Shown: piece by piece, positions 1 to 64,000 of the stretch
Position numbering within the stretch: the first letter of the stretch is position 1
How the letters are laid out: every line of letters starts with the position of its first letter
Assembly (NCBI RefSeq): GCF_016908325.1
Contig: NZ_JAFBDR010000005.1
Span: 124,001 to 188,000, forward strand
Length of the DNA stretch: 64,000 nucleotides
DNA from: Aquibacillus albus
GTDB lineage: Bacteria; Bacillota; Bacilli; Bacillales; Amphibacillaceae
Reading direction: 5' to 3'
The notes under the pieces: model-generated
What the model saw: only the letters and a program-made list of their open reading frames with translations
Database searches by the model: none
What the model was told of the DNA's origin: nothing
Translations under genes and position numbers: made by a program

Positions 1-218
1 TTGTTTTGCTAGCTAAACTTTTCCTAAGTAAGACGACTTTCACAACAATGGATACAGTAATTATACTATTTTATCTCCTATTTGTAAGAGACGATGAAAT
101 CGATACAATCCAAATGACAAGCGATTGCATTACGAATCACAAATTAAATACTACAATGTACTTTTTTTAACGTCAACAATTATTTTAATTTTTATATGAA
201 ACCGCTGTGAATATTTTT

Positions 219-256
219 GTGCAACCGTTTCCCTCGAGAGGGAATTGTGATATACT
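219..256 (+). promoter_or_regulatory. Promoter with cre-like site and perfect 16-bp palindrome
   Basis: An extended -10 element, TGA followed by TATACT, lies at 248-256, 35 bases before the amylase-family start codon. A cre-like sequence TGCAACCGTTTCC spans 220-232 and fits the CcpA core TGNAANCGNWNNC. It covers the place where a -35 box would sit, and the -35 itself is poor. Directly overlapping is a perfect 16-bp palindrome at 229-244 (TTCCCTCGAGAGGGAA), ending just before the -10. The position suggests an operator for a second, unknown repressor. CcpA control is inferred from the match only. Bases 1-218 hold no gene I can support. Confidence 0.55.
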
Positions 257-291
257 ATCTCACAATCATTTAACAATATTGGGAGGCTACT

Positions 292-1818
292 ATGAAAAAA
301 CATATGTGTGCTATTTTATTATTAATCATTACTATCCTATCAGGTTGTAGTTCTATGTCCCCTTCTGAATCAACGAAGGAAAAAGAATTGTTAAGCTCCC
401 CTCCTCACGGTGTTTACTATGAAATTTTTGTTCGTTCTTTTTATGACTCGGATGATGATGGTATAGGAGATCTAAATGGAGTAACGGAGAAACTTGATTA
501 TTTAAGTGATTTAGGAATTGAAGGAATTTGGCTAATGCCAATTAATAAATCCCCAAGTTACCACGGTTATGATGTAACAGACTATAAATCAATTGATCCA
601 GATTACGGTTCTTCAGAAGACTTTAAAACATTAGTTGAAGAAGCGCACGAACGAGATATAAAAATTTTAATGGATCTGGTTGTCAATCATACGAGTAAAA
701 GACACCCTTGGTTCGAAGATGCATCCTCATCTGAAGAAAGCCCATACCGCGATTGGTATATTTGGGCAAATGATGAGACAAATACAACAGAACGTGGTGA
801 ATGGAGTCAAACACTATGGCATGGGTCAAGCGGTAATAAGTATTACGGGGTCTTTTGGCAAGGTATGCCTGATTTAAATTTTGATAACCCTGAAGTTAGA
901 GAAGAAATGATAGACATTGGTGAGTATTGGCTAGAGGAATATAACATTGACGGATATCGTCTAGATGCAGCAAAGCATATCTTTGATTCTGAAGAAAAAA
1001 ATCATGAATGGTGGAGAGAATTTAACAGTGCTATGAAGGACATTAATGAAAACGCTCTATTAGTTGGAGAAGTTTGGGATTCAGCAACCATCGTTGGACC
1101 TTATTTGGATGGAGGACTTGATTCAACATTCAACTTCGATCTTTCTGCAAACATTTTAAATTCTGTTAAAAACGAATCTGATGGCATTGTGAGCAGCTTA
1201 ACACGAACTAGATCGTATTTTAATGATGTATCAGATGAGTACATTGACTCTACTTTTATTACAAATCACGATATGAATCGAGTAATGTCCGAGCTTAACG
1301 GGGATGTTGAACAAGCAAAAATGGCAGCCTCCATTTTATTAACACTCCCAGGAAATCCATTTATCTATTATGGCGAAGAGATTGGAATGGAAGGACAAAA
1401 GCCAGATGAAAATATTCGTGAACCGATGATTTGGTCAGTTGACAAGGAGAAAGAAGGACAAGCTTCCTGGATGATAGCAAAGCATAACAAGGACAGAGAA
1501 GCAATTTCCGTTGAGGCGCAAATGGAAGATGATAACTCTTTATTAAACCATTATAAAAAATTAATTCATACACGCCGTTCCACTGAGATTCTCATTGAAG
1601 GAGAAATAGAAAAATCAGACTTTAGAGAGGATGGAATTCTTACTTTCAAACGCACACTTGATGATCAATCACTACTTGTCATTCACAATTTAAGTGATGA
1701 AGAAAAACAGATAAGCTTGGGTCAAGAGTATGAACAATTTTTCTCAACAAATGATGAAGTATCGCTAGAATCAAGCGATATTATCATTCCTGGAAAAACT
1801 ACTACTATTCTTGAATAA
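292..1818 (+). CDS. GH13 alpha-amylase family lipoprotein
   Basis: This is a secreted, membrane-anchored glycoside hydrolase that probably cuts alpha-1,4 glucans or maltooligosaccharides at the cell surface. The N-terminus is a lipoprotein signal peptide with lipobox LSGC and acylated Cys19. A GH13 barrel follows from about residue 38. The conserved regions are visible: DLVVNH near 128-133, GYRLDAAKH with nucleophile Asp225, GEVWD with acid/base Glu260, and ITNHD with Asp327. The last 80 residues form the usual C-terminal beta domain. The start has a GGGAGG site 7 bases upstream. It stands alone, so uptake genes for its products are not beside it. The exact substrate cannot be read from sequence; alpha-amylase and oligo-alpha-glucosidase are both possible. 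Confidence 0.85.
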   Translation: MKKHMCAILLLIITILSGCSSMSPSESTKEKELLSSPPHGVYYEIFVRSFYDSDDDGIGDLNGVTEKLDYLSDLGIEGIWLMPINKSPSYHGYDVTDYKSIDPDYGSSEDFKTLVEEAHERDIKILMDLVVNHTSKRHPWFEDASSSEESPYRDWYIWANDETNTTERGEWSQTLWHGSSGNKYYGVFWQGMPDLNFDNPEVREEMIDIGEYWLEEYNIDGYRLDAAKHIFDSEEKNHEWWREFNSAMKDINENALLVGEVWDSATIVGPYLDGGLDSTFNFDLSANILNSVKNESDGIVSSLTRTRSYFNDVSDEYIDSTFITNHDMNRVMSELNGDVEQAKMAASILLTLPGNPFIYYGEEIGMEGQKPDENIREPMIWSVDKEKEGQASWMIAKHNKDREAISVEAQMEDDNSLLNHYKKLIHTRRSTEILIEGEIEKSDFREDGILTFKRTLDDQSLLVIHNLSDEEKQISLGQEYEQFFSTNDEVSLESSDIIIPGKTTTILE

Positions 1819-1828
1819 TCCAAATTAA

Positions 1829-1866
1829 ATAAACATCCCTCACCATATTGGTTGAGGGATGTTTAT
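1829..1866. terminator. Bidirectional terminator between amylase gene and rlmN
   Basis: A perfect 14-bp stem (ATAAACATCCCTCA and its complement) encloses a 10-base loop. It lies between two convergent genes and can serve both. Short A and T stretches flank it. Confidence 0.75.
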
Positions 1867-1889
1867 GATATATTGATGGTCTTTTTTCT

Positions 1890-2960
1890 TTAAGATCGTA
1901 CTTTATCTTTTTTCATTTGCTTACTTCTTAGCTGTCCACAGGCTGCATCGATATCTGTACCATGCTCAACACGAACCCCACAGTTAATTCCATTTTCCAA
2001 TAAGATTTCATAAAATTTTAAAATGGATTCTTTTGTGCTACGCTCATATTGATTATGCTCACTAACCGGATTATATGGAATCAGGTTAACGTAGGATAAG
2101 TGTCTTTTATTTCTTAACAGCTTCACAAGCTGTAATGCCTCTTTCTCATGGTCATTGACATCTCGAAGCAAAATATATTCAAACGTAATTCTCCGATTTG
2201 TTTTCTCCAAATAATAATCGATTGCCTTCATCAGCTTTTCGATTGGGAATGCCTTGTTAATCTTCATAATCTTTGTTCGCAGTTCATCGTTTGGTGCATG
2301 AAGTGATACTGCTAAATTTATCTGGATGTTTTCATCGGCAAATTCATATATTTTATGCGCAAGTCCACTTGTTGAAACGGTAATGTGTCTAGCCCCAATA
2401 GATAATCCTTTTTGATCATTTACAACACGTAAAAAGTCCATCATGTTGTCATAATTATCAAAAGGTTCACCTATTCCCATTACGACAATATGACTTACTC
2501 TTTCGTCTTTACCGACCTGATCTAAATGGTGTTGAACATTCATAATTTGCTCCACAATTTCCCCACCAGATAAATCACGGTTTTTCTTTAAAATGCCGCT
2601 TGCACAGAACGTACAACCGATATTACAGCCAACTTGTGTTGTTACGCAAACGGAAAGTCCATAGTTAAACCGCATTAGAACAGTCTCAATCAGATTCCCG
2701 TCACTAAGCTTAAATAAAAACTTAATCGTACCGTCTTTAGACTCCTGTTTAATTTCTTCGGTTAACGTTTGAATGTCAAAATGCTCTTCTAACAGATCAG
2801 TACATTCTTTATTCAGATTCTTCATATCCTTGAAAGATGTTACTCGTTTTTTATACAACCAATCCCATACCTGAGACGCACGGAATTTTTTTTGTCCATG
2901 TTCGACAAGCCAAGTCGTTAACTGGTCAAAGGTCATACCATATATTGATACTTTACTCAT
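1890..2960 (-). CDS. rlmN: RlmN-type 23S rRNA A2503 methyltransferase (radical SAM)
   Basis: RlmN methylates C2 of adenine 2503 in 23S rRNA and A37 in some tRNAs, using two SAM molecules and a [4Fe-4S] cluster. The radical SAM motif CNIGCTFC sits near residue 112. [18 protein letters not shown] and the C-terminal [10 protein letters not shown], which carries the resolving cysteine, are all present. Length is 356 residues, normal for the family. It has RlmN hallmarks rather than those of Cfr, which methylates C8 and gives drug resistance. The gene is alone here. In Bacillus subtilis the rlmN gene lies beside prpC and prkC, which are absent here, so this could be a second paralogue. The start has an AAAGAGG site. 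Confidence 0.85.
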
Positions 2961-3436
2961 GTTAAAAACCTCTTTTCACTTCCATATACTTAAGGTCTCC
3001 AAAAATACAGACCTTTATTATAATCAACTGACTAACCCGAAGGCTTTCATAATGCTGGCAATTTGCCTTACCTCGCTTATTAAACGAAAAAACAAGCCAA
3101 CAAATCGTGGCTTTTGACAGACAACTTATCATTTTAAGCATTCTATTTTCTATACTACTTAAAGTATTTCAAGCTAGCAACCAAAATATAATGAAAAACC
3201 CTAGAAATGTGTTAATGAAATGGTATTTTTAACCAAAGGTGTGCAATTTTTTTATTTTTTGGGCTATGTTAAAGGATAGTGTTGATTTTTAAAATGAACA
3301 TTTACATAATGATTCAATAATCAACATCGAACTTTTATACAGACATTTTTCATGAAGGTCGTGAGCGTATAATTAGACCAAAGTTAGGAAGAGGCGTATA
3401 TTTCTTATCTAGAAAGTTTAAAAAGGAGTGAACCAA
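2961..3436 (+). promoter_or_regulatory. Intergenic region with putative promoter
   Basis: No gene is apparent in these 476 bases. A candidate sigma-A promoter for the downstream monooxygenase gene is TTGATT at 3282-3287 and CATAAT at 3305-3310, separated by 17 bases. It would give a leader of about 120 bases. The rlmN promoter should lie near 2980-3100 on the other strand, but I cannot assign it. A weak six-pair hairpin, AAGCCA with TGGCTT, occurs near 3095-3115. Confidence 0.35.
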
Positions 3437-4450
3437 TTGACTTCATCATATAAACAGTTTCAACAGGTTCCGTTGTCAGTTCTAGACCTTGCTCCAGTTA
3501 TTGAAGGTGGAACAGCGGAAGAGGCGTATAAAAATAGTTTAGACTTAGCGCAGCATGTAGAAAAGTTAGGGTTTCACCGATATTGGCTAGCAGAGCACCA
3601 TAATATGCCTGGGATTGCTAGCTCGGCTACATCTGTCTTAATTGGACATATAGCAGGTGCCACCAAGTGTATTCGAGTTGGCTCAGGCGGAATCATGCTT
3701 CCAAACCACGCCCCATTAGTTATAGCGGAACAATTTGGAACACTTGAGTCGATCTATCCAGGAAGAATTGATCTTGGTCTAGGGCGTGCACCTGGTAGTG
3801 ATCAAGCAACGGCACGGGCTTTAAGACGAACGTTAAACAGTGGAGCAGATGATTTTCCGGAACAGCTGGAGGAACTTGAGAACTATTTTAGCAGAGATTC
3901 CTTTCAGCCTGTTAAAGCATATCCAGGTACAGGACTAAATATCCCTATTTGGTTACTCGGCTCCAGTGGATTTAGTGCACGTCTTGCAGCACAAAAAGGA
4001 TTACCGTTTGGATTTGCTAGTCACTTTTCACCGGATTATACATTGCCTGCTCTAAGGATTTACCGTGAAAACTTTGAACCTTCAGATGAATTGCAAGAAC
4101 CGTATGCGATGGTTGGTGTAAATATTGTTGCGGCAGATACACAGGAAAAAGCAGAATGGTTAGCAACTTCTCAACAGCAGCAATTTTTAAGCTTAACTAG
4201 AGGAAAACCAACGAAGTTAAAGCCGCCGTTAGATAATCTCGATCAAATATGGACACCTTATGAAAAAGCTGCAGTTGAAAGAACATTAAATTCAAGCTCT
4301 ACGATTGTCGGTGATCCAGAAACAGTTAAACAAAAACTGAAAAAATTCTTGAAGGAAACCGAAGCAGATGAGGTAATTATTCATTCGCAAATCTTTTACC
4401 ATGAAGATCGCCTGCGATCTTATGAAATTATTGCTGAAATGATGGATTAG
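3437..4450 (+). CDS. LLM class flavin-dependent oxidoreductase (luciferase-like)
   Basis: This is a bacterial luciferase-like flavin enzyme of the single-component type found in many Bacillus genomes (YwcH-like). Such proteins bind FMN in a TIM barrel and use flavin or oxygen to act on poorly known substrates. Family signatures are visible: [10 protein letters not shown] near residue 48, [18 protein letters not shown] near 85-102, and [12 protein letters not shown] near 111-122. Length is 337 residues. The best start is TTG at 3437, eight bases after AAAGGAG. The in-frame GTG nine bases earlier would overlap that site. It is monocistronic, with a strong terminator after it. The substrate is unknown. 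Confidence 0.8.
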
Positions 4451-4486
4451 AAATTAATTTTTATAGAAGATGTTTACAAAAAGTGC

Positions 4487-4526
4487 AAAAAAGTTGTCGT
4501 ACCAAGGGTAGTACGACAACTTTTTT
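4487..4526. terminator. Strong terminator
   Basis: A 15-bp stem, AAAAAGTTGTCGTAC and its complement, has an 8-base loop and ends in a T run. It follows the monooxygenase gene and faces the minus-strand zinc-ribbon gene, so it may serve both. Confidence 0.85.
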
Positions 4527-4582
4527 AATCTTTGCATTTAAACTGTCAACCACACTAATAGCTAAACTTTTTCATCGATTAA

Positions 4583-4711
4583 TTATTCAACATCAGAAAT
4601 ACGATTAATTGTATGCTCAGAGCATTCTGGGCAAACATCAAGTATATCGTATGGCCGCCCTTCTTTTTCCACTTCTTCTATTCGTCCACATACTTCACAG
4701 ATCCTTCGCAT
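4583..4711 (-). CDS. Small zinc-ribbon protein, 42 residues
   Basis: This short gene encodes MRRICEVCGRIEEVE and so on, with two Cys pairs, CEVC near residue 5 and CPEC near residue 27. The pattern is a compact zinc ribbon. An AGGAGGG site lies 7 bases before the ATG. It starts 18 bases after the end of the HMA-like gene and is probably the last gene of the formate dehydrogenase operon. I do not recognise a named family. It may be a structural partner or a metal-handling protein for the dehydrogenase, but that is inference from position only. Confidence 0.7.
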   Translation of the reverse strand: MRRICEVCGRIEEVEKEGRPYDILDVCPECSEHTINRISDVE

Positions 4712-4729
4712 AACGTATCCCTCCTATTT

Positions 4730-4951
4730 CTAAAAGTTGCCTTCTAATTTATTTGCTTCATACCCCAAGTCAATAATAGCCTGCTGAAAATCCATTAATG
4801 ATCCAGCTTCTTCGTGATAGGAGATGATTGCTTCTTCTGTTTGAACATTGATTTTAACGTTTCGCACTCCCCAAACATCGTGCAATGCTTTGCTGATTTT
4901 TTGCTCATCCTCTTTTTTAAGGTTAGGAATAGAAAGCTTGTGTGTAATCAT
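4730..4951 (-). CDS. HMA-like small protein lacking the metal-binding cysteines
   Basis: The 73-residue product has the beta-alpha-beta-beta-alpha-beta pattern of heavy-metal-associated (CopZ-like) domains: a first strand HKLSIPNL, a helix to about residue 27, a strand with GVRNVKINV, a strand AIISYH, a second helix and a final DLGYEA. The usual MxCxxC loop is replaced by IPNLKKED, and the protein has no cysteine. It therefore cannot bind copper in the usual way. It follows the DUF1641 gene and precedes the zinc-ribbon gene in the presumed formate dehydrogenase operon. Function is unknown; protein docking is one possibility. Confidence 0.65.
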   Translation of the reverse strand: MITHKLSIPNLKKEDEQKISKALHDVWGVRNVKINVQTEEAIISYHEEAGSLMDFQQAIIDLGYEANKLEGNF

Positions 4952-4989
4952 ATTATCACCGTCCTCAGTAAACTTCCGATTTTTATTTC

Positions 4990-5481
4990 TTAATGTACTT
5001 TATCATTTTTTAACCCTTCTCCCATTCCTTCCAGAAAATGAACCATCGTGCTAAGAGAGGTTTTTACATTAGGATCACGCATTGCTTTTAACATGCCAAA
5101 AGCACCAATTTGATTATTTTCCTCAGTACCTTCAGACGCTTTTTCTAACCCTTTGTTTAATCCTCCAAAAATTGCGTTTAATCGATCGGGATCCATCGAA
5201 GACAATAACTCAATACTGTTAAACATATTCCTTATTAGTTGATGCATGGAAGGTTGATTAAGCTGTTCCACTGCGATAACACCAACTTTTTCTTTCGTCC
5301 TTAAGAACCCTTTCACCATATCGAGCACACCGCTTTTATGAAGCTCTTCGAGGATAGTTAAACTATCCTCAATCGCTTCTCGATTATCTGCAATCTGTTT
5401 TAGAATTGCTCCTAAATCTTCTGATCTCTCTTCTTCTACACTACTCTGTTTTCTTTCAATTTGCGTGATTGCTCTCGCCAT
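4990..5481 (-). CDS. DUF1641 protein (YrhD/YjgD-like), formate dehydrogenase partner
   Basis: DUF1641 proteins are encoded beside cytosolic formate dehydrogenase-like genes in Bacilli (yjgC-yjgD and yrhE-yrhD in B. subtilis). Their biochemical role is not settled. The product is mostly helical, with charged heptad-like stretches and a GGLNKGLEKASEG segment near the middle. The gene overlaps the end of the dehydrogenase gene by 26 bases, which implies translational coupling. The chosen ATG at 5481 has a GAGGG site 8 bases upstream; a GTG 15 bases earlier lacks one. Length is 163 residues. Confidence 0.75.
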   Translation of the reverse strand: MARAITQIERKQSSVEEERSEDLGAILKQIADNREAIEDSLTILEELHKSGVLDMVKGFLRTKEKVGVIAVEQLNQPSMHQLIRNMFNSIELLSSMDPDRLNAIFGGLNKGLEKASEGTEENNQIGAFGMLKAMRDPNVKTSLSTMVHFLEGMGEGLKNDKVH

Positions 5482-8446
5482 CAATGTATCCCTCACTTCT
5501 TAAGGTTTCTGGAATAGGTGTAAAATCTGCTCGTTTCCATTTCTTCTCTATCTCAACACCAATATGCGGCTGTGGATTCCCAAAGCGATAGTTATGCAAT
5601 GGTAATGGAGATTCACCGGCATGTTCCAATAGCTCCATTTTCACGGATGCCTCTTTATAATTTGGTGTATGGGTATCTTTATCGTGATAACTACTTGTTA
5701 GCTTGTTAACAGCTTTTTCATTATCCGTTGTATTCATTGGTAAATATAATTCTTTACCTTTTACCGCATCTGTCACTAGTACTCGTACCTTCACCTTCCC
5801 ATATGGTGAGGTTAATCGCACGAGTGCACCTGTTTCTATGTTTCGTTCTTTAGCGAGCTCTTCAGAAACTTCTAGCCAAGGTCCCGGAACAAGATGATTA
5901 ATTCCTTCTGATTTTGCTGTCATGTTTCCTTCATGGAACTGCTCGAGTAATCGACCGTTATTTAAATGTAAATCAAATTCGTCACCGTACTCTTTAGGAG
6001 GTGTCCAGTCAACCTTGAACAGTCGAGCCTTGCCATCAACGAATTTAAACTTATCTTTATAAAGTAACGGTGTACTTTCTCCATTTGGCTGGACTGGCCA
6101 AATTTGACTGTCCCATCCTTCCATACGTTCATAGCTTACTCCTGCAAAGATTGGAGCTAGCTGAGCTGCTTCATCCATAATTTCCGATGGGTGTGTATAA
6201 TCCCAGTTTGCACCTAGCTTATTAGCGAAGTCACGGAATATCTCCCAATCTGGCTTACAATCTCCGAGTGGGTCAAGTACCTGGTAAAAGCGTTGAATTC
6301 TTCTTTCCGTATTCGTAAAGGTTCCTTCTTTTTCTAAACTAGGCGCTGCAGGTAATACAACATCTGCAAACTGTGCTGTCTTTGAAAAGAAAATGTCTTG
6401 AACTACAAAAAAGTCTAATTTTTCAAATGCTTCATGAACGTAGTTGATATTAGAGTCAACTAAGCCCATTTCTTCTCCAAACAAGTACATTCCCTTCACT
6501 TGACCATCTGTAATTGCTTCCACAATCTGGTGGTTATTTAAGCCTGGTTCTTTCGGAATTTTTGTACCCCACGCTTGTTCAAATCGTCCTCTAACCTCGT
6601 CATTTTCTACCGGCTCATAACCCGGAAGCCAATTCGGCATCGTGCCAAAGTCACTAGCACCTTGTACATTGTTATGCCCACGTAATGGGAAAGCCCCTGC
6701 ACCTGGTCTTCCAAAATTTCCTGTCACTAACAGTAAATTAGCGATAGAAGTACTCGTATCCGTTCCTCCAACATGCTGAGTAACACCCATTGCCCATAAA
6801 ACACAAGTACCATCTGATTCATGAATCATCTCTGCAACTTGAATCATCGTTTCTTTAGATAGGCCTGTCACTTCTTCTGCATATTCAAGCGAGAACTTTT
6901 CCAGAGAAGACGTAAATTCTTCTACATTATTAACACGTTCATTTAAAAATTCTTTGTCTTCCCAGCCTTGGTCCAAAATATATTTTGTAACTGCAGAAAT
7001 CCATACTAAATCTGTTCCCGGCTTTGGGTGAATATGGAGATCTGCTCTATCTGCTAATTCATGTTTTCTTAAATCAGCAACCAATAGCTTTTGATCGTTA
7101 AGCTTATGTGCACGCTTCACTCTCGTTGCCAAAACTGGATGAGACTCAGCAGGATTTGCCCCTACAACAATAATTAAACCTGCTTTTTTTATGTCTTCAA
7201 TCGTTCCAGAATCACCACCGATTCCAACGGTACGCATTAACCCAGCTGATGCAGGTGTTTGGCAATATCTTGAACAGTTGTCGACATTATTTGATTGAAA
7301 AATAGAGCGAGCTAGCTTTTGGAACAGGTAGTTTTCTTCATTCGTACATTTAGACGATGCAACGAAACCTAAGGCTTCAGGACCTTGTTTTTCTTTAATT
7401 TCGGTAAATTTTTCCGCCATAAGAGTGAGCGCTTCTTCCCATGTTGCTTCATAAAATTTGTCACCTTTACGAATTAGAGGCTTCGTTAACCGCTCTTCAC
7501 TATTAATAAAATCCCAACCAAATTTTCCTTTTACACACGTGGAAATACCATTAACAGGTGCATCCTCTGTCGGTTGAACCTTTAGAATATCTCGCCCTTT
7601 TGTCCAAACTTCAAAACTACAACCAACCCCACAGTATGTACACACCGTTTTTGTCTTTTTAATTCGATCTTCACGCATCGTTGCTTCCACATTCGATATC
7701 GCAAAAATTCCTTTATAACTTGGTTCGACTTCTTTGGTCAAATCGATCATTGGCTCAAGGACATTTTTTGACATTCCGGTCATATATCCCGCTTCCCCAA
7801 GCATGGACTTTTCCATTAAGGCATTACATGGACAAACTGTCACACAGTGTCCACACGATACACAAGATGATTCATCAATCGGAACATCATCATCCCAAAT
7901 CACTCTCGGTTGTTCTCTATCCCAATCAATACTTAATACTTCACTTACTTGAACATCTTGACATGCTTCTACACAAAGTCCACACAAAATGCATTGATCT
8001 GGTTCATAGCGATAAAATGGGTGCGTTGTATCTGGTGGATATGGTTTTGGTGTAAATTCATACTTTTGATGTTCAAGCTCTAAATATTCTGCAGTGTTAT
8101 GAACGACACAGTTACCATTGTTGTTGTCACACACCGTACAATAAAGTTCATGATTTTTTAATATTCGTGACATACCTTCTAACTGAGCTTCTTTGGCAAC
8201 ATCTGAAACAGAGTTCACCTCCATATCAGGCTCTGCTTCCGTTGCACATGCTCGTTTCAACTCCCCATTTACTTGAACATAGCAAGTATCACATGTTTGA
8301 ATGACACCAATTCCCAAGTCTGGTTGTGAGGAACAAATACCTGGAATGTACACGTTATTTTCTAATGCAGCCTCTAGAATGGATTGACCTTTTTTGGCTT
8401 TAATCTCATTGTCATTCACTTGGAAAGTAAAACTTTTTTCTTCCAT
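5456..8446 (-). CDS. Formate dehydrogenase-like molybdoenzyme, alpha subunit (YjgC/YrhE type)
   Basis: This cytosolic molybdopterin oxidoreductase belongs to the family annotated as formate dehydrogenase in Bacilli. Domains in order are a 2Fe-2S ferredoxin (Cys38, 52, 55, 67), a His-Cys3 [4Fe-4S] site (HELYC, CTVC, Cys113), two [4Fe-4S] ferredoxin motifs (from Cys152 and Cys195), a catalytic-domain cluster CTYCGVGC near 269, and the molybdopterin domains. The residue equivalent to the E. coli FDH-H selenocysteine is Cys395, followed by Gln where FDH-H has His; the conserved Arg lies in LRGHNNVQG. The start is ambiguous. The ATG at 8446 lies 12 bases after GAGGAG, while an ATG at 8458 directly abuts it. 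The DUF1641 gene overlaps its end. No fdhD or formate channel gene lies nearby. Confidence 0.85.
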   Translation of the reverse strand: MEEKSFTFQVNDNEIKAKKGQSILEAALENNVYIPGICSSQPDLGIGVIQTCDTCYVQVNGELKRACATEAEPDMEVNSVSDVAKEAQLEGMSRILKNHELYCTVCDNNNGNCVVHNTAEYLELEHQKYEFTPKPYPPDTTHPFYRYEPDQCILCGLCVEACQDVQVSEVLSIDWDREQPRVIWDDDVPIDESSCVSCGHCVTVCPCNALMEKSMLGEAGYMTGMSKNVLEPMIDLTKEVEPSYKGIFAISNVEATMREDRIKKTKTVCTYCGVGCSFEVWTKGRDILKVQPTEDAPVNGISTCVKGKFGWDFINSEERLTKPLIRKGDKFYEATWEEALTLMAEKFTEIKEKQGPEALGFVASSKCTNEENYLFQKLARSIFQSNNVDNCSRYCQTPASAGLMRTVGIGGDSGTIEDIKKAGLIIVVGANPAESHPVLATRVKRAHKLNDQKLLVADLRKHELADRADLHIHPKPGTDLVWISAVTKYILDQGWEDKEFLNERVNNVEEFTSSLEKFSLEYAEEVTGLSKETMIQVAEMIHESDGTCVLWAMGVTQHVGGTDTSTSIANLLLVTGNFGRPGAGAFPLRGHNNVQGASDFGTMPNWLPGYEPVENDEVRGRFEQAWGTKIPKEPGLNNHQIVEAITDGQVKGMYLFGEEMGLVDSNINYVHEAFEKLDFFVVQDIFFSKTAQFADVVLPAAPSLEKEGTFTNTERRIQRFYQVLDPLGDCKPDWEIFRDFANKLGANWDYTHPSEIMDEAAQLAPIFAGVSYERMEGWDSQIWPVQPNGESTPLLYKDKFKFVDGKARLFKVDWTPPKEYGDEFDLHLNNGRLLEQFHEGNMTAKSEGINHLVPGPWLEVSEELAKERNIETGALVRLTSPYGKVKVRVLVTDAVKGKELYLPMNTTDNEKAVNKLTSSYHDKDTHTPNYKEASVKMELLEHAGESPLPLHNYRFGNPQPHIGVEIEKKWKRADFTPIPETLRSEGYIDGESNHAN

Positions 8447-8599
8447 ATTGACAAACATCTCCTCAAAGCATAATTATTTACAGTATTTACTATAAAAAGA
8501 ATAATTATTACAAATGATTTTTAATCATTCATGTATAAAAAATTTTGTTAAAGGCCTTTAGGAGAGGGACTTTTAGTTGAGTTATACTTAATAACAAAA

Positions 8600-8626
8600 A
8601 AAAAGGACCAACTAATGATCCTTTTT
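8600..8626 (-). terminator. Terminator after OFA transporter gene
   Basis: Read on the minus strand, AAAAAGGA and TCCTTTTT form an 8-bp stem around an 11-base loop, followed by a further T run. It separates the transporter gene from the dehydrogenase operon. Confidence 0.65.
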
Positions 8627-8639
8627 GTTCGTTATTGTA

Positions 8640-9878
8640 TCAAGAGGATTGTTGAGCTCGTTGTTTTTTAATGCTTCCTTTCATAAATAGAGATACAACC
8701 AGTGCTGTTGCGAGTAAAAATGCAAAGACATAAAAAGTAAAGTTATAGCTTTCCGTTGTCTCACGAATATAGGCAACAGCCATAGGTCCGAGAATACCTG
8801 CTGTAGACCATGCTGTTAATAAGTACCCGTGAATCGCTCCTAATTGCTTTGTTCCAAACAAATCCCCTATAAAGGCGGGCAAAGATGCAAATCCCCCACC
8901 ATAAATTGTTAAAATGATAAAAATAATAATTTGAAATAATAGGGCATTTGTTGTATAGGGAAGAATTAAAAAGAAAATAAGCTGAACAACAAAAAATATA
9001 ATATACACATTTGCTCGTCCAATATAATCCGAAATGGCTGCCCAGCCTACTCTTCCTCCACCGTTAAAGAGCCCCATTATACCAACCATCGTTGCAGCTG
9101 CAATCGCAGTCATACCAACCTTTTCTTGGGCCATAGGTGAAGCAACAGATATTAACATAATACCAGCAGAAATGTTAATAAGCATCATCCACCACAACAT
9201 CCAAAATCTTCCTGTTTTTATTGCTTCATTGGCAGTCATTTGCGAAAGATCCTGTTTAACTCTCGTTTCGCCTTCCTCTGTTTTCTCCTTCATTGATGCT
9301 GGTTTCCAATCTTCAGGAGGCTTTACAATATAACTTGCACCAAGAGCCATTAATATAAAGTAACCAATTCCTAAAGAGTAGAAGGTAAATGGTATTCCAA
9401 CTGTACTCATTAACCATTCAGCTAAAGGACCTGCGATTAAGGCACCAGCACCAAAACCAAATACAGCCATACCAGTCGCTAGCCCACGCCGATCTGGAAA
9501 CCATTTAACGAGAGTAGATACCGGTGAAATATAGCCAATACCAAGCCCAATTCCACCTATTGCTCCATATGTGAAATAAAAACCATATAATGACTCAATA
9601 CTTAAAAAGAATCCCGCTCCAATCATTCCCCCACTAAATAAAACGGCCGCAACAAATGCAGAGATACGCGGTCCGTATTTTTCAACAAACCTTCCAAAAA
9701 TGGCTGTTGAAAGTCCTAGAAAGAAAATGGCAATCGTAAAAGAAAATGAAACACCTGTTGCGTCCCATCCATATGCATCTGATAAAGGCTCTTTAAATAC
9801 ACTATAAGCATAAATTGAACCAATTGATAAATGAATCGCAATCGCACTCAGTGCAATAAGCCAACGATTTTTCTTCAC
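8640..9878 (-). CDS. OFA-family MFS transporter (oxalate/formate antiporter-like)
   Basis: This 412-residue protein has about 12 membrane segments and the N-terminal pattern of the oxalate/formate antiporter family (IHLSIGSIYAYSVF, then GRFVEKYGPR between segments 2 and 3). The family exchanges or imports small carboxylates; B. subtilis and E. coli members have varied or unknown substrates. It lies just upstream of the formate dehydrogenase operon on the same strand, which suggests a role in formate or related acid traffic. A terminator separates the two units. The start is GTG, with AAAGG about 11 bases upstream. Confidence 0.75.
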   Translation of the reverse strand: MKKNRWLIALSAIAIHLSIGSIYAYSVFKEPLSDAYGWDATGVSFSFTIAIFFLGLSTAIFGRFVEKYGPRISAFVAAVLFSGGMIGAGFFLSIESLYGFYFTYGAIGGIGLGIGYISPVSTLVKWFPDRRGLATGMAVFGFGAGALIAGPLAEWLMSTVGIPFTFYSLGIGYFILMALGASYIVKPPEDWKPASMKEKTEEGETRVKQDLSQMTANEAIKTGRFWMLWWMMLINISAGIMLISVASPMAQEKVGMTAIAAATMVGIMGLFNGGGRVGWAAISDYIGRANVYIIFFVVQLIFFLILPYTTNALLFQIIIFIILTIYGGGFASLPAFIGDLFGTKQLGAIHGYLLTAWSTAGILGPMAVAYIRETTESYNFTFYVFAFLLATALVVSLFMKGSIKKQRAQQSS

Positions 9879-10025
9879 AACAATTCACGCCTTTCTTTTT
9901 CGTTTCTGTTATTTTTCCTTAAGTGGATAGTTTTATACAGCAGAGCAGGAGGTGAAAACAATGCACAGTGGTTACCAATAGTTAGAAAAAATTAACATTC
10001 GTCTCGTCACGTATTTTTTAATCGC

Positions 10026-10063
10026 AAAAAAATCCCCCTGACGTCCACTTTTGACACTAGGGA
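10026..10063 (-). terminator. Terminator after MATE-like gene
   Basis: On the minus strand an imperfect stem, TCCCTAGTGTC against GACGTCAGGGGGA, is followed by seven T. It stands about 20 bases after the stop codon of the upstream membrane-protein gene. Confidence 0.6.
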
Positions 10064-10082
10064 GAAGTTTTGGTGTTATATC

Positions 10083-11402
10083 TTAACTACTAGCTACTGA
10101 TTTTTTCTTACTTTTATCTTTATTTCTTTTTCTTTGTAAAATAATAGAAACGGTTATTAACCCTGCACACTCTCCAAGTGAAACTGCTATTGCTCCATTA
10201 ACACCATTAAGAGAAGGGAAGTATTTGGTTAAGAAAAACAGACTAATGAACACAATTAAAAAGTTGTTTGCCTGTGATATGACCATTTTCTTCGTCTCTC
10301 TAGCAAGCATTAAGAAGCCATTTAAAAAGTCAACCCAAGGGAAAAGCATTGTTCGCAAAATAAAATATGCTAAAACAGTTAGCGTTGCCTGCGCCAATTC
10401 ATCATCAGCACCCATTACTACTTCCATAAACCAATTTCCTAACGGGGAAAAACATAGCACGGTTAGCATCAAAGTTGGAATTAAACTTAATAAAATCATA
10501 AAACGAACCAACTTTTGTCGGTGATCTTTATAAAACTGTACAACGAGTTGGTGTGTATACATAAAAAAGCTCTGCAATAGGTTAGCGACACTTAACGCTA
10601 ATGCAAAGGAGGCAATACTCATCTCCACTTCCTCTGTTTTAGCGATAAAGGCATAAACAACTGGAATCATAATCGTCTGAAAAACAAAGTAAAACACGAG
10701 CGGTATGTAGAAATGCAAAATTGTTTTATTAGATAGATACGGCTGCTTTTTTCCTTTGCTCTCTTTAAGTAATTGATGTCCCTTCCAAACACTAATCACA
10801 CACTCTATAAACATACCAATTAAAAATATTGCTGCTCCTGCCATGCTTGTTACTACATCAAAAAATACAAACAAATAGCTAACAAGGAACATAAATGACA
10901 GCCGAACGATAACACCAATTGTAAGCCATTTTGTCTCCAATCGGCTAATAATGACTCCTTGATATATCCCTCGAATTCCAGAAAAAATAAACACAAACAT
11001 AATAACATTAAAGGAATAAGAAATCGTTTTCACCATTGCTTCATTAGCATTAAAAAACCGGATAAATAGCCAGTCACCAATCGGAGTATAACCGATGACG
11101 ATACTAATCAGTAAAATAATTGAGATTACGTAAACAAAAATCCTGCTTACAGCTTTAAAGGTTCGGAGGTCTTTTACCAATACCGAACTCGTTTGCCTAA
11201 ATACAATAATTGGCCTTTCTAAAATCCCAAACAAGGCAAAAGCAACGGCATAACATGCAATGATGAAGGCTGCATTGTCTCCACGACTTAGTGTACTATT
11301 AATAATCACATGGGTAATCGACGTTAAACTCGCTGATACACCCAGTGGGATAAAGAAGGCAAATAACTGTTTATAGGACATATCACCATCTGAACTTTGC
11401 AA
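10083..11402 (-). CDS. MATE/MOP-like multispanning membrane protein
   Basis: The product has about 12 hydrophobic segments over 439 residues, arranged as two similar halves, and resembles multidrug/oligosaccharide/polysaccharide exporter superfamily proteins. The N-terminus, PLGVSASLTSITHVIINSTL, looks like the first MATE helix. It could export drugs or act as a lipid or saccharide flippase; the sequence does not decide. The start is TTG at 11402, seven bases after AAAGGGAG, which is better than the ATG 21 bases downstream. The last residues are a basic tail, RKRNKDKSKKK. Confidence 0.55.
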   Translation of the reverse strand: MQSSDGDMSYKQLFAFFIPLGVSASLTSITHVIINSTLSRGDNAAFIIACYAVAFALFGILERPIIVFRQTSSVLVKDLRTFKAVSRIFVYVISIILLISIVIGYTPIGDWLFIRFFNANEAMVKTISYSFNVIMFVFIFSGIRGIYQGVIISRLETKWLTIGVIVRLSFMFLVSYLFVFFDVVTSMAGAAIFLIGMFIECVISVWKGHQLLKESKGKKQPYLSNKTILHFYIPLVFYFVFQTIMIPVVYAFIAKTEEVEMSIASFALALSVANLLQSFFMYTHQLVVQFYKDHRQKLVRFMILLSLIPTLMLTVLCFSPLGNWFMEVVMGADDELAQATLTVLAYFILRTMLFPWVDFLNGFLMLARETKKMVISQANNFLIVFISLFFLTKYFPSLNGVNGAIAVSLGECAGLITVSIILQRKRNKDKSKKKSVASS

Positions 11403-11470
11403 CGAAAAACTCCCTTTCTATTACTCTTGATGACCTATACCTTGCAACCCCTTTCATTCTATCACAATGA

Positions 11471-11983
11471 CTAAAGAGAGTGTTGATTTGTACCTTTCAT
11501 CGATGGGTGGGTATTTTGAAGAAATCGGAAAAACAATAAAGTCAATGCAAGCATTACTAAGTAATAGCAGAAAGAATACGGCAATGCCCATCCTTTATAA
11601 TCAAAGACATGATAATGAACTGCGAGAAATTCGATGCATGATGAAACAACTGTTCCACCAATGACATATAATTGGATCATCATTCCTTTCAACTTCCACT
11701 TATCATAAAAATAAGCAAGGAAGTAACCAAAAGGACCATATAAGATATATACGAATACATCAAAAAGCTCGTACTTTCCAGAGTCCATTACATTATAAAA
11801 ATTAATATCTGATGTAGATAGTAAATGATCGCTAATTCTTGCAATCGTCAACGTAAACAGCATAACCAGAATGGAAATACTCAAAGGAAATCGCTTAGGT
11901 AAAACGAAAACTGCTGTATAGAAAATTACTAATCCTATGAGAACAAACCACTCATTTTTATCGAACTGGACAGGTAATATCAA
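11471..11983 (-). CDS. Small membrane protein, CBO0543-like, second of a coupled pair
   Basis: This 170-residue, multi-helix membrane protein carries the signature EFLAVHYHVFDYKGW, seen in related forms in three other proteins of the window. I recognise it as the poorly known CBO0543-like family, with no established function. The chosen start is TTG at 11983. It overlaps the stop codon of the upstream gene as TTGA and lies 10 bases after AGGAG. A longer reading to 12091 would run deep into the upstream gene and is unlikely. The pair is probably translated together. Confidence 0.6.
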   Translation of the reverse strand: MILPVQFDKNEWFVLIGLVIFYTAVFVLPKRFPLSISILVMLFTLTIARISDHLLSTSDINFYNVMDSGKYELFDVFVYILYGPFGYFLAYFYDKWKLKGMMIQLYVIGGTVVSSCIEFLAVHYHVFDYKGWALPYSFCYYLVMLALTLLFFRFLQNTHPSMKGTNQHSL

Positions 11984-12456
11984 GAATGAACGACTCCTTC
12001 TTTTTTCATTATCGACCGAAAACAAAGTCGTAACACAAAGACTAATCCTAGCAATATTGCTTGTCCTAGTATAGACATCCAATAGTTCCAATCTTTATAA
12101 ATGATGACATCCCATTCAACCAATAAATATTCCGTACTAAGAAAAGCTAAAATCGCAATTAGTGTTAAAAGTAGCTTTTTTAGCCTAGTCGTCATGAGTG
12201 AATAAAAATGAAAATAATAAAGATAGAGTAATGGCAAAATAATTACTTTATAAAGATGAAAAAAAATAAACAAGTTCTTTTTCTGTTCAACCGACCATAC
12301 TTCATAGTTAATTGTTAAAAATGCAAAATAACTGGTAGACAAAAATTCTAACAGTAAAAACAAGAAGATAATTTCCAGCGTGTGAAGACTTTTCTTTAGT
12401 AACAAAAATGTTGTAATAAGTAGGATGGCAAGAATGACGATTAATGTAAACTTCAT
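11980..12456 (-). CDS. Small membrane protein, CBO0543-like, first of a coupled pair
   Basis: The product has 158 residues and about five hydrophobic segments. It contains STEYLLVEWDVIIYKDW, which matches the E-x(n)-I-x-Y-K-x-W pattern of its neighbour and of the proteins at 44.9 and 47.4 kb. The C-terminus is basic and ends KKEGVVHS, and its stop codon overlaps the TTG start of the next gene. Function is unknown. The 262 bases upstream, toward the hydroxyacid dehydrogenase gene, must hold the divergent promoters, but no clear -35/-10 pair is assigned. Confidence 0.6.
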   Translation of the reverse strand: MKFTLIVILAILLITTFLLLKKSLHTLEIIFLFLLLEFLSTSYFAFLTINYEVWSVEQKKNLFIFFHLYKVIILPLLYLYYFHFYSLMTTRLKKLLLTLIAILAFLSTEYLLVEWDVIIYKDWNYWMSILGQAILLGLVFVLRLCFRSIMKKEGVVHS

Positions 12457-12718
12457 ATGCGTTCAACTCACATCCTTCGTTTTTTTATGTTCGCCTTTTA
12501 GTATGGATAATTTTCACGTTTATATAAGTAATGTTAAATAAGGTAAGACGGTCAGATACTACATGCATATAACCAAAACAATGAACAAAGCCAACTACTT
12601 TAGTGCTTAATATCAAAAAATTCAGGCAATTTATGATAAAATAAAGTAAAACAATCGGTGTGTTAGCTTACAGTATCTGACAGACATTGCACCGAATAGG
12701 ACAAAGGAGCGGATGTAT

Positions 12719-13681
12719 ATGGGAAAAAGAAAAATGGTTGTTGCAAAAAACCTTCAGCAGGAGCTTGCTAGAAAGCTGCAATCTTCTTTATCGGATTGGG
12801 AAATTATTATTGGAAAGGATAAAGATATTTGGCAAGACCATGTACAACAGGCAGAAGTGATTGCCGGGTGGAACAATGAAGTAGAACGATTGTGTTTAGA
12901 ACACGATTCAAAACTTCGTTGGGTTCAAAGCTGGAGTGCTGGTGTCGACAGTTATCCGTTAGATAAACTTGCTAAAAAAAACATTCATTTAACTAGTGCT
13001 AATGGTGTTCATGGCTATCCAATATCGGAAACAATTTTTGCACTAATGCTCAGTTTAACACGTAACATCCATTCCTATGTTCGGAATCAGGTCGAAAAAA
13101 AGTGGCATCATGCTAACTTACGTTTGGAAGTACATAAAAAAACAATTGGTATTATTGGAATTGGTGCAATAGGAAAAGAAACAGCGAAAATTGCCAAGGC
13201 TTTTGATATGGATGTGATTGGTGTTAGAAATACACAAAAAGATGAAGCTTATGTAGATAAAATGGTAACGACTGATCGATTGGATGAAATACTTCCAAGC
13301 TGTGACTATGTTGTCTTGACTGTCCCATTGACTAAAAATACGTATCATCTATTTGGCGAGAAGCAGTTTAATCTGATGAAATCTTCCAGCTTCTTTATTA
13401 ATATCGGACGTGGGGAAGTAGTAGACGAAGCTGCAATGATTCAAGCATTACAGGAGGAAAAAATTGCTGGAGCCGGATTAGATGTTTTTGAAACAGAACC
13501 ACTGGAGAAAGAAAGCCCGCTATGGGACATGGAAAATGTGATTATCACTCCGCATACCGCAGGAGCTACGGAAGAATATGACCAGCGTGTAGTTGAAGAT
13601 ATTCTGATACCTAATTTACGTAATTATATCAATGAACAAATACCCTCTATTAATCTTGTAGACTATACAAAAGGATATTAA
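12719..13681 (+). CDS. D-2-hydroxyacid dehydrogenase, NAD-dependent
   Basis: This belongs to the D-isomer-specific 2-hydroxyacid dehydrogenases, which interconvert 2-keto acids and D-2-hydroxy acids. The Rossmann motif GIGAIGKETA is near residue 143, the catalytic Arg is in NIGRGEVVDE, the Glu is in DVFETEPL and the His is in TPHTAGATEEY. Length is 320 residues. The ATG at 12719 lies 9 bases after AAAGGAG; an ATG six bases earlier is too close. It may be a glyoxylate, hydroxypyruvate or branched-chain keto acid reductase; specificity is not evident. Confidence 0.85.
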   Translation: MGKRKMVVAKNLQQELARKLQSSLSDWEIIIGKDKDIWQDHVQQAEVIAGWNNEVERLCLEHDSKLRWVQSWSAGVDSYPLDKLAKKNIHLTSANGVHGYPISETIFALMLSLTRNIHSYVRNQVEKKWHHANLRLEVHKKTIGIIGIGAIGKETAKIAKAFDMDVIGVRNTQKDEAYVDKMVTTDRLDEILPSCDYVVLTVPLTKNTYHLFGEKQFNLMKSSSFFINIGRGEVVDEAAMIQALQEEKIAGAGLDVFETEPLEKESPLWDMENVIITPHTAGATEEYDQRVVEDILIPNLRNYINEQIPSINLVDYTKGY

Positions 13682-13751
13682 TTTATTCAATTTTTACTAC
13701 GTCGATTAACTTCAGCGCTATAATTTTATACTTTCCAACGTAAAATAAATA

Positions 13752-13784
13752 GCTTCTACTTATTTTTTTGAAATAAGTAGAAGC
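13752..13784. terminator. Bidirectional terminator
   Basis: A perfect 14-bp stem, GCTTCTACTTATTT and its complement, has a 5-base loop. It lies between the convergent hydroxyacid dehydrogenase and zinc-finger genes. Confidence 0.75.
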
Positions 13785-13833
13785 CTTGCATTGTTGATTG
13801 TGTATCATAATTGCAGTAGACCAAAATCATTTT

Positions 13834-14010
13834 TTATTTTGCCTTCAACCATGAAACGAAGCCAATTTTCCCTTTTCCATCACAGTCTCTACATCCAAGT
13901 AAACCTTCTCCATTGCAAGTTTTACATTGGTGTATACCGAAATCAATCCCTTCTCCCGAACATTTTCGACACTTGATTAATCCATCGCCATCACAACTCT
14001 TACACTTCAT
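13834..14010 (-). CDS. Free-standing DnaJ-type cysteine-rich protein
   Basis: The product is about 58 residues and contains four CxxCxGxG motifs in order: CKSCDGDG, CRKCSGEG, CKTCNGEG and CRDCDGKG. This is the complete cysteine-rich zinc domain of DnaJ (Hsp40) without the J domain or the substrate-binding C-terminus. It should bind two zinc ions. The ATG at 14010 has GGAGG 7 bases upstream, so the start is firm. The last ten residues, GFVSWLKAK, are not zinc-finger sequence. Standalone proteins of this kind occur in Bacillaceae; their role is unknown, with chaperone-like or redox functions as guesses. Confidence 0.75.
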   Translation of the reverse strand: MKCKSCDGDGLIKCRKCSGEGIDFGIHQCKTCNGEGLLGCRDCDGKGKIGFVSWLKAK

Positions 14011-14191
14011 AACAGTACCTCCCATTTTCTTTTAGGAGCCAAAAGTGTAGTTGAATGTCTGAATAAGGAATTTATTTTTTTAAAATCTTGTAGCTCCTTT
14101 TCACTATATATATTAACAGATTATGCACGAATATGTGTAAGAATATATTACAAATAAATTAAATATTTATTTCAAGTTTTTAACTACCGGT

Positions 14192-14201
14192 GGGGGGGGG
14201 G
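14192..14201. repeat. Homopolymer run of ten G
   Basis: A run of ten G sits 11 bases beyond the stop codon of the Ntn-hydrolase-like gene. It is exceptional in this AT-rich region, and its exact length may be unstable or a sequencing uncertainty. Confidence 0.9.
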
Positions 14202-14212
14202 TGTTCCAGAAC

Positions 14213-15280
14213 TTAATTGTTTCTATACCAGGTTACATTTTCATTCATATGTACAAACGGTAAGTCGGTATCTACCTGCCCATTTATGTTTGTTATCTCT
14301 ACCTGTTTCCCTTTCAACCATTGTCCAAAGTCAAAAACAGTTGGTTGTTGATTACCACCTAACGTAATCCAGACATTCATATCATTGGGAAAATAGGCTG
14401 TTGTATGGATGGTACCTGCCCAACTTTTGTATTGCGTGGAAAAAACGCCTTTATCCATATCATTAAGCAACTGATAGGTAGCATAGGCATCTGATTTGTT
14501 TGCATACTGATCGATTATTTCCTTTCGGCGATAAGAGTCCACCAAATAGTTTCGGTTTTCCTGCTTCATTATATCAAAATGGTTCGTACAAGCATTAGAT
14601 TGTCGTACTTCAATCCCCCTTGGACTAGCTTCTACAATAAACGTTTCTCCACTACCGTCATAAACGATATAGCTAAACGAGTGACGATGAGGAATATCAT
14701 TTAACATTTTTACCGCTTCCTTTACATTTGCACAACCTTCTAAAACTAATCTTGCTATCATTGCACAAATAAAACCATCACCTGGCTTTTTCCGATGCAT
14801 AAAATTATATCCGACAACTAAACCATGTTCATTGATTCCATCCGTTCTCCCGACTACTCGTTGACTCGGACCAACAAATGCATATCCGCCATCTGTCGGT
14901 TGAAAAAATACGAAACGACCTTCATAAGTTTTCGGATGATAATCGTAATTCCGAATAAAGAAATCATCGCCCGTTACAATCGAGCAACCTGAACGCACAT
15001 AATCCAAGCGATACCCGCCAAATTCCTTGAGAACACGCTCCATCGACCATTCCAGTGCATCTCCTAATCCTATCAACTCCTCCCAAATTGCCGGTGAGAA
15101 CCTTGTGATAGCATCCTTTGCCTCTTTTTCATCAATGATAAAACGAGGCTTTCTTACCCTCCACTGCTTTTCCCGATTTTTTATCAAATAGGAATTCTTT
15201 AGGTTTTTCCCTTGCATCAAACCAAAATCGTAATGTGTTCCACGGAATTGAATAATATTACTATATATCTGCTTCATCAT
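14213..15280 (-). CDS. C45/Ntn-hydrolase-like acyltransferase or amidase
   Basis: The protein resembles the acyl-CoA:6-aminopenicillanate acyltransferase and choloylglycine hydrolase group of N-terminal nucleophile hydrolases. These self-cleave to expose an N-terminal Cys and act on linear amide bonds. The likely nucleophile is Cys99 in SGCSIVTGD, followed by RNYDYHP near 110-117 and GRTDGINEHGLVVGYNF near 145-161. Length is 355 residues. The ATG at 15280 has AGGAG 5 bases upstream; a second ATG follows at once. There is no signal peptide, so it is cytosolic. The substrate is unknown. It is a single gene. Confidence 0.7.
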   Translation of the reverse strand: MMKQIYSNIIQFRGTHYDFGLMQGKNLKNSYLIKNREKQWRVRKPRFIIDEKEAKDAITRFSPAIWEELIGLGDALEWSMERVLKEFGGYRLDYVRSGCSIVTGDDFFIRNYDYHPKTYEGRFVFFQPTDGGYAFVGPSQRVVGRTDGINEHGLVVGYNFMHRKKPGDGFICAMIARLVLEGCANVKEAVKMLNDIPHRHSFSYIVYDGSGETFIVEASPRGIEVRQSNACTNHFDIMKQENRNYLVDSYRRKEIIDQYANKSDAYATYQLLNDMDKGVFSTQYKSWAGTIHTTAYFPNDMNVWITLGGNQQPTVFDFGQWLKGKQVEITNINGQVDTDLPFVHMNENVTWYRNN

Positions 15281-15455
15281 ATACACTCCTGTCATAAAAA
15301 ATACGCCGCCTCGACCTTCTCATCAACTTTTTGAACACGCACTTAAAAGGGTACATTAATTTTAAGAAAAAAGAAAAGAATGATTTAAAAGCATTACACT
15401 TACCTTGTTATCTCCCATCTTTTTAAAAACGCTTTCATTATTTTTTGTTTTAAGG

Positions 15456-15609
15456 TTGACAATTAAAATTCTTTTGTTATAATAAGAATTAGCTATTTTG
15501 TTCGTGCAAACCTTCAAGTAATACGTAACGTAAAGTTTTCGTTTTTGAGGCAAGAGCAAGAATAGTAATACATTTGTGTGGAAGATCCACACTAGGAGGA
15601 AAAAGTTAC
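15456..15609 (+). promoter_or_regulatory. Promoter and long leader of cold-shock gene
   Basis: A near-ideal sigma-A promoter, TTGACA at 15456-15461 and TATAAT at 15478-15483 with a 16-base spacer, precedes the first csp gene. The implied untranslated leader is about 120 bases, typical of cold-shock genes whose mRNA folding controls translation. An AGGAGGA site lies at 15595-15601. The remainder of the gene-free stretch, 15281-15455, shows nothing further that I can name. Confidence 0.8.
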
Positions 15610-15810
15610 ATGGTACAAGGTACAGTAAAATGGTTTAACGCAGACAAAGGTTTTGGATTTATTGAAGTAGAAGGACAAGACGATGTATTCGTTCATTTCT
15701 CTGCTATCCAAGGCGAAGGCTTTAAAACACTTGAAGAAGGTCAAAGCGTTTCTTTCGATATCGAAGAAGGCAACCGTGGACCACAAGCTGCTAACGTAGT
15801 AAAAGGCTAA
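15610..15810 (+). CDS. csp: Cold-shock protein, CspA/CspB family
   Basis: This 66-residue single-stranded nucleic acid-binding beta barrel acts as an RNA chaperone and antiterminator at low temperature. RNP1 (KGFGFIEV, residues 16-23) and RNP2 (VFVHF, residues 28-32) are intact. The start ATG follows AGGAGGA. It differs from the copy at 63300 mainly at its N-terminal residues and near the C-terminus. The long leader and strong terminator fit autonomous, highly expressed transcription. Confidence 0.95.
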
Positions 15811-15823
15811 TTTAGCTAGCAAT

Positions 15824-15861
15824 AAAAAAGGCAAACCCAATATTGGGGTTTGCCTTTTTTT
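15824..15861 (+). terminator. Terminator of csp gene
   Basis: A 15-bp stem, AAAAAAGGCAAACCC and its complement, with a 7-base loop and a T run. Confidence 0.9.
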
Positions 15862-15904
15862 ATTTTTTGATTATGTTAAAGTTTAGTTAGACCCCTATCA
15901 AAAA

Positions 15905-15932
15905 ACAAACGCTCGAATCTGAGCGTTTGTTC
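15905..15932 (-). terminator. Terminator of trehalose operon
   Basis: The 11-bp stem AACAAACGCTC with its complement and a 6-base loop lies just after treR. On the minus strand it is followed by a T run. Confidence 0.85.
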
Positions 15933-15944
15933 AACAATTATTCT

Positions 15945-16658
15945 TTAATGATTTCTTCTAGCAAAATCGACAAAACGGAATCGATCGGGTCTATGCCTCG
16001 ATTCTGTATATTGAAAAAGGCTAGCATCATCTAAATATACATAATTTTTAATTACTACAACATTATGGAATCCTTCCAAATCCAACAATTCTTGGTCTTC
16101 ATCTGTTGGTTCCACTACAATAATCTCTTTCTTCGCAAAGCTTATTGTTAAATTGAGTTCATTTTCCAAATAACTATAAATGGAATCGGCACATATGTCT
16201 TCTGTTAGTAAAGGAACATATTTTTTTACAAGAAAATCTTTATCAAGAATGATTTTCTGACCCGCTATTTCTCTTGTTCGAATCACTTGCCAAATCGATT
16301 CATTGCTTGTCACACTCAGTTGTTGTTGCAGATATTGACTAGGCTTGATTAATGTTAGGTCATTAACCAACGTTCTTGGTGGAGGGTCCATTTTTTGTGC
16401 AAGCTCTTTAAAGCTCACTAAGCCAGAAACAGGAAAATCAAACTTATTAAAATCGATAACAACAGAGCCTTTTCCCCTTACTTTTTGAATAAAACCATTT
16501 TGAGAAAGTAAATTTAATGCTTTACGAATCGTTTCTCTAGATGTTTCGTACATTTCTGCTAACTCATTTTCTGATGGCAGAAGAGATTCTGGTGCAAGTT
16601 CACCTGTCTTTATTTTTTCTTCAATTTTTTTGTAAATCGATAAATACTTATTTTCCAT
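15945..16658 (-). CDS. treR: Trehalose operon repressor TreR, GntR family
   Basis: TreR represses the trehalose operon and is released by trehalose 6-phosphate. The N-terminal winged helix (residues 1-70) contains LPSENELAEMYETSRETIRKA, split here as LPSENELAEMYETSRE and TIRKAL. The rest is a UTRA effector domain. Length is 238 residues, as in B. subtilis TreR. The ATG at 16658 is chosen because it gives the standard N-terminus (MENKYLSIYKKIE) and lies 13 bases after treA; a longer frame would overlap treA. The ribosome site GGGG is weak. Its operators are at 19959-19970 and 19996-20007. Confidence 0.9.
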   Translation of the reverse strand: MENKYLSIYKKIEEKIKTGELAPESLLPSENELAEMYETSRETIRKALNLLSQNGFIQKVRGKGSVVIDFNKFDFPVSGLVSFKELAQKMDPPPRTLVNDLTLIKPSQYLQQQLSVTSNESIWQVIRTREIAGQKIILDKDFLVKKYVPLLTEDICADSIYSYLENELNLTISFAKKEIIVVEPTDEDQELLDLEGFHNVVVIKNYVYLDDASLFQYTESRHRPDRFRFVDFARRNH

Positions 16659-16671
16659 CGTAATACCCCAA

Positions 16672-18354
16672 TTATTTTTTAAAATGATAAACAATTGACT
16701 CATAAGGACGTAAAGTTAATCCGTCCAGATTCGTTGATGAACCAGGATAATTGGATAACAATAAATCCTGTGAATAGCCCTCTAAATGAACAGAATTAGG
16801 TAGATAAAATGTTGTTCCGGTGCCATAAAAATTGTTAACAACGAGGATTTTTTCATCTTTCGTATTACGCATGTAGGCAAAAATTTGATCGTGATCAGGC
16901 ATTAGCAATTGATAATCCCCGTCTGTAATAATATCATACTTTTTCCTTATCCAGATAAGCTTTTTGTAATAATGGAAAATAGAATCTTCTTTCGACACAG
17001 CACTTTCAGCGTTAATCTTTTTATAATTTTTGGCAACTTTAATCCAAGGCTCTCCTGTTGTAAATCCAGCGTTCTCCTCTGCATTCCATTGGACTGGAGT
17101 TCTAGAATTGTCTCTAGATTTTTCTTTTAAAATAGTCAAAATCCCTTCCACAGACATGCCCTTTTCTTTCATGATTCGATACATATTTAATGACTCAACA
17201 TCTCTATATTCATCGATGGAATCAAATTTAGGATTCGTCATCCCAAACTCTTCACCTTGATAAATGTAAGGTGTGCCTTGCATGAGGTGAATCGTAGTTG
17301 CCAGCATTTTGGCAGATTCTTTATGGTATTCTTGGTCATCACCAAAACGTGAAACAACCCTTGGCTGATCATGGTTGCACCAAAACAAGGCATTCCATCC
17401 TCCACCTTCATGCATTTTTGATTGCCATGTTGATAGAATATCTTTTAATGCTAAAAAATCAAAATCAGCAGCTGTCCACTTCTCACCATTCGGATAATCT
17501 ACTTTTAAATGATGAAAATTGAATGTCATGTTTAACTCATTTCGATTAGGATTTGTATATTTAATACAGTTTTCAATCGTAGTCGAGGACATTTCTCCAA
17601 CCGTCATCATGTCATACTTAGAGAATACTTCTTGGTTCATTTCTTGAAAATATTCGTGAACCCGTGGACCATCTGTATAGAATTTTCGACCGTCACCAGG
17701 AGGGACAGAACCATCGTCATTCGGAAAGTGTTGATCCTTTGAAATTAAATTAATCACATCCAGCCGGAAACCATCCACACCTTTTTTAAGCCAATAATCC
17801 ATCATCTCATAAATTGCTTTTCGCACTTCTTCATTTTCCCAGTTTAGATCTGCTTGGGTAACATCAAACAAATGCAAATAATATTGTCCTGTTGTTTCAT
17901 CATATTTCCACGCTGATCCACCAAATTTTGATTGCCAATTTGTCGGCGGATTACTATCCTCTGCATCTTTCCAAATATAAAAATCACGATAAGGATTTTC
18001 TTTCGAGGCTTTTGACTTTTGAAACCACTCATGTTCTGTAGATGTATGGTTAACAACGATATCCATAATAATTTTTAAACCACGACTGTGTGATTCTTCT
18101 AAGAGTTGTTCAAAATCTTCCATCGATCCGTATTGCTCATATATATTATAATAATCACTGATGTCATAGCCGTTATCCTTTTGTGGTGAATCATAAATCG
18201 GTGTAAGCCACAGCACATCAACACCTAGTTCCTTTAAATAATCTAGCTTCTCAATAATGCCTTGTAAATCGCCAACCCCATTACCTGTCGTATCGTTAAA
18301 GCTTTTCGGATAAATCTGGTAGACAACAGCTTTTTTCCACCATGGTTGTGTCAT
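16672..18354 (-). CDS. treA: Trehalose-6-phosphate hydrolase, GH13
   Basis: The enzyme splits trehalose 6-phosphate made by the PTS into glucose and glucose 6-phosphate in the cytosol. At 560 residues it has the full GH13 set: DIVVNH near 98-103, DGFRLDVI with nucleophile Asp199, VGEMSS with acid/base Glu254, and WCNHDQPR with Asp329. The location between treP and treR supports trehalose-6-phosphate rather than isomaltose as substrate, though oligo-1,6-glucosidases are similar. There is no signal peptide. Confidence 0.92.
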   Translation of the reverse strand: MTQPWWKKAVVYQIYPKSFNDTTGNGVGDLQGIIEKLDYLKELGVDVLWLTPIYDSPQKDNGYDISDYYNIYEQYGSMEDFEQLLEESHSRGLKIIMDIVVNHTSTEHEWFQKSKASKENPYRDFYIWKDAEDSNPPTNWQSKFGGSAWKYDETTGQYYLHLFDVTQADLNWENEEVRKAIYEMMDYWLKKGVDGFRLDVINLISKDQHFPNDDGSVPPGDGRKFYTDGPRVHEYFQEMNQEVFSKYDMMTVGEMSSTTIENCIKYTNPNRNELNMTFNFHHLKVDYPNGEKWTAADFDFLALKDILSTWQSKMHEGGGWNALFWCNHDQPRVVSRFGDDQEYHKESAKMLATTIHLMQGTPYIYQGEEFGMTNPKFDSIDEYRDVESLNMYRIMKEKGMSVEGILTILKEKSRDNSRTPVQWNAEENAGFTTGEPWIKVAKNYKKINAESAVSKEDSIFHYYKKLIWIRKKYDIITDGDYQLLMPDHDQIFAYMRNTKDEKILVVNNFYGTGTTFYLPNSVHLEGYSQDLLLSNYPGSSTNLDGLTLRPYESIVYHFKK

Positions 18355-18398
18355 TTTTACGCACCTTCCTGTAAATAATTGTTAAAAATGGAATAGGA

Positions 18399-18436
18399 TG
18401 TTTCGGAAAAGAGAAGACACTCCTTCTATCGAAACA
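18399..18436 (-). other. Intercistronic hairpin between treP and treA
   Basis: TGTTTCG and CGAAACA enclose a second short stem, AGAAG with CTTCT. No T run follows on the minus strand, so it is probably a processing or mRNA-stability element rather than a terminator. Confidence 0.5.
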
Positions 18437-18459
18437 CCCCCTTCCAATAGTCATTCAGT

Positions 18460-19893
18460 TTATTTCCCTAACCGCTTGTAGGCGTTAACACCCATCTTCG
18501 TCTTGGAAAGGATTACTGTTAAGATGAATGGTACGACGATTGCAACTACCATCGCTACAGCGAAAATAATCATAAACTGTACTTGAATCGAAAGTATTCC
18601 TGGAATACCACCAACACCTATAGAGTTAGCCATTACGCCGCTTCCAACTGAAATTACTGCTGCAACTGCTGACCCAGCCATTCCAGCAAAAAATGGAAAT
18701 ACGTATTTCAAGTTAATACCAAACAATGCTGGTTCAGTAACCCCTAGATAACATGAGATTGCTGCTGGTACTGATACCTGTTGCTCTTTTTCATCTTTTC
18801 GATTCAAATAAATCATTGCAACTACGGCAGAACCTTGAGCAATATTTGACAAAGCAATCATTGGCCAAAGATTTGTTCCGCCAAATTCACTCATTAGCTG
18901 CAAATCAATCGCATTCGTCATGTGGTGTAAACCGGTAATAACGAGAGGAGCGTAAACAAAACCAAATACAGCAGCGAACAACCAACCAAACGCAGATGTA
19001 AGTCCTGTGTAGACAACATTAGAAATCCAAGATCCTATTGTCCATCCTATTGGCCCTAGAACAACATGCGCAATTAGTACTGCAGGAATAAGTGCAAAAA
19101 ACGGTACAAAAATCATAGAAACAACACTTGGGATAAATTTACGTAACCATATTTCTAAATACGCTAACACAAAACCTGCTAGGATTGCTGGAATCACTTG
19201 TGCTTGATAACCAATCATTTCAACAAGTGCAAATCCAAAATCCCAAACCGGAATATCTTCCGCTCCTGGTACTGCGTAAGCATTTAACAGCTGTGGGGAA
19301 ACAAGTGTGATACCTAAAACGATTCCAAGAATTTGTGTCGTACCCATCTTTCTGGAAATAGCCCAAGTAATCCCAACTGGTAAGAAATGAAAGATTGCTT
19401 CACCAATTAACCATAAGAAGGAATGAACACCAGCCCAGAATTGCGAAGCTTCTACAAGCGTTTGCGTTCTTCCATTTACCATATCAATTTGTCCGATAAC
19501 GTTCCGGAAACCTAAAATCAGACCACCAACAACTAATGCAGGAATTAAAGGTGTAAAAATATCTGCGAGATGTGAAATTAATCGCTGCAAAATATTCATG
19601 TTTTGTTTCGCAGCTTCTTTCGCATCATCTTTTGAGGTGTCACCTACACCTGCAATTTTAGCGAATTCATTGTAAAAAGAGGCAACTTCATTCCCAATAA
19701 TAACTTGAAATTGTCCTGCCTGCGTAAACGTACCTTTTACGATATCCATTTCATCAATTTTTGTGACATCCGCTTTTTCTGAGTCGTTTAGAACAAAGCG
19801 CATTCTGGTGGCACAATGTGTAACGACATTGATATTATCACTACCACCAACGAGCTCTAGCAGCTCTTTGGCCGAGCCTGTGTATTTACTCAT
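18460..19893 (-). CDS. treP: PTS trehalose-specific EIIBC permease
   Basis: This membrane permease phosphorylates trehalose as it enters the cell. The EIIB domain (residues 1-80) has the phosphorylated Cys27 in THCATRMRF. The EIIC domain with about 10 membrane segments follows from about residue 105 and includes GLHHMTNAIDLQ and GVTEPALFGINLK. There is no EIIA domain, so it must use an EIIA from another protein, as is known for TreP. It is the first gene of the operon, with an AGGAGGA site 6 bases before the ATG. Confidence 0.95.
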   Translation of the reverse strand: MSKYTGSAKELLELVGGSDNINVVTHCATRMRFVLNDSEKADVTKIDEMDIVKGTFTQAGQFQVIIGNEVASFYNEFAKIAGVGDTSKDDAKEAAKQNMNILQRLISHLADIFTPLIPALVVGGLILGFRNVIGQIDMVNGRTQTLVEASQFWAGVHSFLWLIGEAIFHFLPVGITWAISRKMGTTQILGIVLGITLVSPQLLNAYAVPGAEDIPVWDFGFALVEMIGYQAQVIPAILAGFVLAYLEIWLRKFIPSVVSMIFVPFFALIPAVLIAHVVLGPIGWTIGSWISNVVYTGLTSAFGWLFAAVFGFVYAPLVITGLHHMTNAIDLQLMSEFGGTNLWPMIALSNIAQGSAVVAMIYLNRKDEKEQQVSVPAAISCYLGVTEPALFGINLKYVFPFFAGMAGSAVAAVISVGSGVMANSIGVGGIPGILSIQVQFMIIFAVAMVVAIVVPFILTVILSKTKMGVNAYKRLGK

Positions 19894-19923
19894 CTTAAAT
19901 CCTCCTCATTTGTAACATCATGA

Positions 19924-20016
19924 TGATTGCGCTTTCTTGATTGTTCACATGCTGAAATTTGTATATACAAGTCAAGATTGCGTTCACATTATACCTTGTA
20001 TATACAAGTTCGTCAA
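19924..20016 (-). promoter_or_regulatory. tre promoter with two TreR operators and cre-like sites
   Basis: Read on the minus strand, -35 TTGACG (20011-20016) and -10 TATAAT (19988-19993) are 17 bases apart. The first operator TTGTATATACAA (19996-20007) fills the spacer; it is part of a 14-bp perfect palindrome. A second identical operator lies at 19959-19970, with centres 37 bases apart. These match the known TreR operator. Two cre-like sites, each with one mismatch in the core, lie at 19975-19988 and 19924-19937, downstream of the -10. Confidence 0.9.
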
Positions 20017-20114
20017 TCAGTTTATTTCTTTTATTTTTTTTCCATCTGTTAGAAATATGTATCGATCAATTAATCTTCACTTTACTGGGGAAATGCTTTC
20101 TCAACGTGCAAAAG

Positions 20115-20149
20115 AAAAAAGGCATTGGTTGTTAACCAATGCCTTTTTT
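20115..20149. terminator. Terminator of arabinofuranosidase operon
   Basis: A 16-bp perfect stem, AAAAAAGGCATTGGTT and its complement, with a 3-base loop stands beyond the stop of the second GH51 gene. Confidence 0.9.
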
Positions 20150-20160
20150 CGCATAAAACA

Positions 20161-21693
20161 TTATTTAATTGTTAACACAAGTACAGACTTTGCTGGAACC
20201 TGAAGGCTTAAAGTATTCTCACTTACTTTTACATCATGAAATCCTTCTGGTTTAACATTATTTGGATGCTCGAACGTATTGTGTTCATTCATATATTCAG
20301 CGGTTAGTATTCTTCCTGAAATTTGCGATTTATCCGTGATTCCATCTAATTCACATGTAACCTTCTCTGATTGATTTGGGTCAATATTACAAATTGAAAT
20401 GTGAATTGTACCTGATTGGTCCTGAGAAGCCGAAGCATTAATTTTTGGTAAGGTGTCCTCACCATAAACATAATCAGGTGTTCCAACATTAATTGGAAGC
20501 AACGTTGCATCCTGATGGACCTTGAACATATCAAATACATGGTACGAAGGTGTGAGAATCATTTTTTCTCCTTCTGTCAAAATCATTGCCTGCAGCACAT
20601 TGATCACTTGAGCAATATTCGCCATATGCACTCGATCACAATGGTTATTGAAAATATTCAAGTTGATTCCTGCAATCAGCGCATCACGCAACGTATTTTG
20701 TTGGTACAAAAATCCAGGGTTCGTACCAGGCTCCACACTAAACCACGTTCCCCACTCATCAATAATCAATCCAACCGTCTTGGCTGGGTCATATTTATCC
20801 ATAATGGCAGCATGATTTTCGATGATTTCTTCGATTTTCATCGTTCTTCTCATGTAATCAAACCATAATTCCTCATCAAACGCTGTCGCTGATCCATAAT
20901 TAGTACGATTACGTGTATAATAATGAAGGCTTATTCCATTCATTTCAGGTCGATGATAATCCCAAATGTTTTCAATAACTGCGTCTTGCACTGGCTCCGT
21001 CCGATCCATACCTTCTCGCATCATTACTTCCATCCAATGATAGTCAGCTTCTTGCGGACCACATGCTATTTTGTAGATTTCGTTACCTGAAAGATCTTTT
21101 ACATAGGTTTGGTAGTTGCGGTATTTATCGGCATAATGCTCTACACGCATCTTACCACCACATCCCCAGTTTTCATTACCAATCCCAAAATATTTCAATT
21201 TCCACGGCTTGTCCCGCCCATTTTTCTTACGCAGTTTAGCCATTGGAGATACGCCATCAAATGTCAAATATTCGACCCATTCCTGCATCTCTTGTACCGT
21301 ACCACTACCGACGTTTCCACAAATATACGGTTCAGTCTCCAGCTGCTCACATAAATCCATGAATTCATGCGTACCAAAATGGTTATTTTCTGTGACCTTT
21401 CCCCAATTCGTATTAACGATTTCGGGTCTATCTTCACGTGGACCAATCCCATCCTTCCAGTGATATTCGTCTGCAAAACAACCACCTGGCCAACGTAAGT
21501 TCGGAATGTTAATATGTCGAAGTGCTTCAACTACATCGTTGCGAATACCACGTGTATTTGGGATAGGAGAATCTTCGCCAACCCAAATTCCTTCATAGAC
21601 ACATCTACCAAGATGCTCAGCAAAATGTCCATAAATATGCCTGCTAATTTGATGTTTTGCTGCTTGTTTATTAATATTTAGAATCGATGTCAT
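20161..21693 (-). CDS. Alpha-L-arabinofuranosidase, GH51 (AbfA-like)
   Basis: The enzyme releases terminal arabinofuranose from arabinoxylan or arabinan oligosaccharides. There is no signal peptide, so it acts in the cytosol on imported oligomers. The acid/base Glu174 lies in IGNENWG and the nucleophile Glu313 in [23 protein letters not shown] and the C-terminal beta sandwich are typical. Length is 510 residues from the ATG at 21693, which has GAGGAGAG upstream. It is the second gene of a two-gene unit, 65 bases after the paralogue. Confidence 0.92.
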
Positions 21694-21758
21694 CACAGTC
21701 TCTCCTCTATTAAATAATTCAAGTTCTATCACGTTTATTTACGAATCCGCTTCCATTA

Positions 21759-23255
21759 TTAGTGAAATACAAGAACATGAACAGAATGTGGCGGGAGATT
21801 AATCGTAAAAGGATCACTCTCAGGTACTATAAATTCAGTTTCATTGATTTTAATCTTATCTGGGTTATCCACATCATTAAAATCATCTTTCGAATCAGAC
21901 TGAAGACTATACACCTTTACATTTTCAAACCGATCCAATTCCTTCATGTTCATACTAATTTCTTTCGATTGATCTGGATGTCTATTAACAACCGAAACAC
22001 TTATTTTACTACTATTTTCATGAGAGGTTGCCACAATATCTAAGCTAGGAACTTCGACTACACCTTCTTTAGCTTCTACTTGAAACGAATCTCCGTTGCT
22101 TGTCCAAGTATCAATCACTTGATCCCCCATGTATTTCGTGAACATTTCAAATATGAAATACGTTGACCTCAATACGATACCATCTGAATGTGTGAAAATT
22201 GCCCCTCTTGTATTTACTGTAGGAGAAAAGTTAGCCATCCCAACTACATCACAGTGCTTTAAACATTGATTTAAAAAACAAGCAGTAAATACAGCATCTG
22301 CCATCGTGTAACTGGCATTCAAATCATTTTTATCTCTTGGGGTTAGAAAGTCTTCCGTAACCGAATCAACATGTGGATGATGCCACCCTCTCAGATTCCA
22401 TTCATCAAAAGCAATCTTAATTTTCCCTAAATAACCCAATGAACCAAGGATATACTTCGTTTTTAATATTTGCGGTTCAATTTTCAAGGTATAAGTCATA
22501 CACGTTTCATAATCGGACAAATCATTAACTTCATTTAATGTATCCCAGTAGCCATGTATCGAAATCCAATCCAAATACTTTCCAGCTTCTCTTAACAAGT
22601 TGATGTTCCAATCTAAATCTGAAATGCTGGCTGCAAATAGTTCTATGCTAGGATCAACTCGCTTCATCATTTTTGCAGACTCTCGAACGAAACGGCCCCA
22701 CTCTTCGATATCCTTTGCACCCATTTCCCAGTGACCATAGTTTTCATTTCCTATACTCCAATACTTAACATGGTGTGGATCTATGTAGCCATTTTCTACA
22801 CGGAGCTTTGCCCATTTCCCTTGATCCTTTAAATTACAATATTCTACCCAGTCACTCATATCCTCGGAGCTACCTGTACCAGCATTCGTACAAATGTATG
22901 GCTCCGCACCTACTTTTCTAGTAAAAGAAATAAATTCGTCTGTCCCAAATTGATTACTTTCCTCAACACGCCATGCTTTGTCAAAGAATGGCATGCGAGT
23001 CTGTCCTACACCATCCTTCCAAGGATAATTAGAGACAAAACACCCACCAGGCCAACGGATCGTTGGAACGTCAATATTTTTCAATGCTTCTATGACATCC
23101 GTACGAAATCCTTCCTTATCTGACAATGGATTACCAGGATCATAGATTCCACCATAAATTTGTCGGTGAAAATGCTCAATAAAATGCCCATAAATCATCT
23201 TGTCTCTTTTTCCTAAAACTCGATTGGGATTTACTTCAATATATGCTTTATTCAC
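21759..23255 (-). CDS. Alpha-L-arabinofuranosidase-like, GH51 (divergent paralogue)
   Basis: This second GH51 enzyme has acid/base Glu171 in IGNENYGHWE and nucleophile Glu285 in FDEWNLRGW, with VPTIRWPGGCF upstream. It is clearly divergent from its neighbour, which suggests another linkage or substrate, for instance arabinan as against arabinoxylan oligomers. Length is 498 residues from the GTG at 23255, which follows AAAGGAG. There is no signal peptide. No AraR-type operator is visible upstream. Confidence 0.88.
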   Translation of the reverse strand: MNKAYIEVNPNRVLGKRDKMIYGHFIEHFHRQIYGGIYDPGNPLSDKEGFRTDVIEALKNIDVPTIRWPGGCFVSNYPWKDGVGQTRMPFFDKAWRVEESNQFGTDEFISFTRKVGAEPYICTNAGTGSSEDMSDWVEYCNLKDQGKWAKLRVENGYIDPHHVKYWSIGNENYGHWEMGAKDIEEWGRFVRESAKMMKRVDPSIELFAASISDLDWNINLLREAGKYLDWISIHGYWDTLNEVNDLSDYETCMTYTLKIEPQILKTKYILGSLGYLGKIKIAFDEWNLRGWHHPHVDSVTEDFLTPRDKNDLNASYTMADAVFTACFLNQCLKHCDVVGMANFSPTVNTRGAIFTHSDGIVLRSTYFIFEMFTKYMGDQVIDTWTSNGDSFQVEAKEGVVEVPSLDIVATSHENSSKISVSVVNRHPDQSKEISMNMKELDRFENVKVYSLQSDSKDDFNDVDNPDKIKINETEFIVPESDPFTINLPPHSVHVLVFH

Positions 23256-23317
23256 TTTTATCTCTCCTTTAATGAAGCAGAATGTTCTTGTCATCGAAGT
23301 AAAACAAGGTTGTCCGT

Positions 23318-23362
23318 TAAAAGCACAGGGGCAGCCTCTAAGAGACGTCCCCGTTAGCTTTT
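23318..23362 (-). terminator. Terminator after TSUP gene
   Basis: On the minus strand AAAAGC, then GGGGACGTCTC, pairs with GAGGCTGCCCC, then GCTTTT, with a small internal mismatch. It follows the permease gene by about 13 bases. A related stem occurs at 30714. Confidence 0.7.
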
Positions 23363-23375
23363 AATAATCGATCTT

Positions 23376-24131
23376 TTAAACAAAGAGAAGTCGTAACGCT
23401 CCAATCGCTGCAAAACCTAAGATGAGCATTTGAAATGTTTTTTGTGGGATAAGGGTTAATACCTTCACACCTATAAATGCACCAATAATGATTGTTGGAG
23501 CTAACCATAGATTAAAAGTAATAGAATCAAAGGTAATTAAGCCAAGATTGATATAAAACGGAATTTTAATAACATTAACGAATAAGAAAAACCATGCACC
23601 AGTACCTACGAAATCCTTTTTCGGTAAGCCTTTAACGAGTAAGTAAATTGCCATGACACCACCAGCAGCATTACCAATCATTGTTGTGAAACCAGCCAAA
23701 ATCCCCATTAGTAATGTAAACCAACGTGAAGTAGGCAGCATCTGATTAAAACGTACCCCTAAACGCTCCCTACTTACATGTAATATAATCAACGCAAGTA
23801 CTAACGATCCTATCATTGGCTTGAGCTGATTATCGTTGACTTGATCCAACACAAAGTATCCAATCATAATCCCTGCTATCACCCAAGGCATCAAAGAAAA
23901 AAGATACTTCCAAACAACATTGCGACGATAATAGATAACAGCAAAAATATCACCGACAATTAACATCGGGAGTAAAATTCCAACGGACTCCTTAGCAGGA
24001 AAAATATACATTAAAATTGTAACAACTAAAATACCAAGGCTGGACACACCTGTTTTGGTAAAGCCGATAAAAATAGCACTGACTAATACAATGAGCCATT
24101 CCAGTATAGATAGGTCAAAAATAGTGACCAC
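23376..24131 (-). CDS. TSUP-family permease (TauE/SafE-like)
   Basis: The product is a 251-residue membrane protein with about eight helices, in the sulfite exporter TauE/SafE family. The motif IGFTKTGVSSLG near residue 22 and the second-half GFTTMIGNAAGGVMAIYL near 150 are the family repeats. Members move sulfite, sulfonates or other organic anions; specificity is unknown. It follows the SDR gene by 29 bases and is likely cotranscribed. The start is uncertain: the GTG used has no well-spaced ribosome site. Confidence 0.75.
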   Translation of the reverse strand: MVTIFDLSILEWLIVLVSAIFIGFTKTGVSSLGILVVTILMYIFPAKESVGILLPMLIVGDIFAVIYYRRNVVWKYLFSLMPWVIAGIMIGYFVLDQVNDNQLKPMIGSLVLALIILHVSRERLGVRFNQMLPTSRWFTLLMGILAGFTTMIGNAAGGVMAIYLLVKGLPKKDFVGTGAWFFLFVNVIKIPFYINLGLITFDSITFNLWLAPTIIIGAFIGVKVLTLIPQKTFQMLILGFAAIGALRLLFV

Positions 24132-24160
24132 CTCACAATCTTTTTCTTCCTATTCAATCA

Positions 24161-24979
24161 TTACTTCTTCAAACGCAGCTTTAATAAATCGGCTGAAGAG
24201 TTATCATCATCCAGTTGTTTTTTAAGTTCATCTGCATCGTCATATACAGAAACCACTCGACCAGAAAATTCATCCAGTTCACCAGAAGCTAAATGAAAAG
24301 CCCATTGAGGTGCTTGATATGGAGCAACATCAATGTTCTGTTCAAATAAATTCTCAATTCCACTTAAGTATGTTTGACCCACTTCAGTTTCCCTTTGATA
24401 ACGGGTCATGTCTGTATCATTTAGTCCTGGATCAAGAGCGAAAGCCTTCACCGGTGACCCTTCTAACTCAGCATCCAAGTTTTCTGTAAATCTAGCAATT
24501 GCCGTCTTGGATGTGCCATAACCATTTCCATACTTAAATGTATCAATGGTTCCTCCGCCTACTAGATTAATGATTCTACCAAACTTTTGCTCTAGCATAA
24601 TAGGAACAATTGACTGCACACAGTGGAAGGTCCCAAATAAATTCGTTTTTACATCGTTCAACCAGTCCTCGACCTTTACTTCCCAAGTAGGACCAATTGC
24701 CATAAAAGCACCAGCATTATTTATCCAGACATCAATACGGCCAAAAGCTGTTCTAACTTGTTCAATAACCTGGGAAATTTCACTTGGTTTCGTTACATCC
24801 ATCACCCATGCTTTACTATCCGAAGAATTTTGCTGAAGTTCTCTCTCTAATGCTTCTAGTTTCTCTTTGCTTCTTCCCGTAGCGATAACGGCATAACCAT
24901 TTTCTGCAAAAAATAAAGCAGCATTCCTTCCAATTCCTCTGCTTGCACCTGTAATAACAACTACTTTTTGTTCTGTCAT
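24161..24979 (-). CDS. Short-chain dehydrogenase/reductase
   Basis: This is a classical SDR of 272 residues. TGASRGIG (residues 11-18) is the cofactor site, NNAG is near 89, and the catalytic pair is in YGTSK near 154. It is NAD(P)-dependent, with unknown substrate. The TSUP permease gene follows in the same direction, which may link both to one organic acid or sulfonate, but this is a guess. Confidence 0.82.
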   Translation of the reverse strand: MTEQKVVVITGASRGIGRNAALFFAENGYAVIATGRSKEKLEALERELQQNSSDSKAWVMDVTKPSEISQVIEQVRTAFGRIDVWINNAGAFMAIGPTWEVKVEDWLNDVKTNLFGTFHCVQSIVPIMLEQKFGRIINLVGGGTIDTFKYGNGYGTSKTAIARFTENLDAELEGSPVKAFALDPGLNDTDMTRYQRETEVGQTYLSGIENLFEQNIDVAPYQAPQWAFHLASGELDEFSGRVVSVYDDADELKKQLDDDNSSADLLKLRLKK

Positions 24980-25212
24980 ACGATTCCGCCTCCAATCTAC
25001 TTTTGATTATGTAACCGATATCAATATTATAAAGCATAGAACAAGTTGCTGAAATAATTAAGTCTTGGAACTTACCGGTATAATATATGTCATTTGGAAA
25101 TTGTCCTATGTTAAAGGCAATTGATTTATACAACTTTTATCTGTTTATGTGCACCGCCACGGTATTACGCTCAACTTTATTCAGAGATTAGACGCACTGT
25201 TTAACGACTTAC

Positions 25213-25611
25213 TTATCCCTCGTAAATATATTCTTGCAACTTTTTTCTAACATCCTCTGGAATTCTGATAGACTGCTGGCTTTTAAAATCAAAATGGACC
25301 ATTACTGCTTTTCCAAGTGCAATAAGTCCTCGATCATTTTCGATACGGTGGATAAGTTCAAAGCTGCTGTTTCCAATTTTATTTACCTGTGTTTTGGTAA
25401 TTAGTGTTTCATCAAAATATGCTTGCTGTTTATAGTCACAAGCAGTAGATGCAACAATATAAGACCAATCGGCTATATCCATTGAAACACCTAACTTTCG
25501 TAAAAAGTCGATCCGAGCTTCTTCTAAATAAATATAGAAGCTTATATTACTTACATGCCCTAACCCATCTGTTTCATAGAATCTTACTGTATTTTCTGTT
25601 TCGTGTATCAT
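25213..25611 (-). CDS. Acyl-CoA thioesterase, hotdog fold (YbgC/4HBT type)
   Basis: The 132-residue product has RFYETDGLGHVSNISFYIYL near residues 10-29, the active-site motif of 4-hydroxybenzoyl-CoA thioesterase-like enzymes with the conserved Asp and His. It is cytosolic and probably a tetramer, cleaving acyl-CoA of unknown chain. It is a single gene, and the upstream space holds a divergent MFS gene. Confidence 0.78.
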   Translation of the reverse strand: MIHETENTVRFYETDGLGHVSNISFYIYLEEARIDFLRKLGVSMDIADWSYIVASTACDYKQQAYFDETLITKTQVNKIGNSSFELIHRIENDRGLIALGKAVMVHFDFKSQQSIRIPEDVRKKLQEYIYEG

Positions 25612-25759
25612 CTTTTCTCCCCCTATTTTACTTGTCCTTATATATATTCCGAACTAACTTTCCTTTTTCCTTCTTACATCTTATATTTTAATTAGTTGAA
25701 ATTTTTTCTCATTACTATACATTGGTAATTAGAGACTTTTTTGAAAGAAGGCATTCATT

Positions 25760-27280
25760 ATGCGTGAAGGATTACAATTAAATTCAGGTAAACAAACAAG
25801 AAGACCAATTGTACTTGCTGCACTTGTTATTTCCATGTTTATGGCAGCAATTGAGGGGACAATCGTTGCAACAGCCATGCCTGACATCGTAGGTGATCTT
25901 GGTGGCTTTTCCGTGTATAGCTGGGTGTTTTCTGCTTTTTTACTGATGCAGGCTGTCACTACCCTCATTTATGGAAAACTTGCCGATCTTTTTGGTAGAA
26001 AACCCATTTTCCTTGTTGGTGTTATTATTTTTTTAGTTGGTTCTATTTTATGTGGACTCGCTACAACAATGACGATGCTGGTAATCTTTCGAATTATCCA
26101 AGGAATAGGTGCAGGAGCTGTACACCCTATTGTAACAACAATCGTAGGGGATATGTACACGATTGAAGAACGCTCTAAAATTCAAGGCTATTTAGCGAGT
26201 GTATGGGGGATTTCATCTGTCATAGGTCCACTTGCAGGAGGATTTATCGTTAATTTTTCTGATTGGAAATGGATCTTTTGGATCAATGTCCCTCTCGGTA
26301 TTCTGGGCATGATTGGCGTTATTTTATTTTTTCACGAGGATGTATCTAAAGAGAAAAAATCCATTGACTATATCGGATCTAGTTTATTTTTTATTTCCAT
26401 TTCAGCCCTTATCGTTGTATTGGTTCAAGGAGGCGCGACATGGCCTTGGATTTCCCCACAAATAATAGGACTTCTTATTCTTTTTATTATTGGATCCTTT
26501 TTGTTCATCTATCAAGAATCAAAAGCAACTTCACCGATGATGCCCTTACACATATGGAAGAACAAATTGATCACAATTGCTAATCTGGCTACCTTGACCT
26601 CTGGGATGATTATAATTGGATTAGCCAGTTTTTTACCAACCTATGTACAAGGGGTAATGGGACATTCTGCGATTGTTGCTGGTTTTACCTTGTGTACACT
26701 ATCGATCGGTTGGCCAATTTCTGCAACAATAGCAGGACATCTTGTGCTAAAGATCGGCTTCCGGACTACAGCCATTCTAGGTGGTACCGCCTTATTAATA
26801 GGTGGAACATTGTTTCTTTTTCTTGATCCAAGCAAAGGACCTCTATACGCTGGATTTAGTTCTTTTGTTGTCGGTATCGGGATGGGTCTTTCTAGTACAA
26901 CCTTTATCGTATCGATCCAAAGCAGTGTTGATTGGGAAATGCGAGGAGTTGCTACTTCCTTAAACATGTTTATGCGAATTATCGGAAGTGCCTTAGGTGC
27001 AGCATTCCTTGGTGGAATTTTGAACACGAAAATGAATCAATCGTTGTCTGAAACAGGAGATGATTTGAACGAAGAATTTTCGATTAGTAGTACAGATATA
27101 TTATTAGACGAAGAGATGCGGAGTCAATTTTCGGAACAAAGTCTTTCCCTTATACAGGATTCCTTAACAAATGGATTACATGCCGTTTATGTTGGGGTAT
27201 TCATAATAGCATTCATTTCTTTTCTACTAACTTTACTCTATCCCAAAGTTGAGAAAGGTAATAAAAGAGCTCAGAGGTAA
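25760..27280 (+). CDS. MFS multidrug efflux transporter, DHA2 (14-segment) type
   Basis: The 506-residue membrane protein has about 14 hydrophobic segments. MFS motif A is GKLADLFGRKP near 73-83, and the segment-5 motif GPLAGGFIV is near 156. The acidic IEGTIVATAMPDI in segment 1 is typical of DHA2 drug/H+ antiporters such as Mdr and QacA relatives. It probably exports cationic or amphipathic drugs. No TetR or MarR regulator lies beside it. The start has a GAAGG site 8 bases upstream. Confidence 0.8.
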   Translation: MREGLQLNSGKQTRRPIVLAALVISMFMAAIEGTIVATAMPDIVGDLGGFSVYSWVFSAFLLMQAVTTLIYGKLADLFGRKPIFLVGVIIFLVGSILCGLATTMTMLVIFRIIQGIGAGAVHPIVTTIVGDMYTIEERSKIQGYLASVWGISSVIGPLAGGFIVNFSDWKWIFWINVPLGILGMIGVILFFHEDVSKEKKSIDYIGSSLFFISISALIVVLVQGGATWPWISPQIIGLLILFIIGSFLFIYQESKATSPMMPLHIWKNKLITIANLATLTSGMIIIGLASFLPTYVQGVMGHSAIVAGFTLCTLSIGWPISATIAGHLVLKIGFRTTAILGGTALLIGGTLFLFLDPSKGPLYAGFSSFVVGIGMGLSSTTFIVSIQSSVDWEMRGVATSLNMFMRIIGSALGAAFLGGILNTKMNQSLSETGDDLNEEFSISSTDILLDEEMRSQFSEQSLSLIQDSLTNGLHAVYVGVFIIAFISFLLTLLYPKVEKGNKRAQR

Positions 27281-27314
27281 CAGTAGCTTGTACTACCTCT
27301 CTGAGCTTTTTCTT
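27264..27314 (+). terminator. Terminator overlapping end of MFS gene
   Basis: AGCTCAG-AGGTA pairs with TACCT-CT-CTGAGCT, with one small bulge, followed by a T run. The stem includes the stop codon. Confidence 0.8.
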
Positions 27315-27378
27315 TTTTCGAAAACACCACATATAAGGCTTTGTGCGACATCTCATCTTCTTAATTTCTATTTTGCGC

Positions 27379-27401
27379 GTCGCACGAGGGCTTCGTGCGA
27401 C
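27379..27401. other. GC-rich perfect hairpin
   Basis: GTCGCACGA and its complement form a 9-bp stem with a 5-base loop. GTGCGAC also occurs just upstream near 27341-27347. The local GC content is far above the surroundings. No T run makes it an obvious terminator. Confidence 0.6.
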
Positions 27402-27456
27402 ACAATCTATCATGGTGAATGCAAAAAAGTTTCCCTCAAAAAAGGACAACTCTTTA

Positions 27457-28584
27457 TTATGATAGAACTATTCTACTTTTCAACAGGGATAATGCATCTT
27501 CCAATTCTTCCTTGGTCGTATATCTACCAATACTAAATCGAATCGCACCTTTTCCGACATGCTCAGAAACCCCCATTGCTTTTAAAACAGAAGAGAGTTC
27601 GACGTTACCAGAATGACAAGCTGATCCAGTAGAGGCTGCAAGTTCAGGTACTTTTTCTAAAATTTTCTCCCCTTCTACCCCAACAAAACTAACACTCAAC
27701 GTATTTGGTAAACAATCATCCAGCTCTGTATTTAATACGATGCTATCTCCATAAATTACTTTCAGTTGCTCCCAAAAATAGTTTCGAAGGGCAGCAAGTT
27801 TGTTTTGAGTCGCTAACTTCTTTTCTGCTAATTCACATGCTTTTCCTAATCCAACAATATAAGGAGTATTCTCTGTTCCAGCTCTTCTCCCATCTTCATG
27901 GCCTGCACCGTGAATGAAAGAAGTAATAGGAGTTCCTTTCCTTATATACAATGCTCCAATCCCTTTTGGTGCATAAAGCTTATGTCCCGCAATAGATAAT
28001 AAATCCACACCAAGTTCGTTTACGTTAACAGGAATTTTGCCCATCGATTGTGCAGCATCCGTATGAAAAACAATTCCGTGTTTTTTTGCGATATTACCGA
28101 TGTCTTTGATTGGTTGTATCGTACCTACCTCGTTATTCGCATGCATAACTGTAATTAAAATAGTACTTTCCGTTATCTCTTTTTCTATTTGTGCTGGGTT
28201 TACTTTTCCATATTGATCGACATCTACGTAGCTTACCTTTGCACCAATAGATTCCAAATATTCACAAGGTGATATAATTGCAGGATGCTCTATTTTCGAA
28301 GTTATCACATGATTACCCTTACTACGTAAAGCTTCATACAACCCTTTTAGCGCTTGATTGTTCGACTCGCTTCCTCCACTTGTGAAAATAACTTCATCGG
28401 AATCGCACCCTATTAAACGAGCAACTTGACTTCTAGCTTTATATATCGCCTCTTTTGCCTCGCTACTAGCCCAATGAGAAGAGGATGGGTTACCGAATTG
28501 ATTCATAAAGTACGGTTCCATCGCTGCAAAAACTTCCGGACTAATGGGTGTACTTGCATTGTAATCCAAATAAATTTTTTTCAA
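27457..28584 (-). CDS. Cysteine desulfurase (IscS/NifS-like)
   Basis: This PLP enzyme takes sulfur from cysteine for Fe-S clusters or thiolated tRNA. DYNASTP opens the protein, the PLP-binding His is in VMHANNEVG, HTDAAQ is present, and the Lys is in AGHKLYAPKG near 201. The active Cys lies in STGSACHSG near 324. Length is 375 residues, normal for group I enzymes. Partner genes (iscU, thiI, mnmA, nadB) are absent nearby, so its specific sulfur acceptor is unknown. Confidence 0.88.
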   Translation of the reverse strand: MKKIYLDYNASTPISPEVFAAMEPYFMNQFGNPSSSHWASSEAKEAIYKARSQVARLIGCDSDEVIFTSGGSESNNQALKGLYEALRSKGNHVITSKIEHPAIISPCEYLESIGAKVSYVDVDQYGKVNPAQIEKEITESTILITVMHANNEVGTIQPIKDIGNIAKKHGIVFHTDAAQSMGKIPVNVNELGVDLLSIAGHKLYAPKGIGALYIRKGTPITSFIHGAGHEDGRRAGTENTPYIVGLGKACELAEKKLATQNKLAALRNYFWEQLKVIYGDSIVLNTELDDCLPNTLSVSFVGVEGEKILEKVPELAASTGSACHSGNVELSSVLKAMGVSEHVGKGAIRFSIGRYTTKEELEDALSLLKSRIVLS

Positions 28585-28710
28585 TACAAACGCTCCCTTT
28601 CACACCAATTTTAATAAATTAATTAGTAAATTCCCAACAAAATCCCTCTCATTTTAAGCGCTTTAACAGTACAAGCTACGGAACACCCAGCTTCTCCCTT
28701 CTGCTTCCAA

Positions 28711-29622
28711 CTACATGATTAAATTAGCGATAATCCACATGAGAACAAAGCTTATGATAATCATTATATTAGAAATAGTCCCTATCAATTTACGATTATA
28801 ATTAAATTCAGCAGCGTAAGGTAATGCAGAAATAGCCGTAGGTAAAATCAAACTAATTAGTACTGTATATTTAAACATATCATCATAAGGCAAGAGGAAG
28901 AACAAGACTAATCCAATCGCTAAACCTACAAGGTATCTTACTCCCAAATACTTTAAGACTAGTTTTCTATCACTTTTTTCAAACGTAAAACTCAAATAGA
29001 TTCCTAGTAAAAGTAAAGATAGCGGCATATTAGCCTTGGATACAATGCTAGAAACATCCACTACAATATTGGGTAACTGCCAACCAATAATATTTAAGGT
29101 GCATACACCAATATAAGTCATAAACGGAATGGATTTTGACATTTTTAAGGGAATAGTTTTTACGTTTAATGTAGCTTGTCCACTAGAATAATAACTACCA
29201 ATAAAATAGGATAGCCCAAAAATAACAAACGCATTTCCTACATCCAGCATACCAAAATGCTGAATTCCTTCTTGTCCCCAAATACCTTCTACTAAGGGAT
29301 AAGCAAATAGTCCAATATTAAAGCCTGGCATCATCATTACTAGCATACCCTTTGTTTGTCTGCTTTCTTTTCTAAATACAAACAGGCCAATGAAACAAAT
29401 AAAAAATCCATAAACTAATCCAATAATGATCAATACAAATAAGGACGGTTTAAATTGAAAATCACTAAACGTATAGATAAGTAATGCAGGGAGAGTAACA
29501 TTAAAAATGATTCTTGCTATACTATCTCCGTCTTTTTGCTTAAAAATATGTGCCCGCTTCAAAATATATCCAATTGCAATAATCATAACAGAATATAAAA
29601 ACTGATAATTAAAACTATCCAA
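28711..29622 (-). CDS. AEC-family transporter (auxin efflux carrier-like)
   Basis: The product has 303 residues and about 10 membrane segments. It has the inverted-repeat arrangement of AEC proteins: IIFNVTLPALLIYTF near residues 38-52 and SLILPTAISALPYAAEF near 255. Bacterial members export malate or other organic acids; the substrate is unknown here. It precedes the desulfurase gene on the same strand with a gap of about 126 bases, so it is probably independent. Confidence 0.8.
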   Translation of the reverse strand: MDSFNYQFLYSVMIIAIGYILKRAHIFKQKDGDSIARIIFNVTLPALLIYTFSDFQFKPSLFVLIIIGLVYGFFICFIGLFVFRKESRQTKGMLVMMMPGFNIGLFAYPLVEGIWGQEGIQHFGMLDVGNAFVIFGLSYFIGSYYSSGQATLNVKTIPLKMSKSIPFMTYIGVCTLNIIGWQLPNIVVDVSSIVSKANMPLSLLLLGIYLSFTFEKSDRKLVLKYLGVRYLVGLAIGLVLFFLLPYDDMFKYTVLISLILPTAISALPYAAEFNYNRKLIGTISNIMIIISFVLMWIIANLIM

Positions 29623-29836
29623 CTGACATTTCCCCTATTTTATTCATGATTGGATTTTCATTCTCTTCCGTTTAGAGGAATGAAACATAATAATTTACTA
29701 TAACACAATTGGTTGTAAGCAAAAAGGAAGCAGCCAGTACATTCCGTTTCCTATGTATTTTCGATGAAAATACAGGCAAATATAAGAACGTTCATGATAG
29801 ACTTAGAGAAGATTATAATTTGATAAGGAGATTACT

Positions 29837-30706
29837 ATGAAATTAATTGCTACAGATTTAGACGGAACATTATTAAACGAAAACCATATGATAAGCTCAG
29901 AAAATGCGAAGGCAATTGAAAAAGCACAAGAACTAGGTATTCAAATCGTTGTTGCAACAGGGAGATCCTATAGTTCAGCACGAATACCTATGGAAAAAAT
30001 GGGGTTAACCTGCCCAATTATTTGTTTAAATGGGGCACAAGTGTATATGTCAAACAAAGAATTGATCAGGAATGTTCCTTTAAGCAAAGAAGTTGCACTG
30101 CAAATTCACAATGCCTGTCAAAAACAAGGGATTTATTTTGAGCTCTTTACAAACAAAGGTGTATTTTCAGATAGTAGAGAGAACTTCATTCAAGTCATGG
30201 TAGACATCATGACGTCAGCGAATCCAGACTTAAGTAAGGAAGATGTAAGGTCCCGTGCAGAAATGCGATTCCAGGATGAGAGAGTCGAAATCGTTGAAGA
30301 TTATAATGCTATATTTCAACAGGAGGATCTTGACATCTATAAATTTTTAGCGTTTTCAGTTAAGGATGAAAAACTAGAGTCTGTGAAAGCGGATCTTATA
30401 GATGATTCAGAAGTAGCTATCACCTCTTCGGGTTTTGATAACCTTGAATTTAATCACCCAAAAGCCCAAAAAGGAATAGCACTAGAGTTTTTATCCAATA
30501 AACTTAGTATAGACATGAAAGATGTTATGGCCATTGGTGATAATTATAATGACGTATCGATGTTAAAGGCAGCTGGACGAGGAGTAGCAATGGGAAATGC
30601 CGACGATGAAATTAAACAGCTTTGTGATGTTAGTACGAAATCAAATAAAGAAGATGGAGTGGCTTACGCGATTGAGAAAATGTTGAAGGATAGACAAATG
30701 ATTTAA
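29837..30706 (+). CDS. Cof-type HAD phosphatase
   Basis: This 289-residue haloacid dehalogenase superfamily enzyme (class IIB, Cof/YkrA-like) removes phosphate from sugar phosphates or flavin and pyridoxal phosphates. The nucleophile Asp7 and general acid Asp9 are in TDLDGTLL, and the Mg site is GDNYNDVSML near 243. An AAGGAG site precedes the ATG by 7 bases. A related enzyme is encoded 1 kb away, with ktrC between them. Confidence 0.85.
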   Translation: MKLIATDLDGTLLNENHMISSENAKAIEKAQELGIQIVVATGRSYSSARIPMEKMGLTCPIICLNGAQVYMSNKELIRNVPLSKEVALQIHNACQKQGIYFELFTNKGVFSDSRENFIQVMVDIMTSANPDLSKEDVRSRAEMRFQDERVEIVEDYNAIFQQEDLDIYKFLAFSVKDEKLESVKADLIDDSEVAITSSGFDNLEFNHPKAQKGIALEFLSNKLSIDMKDVMAIGDNYNDVSMLKAAGRGVAMGNADDEIKQLCDVSTKSNKEDGVAYAIEKMLKDRQMI

Positions 30707-30713
30707 AGAAAAG

Positions 30714-30749
30714 AGGCTGTCCCAAAAGCAAAGGGGCAGCCTTTTCTCT
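30714..30749 (+). terminator. Terminator of HAD gene
   Basis: AGGCTGTCCC pairs with GGGGCAGCCT (one G-U pair) around a 9-base loop, followed by T-rich DNA. Confidence 0.8.
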
Positions 30750-30857
30750 TTCTAAGTATAATTTTTACTATGACAATAAAAAAACTTCTGTTGCTTTCTT
30801 ATGTTAGCGACAGTTCTTCTCAATTCGTACAATAAGCATCTAATACTTTTCATAAAC

Positions 30858-31526
30858 CTAAACCCGCTTTTCTTCAAATTCCGCTATATCACTATTTTTG
30901 CCAATTGTTACAATAATATCACCTTGTTTTAAAGTTACATCCATCGATGGTGTGATGATAATATTTTCATTATTTTTCTTAACAGCAACGATAGAACAGT
31001 GAAAATTATCACGAATATCAAGGTCCATTAATTTTTTCCCAGCAAGCTTTTTACTAACAACTAATTCTACAATACTATACTCCCTGGACAATTCAATATA
31101 ATCTGTTACTGCATCATTCCCTATATGATGGGCTATTCTTCTAGCCATGTCTCTTTCTGGGTGGATAACACGATCTGCTCCGATTTTTTCTAAAACTTTT
31201 TCATGATATTCATTTCTTGCTTTCACCCATACTTGTTTAATCCCCATTTCTTTTAAAACCAATGTAATTAATATACTTGACTGAATATCTTCGCCGATGC
31301 TAACGACCACATAGTCGAAATTGCGAATTCCCATTGATTTTAGTGCTTCCTCATCTGTAGCATCTAGTTCAACTGCATCAGAGACGATTGTATTAAATTC
31401 TTGTACTCTTTCTATATCCTTGTCAATTGCCATCACTTGAACACCAGAGCTCGTTAACTCCCTACATAGACTTCCACCAAAGCGACCTAATCCTATGACA
31501 GCAAAATCTTTTTTTGGATGTTTCAC
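30858..31526 (-). CDS. ktrC: KtrC/KtrA-type potassium uptake regulatory subunit
   Basis: KtrC is the cytosolic RCK ring subunit that gates Ktr potassium transport, binding ATP/ADP in the N domain and cyclic di-AMP in the C domain. GLGRFGGSL starts the Rossmann fold, HPERDMARRIAHHI lies at the domain junction, and an RCK_C domain ends the protein. Length from the GTG at 31526 is 222 residues, like B. subtilis KtrC. That GTG lies 8 bases after AAAGGG, so the open frame up to 31649 is not used. The membrane partner (KtrD/KtrB) is not in the window. Confidence 0.88.
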   Translation of the reverse strand: MKHPKKDFAVIGLGRFGGSLCRELTSSGVQVMAIDKDIERVQEFNTIVSDAVELDATDEEALKSMGIRNFDYVVVSIGEDIQSSILITLVLKEMGIKQVWVKARNEYHEKVLEKIGADRVIHPERDMARRIAHHIGNDAVTDYIELSREYSIVELVVSKKLAGKKLMDLDIRDNFHCSIVAVKKNNENIIITPSMDVTLKQGDIIVTIGKNSDIAEFEEKRV

Positions 31527-31722
31527 AAATATGTCCCTTTCCACTTTTTTTATAGCTTTTCCCATTGAAATATATCTTATAAGTCTTGACTTTACAATGC
31601 ATGGAGTTAATTTCACGTTTGCTACAAACATGTATGCATAAGTTATCAAACTTTATTTTTTCTAACACCTGCTTTTGTGATAAAATTTACCGTAAGTGCA
31701 GACAATGAAAAAGGAGATTCCA

Positions 31723-32505
31723 ATGAACTATAAAATCTTATTTTTAGACATTGATGGAACAATTTTACGAGCAGACCACACGATTGAAGCCTCTACAAAA
31801 GATGCCATCCATCAAGTAAAAGAAAAAGGGATAGAAATTTTTATAGCAACAGGACGACCACTTCATGAAGTATATGATATTGCAGAAGCTTTACATATTG
31901 GTTCCTTTATTGGCTATAATGGTGCCTTAGCAAAATATCAAGACAAAGAAATAGTAAACGAGACAATAGATTCAAGCACGATACATGACTACTTAGCTAC
32001 TGCCAAAAAACATGGACACGAAATGGTGTTATATACAAGCAGCAAAAACACATTCACATCAATGGATGCACCTGTAGTAAAAGAATTTATCAACTATTTT
32101 GACTTGAAAGAAAACGAATGGTTCAGATCAGATGTTATTAATGATATTCTTGGCATCACGATAATGAATGTAAAGGAAAATGAAGCTTCTCTTTACGAGA
32201 CGGAAGACATTTATTTATCTCAAGTAAATGTTGAAGGCCTAAAGCATAGTTATGATGTAATACAAAATCGTGTCAATAAAGGTCGGGCGGTAAATGCAAT
32301 ACTGAAGCTTCTTCAAATACATCCCGATGAAGCCATTGCCTTTGGGGATGGAATGAATGATAAAGAAATGCTGCAAAATGTAGGAGAGAGCTTTGCAATG
32401 GGAAACGGGCATCCTGATCTTTTTCAATACGCAAAGCGAAGAACATCTTCAGTCATGGATTCCGGTATCTTTAATGGATTAAAGTCTATTGGTTTGGTTA
32501 AATAA
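31723..32505 (+). CDS. Cof-type HAD phosphatase, second copy
   Basis: This 260-residue HAD class IIB hydrolase has FLDIDGTIL at the N-terminus and AFGDGMNDKEML near 209. It is divergent from the copy at 29837. The ATG at 31723 follows AAAGGAG by 6 bases; the earlier in-frame ATG at 31705 lacks a site. Its substrate is probably a small phosphorylated metabolite. It is transcribed away from ktrC. Confidence 0.82.
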   Translation: MNYKILFLDIDGTILRADHTIEASTKDAIHQVKEKGIEIFIATGRPLHEVYDIAEALHIGSFIGYNGALAKYQDKEIVNETIDSSTIHDYLATAKKHGHEMVLYTSSKNTFTSMDAPVVKEFINYFDLKENEWFRSDVINDILGITIMNVKENEASLYETEDIYLSQVNVEGLKHSYDVIQNRVNKGRAVNAILKLLQIHPDEAIAFGDGMNDKEMLQNVGESFAMGNGHPDLFQYAKRRTSSVMDSGIFNGLKSIGLVK

Positions 32506-32534
32506 TAAAAATATCACCTTCACATTATGCCAAT

Positions 32535-32571
32535 AAAAAAACCAAAATACGGGGGGTATTTTGGTTTTTTT
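32535..32571. terminator. Strong terminator
   Basis: A 16-bp stem, AAAAAAACCAAAATAC and its complement, with a loop of five G ends in a T run after the second HAD gene. Between 32572 and 32820 I see no gene or clear signal. Confidence 0.9.
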
Positions 32572-32820
32572 ATGCTAGTTTTACGTAGCGGACACCTATT
32601 AAATAAACGGAGAGCAATGAATCGACTTAAGGTATTTGCTGCACCTATAAGTTCATAGTCTTAATTTATCACATGTAACAAAACACATCTTGTTTTTTGT
32701 TAGGTTTTCTTACGTTGTTTTTGAGGTTTTCTATATTATATTTAGTACTTTTATCCATTACTTTTTTTAAAATCTATTCTAGGTTTTGCCTAAATTTTCA
32801 GTCTTAGCCTCTTGTCCCGA

Positions 32821-32847
32821 ACAATACCTACGCTCAATCATACGATA
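32821..32847 (+). promoter_or_regulatory. Putative sigma-K promoter
   Basis: CATACGATA at 32839-32847 matches the sigma-K -10 consensus CATANNNTA. An AC dinucleotide at 32821-32822 sits 16 bases upstream, as expected for the short sigma-K -35. It precedes a YjcZ-like gene, whose relatives are sporulation genes. Confidence 0.6.
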
Positions 32848-32875
32848 TATTAGAAGAAAATGAGGGGGTGTTCTA

Positions 32876-33013
32876 ATGGGCTTCTATGGCGGCTATGGAC
32901 CTGGATACGGCGGGTGTGGCTATGGCTACGGTGCCGGTTATGGTGGAGGCTTTGCCTTGATCGTTGTACTATTCATCTTATTAATTATCGTTGGCGCTTC
33001 TTTCTACTATTAA
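32876..33013 (+). CDS. YjcZ-like small sporulation protein
   Basis: The 45-residue product begins [19 protein letters not shown] and continues in a Gly-Tyr-rich segment to about residue 25. One hydrophobic helix follows ([16 protein letters not shown]) and the protein ends in FYY. This is the arrangement of the YjcZ family of short spore-associated proteins. GAGGGGG lies 8 bases before the ATG. The putative sigma-K promoter suggests mother-cell expression late in sporulation. The 235 bases after it hold no gene. Confidence 0.85.
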
Positions 33014-33202
33014 TTCCATTCCATCTCCTAAACTGGCAGAGGGAGTCTTTGACTTCCTCTGGTTTGTATAGACTCCATTTTATAAATGACTCAGTTTCAT
33101 AATACTTAGTTAACGCCATTAGTATACAACAGATAGTTGGATCAAACCTTTTCCAACTGCCTATAACGAGTGTAGAAGTTTTTCTTATACTTCTTTACGT
33201 GT

Positions 33203-33239
33203 AAAAAAACAGGGCACGCTGATACATGCCCTGCTTTTT
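33203..33239 (-). terminator. Terminator of first binding-protein gene
   Basis: CAGGGCA and TGCCCTG form the stem around a 10-base loop; a T run follows on the minus strand. Confidence 0.8.
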
Positions 33240-33248
33240 ATTTTCAAC

Positions 33249-34589
33249 TTATTCTGTAATTACTGATTCAACAGCCTCTTGTGCTTCGTTTAGAGCTTCC
33301 TCAGCTGTTTTCGTTTGTTGTCTTAGAACATTATTCGTTGTGTTTGTATTTAGTTCAGTAGCTACGTCTGGAATATTCTCAGTAATATTTACAGCGTTGA
33401 TTTCGTCTTTGATTTCGATTAGAGTATCAAAGATATCTGTTCCAAAGTATTGGAAAAACTTATTGTCTTCCATAACTTCTTCACTTTCCCACACATCAGT
33501 ACGTGGAGGATCGAAACCAAGTACTTGCCATAGCTTTACGTTTGCTTCTTTAGATAGCTTAGCAAATGCTAAGAAGTCTTGAGCAAGCTGTGCATGTTCT
33601 GTTTGATTTGTTACTACTGTACCAGTACCACCCATACCAGCTGAGCGATTGCCGCCTTCTTCCCATGCAGGCAATGGACGAACTGCCATTTTACCTTTAA
33701 GATCTGGCATGTAGTCAGTGAAACGTCCCATGTACCACATTGGCATAAAGATCGAAGCAAACTGACCTTCATTCATTGCTGCATAGAACTCCTCTGCGTG
33801 CGGCTGTCCACCTGGAGTTATTTCAGCAACTTCATGTACATAAACCATATCGTGCAAGAATTGAAGTGTGTCAATATTTTCTGGTGCATTTAGAGTTAGA
33901 TTTCCTTCTGCATCAAACCAGTCAGAGTCACGTTGGCTAATTAACTGCCACCATGTTAAATAATCATCTGTAGAAACTGCAGTCATCTTCGCATCTGTGT
34001 TCGCAGTTACTTGCTTACCTGCCTCTACATAATCATCCCATGTTTGTATAGAATCAATATCTACACCAGCAGCATCCATAATTTCTTGGTTATAGTACAT
34101 AACAGATGCCCCTACGTGTGTTGGCATACCGTAATAGTTACCTTCTTTTGAGTAAATATCAAAACGTGCTTTAACAAAATTATCAATCTCTGGTTCAACG
34201 TAATCATTCATTGGCAACATTTGTGGTTGCCCTTGTAAGAAGTTCGGGAAACGACTTACTTCAATGTCTGCTATATCTGGAGCACCTGTGCCAGATTGTA
34301 AAGCTAACAATAAGTTATTGTGCATTTGATCATAAGGATATGTTTCAGCAACTAGTTTAATTGGACGATCAGGATTAGCTTCATTCCAACGTGGAACTGC
34401 ATCTTTAAAGAAATCCATGTGTAATTCCACAAATGTCCAATACGTTAATTCTGTAGCATTCTCTTCTTCGCCACCAATAACCTCAGACTGTTCTGCATCT
34501 CCACCGGCGTTTTCTCCGCCTCCCCCACATGCTATTAAAACGAGTGCCATGAAGCCAAACAATAATACTAAAAGACTTTTTCTATTCAT
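33249..34589 (-). CDS. Sugar ABC transporter substrate-binding lipoprotein (AraN-like), copy 1
   Basis: This extracellular lipoprotein captures sugars or oligosaccharides for an ABC importer. The signal peptide ends in LIAC, giving a lipid-anchored Cys21, followed by a Gly/acid-rich linker. The mature part is of the family-1 sugar-binding type: ELTYWTFVE, YPYDQMHNNLLLALQSG, MPMWYMGRFTDYMPDLKGK and GMGGTGTVVTNQT. It resembles the arabino-oligosaccharide binder AraN. Length is 446 residues. It is monocistronic with no permease or ATPase beside it. A close paralogue lies 480 bases upstream. Confidence 0.85.
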   Translation of the reverse strand: MNRKSLLVLLFGFMALVLIACGGGGENAGGDAEQSEVIGGEEENATELTYWTFVELHMDFFKDAVPRWNEANPDRPIKLVAETYPYDQMHNNLLLALQSGTGAPDIADIEVSRFPNFLQGQPQMLPMNDYVEPEIDNFVKARFDIYSKEGNYYGMPTHVGASVMYYNQEIMDAAGVDIDSIQTWDDYVEAGKQVTANTDAKMTAVSTDDYLTWWQLISQRDSDWFDAEGNLTLNAPENIDTLQFLHDMVYVHEVAEITPGGQPHAEEFYAAMNEGQFASIFMPMWYMGRFTDYMPDLKGKMAVRPLPAWEEGGNRSAGMGGTGTVVTNQTEHAQLAQDFLAFAKLSKEANVKLWQVLGFDPPRTDVWESEEVMEDNKFFQYFGTDIFDTLIEIKDEINAVNITENIPDVATELNTNTTNNVLRQQTKTAEEALNEAQEAVESVITE

Positions 34590-34622
34590 TATCTCTAACC
34601 CCCTTGTTTAATTTAAGGTCTA

Positions 34623-34709
34623 ATAAAGCGCTTACACAAATCACAAAAAATTATTTTCTAATTTCAAGTAACCCCCCCCTAAATAAGAACCCTTTCGAAA
34701 CCGCTTACA
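34623..34709 (-). promoter_or_regulatory. Two cre-like sites before binding-protein copy 1
   Basis: On the minus strand, TGTAAGCGCTTTAT (34623-34636) and TGTAAGCGGTTTCG (34696-34709) match the CcpA core closely, with starts 73 bases apart. The near site lies in the leader. A run of eight C lies at 34671-34678. The rest of 34590-35017 is AT-rich without a gene; the promoter boxes are not certain. Confidence 0.7.
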
Positions 34710-35017
34710 CAATGTGCAAAAAAGTTGTTTAAGTAGAGTATCTTAATTAAAGGTAAGTTTTTCACAAAAAACAATTTCTTAAATGTTTAGATCATTTGTA
34801 ACCGCTTTATTAACTATAATTTAGCATTAAAGATTAATAACGTCAACATATTTTTTAATAATTTTTTTAAAGTTATTGACGACTTTAATGATATTTTCAT
34901 ATTGTCGTATGCATATCTTTAAATATATTGTTTGCACTTATTTATTTAAATCATACTAAAATAATAGAGGTCATTTAATTTAAACCAATGACAACTTTCA
35001 TCTATTATACGCTAAAC

Positions 35018-35056
35018 AAAAAAACTTGTTGGAAAAATATTTCCCAACAAGTTTTT
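35018..35056. terminator. Terminator of second binding-protein gene
   Basis: AAAAACTTGTTGG and its complement form a 13-bp stem with an 11-base loop and T runs on both sides. Confidence 0.88.
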
Positions 35057-35069
35057 ATCAGCTAACATT

Positions 35070-36401
35070 TTAATTCATACTTGCTTCAACAGCTTCTCTT
35101 GCTTTTTTCAGAGATTCCTCTGGAGATTCAGATTGCTGTCTCAGTACATTATTTAACGTATTCGTGTTTAACTCAGTCAAGATATCTGGATATTCTGGTG
35201 TTACATTGAAACCATTAATTTCATCTCTAATTTCTAATAGTGTATCAAAGATGTCATCACCGAAATAATCATAGAATTTGTTATCACCTTGTACAGCTTC
35301 ACTTTCCCAAACATCCCAGCGTGGAGGATCAAATCCAAGTACTGTCCATAGTTTTTCGTTCGCTTCTTTAGAAAGCTTTGCAAACGCTAAGAATTCTTTT
35401 GCAAGTTCTTCTTCCTCTGTTTGGTTTGTTACAACTGTACCTGTACCACCGATACCAACAGAACGACCTGCTCCTTCTTCCCAAGCAGGCATTGGGCGAA
35501 TCACCATTTTCCCTTCTAGGTCTGGCATATAATCAGTAAAACGACCCATGTACCACATTGGCATAGAAATGGAAGCAGCTCCACCTTCATTCATAAATGC
35601 ATACCATTCTTCTGCGTGCGGTTGACCCCCAGGAGTTAATTCAGCAATTTCGTGTTCATAAATAAGATCATGCAAATATTGTAATGTTCTCACGTTATGG
35701 TCATTATCAAGAATAATATCACCGTTTTCACCAGCTAAGTCTGAACCGTGTTGTGTAATCATTTGTTGGAAGGTTGTAGCATCTCCAGTATGAACAGTTG
35801 TCAATAATGCATCTGTATTTGCTACAACTTGTTTTCCAGCTTCTACATAATCATCCCACGTATTAATGGAATCAATATCGACACCAGCTTCATCCATAAT
35901 TTCTTTATTATAGTACATAACTGTTGCCCCTACGTGTGTTGGCATTCCATAATAATTTCCATCTTTTGAATATACTTCAAAACGAGATTTAATAAAATTA
36001 TCCATTTCAGGTTCTACATACTCATTCATTGGTAGTAGTTGTGGCTGCCCCTCTAAAAAGTTAGGGAAACGACCAATTTCAATATCAGTAATATCTGGTC
36101 CACCTTGTCCTGATTGCAATGCTAGTAATAAGTTGTTGTGCATTTGGTCGTATGGATAAGTTTCAGCAACTAGCTTAATTGGGTTATCAGGGTTTTCTTC
36201 ATTCCATCTTTTCGCTGCATCTTGGAAAAATTCCATATGCATTTCAACAAATGTCCAATAAGTTAATTCAGTAGCATCTTCAATATCATCACCAACAACT
36301 TCTGATGCATCAGCTTCAGAAGCGGAATCTCCACCGCCTCCACAAGCCATCAAAAACATTGCCATCAATCCAAAAAGCGATAAGATAAAAGCTTTCTTCA
36401 T
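35070..36401 (-). CDS. Sugar ABC transporter substrate-binding lipoprotein (AraN-like), copy 2
   Basis: At 443 residues it is a close paralogue of the protein at 33249: the same lipobox region (FLMAC, Cys20), YPYDQMHNNLLLALQSG, MPMWYMGRFTDYMPDLEGK and GIGGTGTVVTNQT. The two differ most in the central lobe (residues about 190-225). That may change the sugar bound. It has its own promoter region, cre-like sites and terminator. There are no permease genes on either side, so both proteins probably serve a transporter encoded elsewhere. Confidence 0.85.
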   Translation of the reverse strand: MKKAFILSLFGLMAMFLMACGGGGDSASEADASEVVGDDIEDATELTYWTFVEMHMEFFQDAAKRWNEENPDNPIKLVAETYPYDQMHNNLLLALQSGQGGPDITDIEIGRFPNFLEGQPQLLPMNEYVEPEMDNFIKSRFEVYSKDGNYYGMPTHVGATVMYYNKEIMDEAGVDIDSINTWDDYVEAGKQVVANTDALLTTVHTGDATTFQQMITQHGSDLAGENGDIILDNDHNVRTLQYLHDLIYEHEIAELTPGGQPHAEEWYAFMNEGGAASISMPMWYMGRFTDYMPDLEGKMVIRPMPAWEEGAGRSVGIGGTGTVVTNQTEEEELAKEFLAFAKLSKEANEKLWTVLGFDPPRWDVWESEAVQGDNKFYDYFGDDIFDTLLEIRDEINGFNVTPEYPDILTELNTNTLNNVLRQQSESPEESLKKAREAVEASMN

Positions 36402-36425
36402 TTTTTTACCCCCATTTTTTCAGTC

Positions 36426-36522
36426 TATAAGCGCTTTCATTTAAAATAAAATTATTAGAAATTACTGTCGGATCACCTCCTGAAGTTAATAAAAAAGACC
36501 AAATCGTCAGCAAACGCTTTCA
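36426..36522 (+). promoter_or_regulatory. Two cre-like sites before binding-protein copy 2
   Basis: TATAAGCGCTTTCA (36426-36439) and AGCAAACGCTTTCA (36509-36522) each have one mismatch to the CcpA core. The distance between them is 83 bases. The near site lies 25 bases from the start codon. Arrangement is like that before copy 1. Confidence 0.7.
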
Positions 36523-36897
36523 ATTCTTGCACAAAAACAAAAGATGTTTCAAAACTTAATATCATACTACGAATCTAGTAGAACTTATTTAAAAAGAATC
36601 AATTAACTGTTACATACAACATTAGCATTTAACCAGATGGTAGTCAATATGTTATTTCGAATTTCAACAAAGTTATTGATAACTTATTCACTTGGATTGT
36701 TTTATATTGTACGAAAGTGGCTCTTAATCAAGTAATAATATTTGTAGTTTATTTAATGAACATACTTATAAAATAACCTTTTCAAGAAGTTACTTAAATA
36801 CTAATATCCAATTCAACGTCCGTTTATCATGTACTTACAAGTTAAAAGTGATAAAGGATATTCTTAAAATAACTCAGAAAATAACTTCATATTTACA

Positions 36898-37017
36898 TAA
36901 AAAAAGACCTCTTAAAGGCCTTAACAATTGTCCAATAAGTACACTTGATTAACGATTCTCAATCACTTCACACGTAAAAGTAGCTACCCCCAGAGGTCAG
37001 AATCCTTGGGGGTAGCT
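36898..37017 (-). terminator. Tandem terminators after small membrane-protein gene
   Basis: The first, at 36982-37017, has an 11-bp GC-rich stem (AGCTACCCCCA and its complement). The second, at 36898-36925, has AAGGCCT with AGGTCTT and a T run on the minus strand. Bases 36523-36897 are AT-rich, with no gene or clear signal that I can support beyond the promoter area of copy 2. Confidence 0.65.
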
Positions 37018-37022
37018 TCGAA

Positions 37023-37385
37023 TTATTTGCTTAATAATTTGTAAATCATAAAATGGAAAAGAATTAGTAAAATCAAGCTAAATGCAAAGAACAATATACT
37101 GGATAAGAAAGGTATATTAATAAACATCAGTTGTTGAATAACAGAAACAATCATAATAACTATCATACTAATGATTAATCTCTTAACTGTTTCTTTCCAG
37201 TTCTGTAGATTTCGGTGTATTCCCGTAATTGCCAACGCGATAAACCAATAAATGATAGCCGTAACAGTAAATACAGTTAAATCCTTCCATGGATAGAATG
37301 AAACTACACTAGATAAAAAACTAGCTAAAAAGAAAAGTAAAATATAACTTCCATAAAGTATTATCGGGGTTATTTTAATTAACAT
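37023..37385 (-). CDS. Small four-helix membrane protein of unknown function
   Basis: The product has 120 residues and about four membrane segments (residues 8-30, 37-57, 68-88, 92-115), with a short basic loop HRNLQNWKETVKR between segments two and three. I do not recognise a family. GGAGA lies 7 bases before the ATG. It is preceded by fabI on the same strand with a 53-base gap and may be cotranscribed. Confidence 0.6.
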   Translation of the reverse strand: MLIKITPIILYGSYILLFFLASFLSSVVSFYPWKDLTVFTVTAIIYWFIALAITGIHRNLQNWKETVKRLIISMIVIMIVSVIQQLMFINIPFLSSILFFAFSLILLILFHFMIYKLLSK

Positions 37386-37438
37386 GGCTGTCTCCTATTC
37401 CATAAAAATTTTAAGCCTCTGAAGTTCTTTTTCTACTA

Positions 37439-38218
37439 TTACCCCATAATATGATATCCTGAATCAACATGCACTACTTCTCCGGTTACTCCTCTTGATA
37501 GTGGACTAAGTAACGTAATCGTCATGTCACCTACCTCTTCTTGCGTCACATTCCGCTTTAACGGTGCCTTTGCTTCAATATCATGAAGCATCTGATTAAA
37601 AGTTGGTATTCCCTTTGCTGCAAGAGTTCGAATCGGACCAGCTGAAATAGCATTGACCCTAACATTTTCACGCCCTAAATCTAATGCTAAATATTTCACA
37701 GCAGACTCTAGAGCAGCTTTTGCAACTCCCATAACCTTATATCCTTCCAATGCTCTTTCTGCTCCAAGAGCGCTCATCGTTACGATAGAAGCACCATTTG
37801 CTAAAAACGGCTGAGCTTCTCTTGCGACTGCTATTAATGAATACGCACTCGTATCTTGGGAAAATGCGTAACCTGATCGAGTTGTTTCAATAAAGTCACC
37901 TTTTAAATCTTCACCATGGGCAAATGCAATCGAATGAACGACACCATGAATATGTTTCACTTTTTCACCAATCTGGGCAAATGCTTGGTTTAAACTTTCA
38001 TCATCTGATACATCGCATTGCACGACCATTTCTGCAGCTAAGTTTTGATCAGCTAATAACTTGTTTATCTTACTTAACGATCTTTCTTTTCGATATGTAA
38101 ATACAATCCTTGCTCCAGCCTCATATAAAGATTTTGCTACCCCCCAAGCCAGACTTCGCTCATTTGCAACTCCCATTACAACAAACACTTTATTTTCAAG
38201 CTTTAATAAATCGTTCAT
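37439..38218 (-). CDS. fabI: Enoyl-ACP reductase FabI
   Basis: FabI carries out the last reduction in each cycle of fatty acid elongation, and is the triclosan target. The 259-residue protein has GVANERSLAWGVA at the N-terminus and the catalytic Tyr/Lys in YKVMGVAKAALE. SAGPIRTLAA and the C-terminal HVDSGYHIMG are typical. The ATG at 38218 follows GGAGG by 6 bases; an ATG 12 bases earlier overlaps that site. The upstream 200 bases hold its promoter and a facing operon's terminator. Confidence 0.93.
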   Translation of the reverse strand: MNDLLKLENKVFVVMGVANERSLAWGVAKSLYEAGARIVFTYRKERSLSKINKLLADQNLAAEMVVQCDVSDDESLNQAFAQIGEKVKHIHGVVHSIAFAHGEDLKGDFIETTRSGYAFSQDTSAYSLIAVAREAQPFLANGASIVTMSALGAERALEGYKVMGVAKAALESAVKYLALDLGRENVRVNAISAGPIRTLAAKGIPTFNQMLHDIEAKAPLKRNVTQEEVGDMTITLLSPLSRGVTGEVVHVDSGYHIMG

Positions 38219-38380
38219 ATAATCCTCCATAATACAAAAATTTCCTTACCATTCATTGTTATAACCAATAACTGCTGATAAGATTCTATCATAGGTTCAA
38301 ATTATCGTATAGAAATAAAGTTAAAAAAATGGTATTGTAATTTTTCATCTAAATACATCAAATAGAATAAAAGGAATTTA

Positions 38381-38409
38381 AAAAAGCAACCGAATTTCGG
38401 TCGCTTTTT
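38381..38409 (-). terminator. Terminator of zinc cluster
   Basis: AAAAAGC, two mismatches, CCGAA and the complementary arm form the stem, ending in a T run on the minus strand. Confidence 0.75.
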
Positions 38410-38417
38410 CATTTATA

Positions 38418-39431
38418 TTATCTTATTTTTATATTCAATGGATACAGATAGGGTTGTTCAGGTTCTTCAATTTCCTTTGATTCCGTTACACTAATCGTTG
38501 GTAGTTCTACACCATTATACTCTTTTATATGAATTGTGCCGGTCACTTCTAACCAAGTATCTTCTGAGATAGATTCCACACCACCGTTAAACTCTGATAA
38601 AAATCCAATAATACTCGCATCCGCTACACAATGTGTAATTAAATACCTTCCAACCACCAATTGATTTTTTGCAAAGCCGTCTTCCTTGTAAACAAAACCA
38701 TTAATTGAGATTTCTTTCCCTTCAAACTTCGCCAAATCCATATTAATTGCTTCATAATAGGTGGCATATACTTGATCAGTCATCTCAATCGTATCAACTT
38801 CTTTTAATTGATCAATGATTTGTTGATACGTGTCTTGAGTAACTGTATTAGAATAAAGATTAGGATCCTGTGGATTATCTGATGGTTGGCCTTTATTGTT
38901 TATATTAGGGCTACTGTCAAGCGCCCCCTTTTCTTGATTATCTCCCACAGAACGTTCGGATTGATTTGGTCGTTCTACCTCTGGTTCCGCACTAGCTTTA
39001 CTTCTATCCAATTGATTTCGCTTCGCACTGTTTGTTAAGGAAACCATTGTTCCTTTCTTATCAGCAATCGATGAATCTAATGTAGATGGGGGCATCATAA
39101 ACCCGGTGACTAAAGGTAATATTAAAACGCAATAAGAAACAAGCTTCTTTAAATTGATTGGTGAATATCCATGGTCATGGTTATGGTCAGCACCATCATG
39201 GGTGTGATCATGAACATGAAGATGGTTATTCGATTTCTGTACCGGTGTCCAAATCCTTGGAAGCTGCGCAATAAAGAGGACTAAAAAAAGAATGGCCCCT
39301 ATTTGGCTAATCGTATCATATTTTGGATTAATCAGCTTATGAATATCTCCAGTGTAATGTAGTTTAATGATAAAGACTGCAAACATTAATAATACTATTG
39401 CTCGAAAAGCCTGTTGAAAATAGAATCGCAT
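38418..39431 (-). CDS. YcgQ-like TIGR03943 family protein
   Basis: The 337-residue protein has about three membrane segments in the first 130 residues and an extracytoplasmic second half with a repeated-fold domain (residues about 200-337). A His-rich stretch, NNHLHVHDHTHDGADHNHDH, occupies residues 67-86 and is likely to bind metal. This family is encoded beside YcgR-like permeases. It is the last gene in a cluster with ZnuA-like protein behind Zur boxes, so a role in zinc delivery is reasonable. The acid-rich middle (130-195) looks disordered. Confidence 0.75.
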   Translation of the reverse strand: MRFYFQQAFRAIVLLMFAVFIIKLHYTGDIHKLINPKYDTISQIGAILFLVLFIAQLPRIWTPVQKSNNHLHVHDHTHDGADHNHDHGYSPINLKKLVSYCVLILPLVTGFMMPPSTLDSSIADKKGTMVSLTNSAKRNQLDRSKASAEPEVERPNQSERSVGDNQEKGALDSSPNINNKGQPSDNPQDPNLYSNTVTQDTYQQIIDQLKEVDTIEMTDQVYATYYEAINMDLAKFEGKEISINGFVYKEDGFAKNQLVVGRYLITHCVADASIIGFLSEFNGGVESISEDTWLEVTGTIHIKEYNGVELPTISVTESKEIEEPEQPYLYPLNIKIR

Positions 39432-39444
39432 AGCTAAACGCTCC

Positions 39445-40449
39445 TTAATAGATGCCCTGTGAAAGGATTAATGTGCAAAAAACAACAGCGGTTACTAATC
39501 CAACAAAAACCAACACAAATTTAGCTTTAAATACACTTAGCATCATCATCGTGTTTTTTAGATCAATCATTGGTCCGTATATTAGAAAACCTAAAATAGC
39601 TGTAGTAGGAAATACATTACGGAAGGAAGCAGCGATAAACGCATCAGCCTCTGAACATAATGACAGAAGATAGGCTAGCCCCATCATTACCAATGTTGAA
39701 GACGCCAATCCGCTTCCTAATTGAACGAGTGCTCCCGAAGACACATAGGTTTGTACAAATGCTGCCAAAAGTGCACCCATAACTAGGTATTTACCCATAT
39801 CAAAAAATTCATCCACTGAATGCCGCAACATACTGCCAATCTTTTCAACGAATGATGTAGCGGATGGTTGATGATTTGATACTGTACTGCTTGTAATTGA
39901 ACTTTGATTGAACTGATTTGTACGATATAAGAAACTTATTATTAACGCTACCGTAATTGCGATAACAAAACCAATAACCATACGCGATGCAGCAATTTTC
40001 AAATCATTTCCGAACGCCATATACGTAGATACAATGACAATTGGATTAATTAATGGACCTGTAAGTAGAAAACCAATACCAGCATATATAGGAACACCTT
40101 TTGCAATTAATCGACGAACAATTGGAACAATTCCACACTCACAAGCAGGAAAACACGCTCCTACTACACAGCTCATTGTCACTGCCATAAACTTATTTTT
40201 TGGAATCCATCTTTTCAAGTGTTCTTCCGTTATAAAAATTTGAATCATTCCTGCTATCAAAACACCAATTAACACAAAAGGAGTGGCTTCTATTAAAATA
40301 CTTAAAAAAATAGTATTCATATCGTAAAGCGAAGACGGTAATGAAATCCATCCTTGATAAGACTCGCTAAACGAAATAAAGTAAACAACAATACCAAATA
40401 AGGCAATTCCCATAACATCTATCAGCAATAAGGGAAACTTTCGAGACAT
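39445..40449 (-). CDS. YcgR-like permease (COG0701)
   Basis: This membrane protein of 334 residues and about eight helices belongs to the predicted permease family COG0701. The first half contains GACFPACECGIVPIVRRL (Cys-rich, CxxxCxC) followed by GPLINPIVI; the second half contains SLCSEADAFIAASF and GPMIDLKN. The start is the ATG at 40449, with GGAGG 6 bases upstream; a longer frame adds 17 unlikely residues. It sits between znuA-like and ycgQ-like genes, so zinc or another divalent metal is the likely cargo. Confidence 0.75.
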   Translation of the reverse strand: MSRKFPLLLIDVMGIALFGIVVYFISFSESYQGWISLPSSLYDMNTIFLSILIEATPFVLIGVLIAGMIQIFITEEHLKRWIPKNKFMAVTMSCVVGACFPACECGIVPIVRRLIAKGVPIYAGIGFLLTGPLINPIVIVSTYMAFGNDLKIAASRMVIGFVIAITVALIISFLYRTNQFNQSSITSSTVSNHQPSATSFVEKIGSMLRHSVDEFFDMGKYLVMGALLAAFVQTYVSSGALVQLGSGLASSTLVMMGLAYLLSLCSEADAFIAASFRNVFPTTAILGFLIYGPMIDLKNTMMMLSVFKAKFVLVFVGLVTAVVFCTLILSQGIY

Positions 40450-40468
40450 ACTTATCCTCCAATAATTT

Positions 40469-40501
40469 AATGAGGGATGTCGTATATAAACATCCCTCAT
40501 T
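40469..40501 (-). other. Intercistronic hairpin after znuA-like gene
   Basis: A perfect 12-bp stem, AATGAGGGATGT and its complement, has a 9-base loop. No T run follows on the minus strand, so partial termination or mRNA protection of the binding-protein message is likely. Confidence 0.55.
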
Positions 40502-40507
40502 ATTATA

Positions 40508-41545
40508 CTATTCTTCTAAAGCTTTCTCTAGCACATCTAGATTTTGATACATTAATGTAAAATAATCTTCATCGTTATTTCGATCTTCTTCTGTTAGAGT
40601 TGATAGATTATGAATGTGCAAGGCTTCTAGATTTGCTTCATTTTGAATGACTTTCGCAACTTTCGGTTCAATATTTTGTTCGAACAACAGATACTTTATA
40701 TGATAATTTTTAACGGTATCTATCACGCGCTCAATTTGTTTTTGAGATGGTTCATCAAAAGAAGATAGACCTGCAATGGAAATCTGTTTCAAACCATATG
40801 CTTTTTCCCAGTAGCCATAAGCAGCATGGGTTACTGCAATTTCGCTACGTTCCTGTGATTCTAATTTTCTATGAAAATCTTCATCAAGCTTTTCTAATTT
40901 AGCCTTTAAGTCATCAAAGTTTTTTTCAAAGTCTTGTTCAGCACCCGGCTTCAATTCAACCAATGTATCTTTAATGTTTTCTGCAAGTGAAATAGCACGA
41001 ATTGGATCTAACCAAACATGCGGATCTACATCTCCGTGATCATGATCCTGTGCATCTTCTTCGTGTGCGTGTTCGTCTTCCTCATGTCCGTGCTCTTCTT
41101 CTTCGTGTGCGTGTTCGTCTTCCTCATGTCCGTGCTCTTCTTCGTGTGCGTGTTCGTCTTCCCCTTGATATTCAAGTAACGCAATTCCATTAGAAGCTTC
41201 TACATGTATTACAGATTCGTTTTCTAAAGCATCCTGTATTTTTTTGGCATAGGTTTCTAATTGTGCTCCGCTATAAATAAATGCATCTCCTGTAGCTATA
41301 TCCGTTAATGTCTTAGAGGTAGGCTCATATGTATGATGATCCGCCCCAGCAGGTAGGATAGAAACAACTTCTACATGAGTACCACCGATCTCTTTTACAA
41401 AATACTCTAGTGGATATAATGTTGTATAAATGTTTAATACATCACTTTCTTCACTTGATTGGGTGCTTTGTTCTGTAGCACATCCACCCAACACAAAAAG
41501 AGTGAAGGCAATTGCTAGCATGATTGTTTTTGAAATATAAGTCAT
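40508..41545 (-). CDS. Zinc-binding lipoprotein, ZnuA/AdcA-like
   Basis: This cluster A-I solute-binding protein captures Zn2+ outside the membrane. The lipobox LGGC gives Cys22. Predicted metal ligands are His in DHHTYEPTSKT, DPHVWLDP and VTHAAYGYW, and an acid in LLFEQNIEP. Between them, residues about 128-170 form a long His/Glu-rich loop with repeats of HAHEEE and HGHEED. Length is 345 residues. It is the first gene of a cluster and has Zur boxes upstream. No ABC permease or ATPase follows, which is unusual. Confidence 0.85.
   Translation of the reverse strand: MTYISKTIMLAIAFTLFVLGGCATEQSTQSSEESDVLNIYTTLYPLEYFVKEIGGTHVEVVSILPAGADHHTYEPTSKTLTDIATGDAFIYSGAQLETYAKKIQDALENESVIHVEASNGIALLEYQGEDEHAHEEEHGHEEDEHAHEEEEHGHEEDEHAHEEDAQDHDHGDVDPHVWLDPIRAISLAENIKDTLVELKPGAEQDFEKNFDDLKAKLEKLDEDFHRKLESQERSEIAVTHAAYGYWEKAYGLKQISIAGLSSFDEPSQKQIERVIDTVKNYHIKYLLFEQNIEPKVAKVIQNEANLEALHIHNLSTLTEEDRNNDEDYFTLMYQNLDVLEKALEE
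41056..41161. repeat. Tandem DNA repeat encoding the His-rich loop
   Basis: Units of 39 and 42 bases repeat about two and a half times inside the znuA-like gene, each holding GTGTGCGTGTTCGTCTTCC. They encode 13- and 14-residue copies of HAHEEE-HGHEEDE. The DNA copies are almost identical, which points to recent expansion. Confidence 0.85.
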
Positions 41546-41583
41546 TCTCTCTTCTCCCCTTTAACTAAGTCAGATGAATTATA

Positions 41584-41622
41584 TCGTAATCATTACGTTT
41601 TGTAAATAGTAATCATTACGTT
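41584..41622 (-). promoter_or_regulatory. Two tandem Zur boxes
   Basis: TCGTAATCATTACGT at 41584-41598 and AGTAATCATTACGTT at 41608-41622 match the known Bacillus Zur box core TCGTAATNATTACGA. They are 23 bases apart and lie 39-77 bases before the znuA-like start codon. The shared stretch GTAATCATTACGTTTTGT is an exact direct repeat. Zur should repress the cluster when zinc is plentiful. Confidence 0.88.
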
Positions 41623-41720
41623 TTGTTCGATTAATATAGACAGTTATAGACAACTTATTCCTTGCTGTTTTTTATTACACAGTTGACACATAATGCGCAA
41701 CACGGTGATAAATTTGTAAA

Positions 41721-41838
41721 CCGCTGCGGAAATACACTTCGCTTTCCGTGGGCGGCTGGTGAGCCTCCTCGAGCTTTCGCTCTGCGGGGTCTCACCGATG
41801 CCATTCCTCCCACAGGAGTCTCCGTGTATTTCCTCCGC
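41721..41838. repeat. Interspersed repeat, copy 1
   Basis: This GC-rich, 118-base block has ends GCTGCGGAAATACAC and GTGTATTTCCTCCGC, imperfect inverted repeats. Its complement holds GAGACTCCTG and CCACGGAAAGCGAAG, both shared with copy 2. Similar non-coding repeats are known in Bacillus-type genomes. Open frames inside it are not genes. It lies in the 638-base stretch between the Zur boxes and the DUF421 gene. Confidence 0.75.
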
Positions 41839-41964
41839 TTATCGTGGAAATTTTCAAAACAACTATAATTGCTTGATAAAAACAAATGTATTAAAGTTCT
41901 TTACAACGTACTATGAATGGAAGTTGGACAATTTTTCATACTTGATTAAGAAAAGTAAATCCAA

Positions 41965-42119
41965 GCTGTGGAAAAATGCGAGACTCCTGCGGGAAAAGCA
42001 AATGGTTTTCGGTGGGGCGAGTAATCGCAGTCCCAACAGCTGAAAATCCCGCAGGAAGCGTTTTTTGCTTCCGAGGAAGTTGAAGCGTTGCCCGCGGAAA
42101 GCGAGTGTTTTTCCACAGC
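41965..42119. repeat. Interspersed repeat, copy 2 (inverted)
   Basis: This 155-base block begins GCTGTGGAAAAA and ends in TTTTTCCACAGC, a terminal inverted repeat, with GAGACTCCTGCGGGA near the left end and CCGCGGAAAGCGAG near the right. It is opposite in orientation to copy 1, 126 bases away. Folding of the whole into a long hairpin is likely. Confidence 0.78.
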
Positions 42120-42150
42120 GGTATCCTAACGCTAAATTGATGAAAGTATA

Positions 42151-42176
42151 AAAAAAGCGCCCTGATTCGGACGCTT
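42151..42176 (-). terminator. Terminator of DUF421 gene
   Basis: AAGCG-CC pairs with GG-CGCTT across a 6-base loop with a single mismatch, followed by a T run on the minus strand. Confidence 0.65.
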
Positions 42177-42183
42177 CATCTAA

Positions 42184-42858
42184 CTATAATTTTTGCTTTA
42201 CGGTATCAACCGTTAAGGAATGGGTATGATCATTTACATAGGCATAAAAAATATGCTGTATTTGATGATAACCCTTTGCTTCCAGCTCTTTCATTAACCA
42301 TTCTTTATTTTTATTTATTAGCCGCAAATTTCGATACTGAATTCTACCTTCAACGATGACGGAAATCGGTAAACCTTTGTAATCCGTTTTGATATTCAAA
42401 TCCTTTGAGCTAACTGGTGTTACATCCTGGCTTTTAATAACACTAATTTGTCCATTAGGCTCTAATAAAGCATAATCAATGTCTTTAATATCAGGATTTC
42501 CAGCAGCACGAATACTTGATAATAGCTCTGCCAAAGAGTAGTGACTTCTTCGCAAATTTTCCTCAATAATCTTTCCATGTTTAATTAAAATCGTTGGTTC
42601 TCCAATGATAAAGCGACTAATCGGTTGTATCAGACTTAATCGAGCAATCGCTAGATAAATGATGCCAATTAAAATGATGCTTAACACTGATTGAAAAAAG
42701 TTGATAAATTTAATTGCAGCAAACGCTGAGTAAGAAAGAAAAACAATGGTCACCAAATCATAGGGTGTCCATTGCGATAATAGTGATTTTCCTAACAGTC
42801 GCATAACAACAAATATTAATAGGAATAAAATGACTAATTTTAACAATTCCATCCACAT
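42184..42858 (-). CDS. DUF421 family membrane protein (YetF/YrbG-like)
   Basis: The 224-residue protein has three N-terminal membrane segments (residues about 5-95) and a cytosolic C-terminal domain typical of DUF421, with GEPTILIKHGKIIEENLRR and SLAELLSSIRAAG. These proteins are linked to the spore or cell envelope in Bacillus, without a clear biochemical role. The start is the ATG at 42858 with AGGG 8 bases upstream. It is a single gene. Confidence 0.8.
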   Translation of the reverse strand: MWMELLKLVILFLLIFVVMRLLGKSLLSQWTPYDLVTIVFLSYSAFAAIKFINFFQSVLSIILIGIIYLAIARLSLIQPISRFIIGEPTILIKHGKIIEENLRRSHYSLAELLSSIRAAGNPDIKDIDYALLEPNGQISVIKSQDVTPVSSKDLNIKTDYKGLPISVIVEGRIQYRNLRLINKNKEWLMKELEAKGYHQIQHIFYAYVNDHTHSLTVDTVKQKL

Positions 42859-42964
42859 GTAGAATCCCTCGTTAATCCATGATATATATATCATATAATG
42901 ACCAGCAGGATGAATTTCTATTCTATCTTATACATACTTGAATCCTTGTACATCCAAACAAAAC

Positions 42965-44161
42965 TCATGAACTACTTTCTGTTTTCTTCTTATTCACTTC
43001 ATGAATTAAATAACTTACAAATGCCTCATCTCTTTCTAACCATGCTTGGTACTTTCTTTTTAAAAAAATCTCCGCTTCATCAAAACTGGAAAAGGCTTTC
43101 TCCATATCCTCATGATTTTTTTCAATCGCCCATTCTCGTTCACTTCGTTGATATAGCAGAAAAATGTTATCCGAACGATCTTTATATAAGGTACCAAATG
43201 ATGAATCTTTTTGATTAAATCGGTTGCGCTTAGCATCTTCTTTTAACGGTTCAAGTACAAATGTCTTAGCAACAAACTGCTTATACGCCTCTTCAGTTAG
43301 GATAGCACCAGATGCCTTCTCATGGCCACCTCCACCGAAAAGACCCGCCACTTCAGAGACATCAACCCCATCATGAATGGTGCGAAATCCCATTCGCTTC
43401 CCACCTATATTTAATATAACAATATAATCAAGATGTGGATATTCTTTACCGAGTTCATTTCCGAGTTCAGAATGATAGGACTCTGCATAAACAACACCTG
43501 CATAATGCTCACCTAATTCAGTTTGGACCAATTCCCGCCTTTTACGACGTATGTATCGCTCGATATTTTTCTCTTCCATCTCTAATAATTTCAGTTCAAA
43601 TTCATCAAAGTGAAAATGTTCACTTGTACGTAATCGATTCACCATTTTTTCTTCAAAATCGTTAATCGACATTAAGAAAAAAAGGGTATTCAAACGTTTT
43701 GCTTTCTGGTTGTCATTTTTTTCCCATTCCCAAGTATCATACTGTCGAACCAACTCGACAAATTCCTCAATCACATTTGATGGCTCCATTAATTCCTGTG
43801 ATAAAAGATATTCATAAAGAAGAGAAGTTGCCGAAGTAAGAGTCCCATCTTGATTTTGAACGACCACTTTTCCCCAGTCATAATCATTAAAGGATAATGC
43901 CGTTTTATGATGATCAAGAAGCTGTACTCCTCCTTTATCTTGATAATACTCCTCCAGTCGTTTTTCATTTTCTTCATTTACTGACAAGTCTGTAATCATT
44001 AAAAAAGTATTACTATCGTGATTTTCTAAAAAATACTCAACTTCTCGATTGAGACCCGAAATCGAATTATAACGAACTTGTACTTGGTCACCAAAAGCAA
44101 GCTTCGCTATAATACCACATCCTACTCCATCTAAATCATTATGAGACAATAATTTATACAT
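42965..44161 (-). CDS. nrnB: DHH-family oligoribonuclease NrnB
   Basis: NrnB (YngD) degrades nano-RNA, very short oligonucleotides, in the cytosol. At 398 residues it matches the family length. The metal-binding motifs are SHNDLDGVGC near residue 6, TDLSV near 57, LDHHKT near 81, and the C-terminal DHHA1 motif GLFGGGGHEKASG near 275. The protein is otherwise ordinary. About 80 bases separate it from the upstream unknown gene. Confidence 0.85.
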   Translation of the reverse strand: MYKLLSHNDLDGVGCGIIAKLAFGDQVQVRYNSISGLNREVEYFLENHDSNTFLMITDLSVNEENEKRLEEYYQDKGGVQLLDHHKTALSFNDYDWGKVVVQNQDGTLTSATSLLYEYLLSQELMEPSNVIEEFVELVRQYDTWEWEKNDNQKAKRLNTLFFLMSINDFEEKMVNRLRTSEHFHFDEFELKLLEMEEKNIERYIRRKRRELVQTELGEHYAGVVYAESYHSELGNELGKEYPHLDYIVILNIGGKRMGFRTIHDGVDVSEVAGLFGGGGHEKASGAILTEEAYKQFVAKTFVLEPLKEDAKRNRFNQKDSSFGTLYKDRSDNIFLLYQRSEREWAIEKNHEDMEKAFSSFDEAEIFLKRKYQAWLERDEAFVSYLIHEVNKKKTESSS

Positions 44162-44240
44162 CTTTGATCACCTCGACATCTAGTATAAGTAGATGGTCGA
44201 AATATTATAGGAGATAAGAACAATTTATTTCAACCATAGA

Positions 44241-44705
44241 TTATTTCAATAAAGTGGAATCATTGATAGATGATTCTTTTGAACTCACTTCATTATTTAA
44301 AATAAACACTTGCATATTTTCTAACGAATAACTAAGTGGATATTCACGCATATAAACTTCACAATTGTTCATTAATTTTTCATATAAAGAATGAAAGTAA
44401 AGCTTATTAATTAAGATGATCTGTAAACGTTGCTGAACCAATTGTTTATTGCTCGTTTCCCTCATTTTTAGTAAAGCTTGAATCGCTTTATATTTGGATT
44501 TATACAATAGCTGGTTGAAAAACTTTGTATGTCTTCGCGTAACGAGCTTTTTAAATGGATAAATTGCAGTATTTATTTCAATCTTGTCTATTTTTGATAT
44601 AAGTAGTTGTAACTTTAAATGAAACTCCACTTGGTCAATCTCATCTTTTTGATAACCATCTGTCACGTCGATTAACTCTTCTAATAGTTGTATTATTTGT
44701 TCCAT
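44241..44705 (-). CDS. Hypothetical helical protein
   Basis: I do not recognise this 154-residue protein. It is predicted mostly alpha-helical, with Leu/Ile- and Lys/Glu-rich stretches, no cysteine pairs apart from one Cys near residue 114, no signal peptide and no membrane segment. The start follows a weak GGTGACATAG-type region. It precedes nrnB on the same strand. Confidence 0.5.
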   Translation of the reverse strand: MEQIIQLLEELIDVTDGYQKDEIDQVEFHLKLQLLISKIDKIEINTAIYPFKKLVTRRHTKFFNQLLYKSKYKAIQALLKMRETSNKQLVQQRLQIILINKLYFHSLYEKLMNNCEVYMREYPLSYSLENMQVFILNNEVSSKESSINDSTLLK

Positions 44706-44855
44706 TTTTACTATGTCACCCTTTGCTGTCAGTTATCCTTGGACCTCCTTTATTATATGTAATCATATACTTTCTCTTTACTTTGTGAATGATGCATCGT
44801 ATTACATAAAATTTCATAAGAAGCGACAGTATAAATGCAAAGAGGTGAAATAAAT

Positions 44856-45383
44856 ATGAATAATCGTTTAGAAAAAAGTATTGAGATTTCAGCATGGATA
44901 GTTACTAGTTTATTGTTATTAAAATATATCCCTAAAAACAGAATTCGAGAAAGTCTTGTATCTTTTACTTTTAAACAAATGGTTACATGGATTCTCGGTT
45001 TAATTGTTGTTGAGAAAAACCTTATTACTTATCCTTATCGTTTATTTTTCAAAAAATCGAATAAAGCTAGTTTCACCTTTGAATACTTTGTTTATCCAGC
45101 ATTATGCACATTTTTCAATTTGTATTATCCAGAAAAAAGAAATAATTTTATTAAATTCCTCTATTATTTTTTCCATTCTTCCATTATTACTATTTTTGAA
45201 ATTTTTGCGGTAAAATACACAAACTTAATCACCTATAAGAAATGGGCTTGGTATTGGAGCTTTATCTCACTATGGATGACATATTATCTTTCTCGTCTTT
45301 ATCATCGGTGGTTTTTTAAAGACAAATCATTCAATGAAAAAGTGTTTTACAATTTTTTTAACCAGCAAGAGGGTAACCATTAA
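44856..45383 (+). CDS. Small membrane protein, CBO0543-like
   Basis: The 175-residue product has about five hydrophobic segments and the signature EIFAVKYTNLITYKKWAWYW, the same pattern as the pair at 11.5-12.5 kb and the protein at 47.4 kb. The ATG at 44856 has AGAGGTG 8 bases upstream. Function is unknown. The stop codon lies in the loop of a hairpin at 45370-45397. Confidence 0.65.
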   Translation: MNNRLEKSIEISAWIVTSLLLLKYIPKNRIRESLVSFTFKQMVTWILGLIVVEKNLITYPYRLFFKKSNKASFTFEYFVYPALCTFFNLYYPEKRNNFIKFLYYFFHSSIITIFEIFAVKYTNLITYKKWAWYWSFISLWMTYYLSRLYHRWFFKDKSFNEKVFYNFFNQQEGNH

Positions 45384-45397
45384 TAGATGGTTACCCT
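45370..45397 (+). terminator. Hairpin at end of membrane-protein gene
   Basis: AGGGTAACCAT and its complement form an 11-bp stem whose loop contains the stop codon. Only a short T run follows, so termination is probable but not certain. Confidence 0.6.
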
Positions 45398-45487
45398 TTA
45401 TGAGAAGGCTTATATCGGATACTTTATAACAACAATTTGATAAAAAAAGAAAAAACCACTTTATAAAAAGCGGCTTCTAAAATGAAC

Positions 45488-45859
45488 CTATTTAAATAAT
45501 TTAACGACTTTATCTAAGACTTTTTCATCCTTCGATGTAATCGTCTTTGGTTTTTTTGGAGTTACAGGGAGAATGCCTTCTTTTGAATTATCGACTGTTA
45601 CAATCTGCAAATAAAATGGTTCAGATTCTTTGTCACCATTTAAATAGCCTCTTAAAATTTTAACTTTTTTGGCTGAACCAGTCATTTTTCTCGTATAATC
45701 CCATTCTATCCCGTGCTTGTACCTCTTATCGATTCTTTCTTTTAAAGCAAAGGCTTCTGAAACTGCTTCTTTTGGAGTGTTAAAAAATGAATTTTTTCTA
45801 TTCAATCCTTTCATTTTAAAACCATCGCCAACTTTTGCTTGATACAACGTACTTGTCAT
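45488..45859 (-). CDS. Hypothetical small basic protein
   Basis: The chosen frame starts at the ATG at 45859, 8 bases after AAAGGA, and gives 123 residues. A frame reaching 45997 exists, but its extra part lies in the structured leader. The protein is rich in Lys, with alternating basic and hydrophobic stretches (EWDYTRKMTGSAKKVKILRGYL), and ends KVVKLFK. I recognise no domain. No partner genes are apparent. Confidence 0.5.
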   Translation of the reverse strand: MTSTLYQAKVGDGFKMKGLNRKNSFFNTPKEAVSEAFALKERIDKRYKHGIEWDYTRKMTGSAKKVKILRGYLNGDKESEPFYLQIVTVDNSKEGILPVTPKKPKTITSKDEKVLDKVVKLFK

Positions 45860-45879
45860 TTTGGTCATCCTTTCTGTAT

Positions 45880-45929
45880 TGGTCTCACACCCTCTGCCGG
45901 TGAGTCTATACACCAGAAGACCAAAGGGT
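45880..45929 (-). ncRNA. Possible structured leader RNA with pseudoknot
   Basis: On the minus strand three pairings are possible: TGGTCT with AGACCA, CTGGTG with CACCGG (using one T-G pair, which favours this strand), and ACCCTTT with AGAGGGT, which crosses the first. The ribosome site AAAGGA of the small basic protein gene is about 12 bases downstream. The shape would suit a cis-acting regulator. I recognise no known riboswitch class. Confidence 0.35.
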
Positions 45930-46106
45930 TTTATTCCCCCATTCTTATTATTATAACCTTTTTTACCAGTAATTACTACCTTAATCTTCTTATTCACTCA
46001 AAATTAACACAGCCCTTAAAGAAAACATGGTTCAGCTCCTCGTTCTCAATTACTAATGTAACCAAATTATTTATGGTAAAATTAGCAATGGATAGGGGGA
46101 AGTATC

Positions 46107-47294
46107 ATGCAAACAACACCAAAACGCAAAATAAATAAAAATGCTTGGGGATGGATCGGTTTAATTGGATTCTTTTTACTAACAAAAATAAAATGGGTAT
46201 TTGCCCTTTTAAAGATTGGAAAATTCACAACATTAGCTTCTATGTTTGTATCGCTTGGAGCCTATGCTTTATTTTATGGATGGAAATTTGCCATTGCGAT
46301 TATCTATTTAATTTTTGTTCATGAAATGGGTCATCTTGTTGCAGCTAAAATTAAAAAAATACCAACCAGTCCCGCTGTTTTCATTCCATTTTTAGGTGCT
46401 GCTATTGGAATCAACCCAAAAAACATAAAAAATGCACAAACAGAATTTTTTGTCGCTTATGGTGGGCCACTAGCGGGATTATTATCTATTTTACCTGCTA
46501 TAGCTCTATACCTCGCAACAAGCGATCCGTATTGGGCACTTGTTACACAATTAGGGGCACTAATCAATTTATTTAACCTTTTTCCAGTTTCACCACTCGA
46601 TGGCGGCCGGATCGTTAGTGTATTATCGACGAAAATATGGTTTATCGGGCTAGTAGTTCTAGCAGTGATGCTTTTTATTTCGCCAGATCCAATTCTTATT
46701 CTAATTCTTATATTCGGTTTAATCACATGGTGGGATCGATTAAAAGAGCATACTAAAGTAGAGATTTTAAAACACGAAGAACAAATATTGGTTGAGATAA
46801 ATGAAGACATACAAGCTGCTCAGAATCAAGCGAATGAAGTAATAAACGGTAATTACGAGAAAAATGAAAATGGACATATTTATGCGTTTCATTTATTAGC
46901 TAATCAATTGCACAAACGAAAGGTTAGAATGGACTATTTACTTGCAAATGAAACAGATTCAAGCCAACTTATTATGCCGAAAAAGAAACGACTGCAAATT
47001 AAAAAATGGAAGGCAGAGAAGGAACAATTAAATAGAGTTCTAAATAAAATGCAAATGATGAGAGCTAATGCAGAGGAACAGCTCAACATAAATATGGAAG
47101 ACTTGAGAGATTATAATGAAAAGAAACTTCAAGAAGTTAGAAAAGAAATAAATAGACTAAAAACCTATTATGACTCCTCTTTACCAACGAAAGCCCGTGC
47201 ATTAATCTTGTATTTAGCATTGGCAATCGTGTTAGCACTGCTTCTCGTCTACGCCATGAACATTCTAGATTCGAATCAGCTAACAAATTTTTAA
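46107..47294 (+). CDS. Site-2-protease-like M50 metalloprotease with coiled-coil tail
   Basis: This membrane protein has the zinc site HEMGH (residues about 72-76, in FVHEMGHLVAA) and the third ligand region NLFPVSPLDGGR near 156, typical of M50 intramembrane proteases. The core has about six hydrophobic segments. After residue 210 there is a long cytosolic segment rich in Lys, Glu and Asn with coiled-coil character (residues about 215-360), and a final membrane helix (ALILYLALAIVLALLLVYAM). Length is 395 residues. The substrate is unknown. An AGGGGGAAG site lies upstream. Confidence 0.8.
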   Translation: MQTTPKRKINKNAWGWIGLIGFFLLTKIKWVFALLKIGKFTTLASMFVSLGAYALFYGWKFAIAIIYLIFVHEMGHLVAAKIKKIPTSPAVFIPFLGAAIGINPKNIKNAQTEFFVAYGGPLAGLLSILPAIALYLATSDPYWALVTQLGALINLFNLFPVSPLDGGRIVSVLSTKIWFIGLVVLAVMLFISPDPILILILIFGLITWWDRLKEHTKVEILKHEEQILVEINEDIQAAQNQANEVINGNYEKNENGHIYAFHLLANQLHKRKVRMDYLLANETDSSQLIMPKKKRLQIKKWKAEKEQLNRVLNKMQMMRANAEEQLNINMEDLRDYNEKKLQEVRKEINRLKTYYDSSLPTKARALILYLALAIVLALLLVYAMNILDSNQLTNF

Positions 47295-47448
47295 ACTAAC
47301 ATTGAGTTCCCGGATTATATAAAATTTTCCGGGATTTATTAATTTAGAACCCTTTAACAGGCCCTTTCATTGTAAATACATTCTCCCTAGATTATAAATT
47401 CCTACCTTCTGGGAAATATAGTACTAATCTGTCAAAAGGATTGGTATT

Positions 47449-47955
47449 ATGTACATTTTAATTAATGTTTTTTTTCTAATTGCAGCACTTATATGGGGGG
47501 ATTGGAGAAATTGGAGGAAATATTATCCGACCATTCTTTTCTTTATTATAGGAGATTTTTTATATAATTTTTTACTTTATAAAAAATCAATGTGGATTTT
47601 CCATGACATGATTCTACCTAATCACACAATCATTACCCTTCTCGCCATGGCTGTTTCTTACACTGCAACCGTATTAATATATTTAGGTAAATTTCCTGAA
47701 GATTGGAAAAAACGGTCTTTATGGTTTTTATTATGGTTTGGTATTTATTTATCCATTGAGATTGTTAATAGCAATCTAGGATTTATTACCTACCATAATG
47801 GTTGGAATATAGGCTGGTCTGCTCTTTTCACTGGTATTATTTTTATTATTTTGCCAATTCATCACAAAAGACCGTTGACCGCTTGGTTGTTGTCTATAGT
47901 GATTATCATAGCTCTGTTAAGTATCTTTGATGTAAATATGAATGATATGAAGTAG
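47449..47955 (+). CDS. Small membrane protein, CBO0543-like
   Basis: The 168-residue protein has about five hydrophobic segments and the N-terminal pattern LIWGDWRNWRKYYPTILFFI, the most typical of the four family members in the window. The later EIVNSNLGFITYHNGW corresponds to the E...Y..W signature. AAAGGA lies 8 bases before the ATG. No function is known for the family. Confidence 0.65.
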   Translation: MYILINVFFLIAALIWGDWRNWRKYYPTILFFIIGDFLYNFLLYKKSMWIFHDMILPNHTIITLLAMAVSYTATVLIYLGKFPEDWKKRSLWFLLWFGIYLSIEIVNSNLGFITYHNGWNIGWSALFTGIIFIILPIHHKRPLTAWLLSIVIIIALLSIFDVNMNDMK

Positions 47956-48007
47956 TCACAAGCGCCCTTACACTCCAGTAATGTTATAATTTCTGGGCCA
48001 TTAAAAA

Positions 48008-48038
48008 GGAACTAGTGAATAACAGTTTCACTAGTTCC
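48008..48038 (-). terminator. Terminator of YkuI-like gene
   Basis: GGAACTAGTGAA and its complement form a perfect 12-bp stem with a 7-base loop; five T follow on the minus strand. Confidence 0.85.
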
Positions 48039-48084
48039 AAATAACATTCAATACGATCCATTTACGCTTCACCCACTATGAAAA

Positions 48085-49293
48085 CTAAATTAGCAAAGAT
48101 TCATTTTCATAAATGAAAGAATAACGGATATCAATAAACAAAAAATACTGATCTGATAAAGGAAAGCTAAAGGTTCGGATCATTTCCCGAGTTTCAATAT
48201 CTGAATAAATATCAGACAGTGTACCTCTGCTCCATGTTTTCATTTGCATCATATTTTCTAAAAAATATGGACGAAATGCCCAATTTGAACCTTTTTTATG
48301 TGGCTCCATTTCCCATCCATTTTCACGTTTCCGAAAGTTAGATGATATTTGTTGTCCATTACTATTACAAACGTACATCCGAAAACTTTCTTTATCAAAG
48401 TGGTCCGTAACAACTTCGATAAAGGCATCTACTTTTTTCGTTCCTTCCCACTGAGGTAGAGTTTCCTTTACCTTACGTTCCCAATTCAATACATGGGCAA
48501 GTCTTTGCTCAACCAAAGACTTTTCGCGAGAAATATACTCTGCAACTTTTTCGCCAACATTCACTGATAAAGAATCTATTGTTTCAAACTCCGGCTTTGC
48601 TAAGTAGAATCCTTGATAGTAACGCCCACCATGTTTCCAAGCAAAATGCAGTTGAAAATCATCCTCAATATTTTCAAACAGCAAGGCTGCTCCAATACGA
48701 CGAGCTAACATGGATAGAGAATGCATAATATCCTGAAAGCCATCAGCATTGTGACTACGGATGATTTTTGTATCAATTTTTAAAATATGAGGCTCTAACT
48801 GACGAATCCGATCTATGTTGGAGCTTTTTGCACCTACATGATCAATCGCAATTTGTATCCCATACGTTTTATAATACAGAAGTAAATGGCTAAGTCCTTC
48901 AAAATCTTCATCAAAATCATGTTCCGTAACCTCGATGACAATTCTGTTCATTGCAAATCCTTGTTGTTCAAACAGAAGCAGCGTTTGTAATAAATCATCA
49001 CCGTCATTTACCATCAATTGCTTGGCATTTCGATTAATAAACAATAGACCTTCTTTATCTGTCTCGAGCATTTTTGGAATAGCTTGGTGTAATAAATGTT
49101 GATCCACTTCTACTTTAAACTCATCAGGTACATCGGAGTCATGGAAAAAAGGGCCGAGGCTCTTCCATTCATCCCCATTATCAAACCGACCTAATACTTC
49201 ATATCCAGCAACATTGTGCCTAATCGCACTAGCAATTGGCTGGAAAACTGGCTTAACGTTATGTAAATTCCCAATAATATCTAACGGATCCAT
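48085..49293 (-). CDS. ykuI: YkuI-like EAL domain protein
   Basis: The 402-residue protein matches YkuI in layout: an EAL domain (residues 1-240), an alpha-helical linker and a PAS/CACHE-like C-terminal domain (about 280-395). EAL-domain signatures are altered: the opening motif is YEVLGRF, the metal-site Glu lies in IEVTEHD, but the loop that is DDFG in active enzymes reads DHVG. The Lys of KIDTKII and the Glu of LFENIED remain. It may bind cyclic di-GMP without cleaving it, as proposed for YkuI. AAGGAG lies 8 bases before the ATG. Confidence 0.85.
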   Translation of the reverse strand: MDPLDIIGNLHNVKPVFQPIASAIRHNVAGYEVLGRFDNGDEWKSLGPFFHDSDVPDEFKVEVDQHLLHQAIPKMLETDKEGLLFINRNAKQLMVNDGDDLLQTLLLFEQQGFAMNRIVIEVTEHDFDEDFEGLSHLLLYYKTYGIQIAIDHVGAKSSNIDRIRQLEPHILKIDTKIIRSHNADGFQDIMHSLSMLARRIGAALLFENIEDDFQLHFAWKHGGRYYQGFYLAKPEFETIDSLSVNVGEKVAEYISREKSLVEQRLAHVLNWERKVKETLPQWEGTKKVDAFIEVVTDHFDKESFRMYVCNSNGQQISSNFRKRENGWEMEPHKKGSNWAFRPYFLENMMQMKTWSRGTLSDIYSDIETREMIRTFSFPLSDQYFLFIDIRYSFIYENESLLI

Positions 49294-49489
49294 GCAATCT
49301 CACTCCTTCATGGCATTTCCTATTATCGTTTTCACATAGACTGATCGAAAAAAACGCCTATAAATCTTCGTTGTCCCGCTACTTCTTTAAAAAAATTATT
49401 ACTGCACGTGTAAAATGCTTCCTTGTCTAACTATTTATATACTATTATATCCGTTACGATCGAAATAAGCTTGATTATAAAACCTATTT

Positions 49490-50713
49490 TCATTTTGCAA
49501 TTGCTCCACTAGGCTTTCGCATCCGTCTACCACGTACTTTCTTTTGCAACGGAGTCAGTGTACCGATTAGCGCAACGATACTACTAGCAATTAAAATCCC
49601 AGCTATCCCTTGAAATGCGACAGCAGACAAGAGACCAAAAATAATTAAGTCAAAGGCAGAGTCAAGTACTGAAATTAATGACAAGGTTGTTGCACGAATT
49701 TCTGACGGGATTAAATCATTTTTTAGCTGAGAATAGATGGGACGTCTCAATGCTTGGCCTATCCGTAAAACGAAAAATGCTCCGATGATAAGCCAAAGAG
49801 CTTCCCCAAATATAGCGGATAACAACAAGCCAATCACCGCTAGCGCACCAGTAATGTTCATTAGTAATTTCCTAGAAAAGCGGCCGGTAAACCAACCAAC
49901 CGACTGAGAGGTAACAAATCCAAGAATGGCTGCAAGTGCATACACGACACCTATCATGACGACTGGAAGACCCGCATTTGTAAATATTGGCTGATTAAAT
50001 GCTTCATAGACAGAATCTGCAGCGATAAATACTAGGGTAAAATTAACAAATAGTAATAGTAACGTTGGTGCTTTCTGAATTGCTTTTATTCCAGCACCTA
50101 CTTGTGTAAACGGATTTTCTCGATATAAAGCAGTATTACTAGGACTTTTCACGAAAAAGATAAGAATAAACTCTAAGAGGTGAAAAGACACACCCAATAC
50201 AAGTAAGAAAATGAATTGCTTATCCTCTAAGTCTTTAGCGAAATAAGCTCCAAATAGGACAGCAAGAATCATCGACACAAATCCAGCAGATTGAATTTTT
50301 CCCATCGCTCGGTCCATTCGGTGATGGTCACTATCTTCTTTAAGAGATTCATAGATTAACGCTTCATCCGCACCAGAAAAGAAAGTTACAGCAAATCCAT
50401 TCAGTGCACTAAACAGGAAAAACATCCATGGATCGTAGGCAAATATTAATAAAACAATACTTACAATCTTAATGATAACACCAATTAAGAAAGATACTTT
50501 CGCTCCAAATCGGTCTGCCACCACACCACCCGGAACCTCTCCAACAAGCACTGCACCGCTCCAAAACAGCTGTAACCAAAGGATATGTGTAGCCTCTAGT
50601 CCTCGTTCCAAGTAAAAAAGTGTTAATACTGGTGCAATGAAGTTAATGGTTCCAAAAAACTTTATCCAAAACATCACTCGAATATTGTGGGTTGAAATCA
50701 TCTGATTCTTCAT
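49490..50713 (-). CDS. MFS transporter
   Basis: The 407-residue membrane protein has about 12 segments. The A-type loop is GGVVADRFGAKVSFLIG near 62, and a second half begins near 215. It lacks clear signatures for one substrate class and is similar to uncharacterised exporters. AGGAG lies 5 bases before the ATG. A CxxCC protein gene precedes it on the same strand with a 90-base gap. Confidence 0.72.
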   Translation of the reverse strand: MKNQMISTHNIRVMFWIKFFGTINFIAPVLTLFYLERGLEATHILWLQLFWSGAVLVGEVPGGVVADRFGAKVSFLIGVIIKIVSIVLLIFAYDPWMFFLFSALNGFAVTFFSGADEALIYESLKEDSDHHRMDRAMGKIQSAGFVSMILAVLFGAYFAKDLEDKQFIFLLVLGVSFHLLEFILIFFVKSPSNTALYRENPFTQVGAGIKAIQKAPTLLLLFVNFTLVFIAADSVYEAFNQPIFTNAGLPVVMIGVVYALAAILGFVTSQSVGWFTGRFSRKLLMNITGALAVIGLLLSAIFGEALWLIIGAFFVLRIGQALRRPIYSQLKNDLIPSEIRATTLSLISVLDSAFDLIIFGLLSAVAFQGIAGILIASSIVALIGTLTPLQKKVRGRRMRKPSGAIAK

Positions 50714-50802
50714 AACTACTCCTGCTAAAATGAAATAATTTATTAGTGTGTGTTCAAAAAGTCGGCATCCTCTATTATGGAATGTTTTACTAAAAAGTAC
50801 TC

Positions 50803-51525
50803 TTATTTAAGCCAATTCGCTAAATAATCATGGACATAAAGGTCATCTGGATACGTAATAAAACTTGTATCTCCCTGTTCATATAGAAATTGTACAAATT
50901 CATTTAATGCACCCATATATTCGTTATACAAAAACTCAAAGCTGATTGTTTCCTTTGGCATTAGATTTTGTTCACAAACGTTCGGGTTTGTGTAATTAAC
51001 ATAAGTTCGACAAGGAATCGGGCGAATTTCATAAGCCATGCACTGATTGTTTTCTGTATTTAACATCGGACATGGGACAAGATGCTTCTTATATTTACTT
51101 TTAAAATCCTGGTCTGAATCAAAGTCTAATTTCGTTATTTCTTCTAACTGCTCTCTATATTTTTCATAATAATCAGTTAGATGCGACTGAATTGAATCCC
51201 TTCTTCGTTCAGGGAAATTCTCAATTGCTTTTTTCATCAATTTAGCTTCCATTTCATTAATAATGATTGGAAAATAGCAACAAAAGGCACAACCTAACCT
51301 ACAGGTTGGTTCTATTTCAACCGCTTCTTCCATAGCCTCAACCTCATCACTAACGACCTGCAATAACTCCTCGAAGCTCGCTAGTAATTTCATTTCGATC
51401 GATTTGTTGTTATGATCGGCCCACGTTTCAACTACTCGATAAAACTTTTCTTCATCTATTTGATATATATCATTCAATTGTTCACACTTATCTTGGATTT
51501 CTTGATAGGTAAGAAATTTTTGCAT
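50803..51525 (-). CDS. YkgJ-type CxxCC metal-cluster protein
   Basis: The 240-residue protein carries the Cys pattern of the YkgJ/UPF0153 family: CRLGCAFCC near residue 92, CPML and CMAY near 168-178, RPIPCRTY near 184, with another Cys near 198. These residues are thought to bind zinc or an Fe-S cluster. The N-terminal 90 residues are helical and acidic. Its role is unknown. It is cytosolic, with no signal peptide. Confidence 0.75.
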   Translation of the reverse strand: MQKFLTYQEIQDKCEQLNDIYQIDEEKFYRVVETWADHNNKSIEMKLLASFEELLQVVSDEVEAMEEAVEIEPTCRLGCAFCCYFPIIINEMEAKLMKKAIENFPERRRDSIQSHLTDYYEKYREQLEEITKLDFDSDQDFKSKYKKHLVPCPMLNTENNQCMAYEIRPIPCRTYVNYTNPNVCEQNLMPKETISFEFLYNEYMGALNEFVQFLYEQGDTSFITYPDDLYVHDYLANWLK

Positions 51526-51697
51526 GATAAGACTCCTTGCTAAGGCAAATTTCTATGTTTGTCTTCCTTCAAGTATATCATCAATTAGCAAGTAGGGGCG
51601 TTAATCTAAATTCAAATTTGAAATTATTAAACAATTATTTCTTCGAGAAGGCCATAAACCGGGAAAAGTGCGCCAAGTCAATGACTGAATTTCAGTC

Positions 51698-51744
51698 AAA
51701 AAAAAGAGAGCTACTCACTCCCTTAATCTACGGAAGCTGAGTAG
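51698..51744 (-). terminator. Terminator overlapping the end of gltB
   Basis: CTACTCA and TGAGTAG pair across a 20-base loop that includes the stop codon; a run of T follows on the minus strand. Confidence 0.65.
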
Positions 51745-53215
51745 TTCCCATTAAATATCGATCGCATTCTCTTGCCGCTTCTCTGCCTTCATTAATAGCC
51801 CATACAATTAAGCTTTGTCCTCGGCGCATATCACCAGCAGCAAATACACCATCCACTGATGTTTTATACTGCCCATAATCAGCTTTAATATTCGTTCGCT
51901 GATCAGTTTTTAAACCCATTTCCTTTATCAATTCCTGTTCAGGACCAGTAAAACCTATTGCTAACAAAACAAGTTGGGCAGGCCAAACTTTTTCTGTTCC
52001 TGGAAGTTCTTTTTTTATTCTATTTCCTTTTTCATCAATATATTGTTCTACATCAATTGTATGAACTTCTTTGACATGTCCATTTCCATCACCGACGAAC
52101 TTCTTAGTCAACACCGTATAGGCGCGAGGATCTTTGCCTAATACTGCTTCTGACTCTTTATGCCCATATTCCACACGATGAATAACAGGCCACTGTGGCC
52201 ATGGGTTTTCGTCTTCTTGTCGTTCTGATGGTTTTTTTTCATGATAGTCAAATTGTGTTAAGCTTTTACAACCATGACGAATGCTCGTTGCAAGACAATC
52301 TGTCCCAGTATCTCCTCCTCCAATAACGATTACATCTTTCCCTTTTGCAGATATATAATTTTCATCCTGAAGATTTGAATCCAACAAACTTTTCGTATTT
52401 GCATGAAGAAATTCCATCGCGAAATGAACACCTTTTAACTCTCTGCCATCTATCTTCAGATCACGATGCTTTGTAGCTCCTCCACAAAGTATAACGGCAT
52501 CAAAATCATCCCGAAGTTCGGATACAGGATAATCCTTGCCTATTTCGGTATTTGTCACGAAATTAATGCCTTCTTTTTCTAAAATATTAATACGACGCTC
52601 GACCACCTTATAAGGCAGTTTCATTTCTGGAATACCATATGTTAATAAACCACCAATCCGATCAGATCGCTCATAAACGGTAACATTGTGACCAGCTTTA
52701 TTTAGCTGAGCTGCTGCTGCCAACCCCGCTGGACCAGATCCAACTACTGCAACTAGTTTTTCTGTCCGTATTGTAGGTGGTTCTGGCTTCACCCAACCTT
52801 CATCGAAGCCCTTTTCAATAATGGAGCGCTCAATCGACCGAATCGCAACAGGCGGTTCATTAATGCCAAGTACACAAGCCCCTTCACAAGGTGCTGGACA
52901 AGCCATCCCCGTAAATTCAGGGAAGTTGTTCATTCTGTGCTCCCGTTCCAATGCTTGCTTCCACTGTCCTTGATAGACAAGGTCATTCCATTCTGGGATA
53001 AGGTGATAAACCGGACATCCAGATGTCATGCCACTTATATCTGTTCCCATATGACAGGTTGGAATGCCACAATCCATGCAACGTGCTCCCTGTTCTTTTG
53101 CCTCTTGTTCATCCATCGGAAGCTTATAATCGTTCCAATCCTTTGTTCGTTCTAAAGGATCACGTTCAGGTGTTGATTGTCGTTGATATTCTTTGAAACC
53201 TGTTGGCTTTCCCAT
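51728..53215 (-). CDS. gltB: Glutamate synthase small subunit
   Basis: The small subunit passes electrons from NADPH through FAD and Fe-S clusters to the large subunit. The 495-residue protein has the Cys-rich N-terminus (CMDCGIPTC near 46, then [15 protein letters not shown] near 100), an FAD motif [15 protein letters not shown] near 155, and an NADPH motif [11 protein letters not shown] near 298. It follows gltA with a 102-base gap. In B. subtilis this gene is gltB; in Proteobacteria it is gltD. Confidence 0.95.
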
Positions 53216-53317
53216 TCATTCACCCTCCAATTCCAGTTAAAATTCAGGTATGGTACATCGTTTAAACTTTCAGTAGCAAGGACTTTCATTCCTTTGTACA
53301 CTCTGCCGCTTCCAGTT

Positions 53318-56300
53318 TTACTGAATGGCCTCTACAGCTTCTTTTCCTTTTTCAAAAGCAGTCATTGCCGCTTCTTTTTTCGTCAATCCACTAGCTTCTA
53401 ATTTATGAATAATTTGTCTCATTTCTAAATAATCTTTCGGTATCACCCGAACAAACTTAGGTAAAATAGAATCCCAATTATCCAGAACCTGCTGGCCGTT
53501 AATGCTCTTTGTATATTCCACGTGTTTTTCAATCATTTGATAAACTTCTTGGGCTTCCATCTCATCGTCAATCGATTGAAGGTGAACCAATTCTTTATTA
53601 CATTTTTCTCCGAACAAATCTGACTCATCAAGGACATATGCGACTCCCCCTGACATACCAGCTGCAAAGTTTTTCCCGGTTGGACCTAATACAACGACAC
53701 GCCCTCCAGTCATGTACTCACAACCATGATCACCAACACCTTCGACGACGACATTTGCGCCACTATTCCGAACACAGAATCGTTCACCCGCAATCCCATA
53801 AATATACGCTTCACCAGACGTTGCACCATAAAAAGCAACATTACCAATAATCGTATTTTTCGATGGATCGAATGATGATTTTGTTGATGGACGAGCAGTA
53901 ATTTTACCGCCCGATAAGCCTTTTCCAACGTAGTCATTGGCATCCCCAACAAGGTTTAGTGTTAATCCTTTAGGGATAAAAGCACCAAAGCTTTGTCCGG
54001 CAGAACCTCGTAGACGCAGACGAATCGTATCCTCCGGTAACCCCTCGCTACCATATCGCTTCGTAATTTCACTACCTAACATCGTGCTTGCCGCCCGATT
54101 TATATTTCGGATACCCAGGGATGCTTTTATTGGCTTTTTATTTTCAATTGCATCCATGCATAATGGAATAAGCTCTTGCTGGTCAAGTGTTTTATCTAAT
54201 CCATGGACTTGTTCGACTGTTTGATAACGACCAACATTTTTATCTACTTCTGGTTGATAAAGCAATTTAGATAAATCAACACCTTTTGCTTTCCAATGAT
54301 CAATCGCTTCTGCCTTTTCTAGAATATCGGTACGACCAATCATTTCATTGATCGTTCGGAAACCTAGTTCAGCCATTAGTTCTCTCACTTCTTTGGCAAT
54401 GAAAAGCATGAAATTCACGACATGGTCTGGTGTTCCTGTAAATTTTTTTCGTAGCTCTGGATCTTGCGTTGCCACCCCGACAGGACATGTATTTAAATGA
54501 CAAACACGCATCATCGTACAGCCCAATACAACTAATGGAGCCGTGGAAAAGCCATACTCTTCTGCACCTAATAATGTAGCAATGACAACATCTCTTCCTG
54601 TCATCATTTTTCCATCGGTTTCTACCACAATACGATCACGTAACTTGTTCATTAATAGGGTTTGATGGGTCTCCGCAAGTCCAATTTCCCAAGGCATTCC
54701 TGTATGCTTCAGGCTTGTTCGAGGAGCTGCACCTGTTCCACCATCATAACCACTGATTAATACGAGGTCTGCACGGCCTTTGGCTACCCCGGCTGCAATG
54801 GTACCAACGCCAACAGCAGATACCAATTTGACACTAATGCGAGCCTTTTGATTTGCATTCTTTAGGTTGAAAATTAATTCGGCCAAATCTTCAATCGAGT
54901 ATATATCATGATGTGGTGGTGGTGATATTAGTCCTACTCCGGGAGTGGATCCTCTAACCTCGGCAATCCATGGATATACTTTCTTCCCAGGAAGATGTCC
55001 ACCTTCTCCAGGCTTTGCACCTTGGGCAACTTTAATTTGAATTTCATCTGCGTTCATCAAATAGTGACTCGTCACACCGAAACGACCAGATGCTACCTGC
55101 TTAATGGAGCTACGGCGTAAATCACCATTTTCATCACGGGTAAAACGGTTAGGGTCTTCCCCACCTTCCCCTGAATTACTTTTTCCACCAATTCGGTTCA
55201 TCGCTATCGCAAGTGATTCATGGGCTTCTTCACTGATCGAACCATAGGACATCGCACCTGTCTTGAATCTTTTACAAATACTCTCAATTGATTCGACTTC
55301 TTCAATTGGAATGGATTCCCTTTTCTTAAAAGAAAGAAGTCCCCGTAACGATTGTAAGTTTTTATCCGTATTCGTAATCATATTGGAATACTGCTTGAAT
55401 ACGTCATAATTATTCGTACGACAAGCATGCTGTAGCAAATGAATCGTATGTGGATTGTACTGGTGGTCTTCTCCATTTTGCCGCCATTGGAAATCATCAC
55501 CTGATTCTAAACCTTTTACTCTACCGCGATCACGATTATAGGCAATTTTATGTCGCATCATCACCTCTTGGAAAATGGTATCTAGTCCAATGCCTCCTAG
55601 ACGTGAGGCTGTTCTTGTAAAATATTTATCGATAACATCAGACCGGATGCCAACTGCTTCAAAAATTTGAGCTCCTCGGTAGCTTTGAATTGTAGAAATC
55701 CCCATTTTTGATAACACTTTGATAACACCATCGGTCGCTGATTGAATATAAGTATCTACCGCTTCATCTATGGAAGTGTCACGGATATCGCCCATCTCGA
55801 TTAATCCTTCCAACGTACGGAAGGCCAAATATGGGTTAATTCCCTCGGCACCATAGCCTAAAAGTGTTGCAAAGTGATGCACTTGACGAGCTTCCCCAGT
55901 CTCGATCAGGATGCTAACTTTTGTCCGCATTCCTTTTCGAATCAAATGATGGTGCAAACCAGATACAGCTAGCAATGCTGGTATTGCTGCTTTCTTAGTA
56001 TTCATGCCTCGATCAGATAAAATCAATAACGTCGTACCTTCAATTATTGCTTCATCCGCTTTTGCAAACAGGTCATCTAACACATGCTCCATATCTTGAT
56101 CCTTTTTCACATCAAATAAAAGCGACAATGTTTTCGCTCGGAAACCGTCCAAATCATTATGGCGTAATGTTTCTAATTGCTGATTGTTAAGTATTGGTGT
56201 TTTCAAACGAATATGTCGACAGCTTTCCGGTTCTGGCTTGACTAAGTTTCCTTCTTTACCAATCGTCGTCTCTACTGCCGTGACAACCTCTTCCCTGATC

Positions 56301-57913
56301 GCATCAATTGGTGGATTTGTCACCTGTGCAAACAGCTGCTTAAAATAGTTGTATAGAAGCTCCGGACGTTTTGATAAAACAGCGAGTGGAGAATCATACC
56401 CCATCGATCCTACCGGGTCCTTTTTATCGGTGACCATTGGCTTTAAAATCTTATTCAATTCTTCCGTCGTATAACCAAATGCCAGTTGGTGTTCAAGCAA
56501 CTGATCGGTAGATAAAATTGGGTGACTACCTTCACGAGTTTCTACGTCTTCCAAATTGATTTTGTGCTTTGATAGCCACTCTTGATAAGGCTTCTCTTTG
56601 GCAATTTGACTTTTAATCTCTTCGTCCGGAATTACTTCTCCTTTTTCTAAATCAACAAGAAGCATTTTACCTGGTTGTAGTCTATCTTTATATTCGACGT
56701 CCTCTGGTAAAATATCGAGTGCACCTACTTCAGACCCCAATACCATCATGCCATCCTTTGTTACATAATAGCGTGCAGGTCGTAGTCCATTACGATCGAG
56801 ACACGCTCCGATTTGATGACCATTGGTATACATGATTGCAGCAGGGCCATCCCAAGGCTCCATTAATGTACTGTGATATTCATAAAATGCTCGTCTTTCC
56901 TCATCCATGTGCCGATCATTCACCCACGGCTCTGGTATCATCATCATTGCAGTATGTGCTAGCGAACGTCCAGATTGATAAAGAAATTCAAAGCAATTAT
57001 CAAACATCGTTGAATCACTGCCATCTGTATCTATAACCGGTAAAACTTTTTCGAGTTGTTCTTTATTAAAAGAATCTGATTGACAAAGTTCTTCACGTGC
57101 TCGCATCCAATTGACATTACCACGGATAGTATTAAATTCACCATTGTGGGCAATGAAGCGATTTGGTTGTGCTCGTTCCCAGCTTGGAAAAGTATTCGTA
57201 CTAAATCGAGAGTGAACAATCGCAAGTGCTGATTTAAAGGCTGGATTATTCAAGTCAATGTAAAATGAGTCTAACTGCTCTGGTATCAACATGCCCTTAT
57301 ATACAATCGTCGATGTTGACAAACTACAGATGTAGGTGTTCTGATCATCTTCTATTCCTTCTAGACCCTGTAACTTGCTCTCTGCTAACTTTCGGATAAT
57401 ATATAGCTTTCTTTCAAATTCTTCCCGAGTGTTAATATCATTGGACGGGGTAATAAAAACCTGACGAATATATGGTTTTACCTTCTTGGCATAGTCACCA
57501 AGAAAGGCATCATTCACCGGAACAGTACGCCAGCCGATTACTTGTTGTCCTTCTTGTTCAATAATACTTTGTAATTTTTGCTCACTTTTTTTCCTGATCT
57601 TCGGGTCTTGTGGTAGAAAAACCATTCCTACGCCATACTTTCCTTCATCTGGAAGATCAATGTCTAAATCCTGACATTTATCCAGAAAAAAAGTATGCGG
57701 AATTTGTGTAAGGATCCCAGCACCATCTCCAGTGCTTGTATCTGCAGATTGTCCACCTCGATGCTCTAAATTACAAAGAATTGTCACCGCATGCTGAACA
57801 ATATCATTCGATCTTTTTCCATTTATGTTCGCAATCATCCCAATCCCGCATGCTTCATGCTCATTTTCTGGATGATATAATCCTTGAGGAGCTGGATATC
57901 CATAACGTCTCAT
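53318..57913 (-). CDS. gltA: Glutamate synthase large subunit
   Basis: This makes glutamate from glutamine and 2-oxoglutarate. At 1,531 residues it has the four expected domains. The catalytic Cys22 is in HEACGIGM and implies removal of a 21-residue propeptide. The glutaminase domain runs to about residue 430. The synthase domain binds FMN and a [3Fe-4S] cluster with Cys in [17 protein letters not shown]-terminal beta helix contains the repeats [15 protein letters not shown] and [12 protein letters not shown]. It is downstream of ectB on the same strand. The regulator gltC is absent here. Confidence 0.96.
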
Positions 57914-57950
57914 AACAACATCCCTTCTCTCGTTCTGTTATTGAATAGAA

Positions 57951-58000
57951 GGGACTGTCCCCGACACGCGGACAAATGTCCACGGACGGGGTCAGACCCC
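57951..58000. repeat. Triple-palindrome repeat between ectB and gltA
   Basis: Three short palindromes follow in 50 bases: GGGACTGTCCC, GGACAAATGTCC and GGGGTCAGACCCC. The last ends one base from the ectB stop codon. The motif GGGGTCAGACCCC recurs in inverted form at 61244-61256. This has the look of a REP-type mobile palindrome; transcripts of ectB would fold it into a terminator-like hairpin. Confidence 0.7.
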
Positions 58001-58001
58001 T

Positions 58002-59282
58002 TTATTTATTTTTTAATACTTCTTTAATGCTTTCTTCTAAGATAGCTAGTCCTTCGTCTAATGCTTTGTCGTCAATGTTTAGTGGGGGCATTACTTTAAT
58101 TACTTGATCATCAATTCCTGCAGTTTCTAGAATTAAGCCTTTTTCAAATGCGGAGCAGCAGATAGCATCTGCTAATCCATCTACATCACAAACTAATCCT
58201 TGCATTAAGCCTCTTCCCCGTACACTTCCATTAAGCTTTGGATATTTTTCCGCAAGAGATTTTAAAAATTCTTGAACTTTTTCTCCCTTTTTATTTACTT
58301 CATTTGTTAACGTGTCATCCTCCCAAAAACTTAAAGCTTCTGTGGCCGTAACAAATGCTAAATTGTTCCCTCTAAAAGTACCGTTATGTTCACCAGGATC
58401 CCAAATGTCATGTTCTGGCTTAATTAATGTCAATGCAAATGGAAGTCCATAACCCCCGATTGATTTAGATAAACAAATAATATCCGGCTTTATTCCTGCT
58501 GGTTCAAAGCTAAAGAACGGTCCTGTCCGACCAACACCAGCTTGAATATCATCAACAATTAAAAAGATTTCCAACTTTTTGCAAAGAGCTTCCAACCGTT
58601 TTAACCAATCAAAGCTAGAGACATTAATACCGCCCTCTCCTTGAACGGTTTCTAGAATTATTGCGGCTGGCTTCGAAACACCACTACCTTTATCCTCCAA
58701 AAAACGTTCGATATATTGAACGGAATCGGTTTGATTATCAATAAAATTGTCATATGGCATCACAACTGTATTATGCAGAGAAACACCTGCGCCATGTCTT
58801 TTCGATTGGTTACCAGTAATGGACAAGGAACCTAATGTCATCCCATGAAACGCATTTGTAAAGCTCATAACGGTTTCACGGCCAGTTACTTTTCTTGCTA
58901 ATTTCAAAGCACTTTCCACTGAATTCGTTCCAGTAGGACCAGGGAACATTACCTTATACTCCATATTCCTTGGACTTAAAATTGTACTTTGTAATTTTTC
59001 AATAAATTCTTCCTTTGCTGTCGTTGCCATATCCAAGCCATGAGTAACACCATCACTCTCTATATAAGCCATTAATTTTTCTTTCATTTTCGGATGGTTA
59101 TGTCCATAATTTAGCGCCCCTGCGCCAGCGAAGAAATCGATAAACTCATTTCCCTCTCCATCCCAAAGCTTATATCCTTGGGCTTTTGTAAATATAGTCG
59201 GGAAACTACGGCAATAACTTCTTACTTCAGATTCATGTTGTTTAAAAACATCTAAGTTTGTTTTTTCTCCTATCGATGCCAA
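58002..59282 (-). CDS. ectB: Diaminobutyrate--2-oxoglutarate aminotransferase EctB
   Basis: EctB makes L-2,4-diaminobutyrate from aspartate semialdehyde with glutamate as amino donor. The 426-residue protein is a class III PLP aminotransferase. Markers are [39 protein letters not shown], the PLP partner Asp in [11 protein letters not shown] and the Lys in [10 protein letters not shown]. It is 26 bases after ectA. The gene for EctC, ectoine synthase, would be expected next, but gltA follows instead. Confidence 0.93.
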
Positions 59283-59308
59283 TTTTTTACTCCTCCTTGT
59301 CTTTATTA

Positions 59309-59803
59309 TTAATGAATAGGCCCTATTTGATACGTTTGTTCAGGCTCATGGTTTTCATTTGGAAATACCTCTGGAGATATAGATTCTATCTTTTTCATTT
59401 CCGTCTCAAAATTTTCAGCTAACTTTTTAAACAGAGCTTGTGAAGCTTTATTTGATGGAGAAATTGTTGTTTCCAGATATTTAACATTTGAAAGTTCTTC
59501 TCTGCTAAGCAGTTCTTGTAATAGTGAGGAAGCAAGTCCCTTCCCCCTTTGACTTTCATCTACAGCCACTTGCCATATAAATAAAGTATTTTGCTTTTCA
59601 GGAAGTAAAAATGCAGAGACAAACCCTACAATTTCCCCCTGATGTTCAGCAACAATACACGTATTTTTAAAATATTTGGACAGAATCAGGTAATAATATG
59701 CAGAATTCAAATCCAGAACTTGCGTTTTGCGTATTAGTCTCCATATATTTGATCCATCTTCTAATGTTGGTTTACGAAGTTCAACTGATTTAGTCAGTAA
59801 CAG
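59309..59803 (-). CDS. ectA: Diaminobutyrate acetyltransferase EctA, probable CTG start
   Basis: EctA acetylates diaminobutyrate to N-gamma-acetyl-diaminobutyrate, the ectoine precursor. It is a GNAT protein, with [29 protein letters not shown], and the acetyl-CoA loop [16 protein letters not shown] near residue 88. There is no ATG near the N-terminus. A GGGAGG site lies 7 bases before a CTG at 59803 (then TTACTGACT), making CTG the best start; a TTG at 59818 lacks any site. Length is about 164 residues. It is divergent from lysC. Confidence 0.82.
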
Positions 59804-59964
59804 GTTAATTCCTCCCAACTTTTTTAAAAAATTGTTATAAAAACTTTAAAGTTATCAAATATTTTTCACCAAAAAATTGAATTTAATCCTACAAATTCGC
59901 AAATATTATAAATAACATGTTAGTTAATTTTATGAAATGACCCGAAGGAAGGTGGGATCTGACC

Positions 59965-61203
59965 ATGGGAATTATTGTTCAAAAATATGGAGGTACTTCC
60001 GTTGGTAATGTTAAGAAAATTAAACAAGTAGCAGAACGAGTAAAAAAAACGATTCAAGACGGGCAGCAAGTTATTGTCGTTGTGTCAGCAATGGGGGATA
60101 CAACAGACGAATTAGTTTCATTAATGCATGAAGTAACAGATCATCCACCTCGACGAGAAATGGATATGATGTTAACAACAGGAGAGCAAATTTCAATCGC
60201 CCTTTTATCCACCGTCTTACAGGAATTAAATGTTCCTTCTATCTCCTATACTGGATGGCAAGCTGGAATTGAAACCGAAGCAGTATTTGGTAATGCGAGA
60301 ATTTTGGATATTAATACAGATCGAATCATTGAATCATTAAATGAAGAAAAAGTGGTAATTGTTGCAGGATTCCAAGGGCTAACTGAAAAAGAAGAAATTG
60401 CAACATTAGGAAGAGGAGGTTCAGATACATCTGCTGTAGCTCTTGCAGCTGCGGTTAATGCTGATCATTGTGAGATTAATACTGATGTTGATGGTGTATA
60501 TAGCACAGATCCTCGAATCGTTCCGAATGCTAGAAAACTTCCTACGATTTCTCATGATGAAATGTTAGAAATGGCTGCTTTAGGAGCATCTGTTATTCAC
60601 CCAAGAGCAGTAGAGCTTGCAAAAGTACATGGTGTCAGAATTATGATCCGATCTAGTTTTTCAGACATTGAAGGAACTCTAATTAAGGAGGCAAATAATA
60701 TGGAAAAAGAAATGGTCGTTAGTGGGGTTGCTTATGACACAGACATCATAAAAATAGAGGTATTAAAAATGCCTAATCAAGTTGGCATAACATCGAATTT
60801 ATTTGATTATATTGCCAAAGAAAATATTAATGTTGACATGATTGTTTTAAGTGAACACGGAACAGATACGTTTAATGTTGCATTCACCGTTAATAATCAA
60901 GAAGCAGAGCGTACAATTAAAATATTAAATGATCATAAAGATGAATTGAAATTTGAGGATGCTTTTTATCAAGACGGTGTTGCAAAAGTATCAATAATCG
61001 GTTCTGGTATGGTTACCAACCCAGGCGTTGCTGCAAAAATGTTTACTGTGTTAAGCGATAAGAATATACCAATAAAAATGATTAACACTTCTGAAATTAA
61101 AGTTTCCTGTGTTATCCCCGAAAAAGAAGGGAAAAAAGCAGTTAAACTGTTACATAGCGCATATGATTTAGACACAGAAAATGAAACCATGGTAGAAATC
61201 TAA
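59965..61203 (+). CDS. lysC: Aspartokinase (LysC type), with internal start for the small subunit
   Basis: Aspartokinase makes aspartyl phosphate, the first step toward lysine, threonine, methionine and also diaminobutyrate. The 412-residue protein begins GIIVQKYGGTSVGNV and contains GRGGSDTSAVALAAA near 152 and NTDVDGVYSTDPR near 172; two ACT domains lie after 260. At codon 246 an in-frame ATG (60700) has AAGGAGG 8 bases upstream, as in B. subtilis lysC, where the beta subunit starts within the alpha gene. It divides an intergenic region with ectA. No lysine riboswitch is seen. Confidence 0.93.
   Translation: MGIIVQKYGGTSVGNVKKIKQVAERVKKTIQDGQQVIVVVSAMGDTTDELVSLMHEVTDHPPRREMDMMLTTGEQISIALLSTVLQELNVPSISYTGWQAGIETEAVFGNARILDINTDRIIESLNEEKVVIVAGFQGLTEKEEIATLGRGGSDTSAVALAAAVNADHCEINTDVDGVYSTDPRIVPNARKLPTISHDEMLEMAALGASVIHPRAVELAKVHGVRIMIRSSFSDIEGTLIKEANNMEKEMVVSGVAYDTDIIKIEVLKMPNQVGITSNLFDYIAKENINVDMIVLSEHGTDTFNVAFTVNNQEAERTIKILNDHKDELKFEDAFYQDGVAKVSIIGSGMVTNPGVAAKMFTVLSDKNIPIKMINTSEIKVSCVIPEKEGKKAVKLLHSAYDLDTENETMVEI
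60685..60702 (+). promoter_or_regulatory. Internal ribosome site and start within lysC
   Basis: AAGGAGG at 60685-60691 is followed 8 bases later by ATG at 60700, in frame with lysC (codon 246). Translation would give a 167-residue protein containing only the two ACT domains. This decides a second start in the same gene. Confidence 0.85.
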
Positions 61204-61242
61204 CACATACGCTATCACATTCCATATCCATTTATTTACAGG

Positions 61243-61258
61243 AGGGGTCTGACCCCTT
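61243..61258. repeat. Short palindromic repeat after lysC
   Basis: AGGGGTCTGACCCCTT is the inverted form of the element at 57988-58000. It lies one base beyond the stop codon of the RNase HI-like gene and is preceded by AGGAGG-like bases. It may act as a terminator for both converging genes. Confidence 0.7.
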
Positions 61259-61259
61259 C

Positions 61260-61925
61260 TTATTTATTTTGTTCTATCTCACTTGTGCTCGAGATTTCAG
61301 TGTCCTTCAATGCTTGTGAGGCTAAATGGTCTGCTTCTCTATTCTTTTTTCTAGAGACTACTTCGTATATCGGATCAATTCCTAGTTGGTCCAGCTTCTT
61401 TTCAATTCGATCTGCCCATTTATTTAATTCTTCTTCCACACACGGCCATTCGCCATCTAACTGATTAATCACAACTTGGGAATCACCTATAAAGGTAACT
61501 GGTAAATGATGAACCCCTAAAAGCTCCAACTCCTGTAAACTAAGATGAAGTGCGGCATACTCTGCTTCATTATTTGTGTTAAGCTCATCTACTTGAGCGT
61601 TTTTACGAAGCCGCAATGATTTGTTATTTTGCTCATAATAAATCGCACAGCCCAAGCCTGATTTTTTTGTTTCTAAATCAAAACCACCATCAAAATAAAC
61701 GGTCACATTATGTGGTTCAGTTTGAATACCCTCCAAATATTTGTTTAGCTCCTTCGTCGTCCATGTATTCTCACGTCTATCAATGAATGTTATATGTTTG
61801 ACACGACCAGTCTTTTCCAAGTCTTCAGCAATAACTAATGCTTCCCCTGCTCGCATTTCATCCGAGCTAAACGTTGTTTCTAACCCTTTTCTTGTTTTAT
61901 AGGTAACTTCTATTCTGACATTCAT
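61260..61925 (-). CDS. RNase HI-like protein
   Basis: A cytosolic RNase H fold protein of 221 residues. The acidic active-site residues are visible: Asp in YFDGGFDLE near 85, Glu in TNNEAEYAAL near 126, Asp in IGDSQVVINQ near 156, and Asp in READHLASQ near 206. Residues 1-70 form a separate N-terminal domain resembling YpeP/YpdQ-type proteins. It may digest RNA-DNA hybrids. AGGAGGG lies upstream of the ATG. Confidence 0.8.
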   Translation of the reverse strand: MNVRIEVTYKTRKGLETTFSSDEMRAGEALVIAEDLEKTGRVKHITFIDRRENTWTTKELNKYLEGIQTEPHNVTVYFDGGFDLETKKSGLGCAIYYEQNNKSLRLRKNAQVDELNTNNEAEYAALHLSLQELELLGVHHLPVTFIGDSQVVINQLDGEWPCVEEELNKWADRIEKKLDQLGIDPIYEVVSRKKNREADHLASQALKDTEISSTSEIEQNK

Positions 61926-61996
61926 GAAAAAGCCCTCCTAGCAATGCTAAAATTTTTAGTCTGTATAGTTTCTATTATGACAAATTGTAAGAAACC

Positions 61997-62944
61997 TTAC
62001 TCATTTATGAATTGATGAATAAACGAACAAACTAATTCTCTAATAGGTCTGGATTCATTAAACAATGCATGTTTCCCGTTTTCAATGTAAACGACTTTGG
62101 AATCCGGAAAACTTTCGGTTAAAAATTTTATGTTGTATTTCCAATCCACAGTTTCATCGTCAGTCCCTTGAATAATACAAGTTTTTGTATGAACAGGACG
62201 ATATGATTGTATCTTTTCGTTCCACTCAATTAACGCGTCTGTCCAATCTAATGGAATTACATCAGGTTGTAATGGGTCTGAGCGTACAAAATCGAGATAT
62301 TGATGGCTAGAAGAATTTTTCCGAAAATTTCTCTTAACTCTTTGGATAAAAGGAACTGCTTTCATTAGGTAAATACCTATCTTGGTTAAATACCAAAAAT
62401 TTGACCTAACCAACGGTGCTACAAAAATAACTTTTTCAAACGAATGATTCACATGTTTTAAAGCGTAATTAGAGAGAATTGCACCACCCGTACTATGACC
62501 AATAGCATAAAATGGGCCATCCAACTCCTCCTTAACTTTTTCCATGAGTGTTTCGAGTGTCAAGACATAGTCTTCAAATTTATTAATAGAAGCGGCATCT
62601 CCATCTGAAAGTCCATGCCCCTGTAAATCGTAACTGACAACTGTATACTGATGCTCATTTAAAAAGTTAATAATATGTCTTAAATGTCCGACATGATCCA
62701 AATAACCATGTAATAAAATGACTGTTCCTTTACTTGATTTCGGAGCAAACATCTGTACAATAACTTTTGCTTTTCCTATTTCTACTTTTCCAAAATGAAA
62801 CGCAATTTTTTCATGATTGAAATCATAATAATTTAAGTATTCCTTGAGGTCAGCATTCATTTCAACCGGTGTATGAAAATCAAACGTCTGATTATTGCTC
62901 GATAACCGATCGAATACCTTTTTCATCTCTATTGTCTTGTCCAT
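61997..62944 (-). CDS. Alpha/beta hydrolase (lysophospholipase-like)
   Basis: The 315-residue protein is a serine hydrolase of the monoglyceride lipase type. The nucleophile is in AIGHSTGGAIL near 134, with an oxyanion HGYLDH near 75, the Asp in GTDDETVD near 258 and the His in ENGKHALF near 286. It has no signal peptide. The start is the ATG at 62944, 7 bases after AAGGGG. The substrate is probably a lipid or a monoacylglycerol. Confidence 0.8.
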   Translation of the reverse strand: MDKTIEMKKVFDRLSSNNQTFDFHTPVEMNADLKEYLNYYDFNHEKIAFHFGKVEIGKAKVIVQMFAPKSSKGTVILLHGYLDHVGHLRHIINFLNEHQYTVVSYDLQGHGLSDGDAASINKFEDYVLTLETLMEKVKEELDGPFYAIGHSTGGAILSNYALKHVNHSFEKVIFVAPLVRSNFWYLTKIGIYLMKAVPFIQRVKRNFRKNSSSHQYLDFVRSDPLQPDVIPLDWTDALIEWNEKIQSYRPVHTKTCIIQGTDDETVDWKYNIKFLTESFPDSKVVYIENGKHALFNESRPIRELVCSFIHQFINE

Positions 62945-63299
62945 AATAATCCCCTTCATTAGAAAAAAACTTTTTATCGAATATTTACTCTATATCATTT
63001 TTTCTAAACGAATGAAATACTATGTATATACTTTCAATGTGATTTTTCTTCAAAGTGAAATAAAGCGGAACTTCATTTAGTGGGAAAGTGGGAGATTACG
63101 GACGATTTTCGTGTGTTAAAATCTTTTTTAAAAAAAGAGTGTATCTTTTATTTCTTTGATGTGTTATGCTTAAGCTCAATTATTGTTGTTCGGAATATGA
63201 TGAAGGATAGCCGAAATACCTAATAAGTTTTTGTCTTGAATGAATATGAGGACAGTAATAGTAATTTAATGTGCGATAAAGCACTAGGAGGAAACACAT
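62945..63299 (+). promoter_or_regulatory. Leader region of second cold-shock gene
   Basis: No gene is apparent in these 355 bases. The last 120-150 bases would be the untranslated leader of the csp gene, ending in CACTAGGAGGAAACACAT, which resembles the leader end of the first copy. A -10-like TATGCT lies near 63165, with a poor -35. The hydrolase promoter should be near 62960-63060 on the other strand. Confidence 0.5.
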
Positions 63300-63500
63300 A
63301 TGAACACAGGTAAAGTAAAATGGTTTAACGCAGACAAAGGCTTTGGTTTTATTGAAGTAGAAGGTGGAGATGATGTATTTGTACACTTTTCTGCGATTCA
63401 AAGTGATGGCTTTAAAACATTAGAAGAAGGTCAAAACGTAACATTTGGTATTGAAGAAGGTCAACGTGGACCTCAAGCAACAAATGTTGTTGTAGCATAA
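63300..63500 (+). CDS. csp: Cold-shock protein, CspA/CspB family, second copy
   Basis: This 66-residue cold-shock domain protein has RNP1 KGFGFIEV and RNP2 VFVHF. It matches the protein at 15610 closely but starts MNTGKVKWF and ends TNVVVA. Both have a strong AGGAGGA site. Two expressed copies are usual in Bacillaceae, sharing work as RNA chaperones. Confidence 0.95.
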
Positions 63501-63512
63501 ATATTGTCTTAC

Positions 63513-63546
63513 AAGGCTCTTTCCCTTTGGGAGAGAGCCTTTTTTA
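63513..63546 (+). terminator. Terminator of second csp gene
   Basis: AAGGCTCT-TCCC pairs with GGGA-AGAGCCTT and is followed by a T run. Confidence 0.88.
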
Positions 63547-63781
63547 TCGTTAAAAAAATTCAGCAATTATCTGCACACATTTCATCGTATAAACAAGCAA
63601 GACTTACTGTATTAGAGTAAGCATTGCTTTTTCATTAACTCCCCTTTTTTCTTTGAGTATTAATTTTGATCCACCAATATTTATAACTGGTAATACATTC
63701 ATGCGAATAAGTACTATCACTTTTTGTTGTTCCCCGATATAATAGGTAAAGTATGATTTTAAAGGAAAAGGTGTTTTTAAC

Positions 63782-64000
63782 ATGAGTTTACTTACAGTAA
63801 GTAATTTAAGCCACGGATTTGGTGATCGTGCAATCTTTGATGACGTCTCTTTTCGTTTATTAGCTGGAGAGCACATCGGATTAATTGGTGCCAACGGTGA
63901 AGGTAAATCAACGTTTATGAATATTATTACAGGCAAACTCGACCCAGATGCAGGTAAGGTTGAGTGGTCTAAACATACAAGAGTTGGCTATTTGGACCAA
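63782..64000 (+). CDS. ABC-F ATPase (YkpA-like), 5' part only
   Basis: The visible 73 residues begin MSLLTVSNLSHGFGDRAIF and contain Walker A GANGEGKST near 38, then VEWSKHTRVGYLDQ. This is the start of the first nucleotide-binding domain of an ABC-F protein, of the YkpA/YbiT kind, which bind ribosomes or translation factors rather than membrane partners. The gene runs past the window end. A TATAAT-like sequence lies near 63738, and AAAGG lies upstream of the ATG. Confidence 0.85.
   Translation, partial: MSLLTVSNLSHGFGDRAIFDDVSFRLLAGEHIGLIGANGEGKSTFMNIITGKLDPDAGKVEWSKHTRVGYLDQ

Follow-up and report, generated by a model that had tools for sequence, protein, structure and literature searches.

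A second ectAB set without ectC, linked to aspartokinase and glutamate synthase genes in Aquibacillus albus and other Bacilli, as a probable precursor supply for ectoine

The stretch of Aquibacillus albus DNA analyzed here (the window, 64 kb, C5:124001-188000 of the assembly coded G000) carries ectA and ectB without an ectC beside them, which raises the question of what the pair makes and for what. The preliminary description, drawn from the window alone, held that the pathway as encoded would stop at N-gamma-acetyl-diaminobutyrate, and that either ectC lies elsewhere or the lineage accumulates or uses this intermediate. We have searched the whole genome for ectC, followed the gene arrangement into other genomes, and compared its phylogeny with that of the ordinary ectoine genes.

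The ectAB pair and the complete ectABC of the same genome

Both reading frames are open and intact (58002-59803, minus strand), and in the profile search their products lie over the curated cut-offs of the EctA and EctB models, TIGR02406 and TIGR02407 (Table 1). EctA also matches the solved EctA structures 6sjy and 6sk1 (E about 4e-41), and EctB retains the SKS motif, including the PLP lysine; in P. lautus EctB, the PLP-binding residue is Lys274 (PMC6915088). The start of ectA given in the list of open reading frames, a TTG at 59818, overlaps the GGGAGG ribosome site, and the likely start, as placed by the preliminary description, is a CTG at 59803-59801, seven bases 3' of that site. In a DNA alignment of the seven loci with this arrangement (described below), the position holds CTG in six and TTG in one, and G363, G540, and G541 have an ATG two codons upstream.

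As previously described, ectA faces lysC, and on the other side a repeat (57951-58000) and then gltA come after ectB. The lack of an adjacent ectC also stands, as a PF06339 search of the assembly (4.41 Mb, 61 contigs, 99.99% complete) placed none within the 64-kb window. The same search, which had been proposed as the check, found a single open ectC on another contig (C7:125755-126132, 128 amino acids [aa], 199 bits, E 7.8e-59). It is the only match at an E value of ≤0.001 across the whole assembly, the count being made genome-wide for G000 alone, and it belongs to a locus that encodes a complete EctA, EctB, and EctC set (L012, 6843-9141). This is the genomic half of what the preliminary description had named as speaking against a truncated pathway, the other half being ectoine in the cells. 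The proposed stop at N-gamma-acetyl-diaminobutyrate therefore describes the window but not the genome: because an intact ectC sits in the ectABC on C7, the ectoine pathway, judged by gene content, would not halt in the cell for want of an enzyme. A lineage without ectC is likewise rejected by this one intact gene. The window proteins are 47% (EctA) and 64 to 65% (EctB) identical to those of the C7 cluster, making the window pair a diverged extra copy beside a complete ectABC. The first reading missed that ectAB, lysC, and gltAB are all extra copies and that the same combination is found in other genomes.

Table 1. Features of the ectAB region of the window and of the complete ectABC of the same genome
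Feature	Coordinates	Strand	Evidence or remark
gltB, glutamate synthase small subunit (presumed)	51728..53215	-	Pfam oxidoreductase and Fer4_20 domains
gltA (second copy), glutamate synthase large subunit	53318..57913	-	NF008730, 1758.5 bits (cut-off 1047)
REP-like repeat between ectB and gltA	57951..58000	-	palindrome GGGGTCTGACCCC at 57988-58000
ectB (second copy), diaminobutyrate--2-oxoglutarate transaminase	58002..59282	-	TTG start; TIGR02407, 684.3 bits (cut-off 552.2)
ectA (second copy), L-2,4-diaminobutyrate acetyltransferase	59309..59803	-	likely CTG start; TIGR02406, 206.6 bits (cut-off 120.6)
ectA-lysC intergenic region	59804..59964	.	161 bp between starts; no Rfam match; GGGAGG at 59811-59816 (-)
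lysC, monofunctional aspartokinase	59965..61203	+	TIGR00656, 448 bits (cut-off 402)
Second copy of palindrome, after lysC	61244..61256	+	terminator-like hairpin
Complete ectABC, contig C7, locus L012	ectA 6843-7373; ectB 7456-8727; ectC 8755-9141		

Distribution of the lysC-ectAB module

A lysC divergent from ectAB was found in seven genomes of six genera and three families: that of the window (G000), Aquibacillus halophilus (G009), G349, G363, G540, G541, and G552. The divergent orientation is kept in all seven modules and none contains ectC, and every one of these genomes has a separate complete ectABC (L012, L044, L108, L109, L130, L132, and L134). In A. halophilus (NZ_WJNG01000002.1) the order is that of the window, with lysC on one side and ectA-ectB-gltA-gltB on the other.

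Within the family of the window, 119 of 159 genomes have an EctB match at an E value of ≤1e-120, only two of them of the module type (100 and 79% identity), and the next-best EctB is 67% identical. Two EctA matches at ≤1e-30 occur in 7 of 397 genomes of an even sample of the order, namely four modules (G000, G009, G349, and G363) and three instances of another case discussed below (G225, G309, and G463). The corresponding counts are 4 of 29 genomes in the family of G363, all modules (G363, G540, G541, and G552), and 1 of 7 in that of G349; in a sample of the class, only the genome of the window, among 398, has two EctA matches at ≤1e-45. E-value thresholds of this kind could miss a very divergent module. 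Where a genome had one EctA match, ectC was adjacent in 31 of the 32 loci inspected. Two strict peptide patterns scanned over the genome contigs recovered one relative, and in the plasmid collection 55 records match the window EctA, all at less than 60% identity (37 to 51% among the 20 matches listed).

A separate observation concerns G541 (L131), where a 395-bp direct repeat (6495-6889 and 17097-17490, 95% identical) brackets the whole module from ectB to gltA. Parts of this repeat match the Bacillaceae-1 RNA (RF01690), of which the locus of the close relative G540 (L133) has no match.

Phylogeny and origin

In a tree of joined EctA and EctB (51 rows, midpoint root, with one long row, L182, of unsure place), the seven module EctAB sets form one clade (bootstrap 100, SH-aLRT 99). 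A 100/100 branch separates them, together with 19 sets from other families and orders, from all seven partner ectABC copies. Module LysC also forms a single clade (100/100, 22 rows) on a long stem, and G552 is the deepest member in both trees. Since EctAB and LysC each make up one clade, apart from the ectABC of their hosts, the trees fit joint inheritance of the two and transfer between families, and not a recent duplication. Of 37 sampled genomes of its family, only its own matches the window LysC at an E value of ≤1e-120, versus 13 of 24 genomes from other families.

The second gltA falls in a separate GOGAT clade (SH-aLRT 100, quick tree of 31 rows) that also holds an unlinked copy of G349, the second copy of G011, and the sole GOGAT of three genomes of family f25. 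In the gltA trees, which were built without the housekeeping copies of G009 and G011, the six linked copies are not one clade, as G009 groups with the unlinked copy of G349 and G000 with G011. This opposes a simple cotransfer of gltA with EctAB, and gltAB could have been added to the module on several occasions. G011 is of the same genus as the window; its second gltAB is 85 and 87% identical (L217, G011:C22, 6958-13059), with neither ectAB nor lysC within the 20 kb read.

Glutamate synthase and aspartate-semialdehyde dehydrogenase genes

The window gltA begins 88 bp beyond the ectB stop. The frame after it we take, from its position, to be the small subunit gene gltB; frames 60 to 87% identical to it come after gltA in other loci. 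The other gltA of the genome, on contig C16, is 61% identical to that of the window, and a gene that by eye is of the LysR type adjoins it (L220).

gltAB lies within 2.2 kb of the ectAB-lysC block in six of the seven modules. It directly adjoins the block in four, with gaps of 88 (G000), 136 (G009), 152 (G541), and 60 (G540) bp, while a YdiU/SelO-family gene lies in the 2165-bp gap of G363, and the 1435-bp gap between ectB and gltA in G552 contains an aspartate-semialdehyde dehydrogenase gene and a 70-aa frame. In G349, gltAB is on a different contig from the module. The side also varies: G000, G009, and G552 carry gltAB downstream of ectB, and in the other three linked modules (G363, G540, and G541) it lies on the lysC side. 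At an E value of ≤1e-200, all seven module genomes have two GOGATs, while among 21 other, hand-picked genomes one has two, 17 have one, and 3 have none.

The asd gene of G552 (L129, G552:C2:1-14000, 4319-5356; TIGR01296, 513.7 bits, cut-off 324.2) is the only one in the seven modules, and its product is 61% identical to the Asd of the window's genome. By family assignment, the G552 locus encodes in one place the complete putative route from aspartate to N-gamma-acetyl-diaminobutyrate. Nearly all ect clusters are reported to lack asd, with Kytococcus as the exception (PMC5924519). The module of G552 lies near the end of a 320657-bp contig in a two-contig assembly, and this contig is perhaps a second replicon.

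Aspartokinase and regulation

Besides the module LysC, the genome of the window contains two other aspartokinase matches (39 and 29% identical to it), the first of them encoded after an asd gene. The module LysC proteins share 59% identity with 13 other LysC proteins over the catalytic part and 41% over the ACT part, versus 68 and 56% for the 13 among themselves. The residue aligned to Gln298 of the Corynebacterium glutamicum aspartokinase is Leu in six of seven module proteins, G552 retaining Gln, and Gln in all 13 others; Q298G is among the changes reported to deregulate this enzyme fully (PMC10464499). Positions 301 and 308 also differ in the module proteins, but the others vary there too, and most of the 18 feedback positions read fail to separate the two groups. 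The module LysC may be less feedback inhibited. The lysine riboswitch was below threshold around lysC in all seven module loci, with no match even at an E value of ≤5 in window positions 57800-61500, and lysine regulation of the module lysC was rejected on its absence from the seven loci.

GlnR/TnrA-, sigB-, and sigma-A-like consensus patterns gave no match in the ectA-lysC regions of the seven genomes, and a promoter scan of window positions 57700-61400 called 7 sites versus 12.7 in shuffles. Between ectB and gltA no terminator-like site was called on the minus strand, whereas one was called after lysC (61240-61260), so that ectA-ectB-gltA-gltB may form one transcript. The only two copies in the window of the palindrome GGGGTC(A/T)GACCCC sit just outside ectB and lysC; as the element is common (56 copies, very unevenly spread, in the 516 kb of the genome examined), this placement is possibly due to chance.

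Function of the module

We consider it probable that the module is an acquired precursor supply for ectoine, whose product is closed by the EctC of the separate ectABC. LysC would form aspartyl phosphate, the housekeeping Asd (contig C14) would convert it to aspartate semialdehyde, and EctB and EctA would carry this to N-gamma-acetyl-diaminobutyrate, with the second glutamate synthase renewing the glutamate spent by EctB. EctC from the other locus would then close the ring, and the end product would still be ectoine. The module would thereby cover the expensive early steps, namely aspartate activation, glutamate-dependent transamination, acetylation, and glutamate renewal. This presumes that the module enzymes have the activities named by their families, that both loci are expressed together, and that the module product flows to ectoine. 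Such a supply could matter, as aspartate kinase is reported as the main limit on ectoine yield in recombinant Escherichia coli (PMC2562377) and EctB as controlling flux in the pathway (PMC5924519). With a Km of EctC for its substrate of 5 to 11 mM, more precursor should drive the existing enzyme, and the inhibition of P. lautus EctC at high substrate (or product), with a Ki of 47 mM, would set a limit to this push (PMC6344544).

We count for precursor supply the ectABC and the second GOGAT present in all module genomes and the asd in the G552 module, and also, for the lysC loci, the missing riboswitch and the Gln-to-Leu change in six of seven. Ectoine production by Spiribacter salinus from separated ect genes (PMC5818414) is a precedent. 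Against it, the absence of ectC from every module would be just as expected if the acetyl compound were the desired product. The gltA history, which is not that of EctAB, the gltAB copies that are unlinked in G349 and without ectAB in G011, and the Gln kept by the LysC of G552 also speak against it.

That N-gamma-acetyl-diaminobutyrate is itself the end product, a second compatible solute perhaps for moderate salt or for the time before EctC induction, seems unlikely to us. No module has ectC, even though one carries the whole aspartate route, and the acetyl compound is reported to give an EctC-deficient Chromohalobacter protection similar to that by ectoine (PMC5924519). Yet EctC is available for the module product in each of the seven genomes, and no export or storage gene was recognized beside the module among the part of the neighbors profiled. 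In its full form, this proposal would have a horizontally spread module of halophilic Bacilli (feedback-relaxed LysC, EctA, EctB, and glutamate synthase, with Asd in one genome) make the compound as a natural solute alongside ectoine, the balance being set by expression of the module versus that of EctC, which we regard as rather unlikely. How much of it wild-type producers contain remains to be seen, according to the same review (PMC5924519).

Use of diaminobutyrate or its acetyl form for something else, such as a peptide, a siderophore, or nitrogen storage, is quite improbable. The module's own sources of aspartate semialdehyde and glutamate would suit it, as would its separate history from the ectABC of the hosts, but no biosynthetic cluster was recognized around the seven modules (by eye, and for L129, L131, and L133 against eight reference proteins only), and the retention of EctA with EctB points to the acetyl compound.

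The ratio of nonsynonymous to synonymous change (dN/dS) was calculated for two pairs, G541/G540 and G000/G349 (the second close to silent-site saturation), and gave 0.140 and 0.138 for ectA, 0.046 and 0.051 for ectB, and 0.054 and 0.139 for lysC. Values of 0.05 to 0.14 in two pairs indicate that the three genes are under purifying selection. The canonical ectB gave 0.019 (G541/G540) and 0.025 (G000/G011), so the module ectB evolves faster. A redundant or decaying duplicate of ectABC after loss of ectC is therefore highly improbable, and we reject it on dN/dS, with the open frames and the identical ectC-less order in seven genomes forming one clade also against it, even if such a loss from an otherwise ordinary cluster does occur (G542 compared with G466) and with the reservation that constraint on the module ectB is weaker than on the canonical gene.

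Relation to known ectoine gene arrangements

Like canonical ectABC clusters, the module has EctA and EctB over the ectoine-family cut-offs and the usual order of ectA before ectB; unlike them, it lacks ectC, is additional to an existing ectABC, and is linked to lysC and gltAB. In itself, a separation of ectAB from ectC has been described before. Most Marinobacter and Thioalkalimicrobium are reported to have ectAB together and ectC elsewhere, and Spiribacter salinus makes ectoine from separated genes (PMC5818414), described as ectAC and ectB in the abstract of that paper and as ectAB with a separate ectC in the review PMC5924519. Those split genes, as reported, resemble the module in having ectC in the genome and, possibly, an adjoining aspartokinase gene, but their ectAB is part of a scattered set, whereas the module is additional to ectABC, belongs to a different clade, occurs in Bacilli, and has glutamate synthase linked. 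What is new is an extra set with its own supply genes.

A parallel for lysC is Ask_Ect, reported mainly from Alpha- and Gammaproteobacteria (PMC5924519), which the module resembles by an extra aspartokinase gene beside the ect genes in all seven cases and perhaps by changed feedback residues. The module LysC differs in lying beside ectAB only, divergent from ectA. The parts of PMC5924519 consulted describe solitary ectC, several complete clusters, and rearranged ect genes, from a survey that started from EctC, and those of PMC10203224 report ectABC in the Aquibacillus genomes studied and mention no second ectAB. The lysC-ectAB-gltAB module was not found in the open-license literature on second ectA or ectB copies or on ectA, ectB, gltB, and aspartate kinase together.

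The second ectAB of genus g101 (G225, G309, and G463; L101, L103, and L105) is similar in having no adjacent ectC and a separate ectABC in the genome. It differs from the module in having no lysC or gltAB alongside and in grouping with the ectABC of the same genomes (100/100), by which it is most likely a duplicate internal to that lineage. Frames resembling proBA and typA, named by eye, adjoin it.

Two more loci deserve mention. G542 has a single EctA match and an ordinary-type ectAB (L138, G542:C15:11001-22000, 4958-7225), and conserved flanking genes; the place taken by ectC in its congener G466 (L242, 5611-8028) is occupied by a 69-aa membrane-like frame. A search of 0.65 Mb of the 3.3-Mb genome of G542 gave no ectC. 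Accumulation or use of the acetyl compound, as suggested for the window, would seem to fit G542 better. In G055 (L045, G055:C3, 3792-8626), the second EctB match is an interrupted frame that comes after frames resembling peptidase, amidohydrolase, and aldehyde dehydrogenase genes; by eye, the group looks like an ectoine degradation cluster.

Implications

Judged from its genes, the organism of the window can make ectoine. Because EctC is absent from the module, sets of this kind escape surveys that start from EctC. A. halophilus offers named, growable material for the question that the 2018 review put on the level of N-gamma-acetyl-diaminobutyrate in wild-type producers. In these Bacilli, the first two ectoine enzymes travel without EctC and in the company of enzymes for their supply, and the module may represent a natural solution to the aspartokinase limit met in ectoine engineering.
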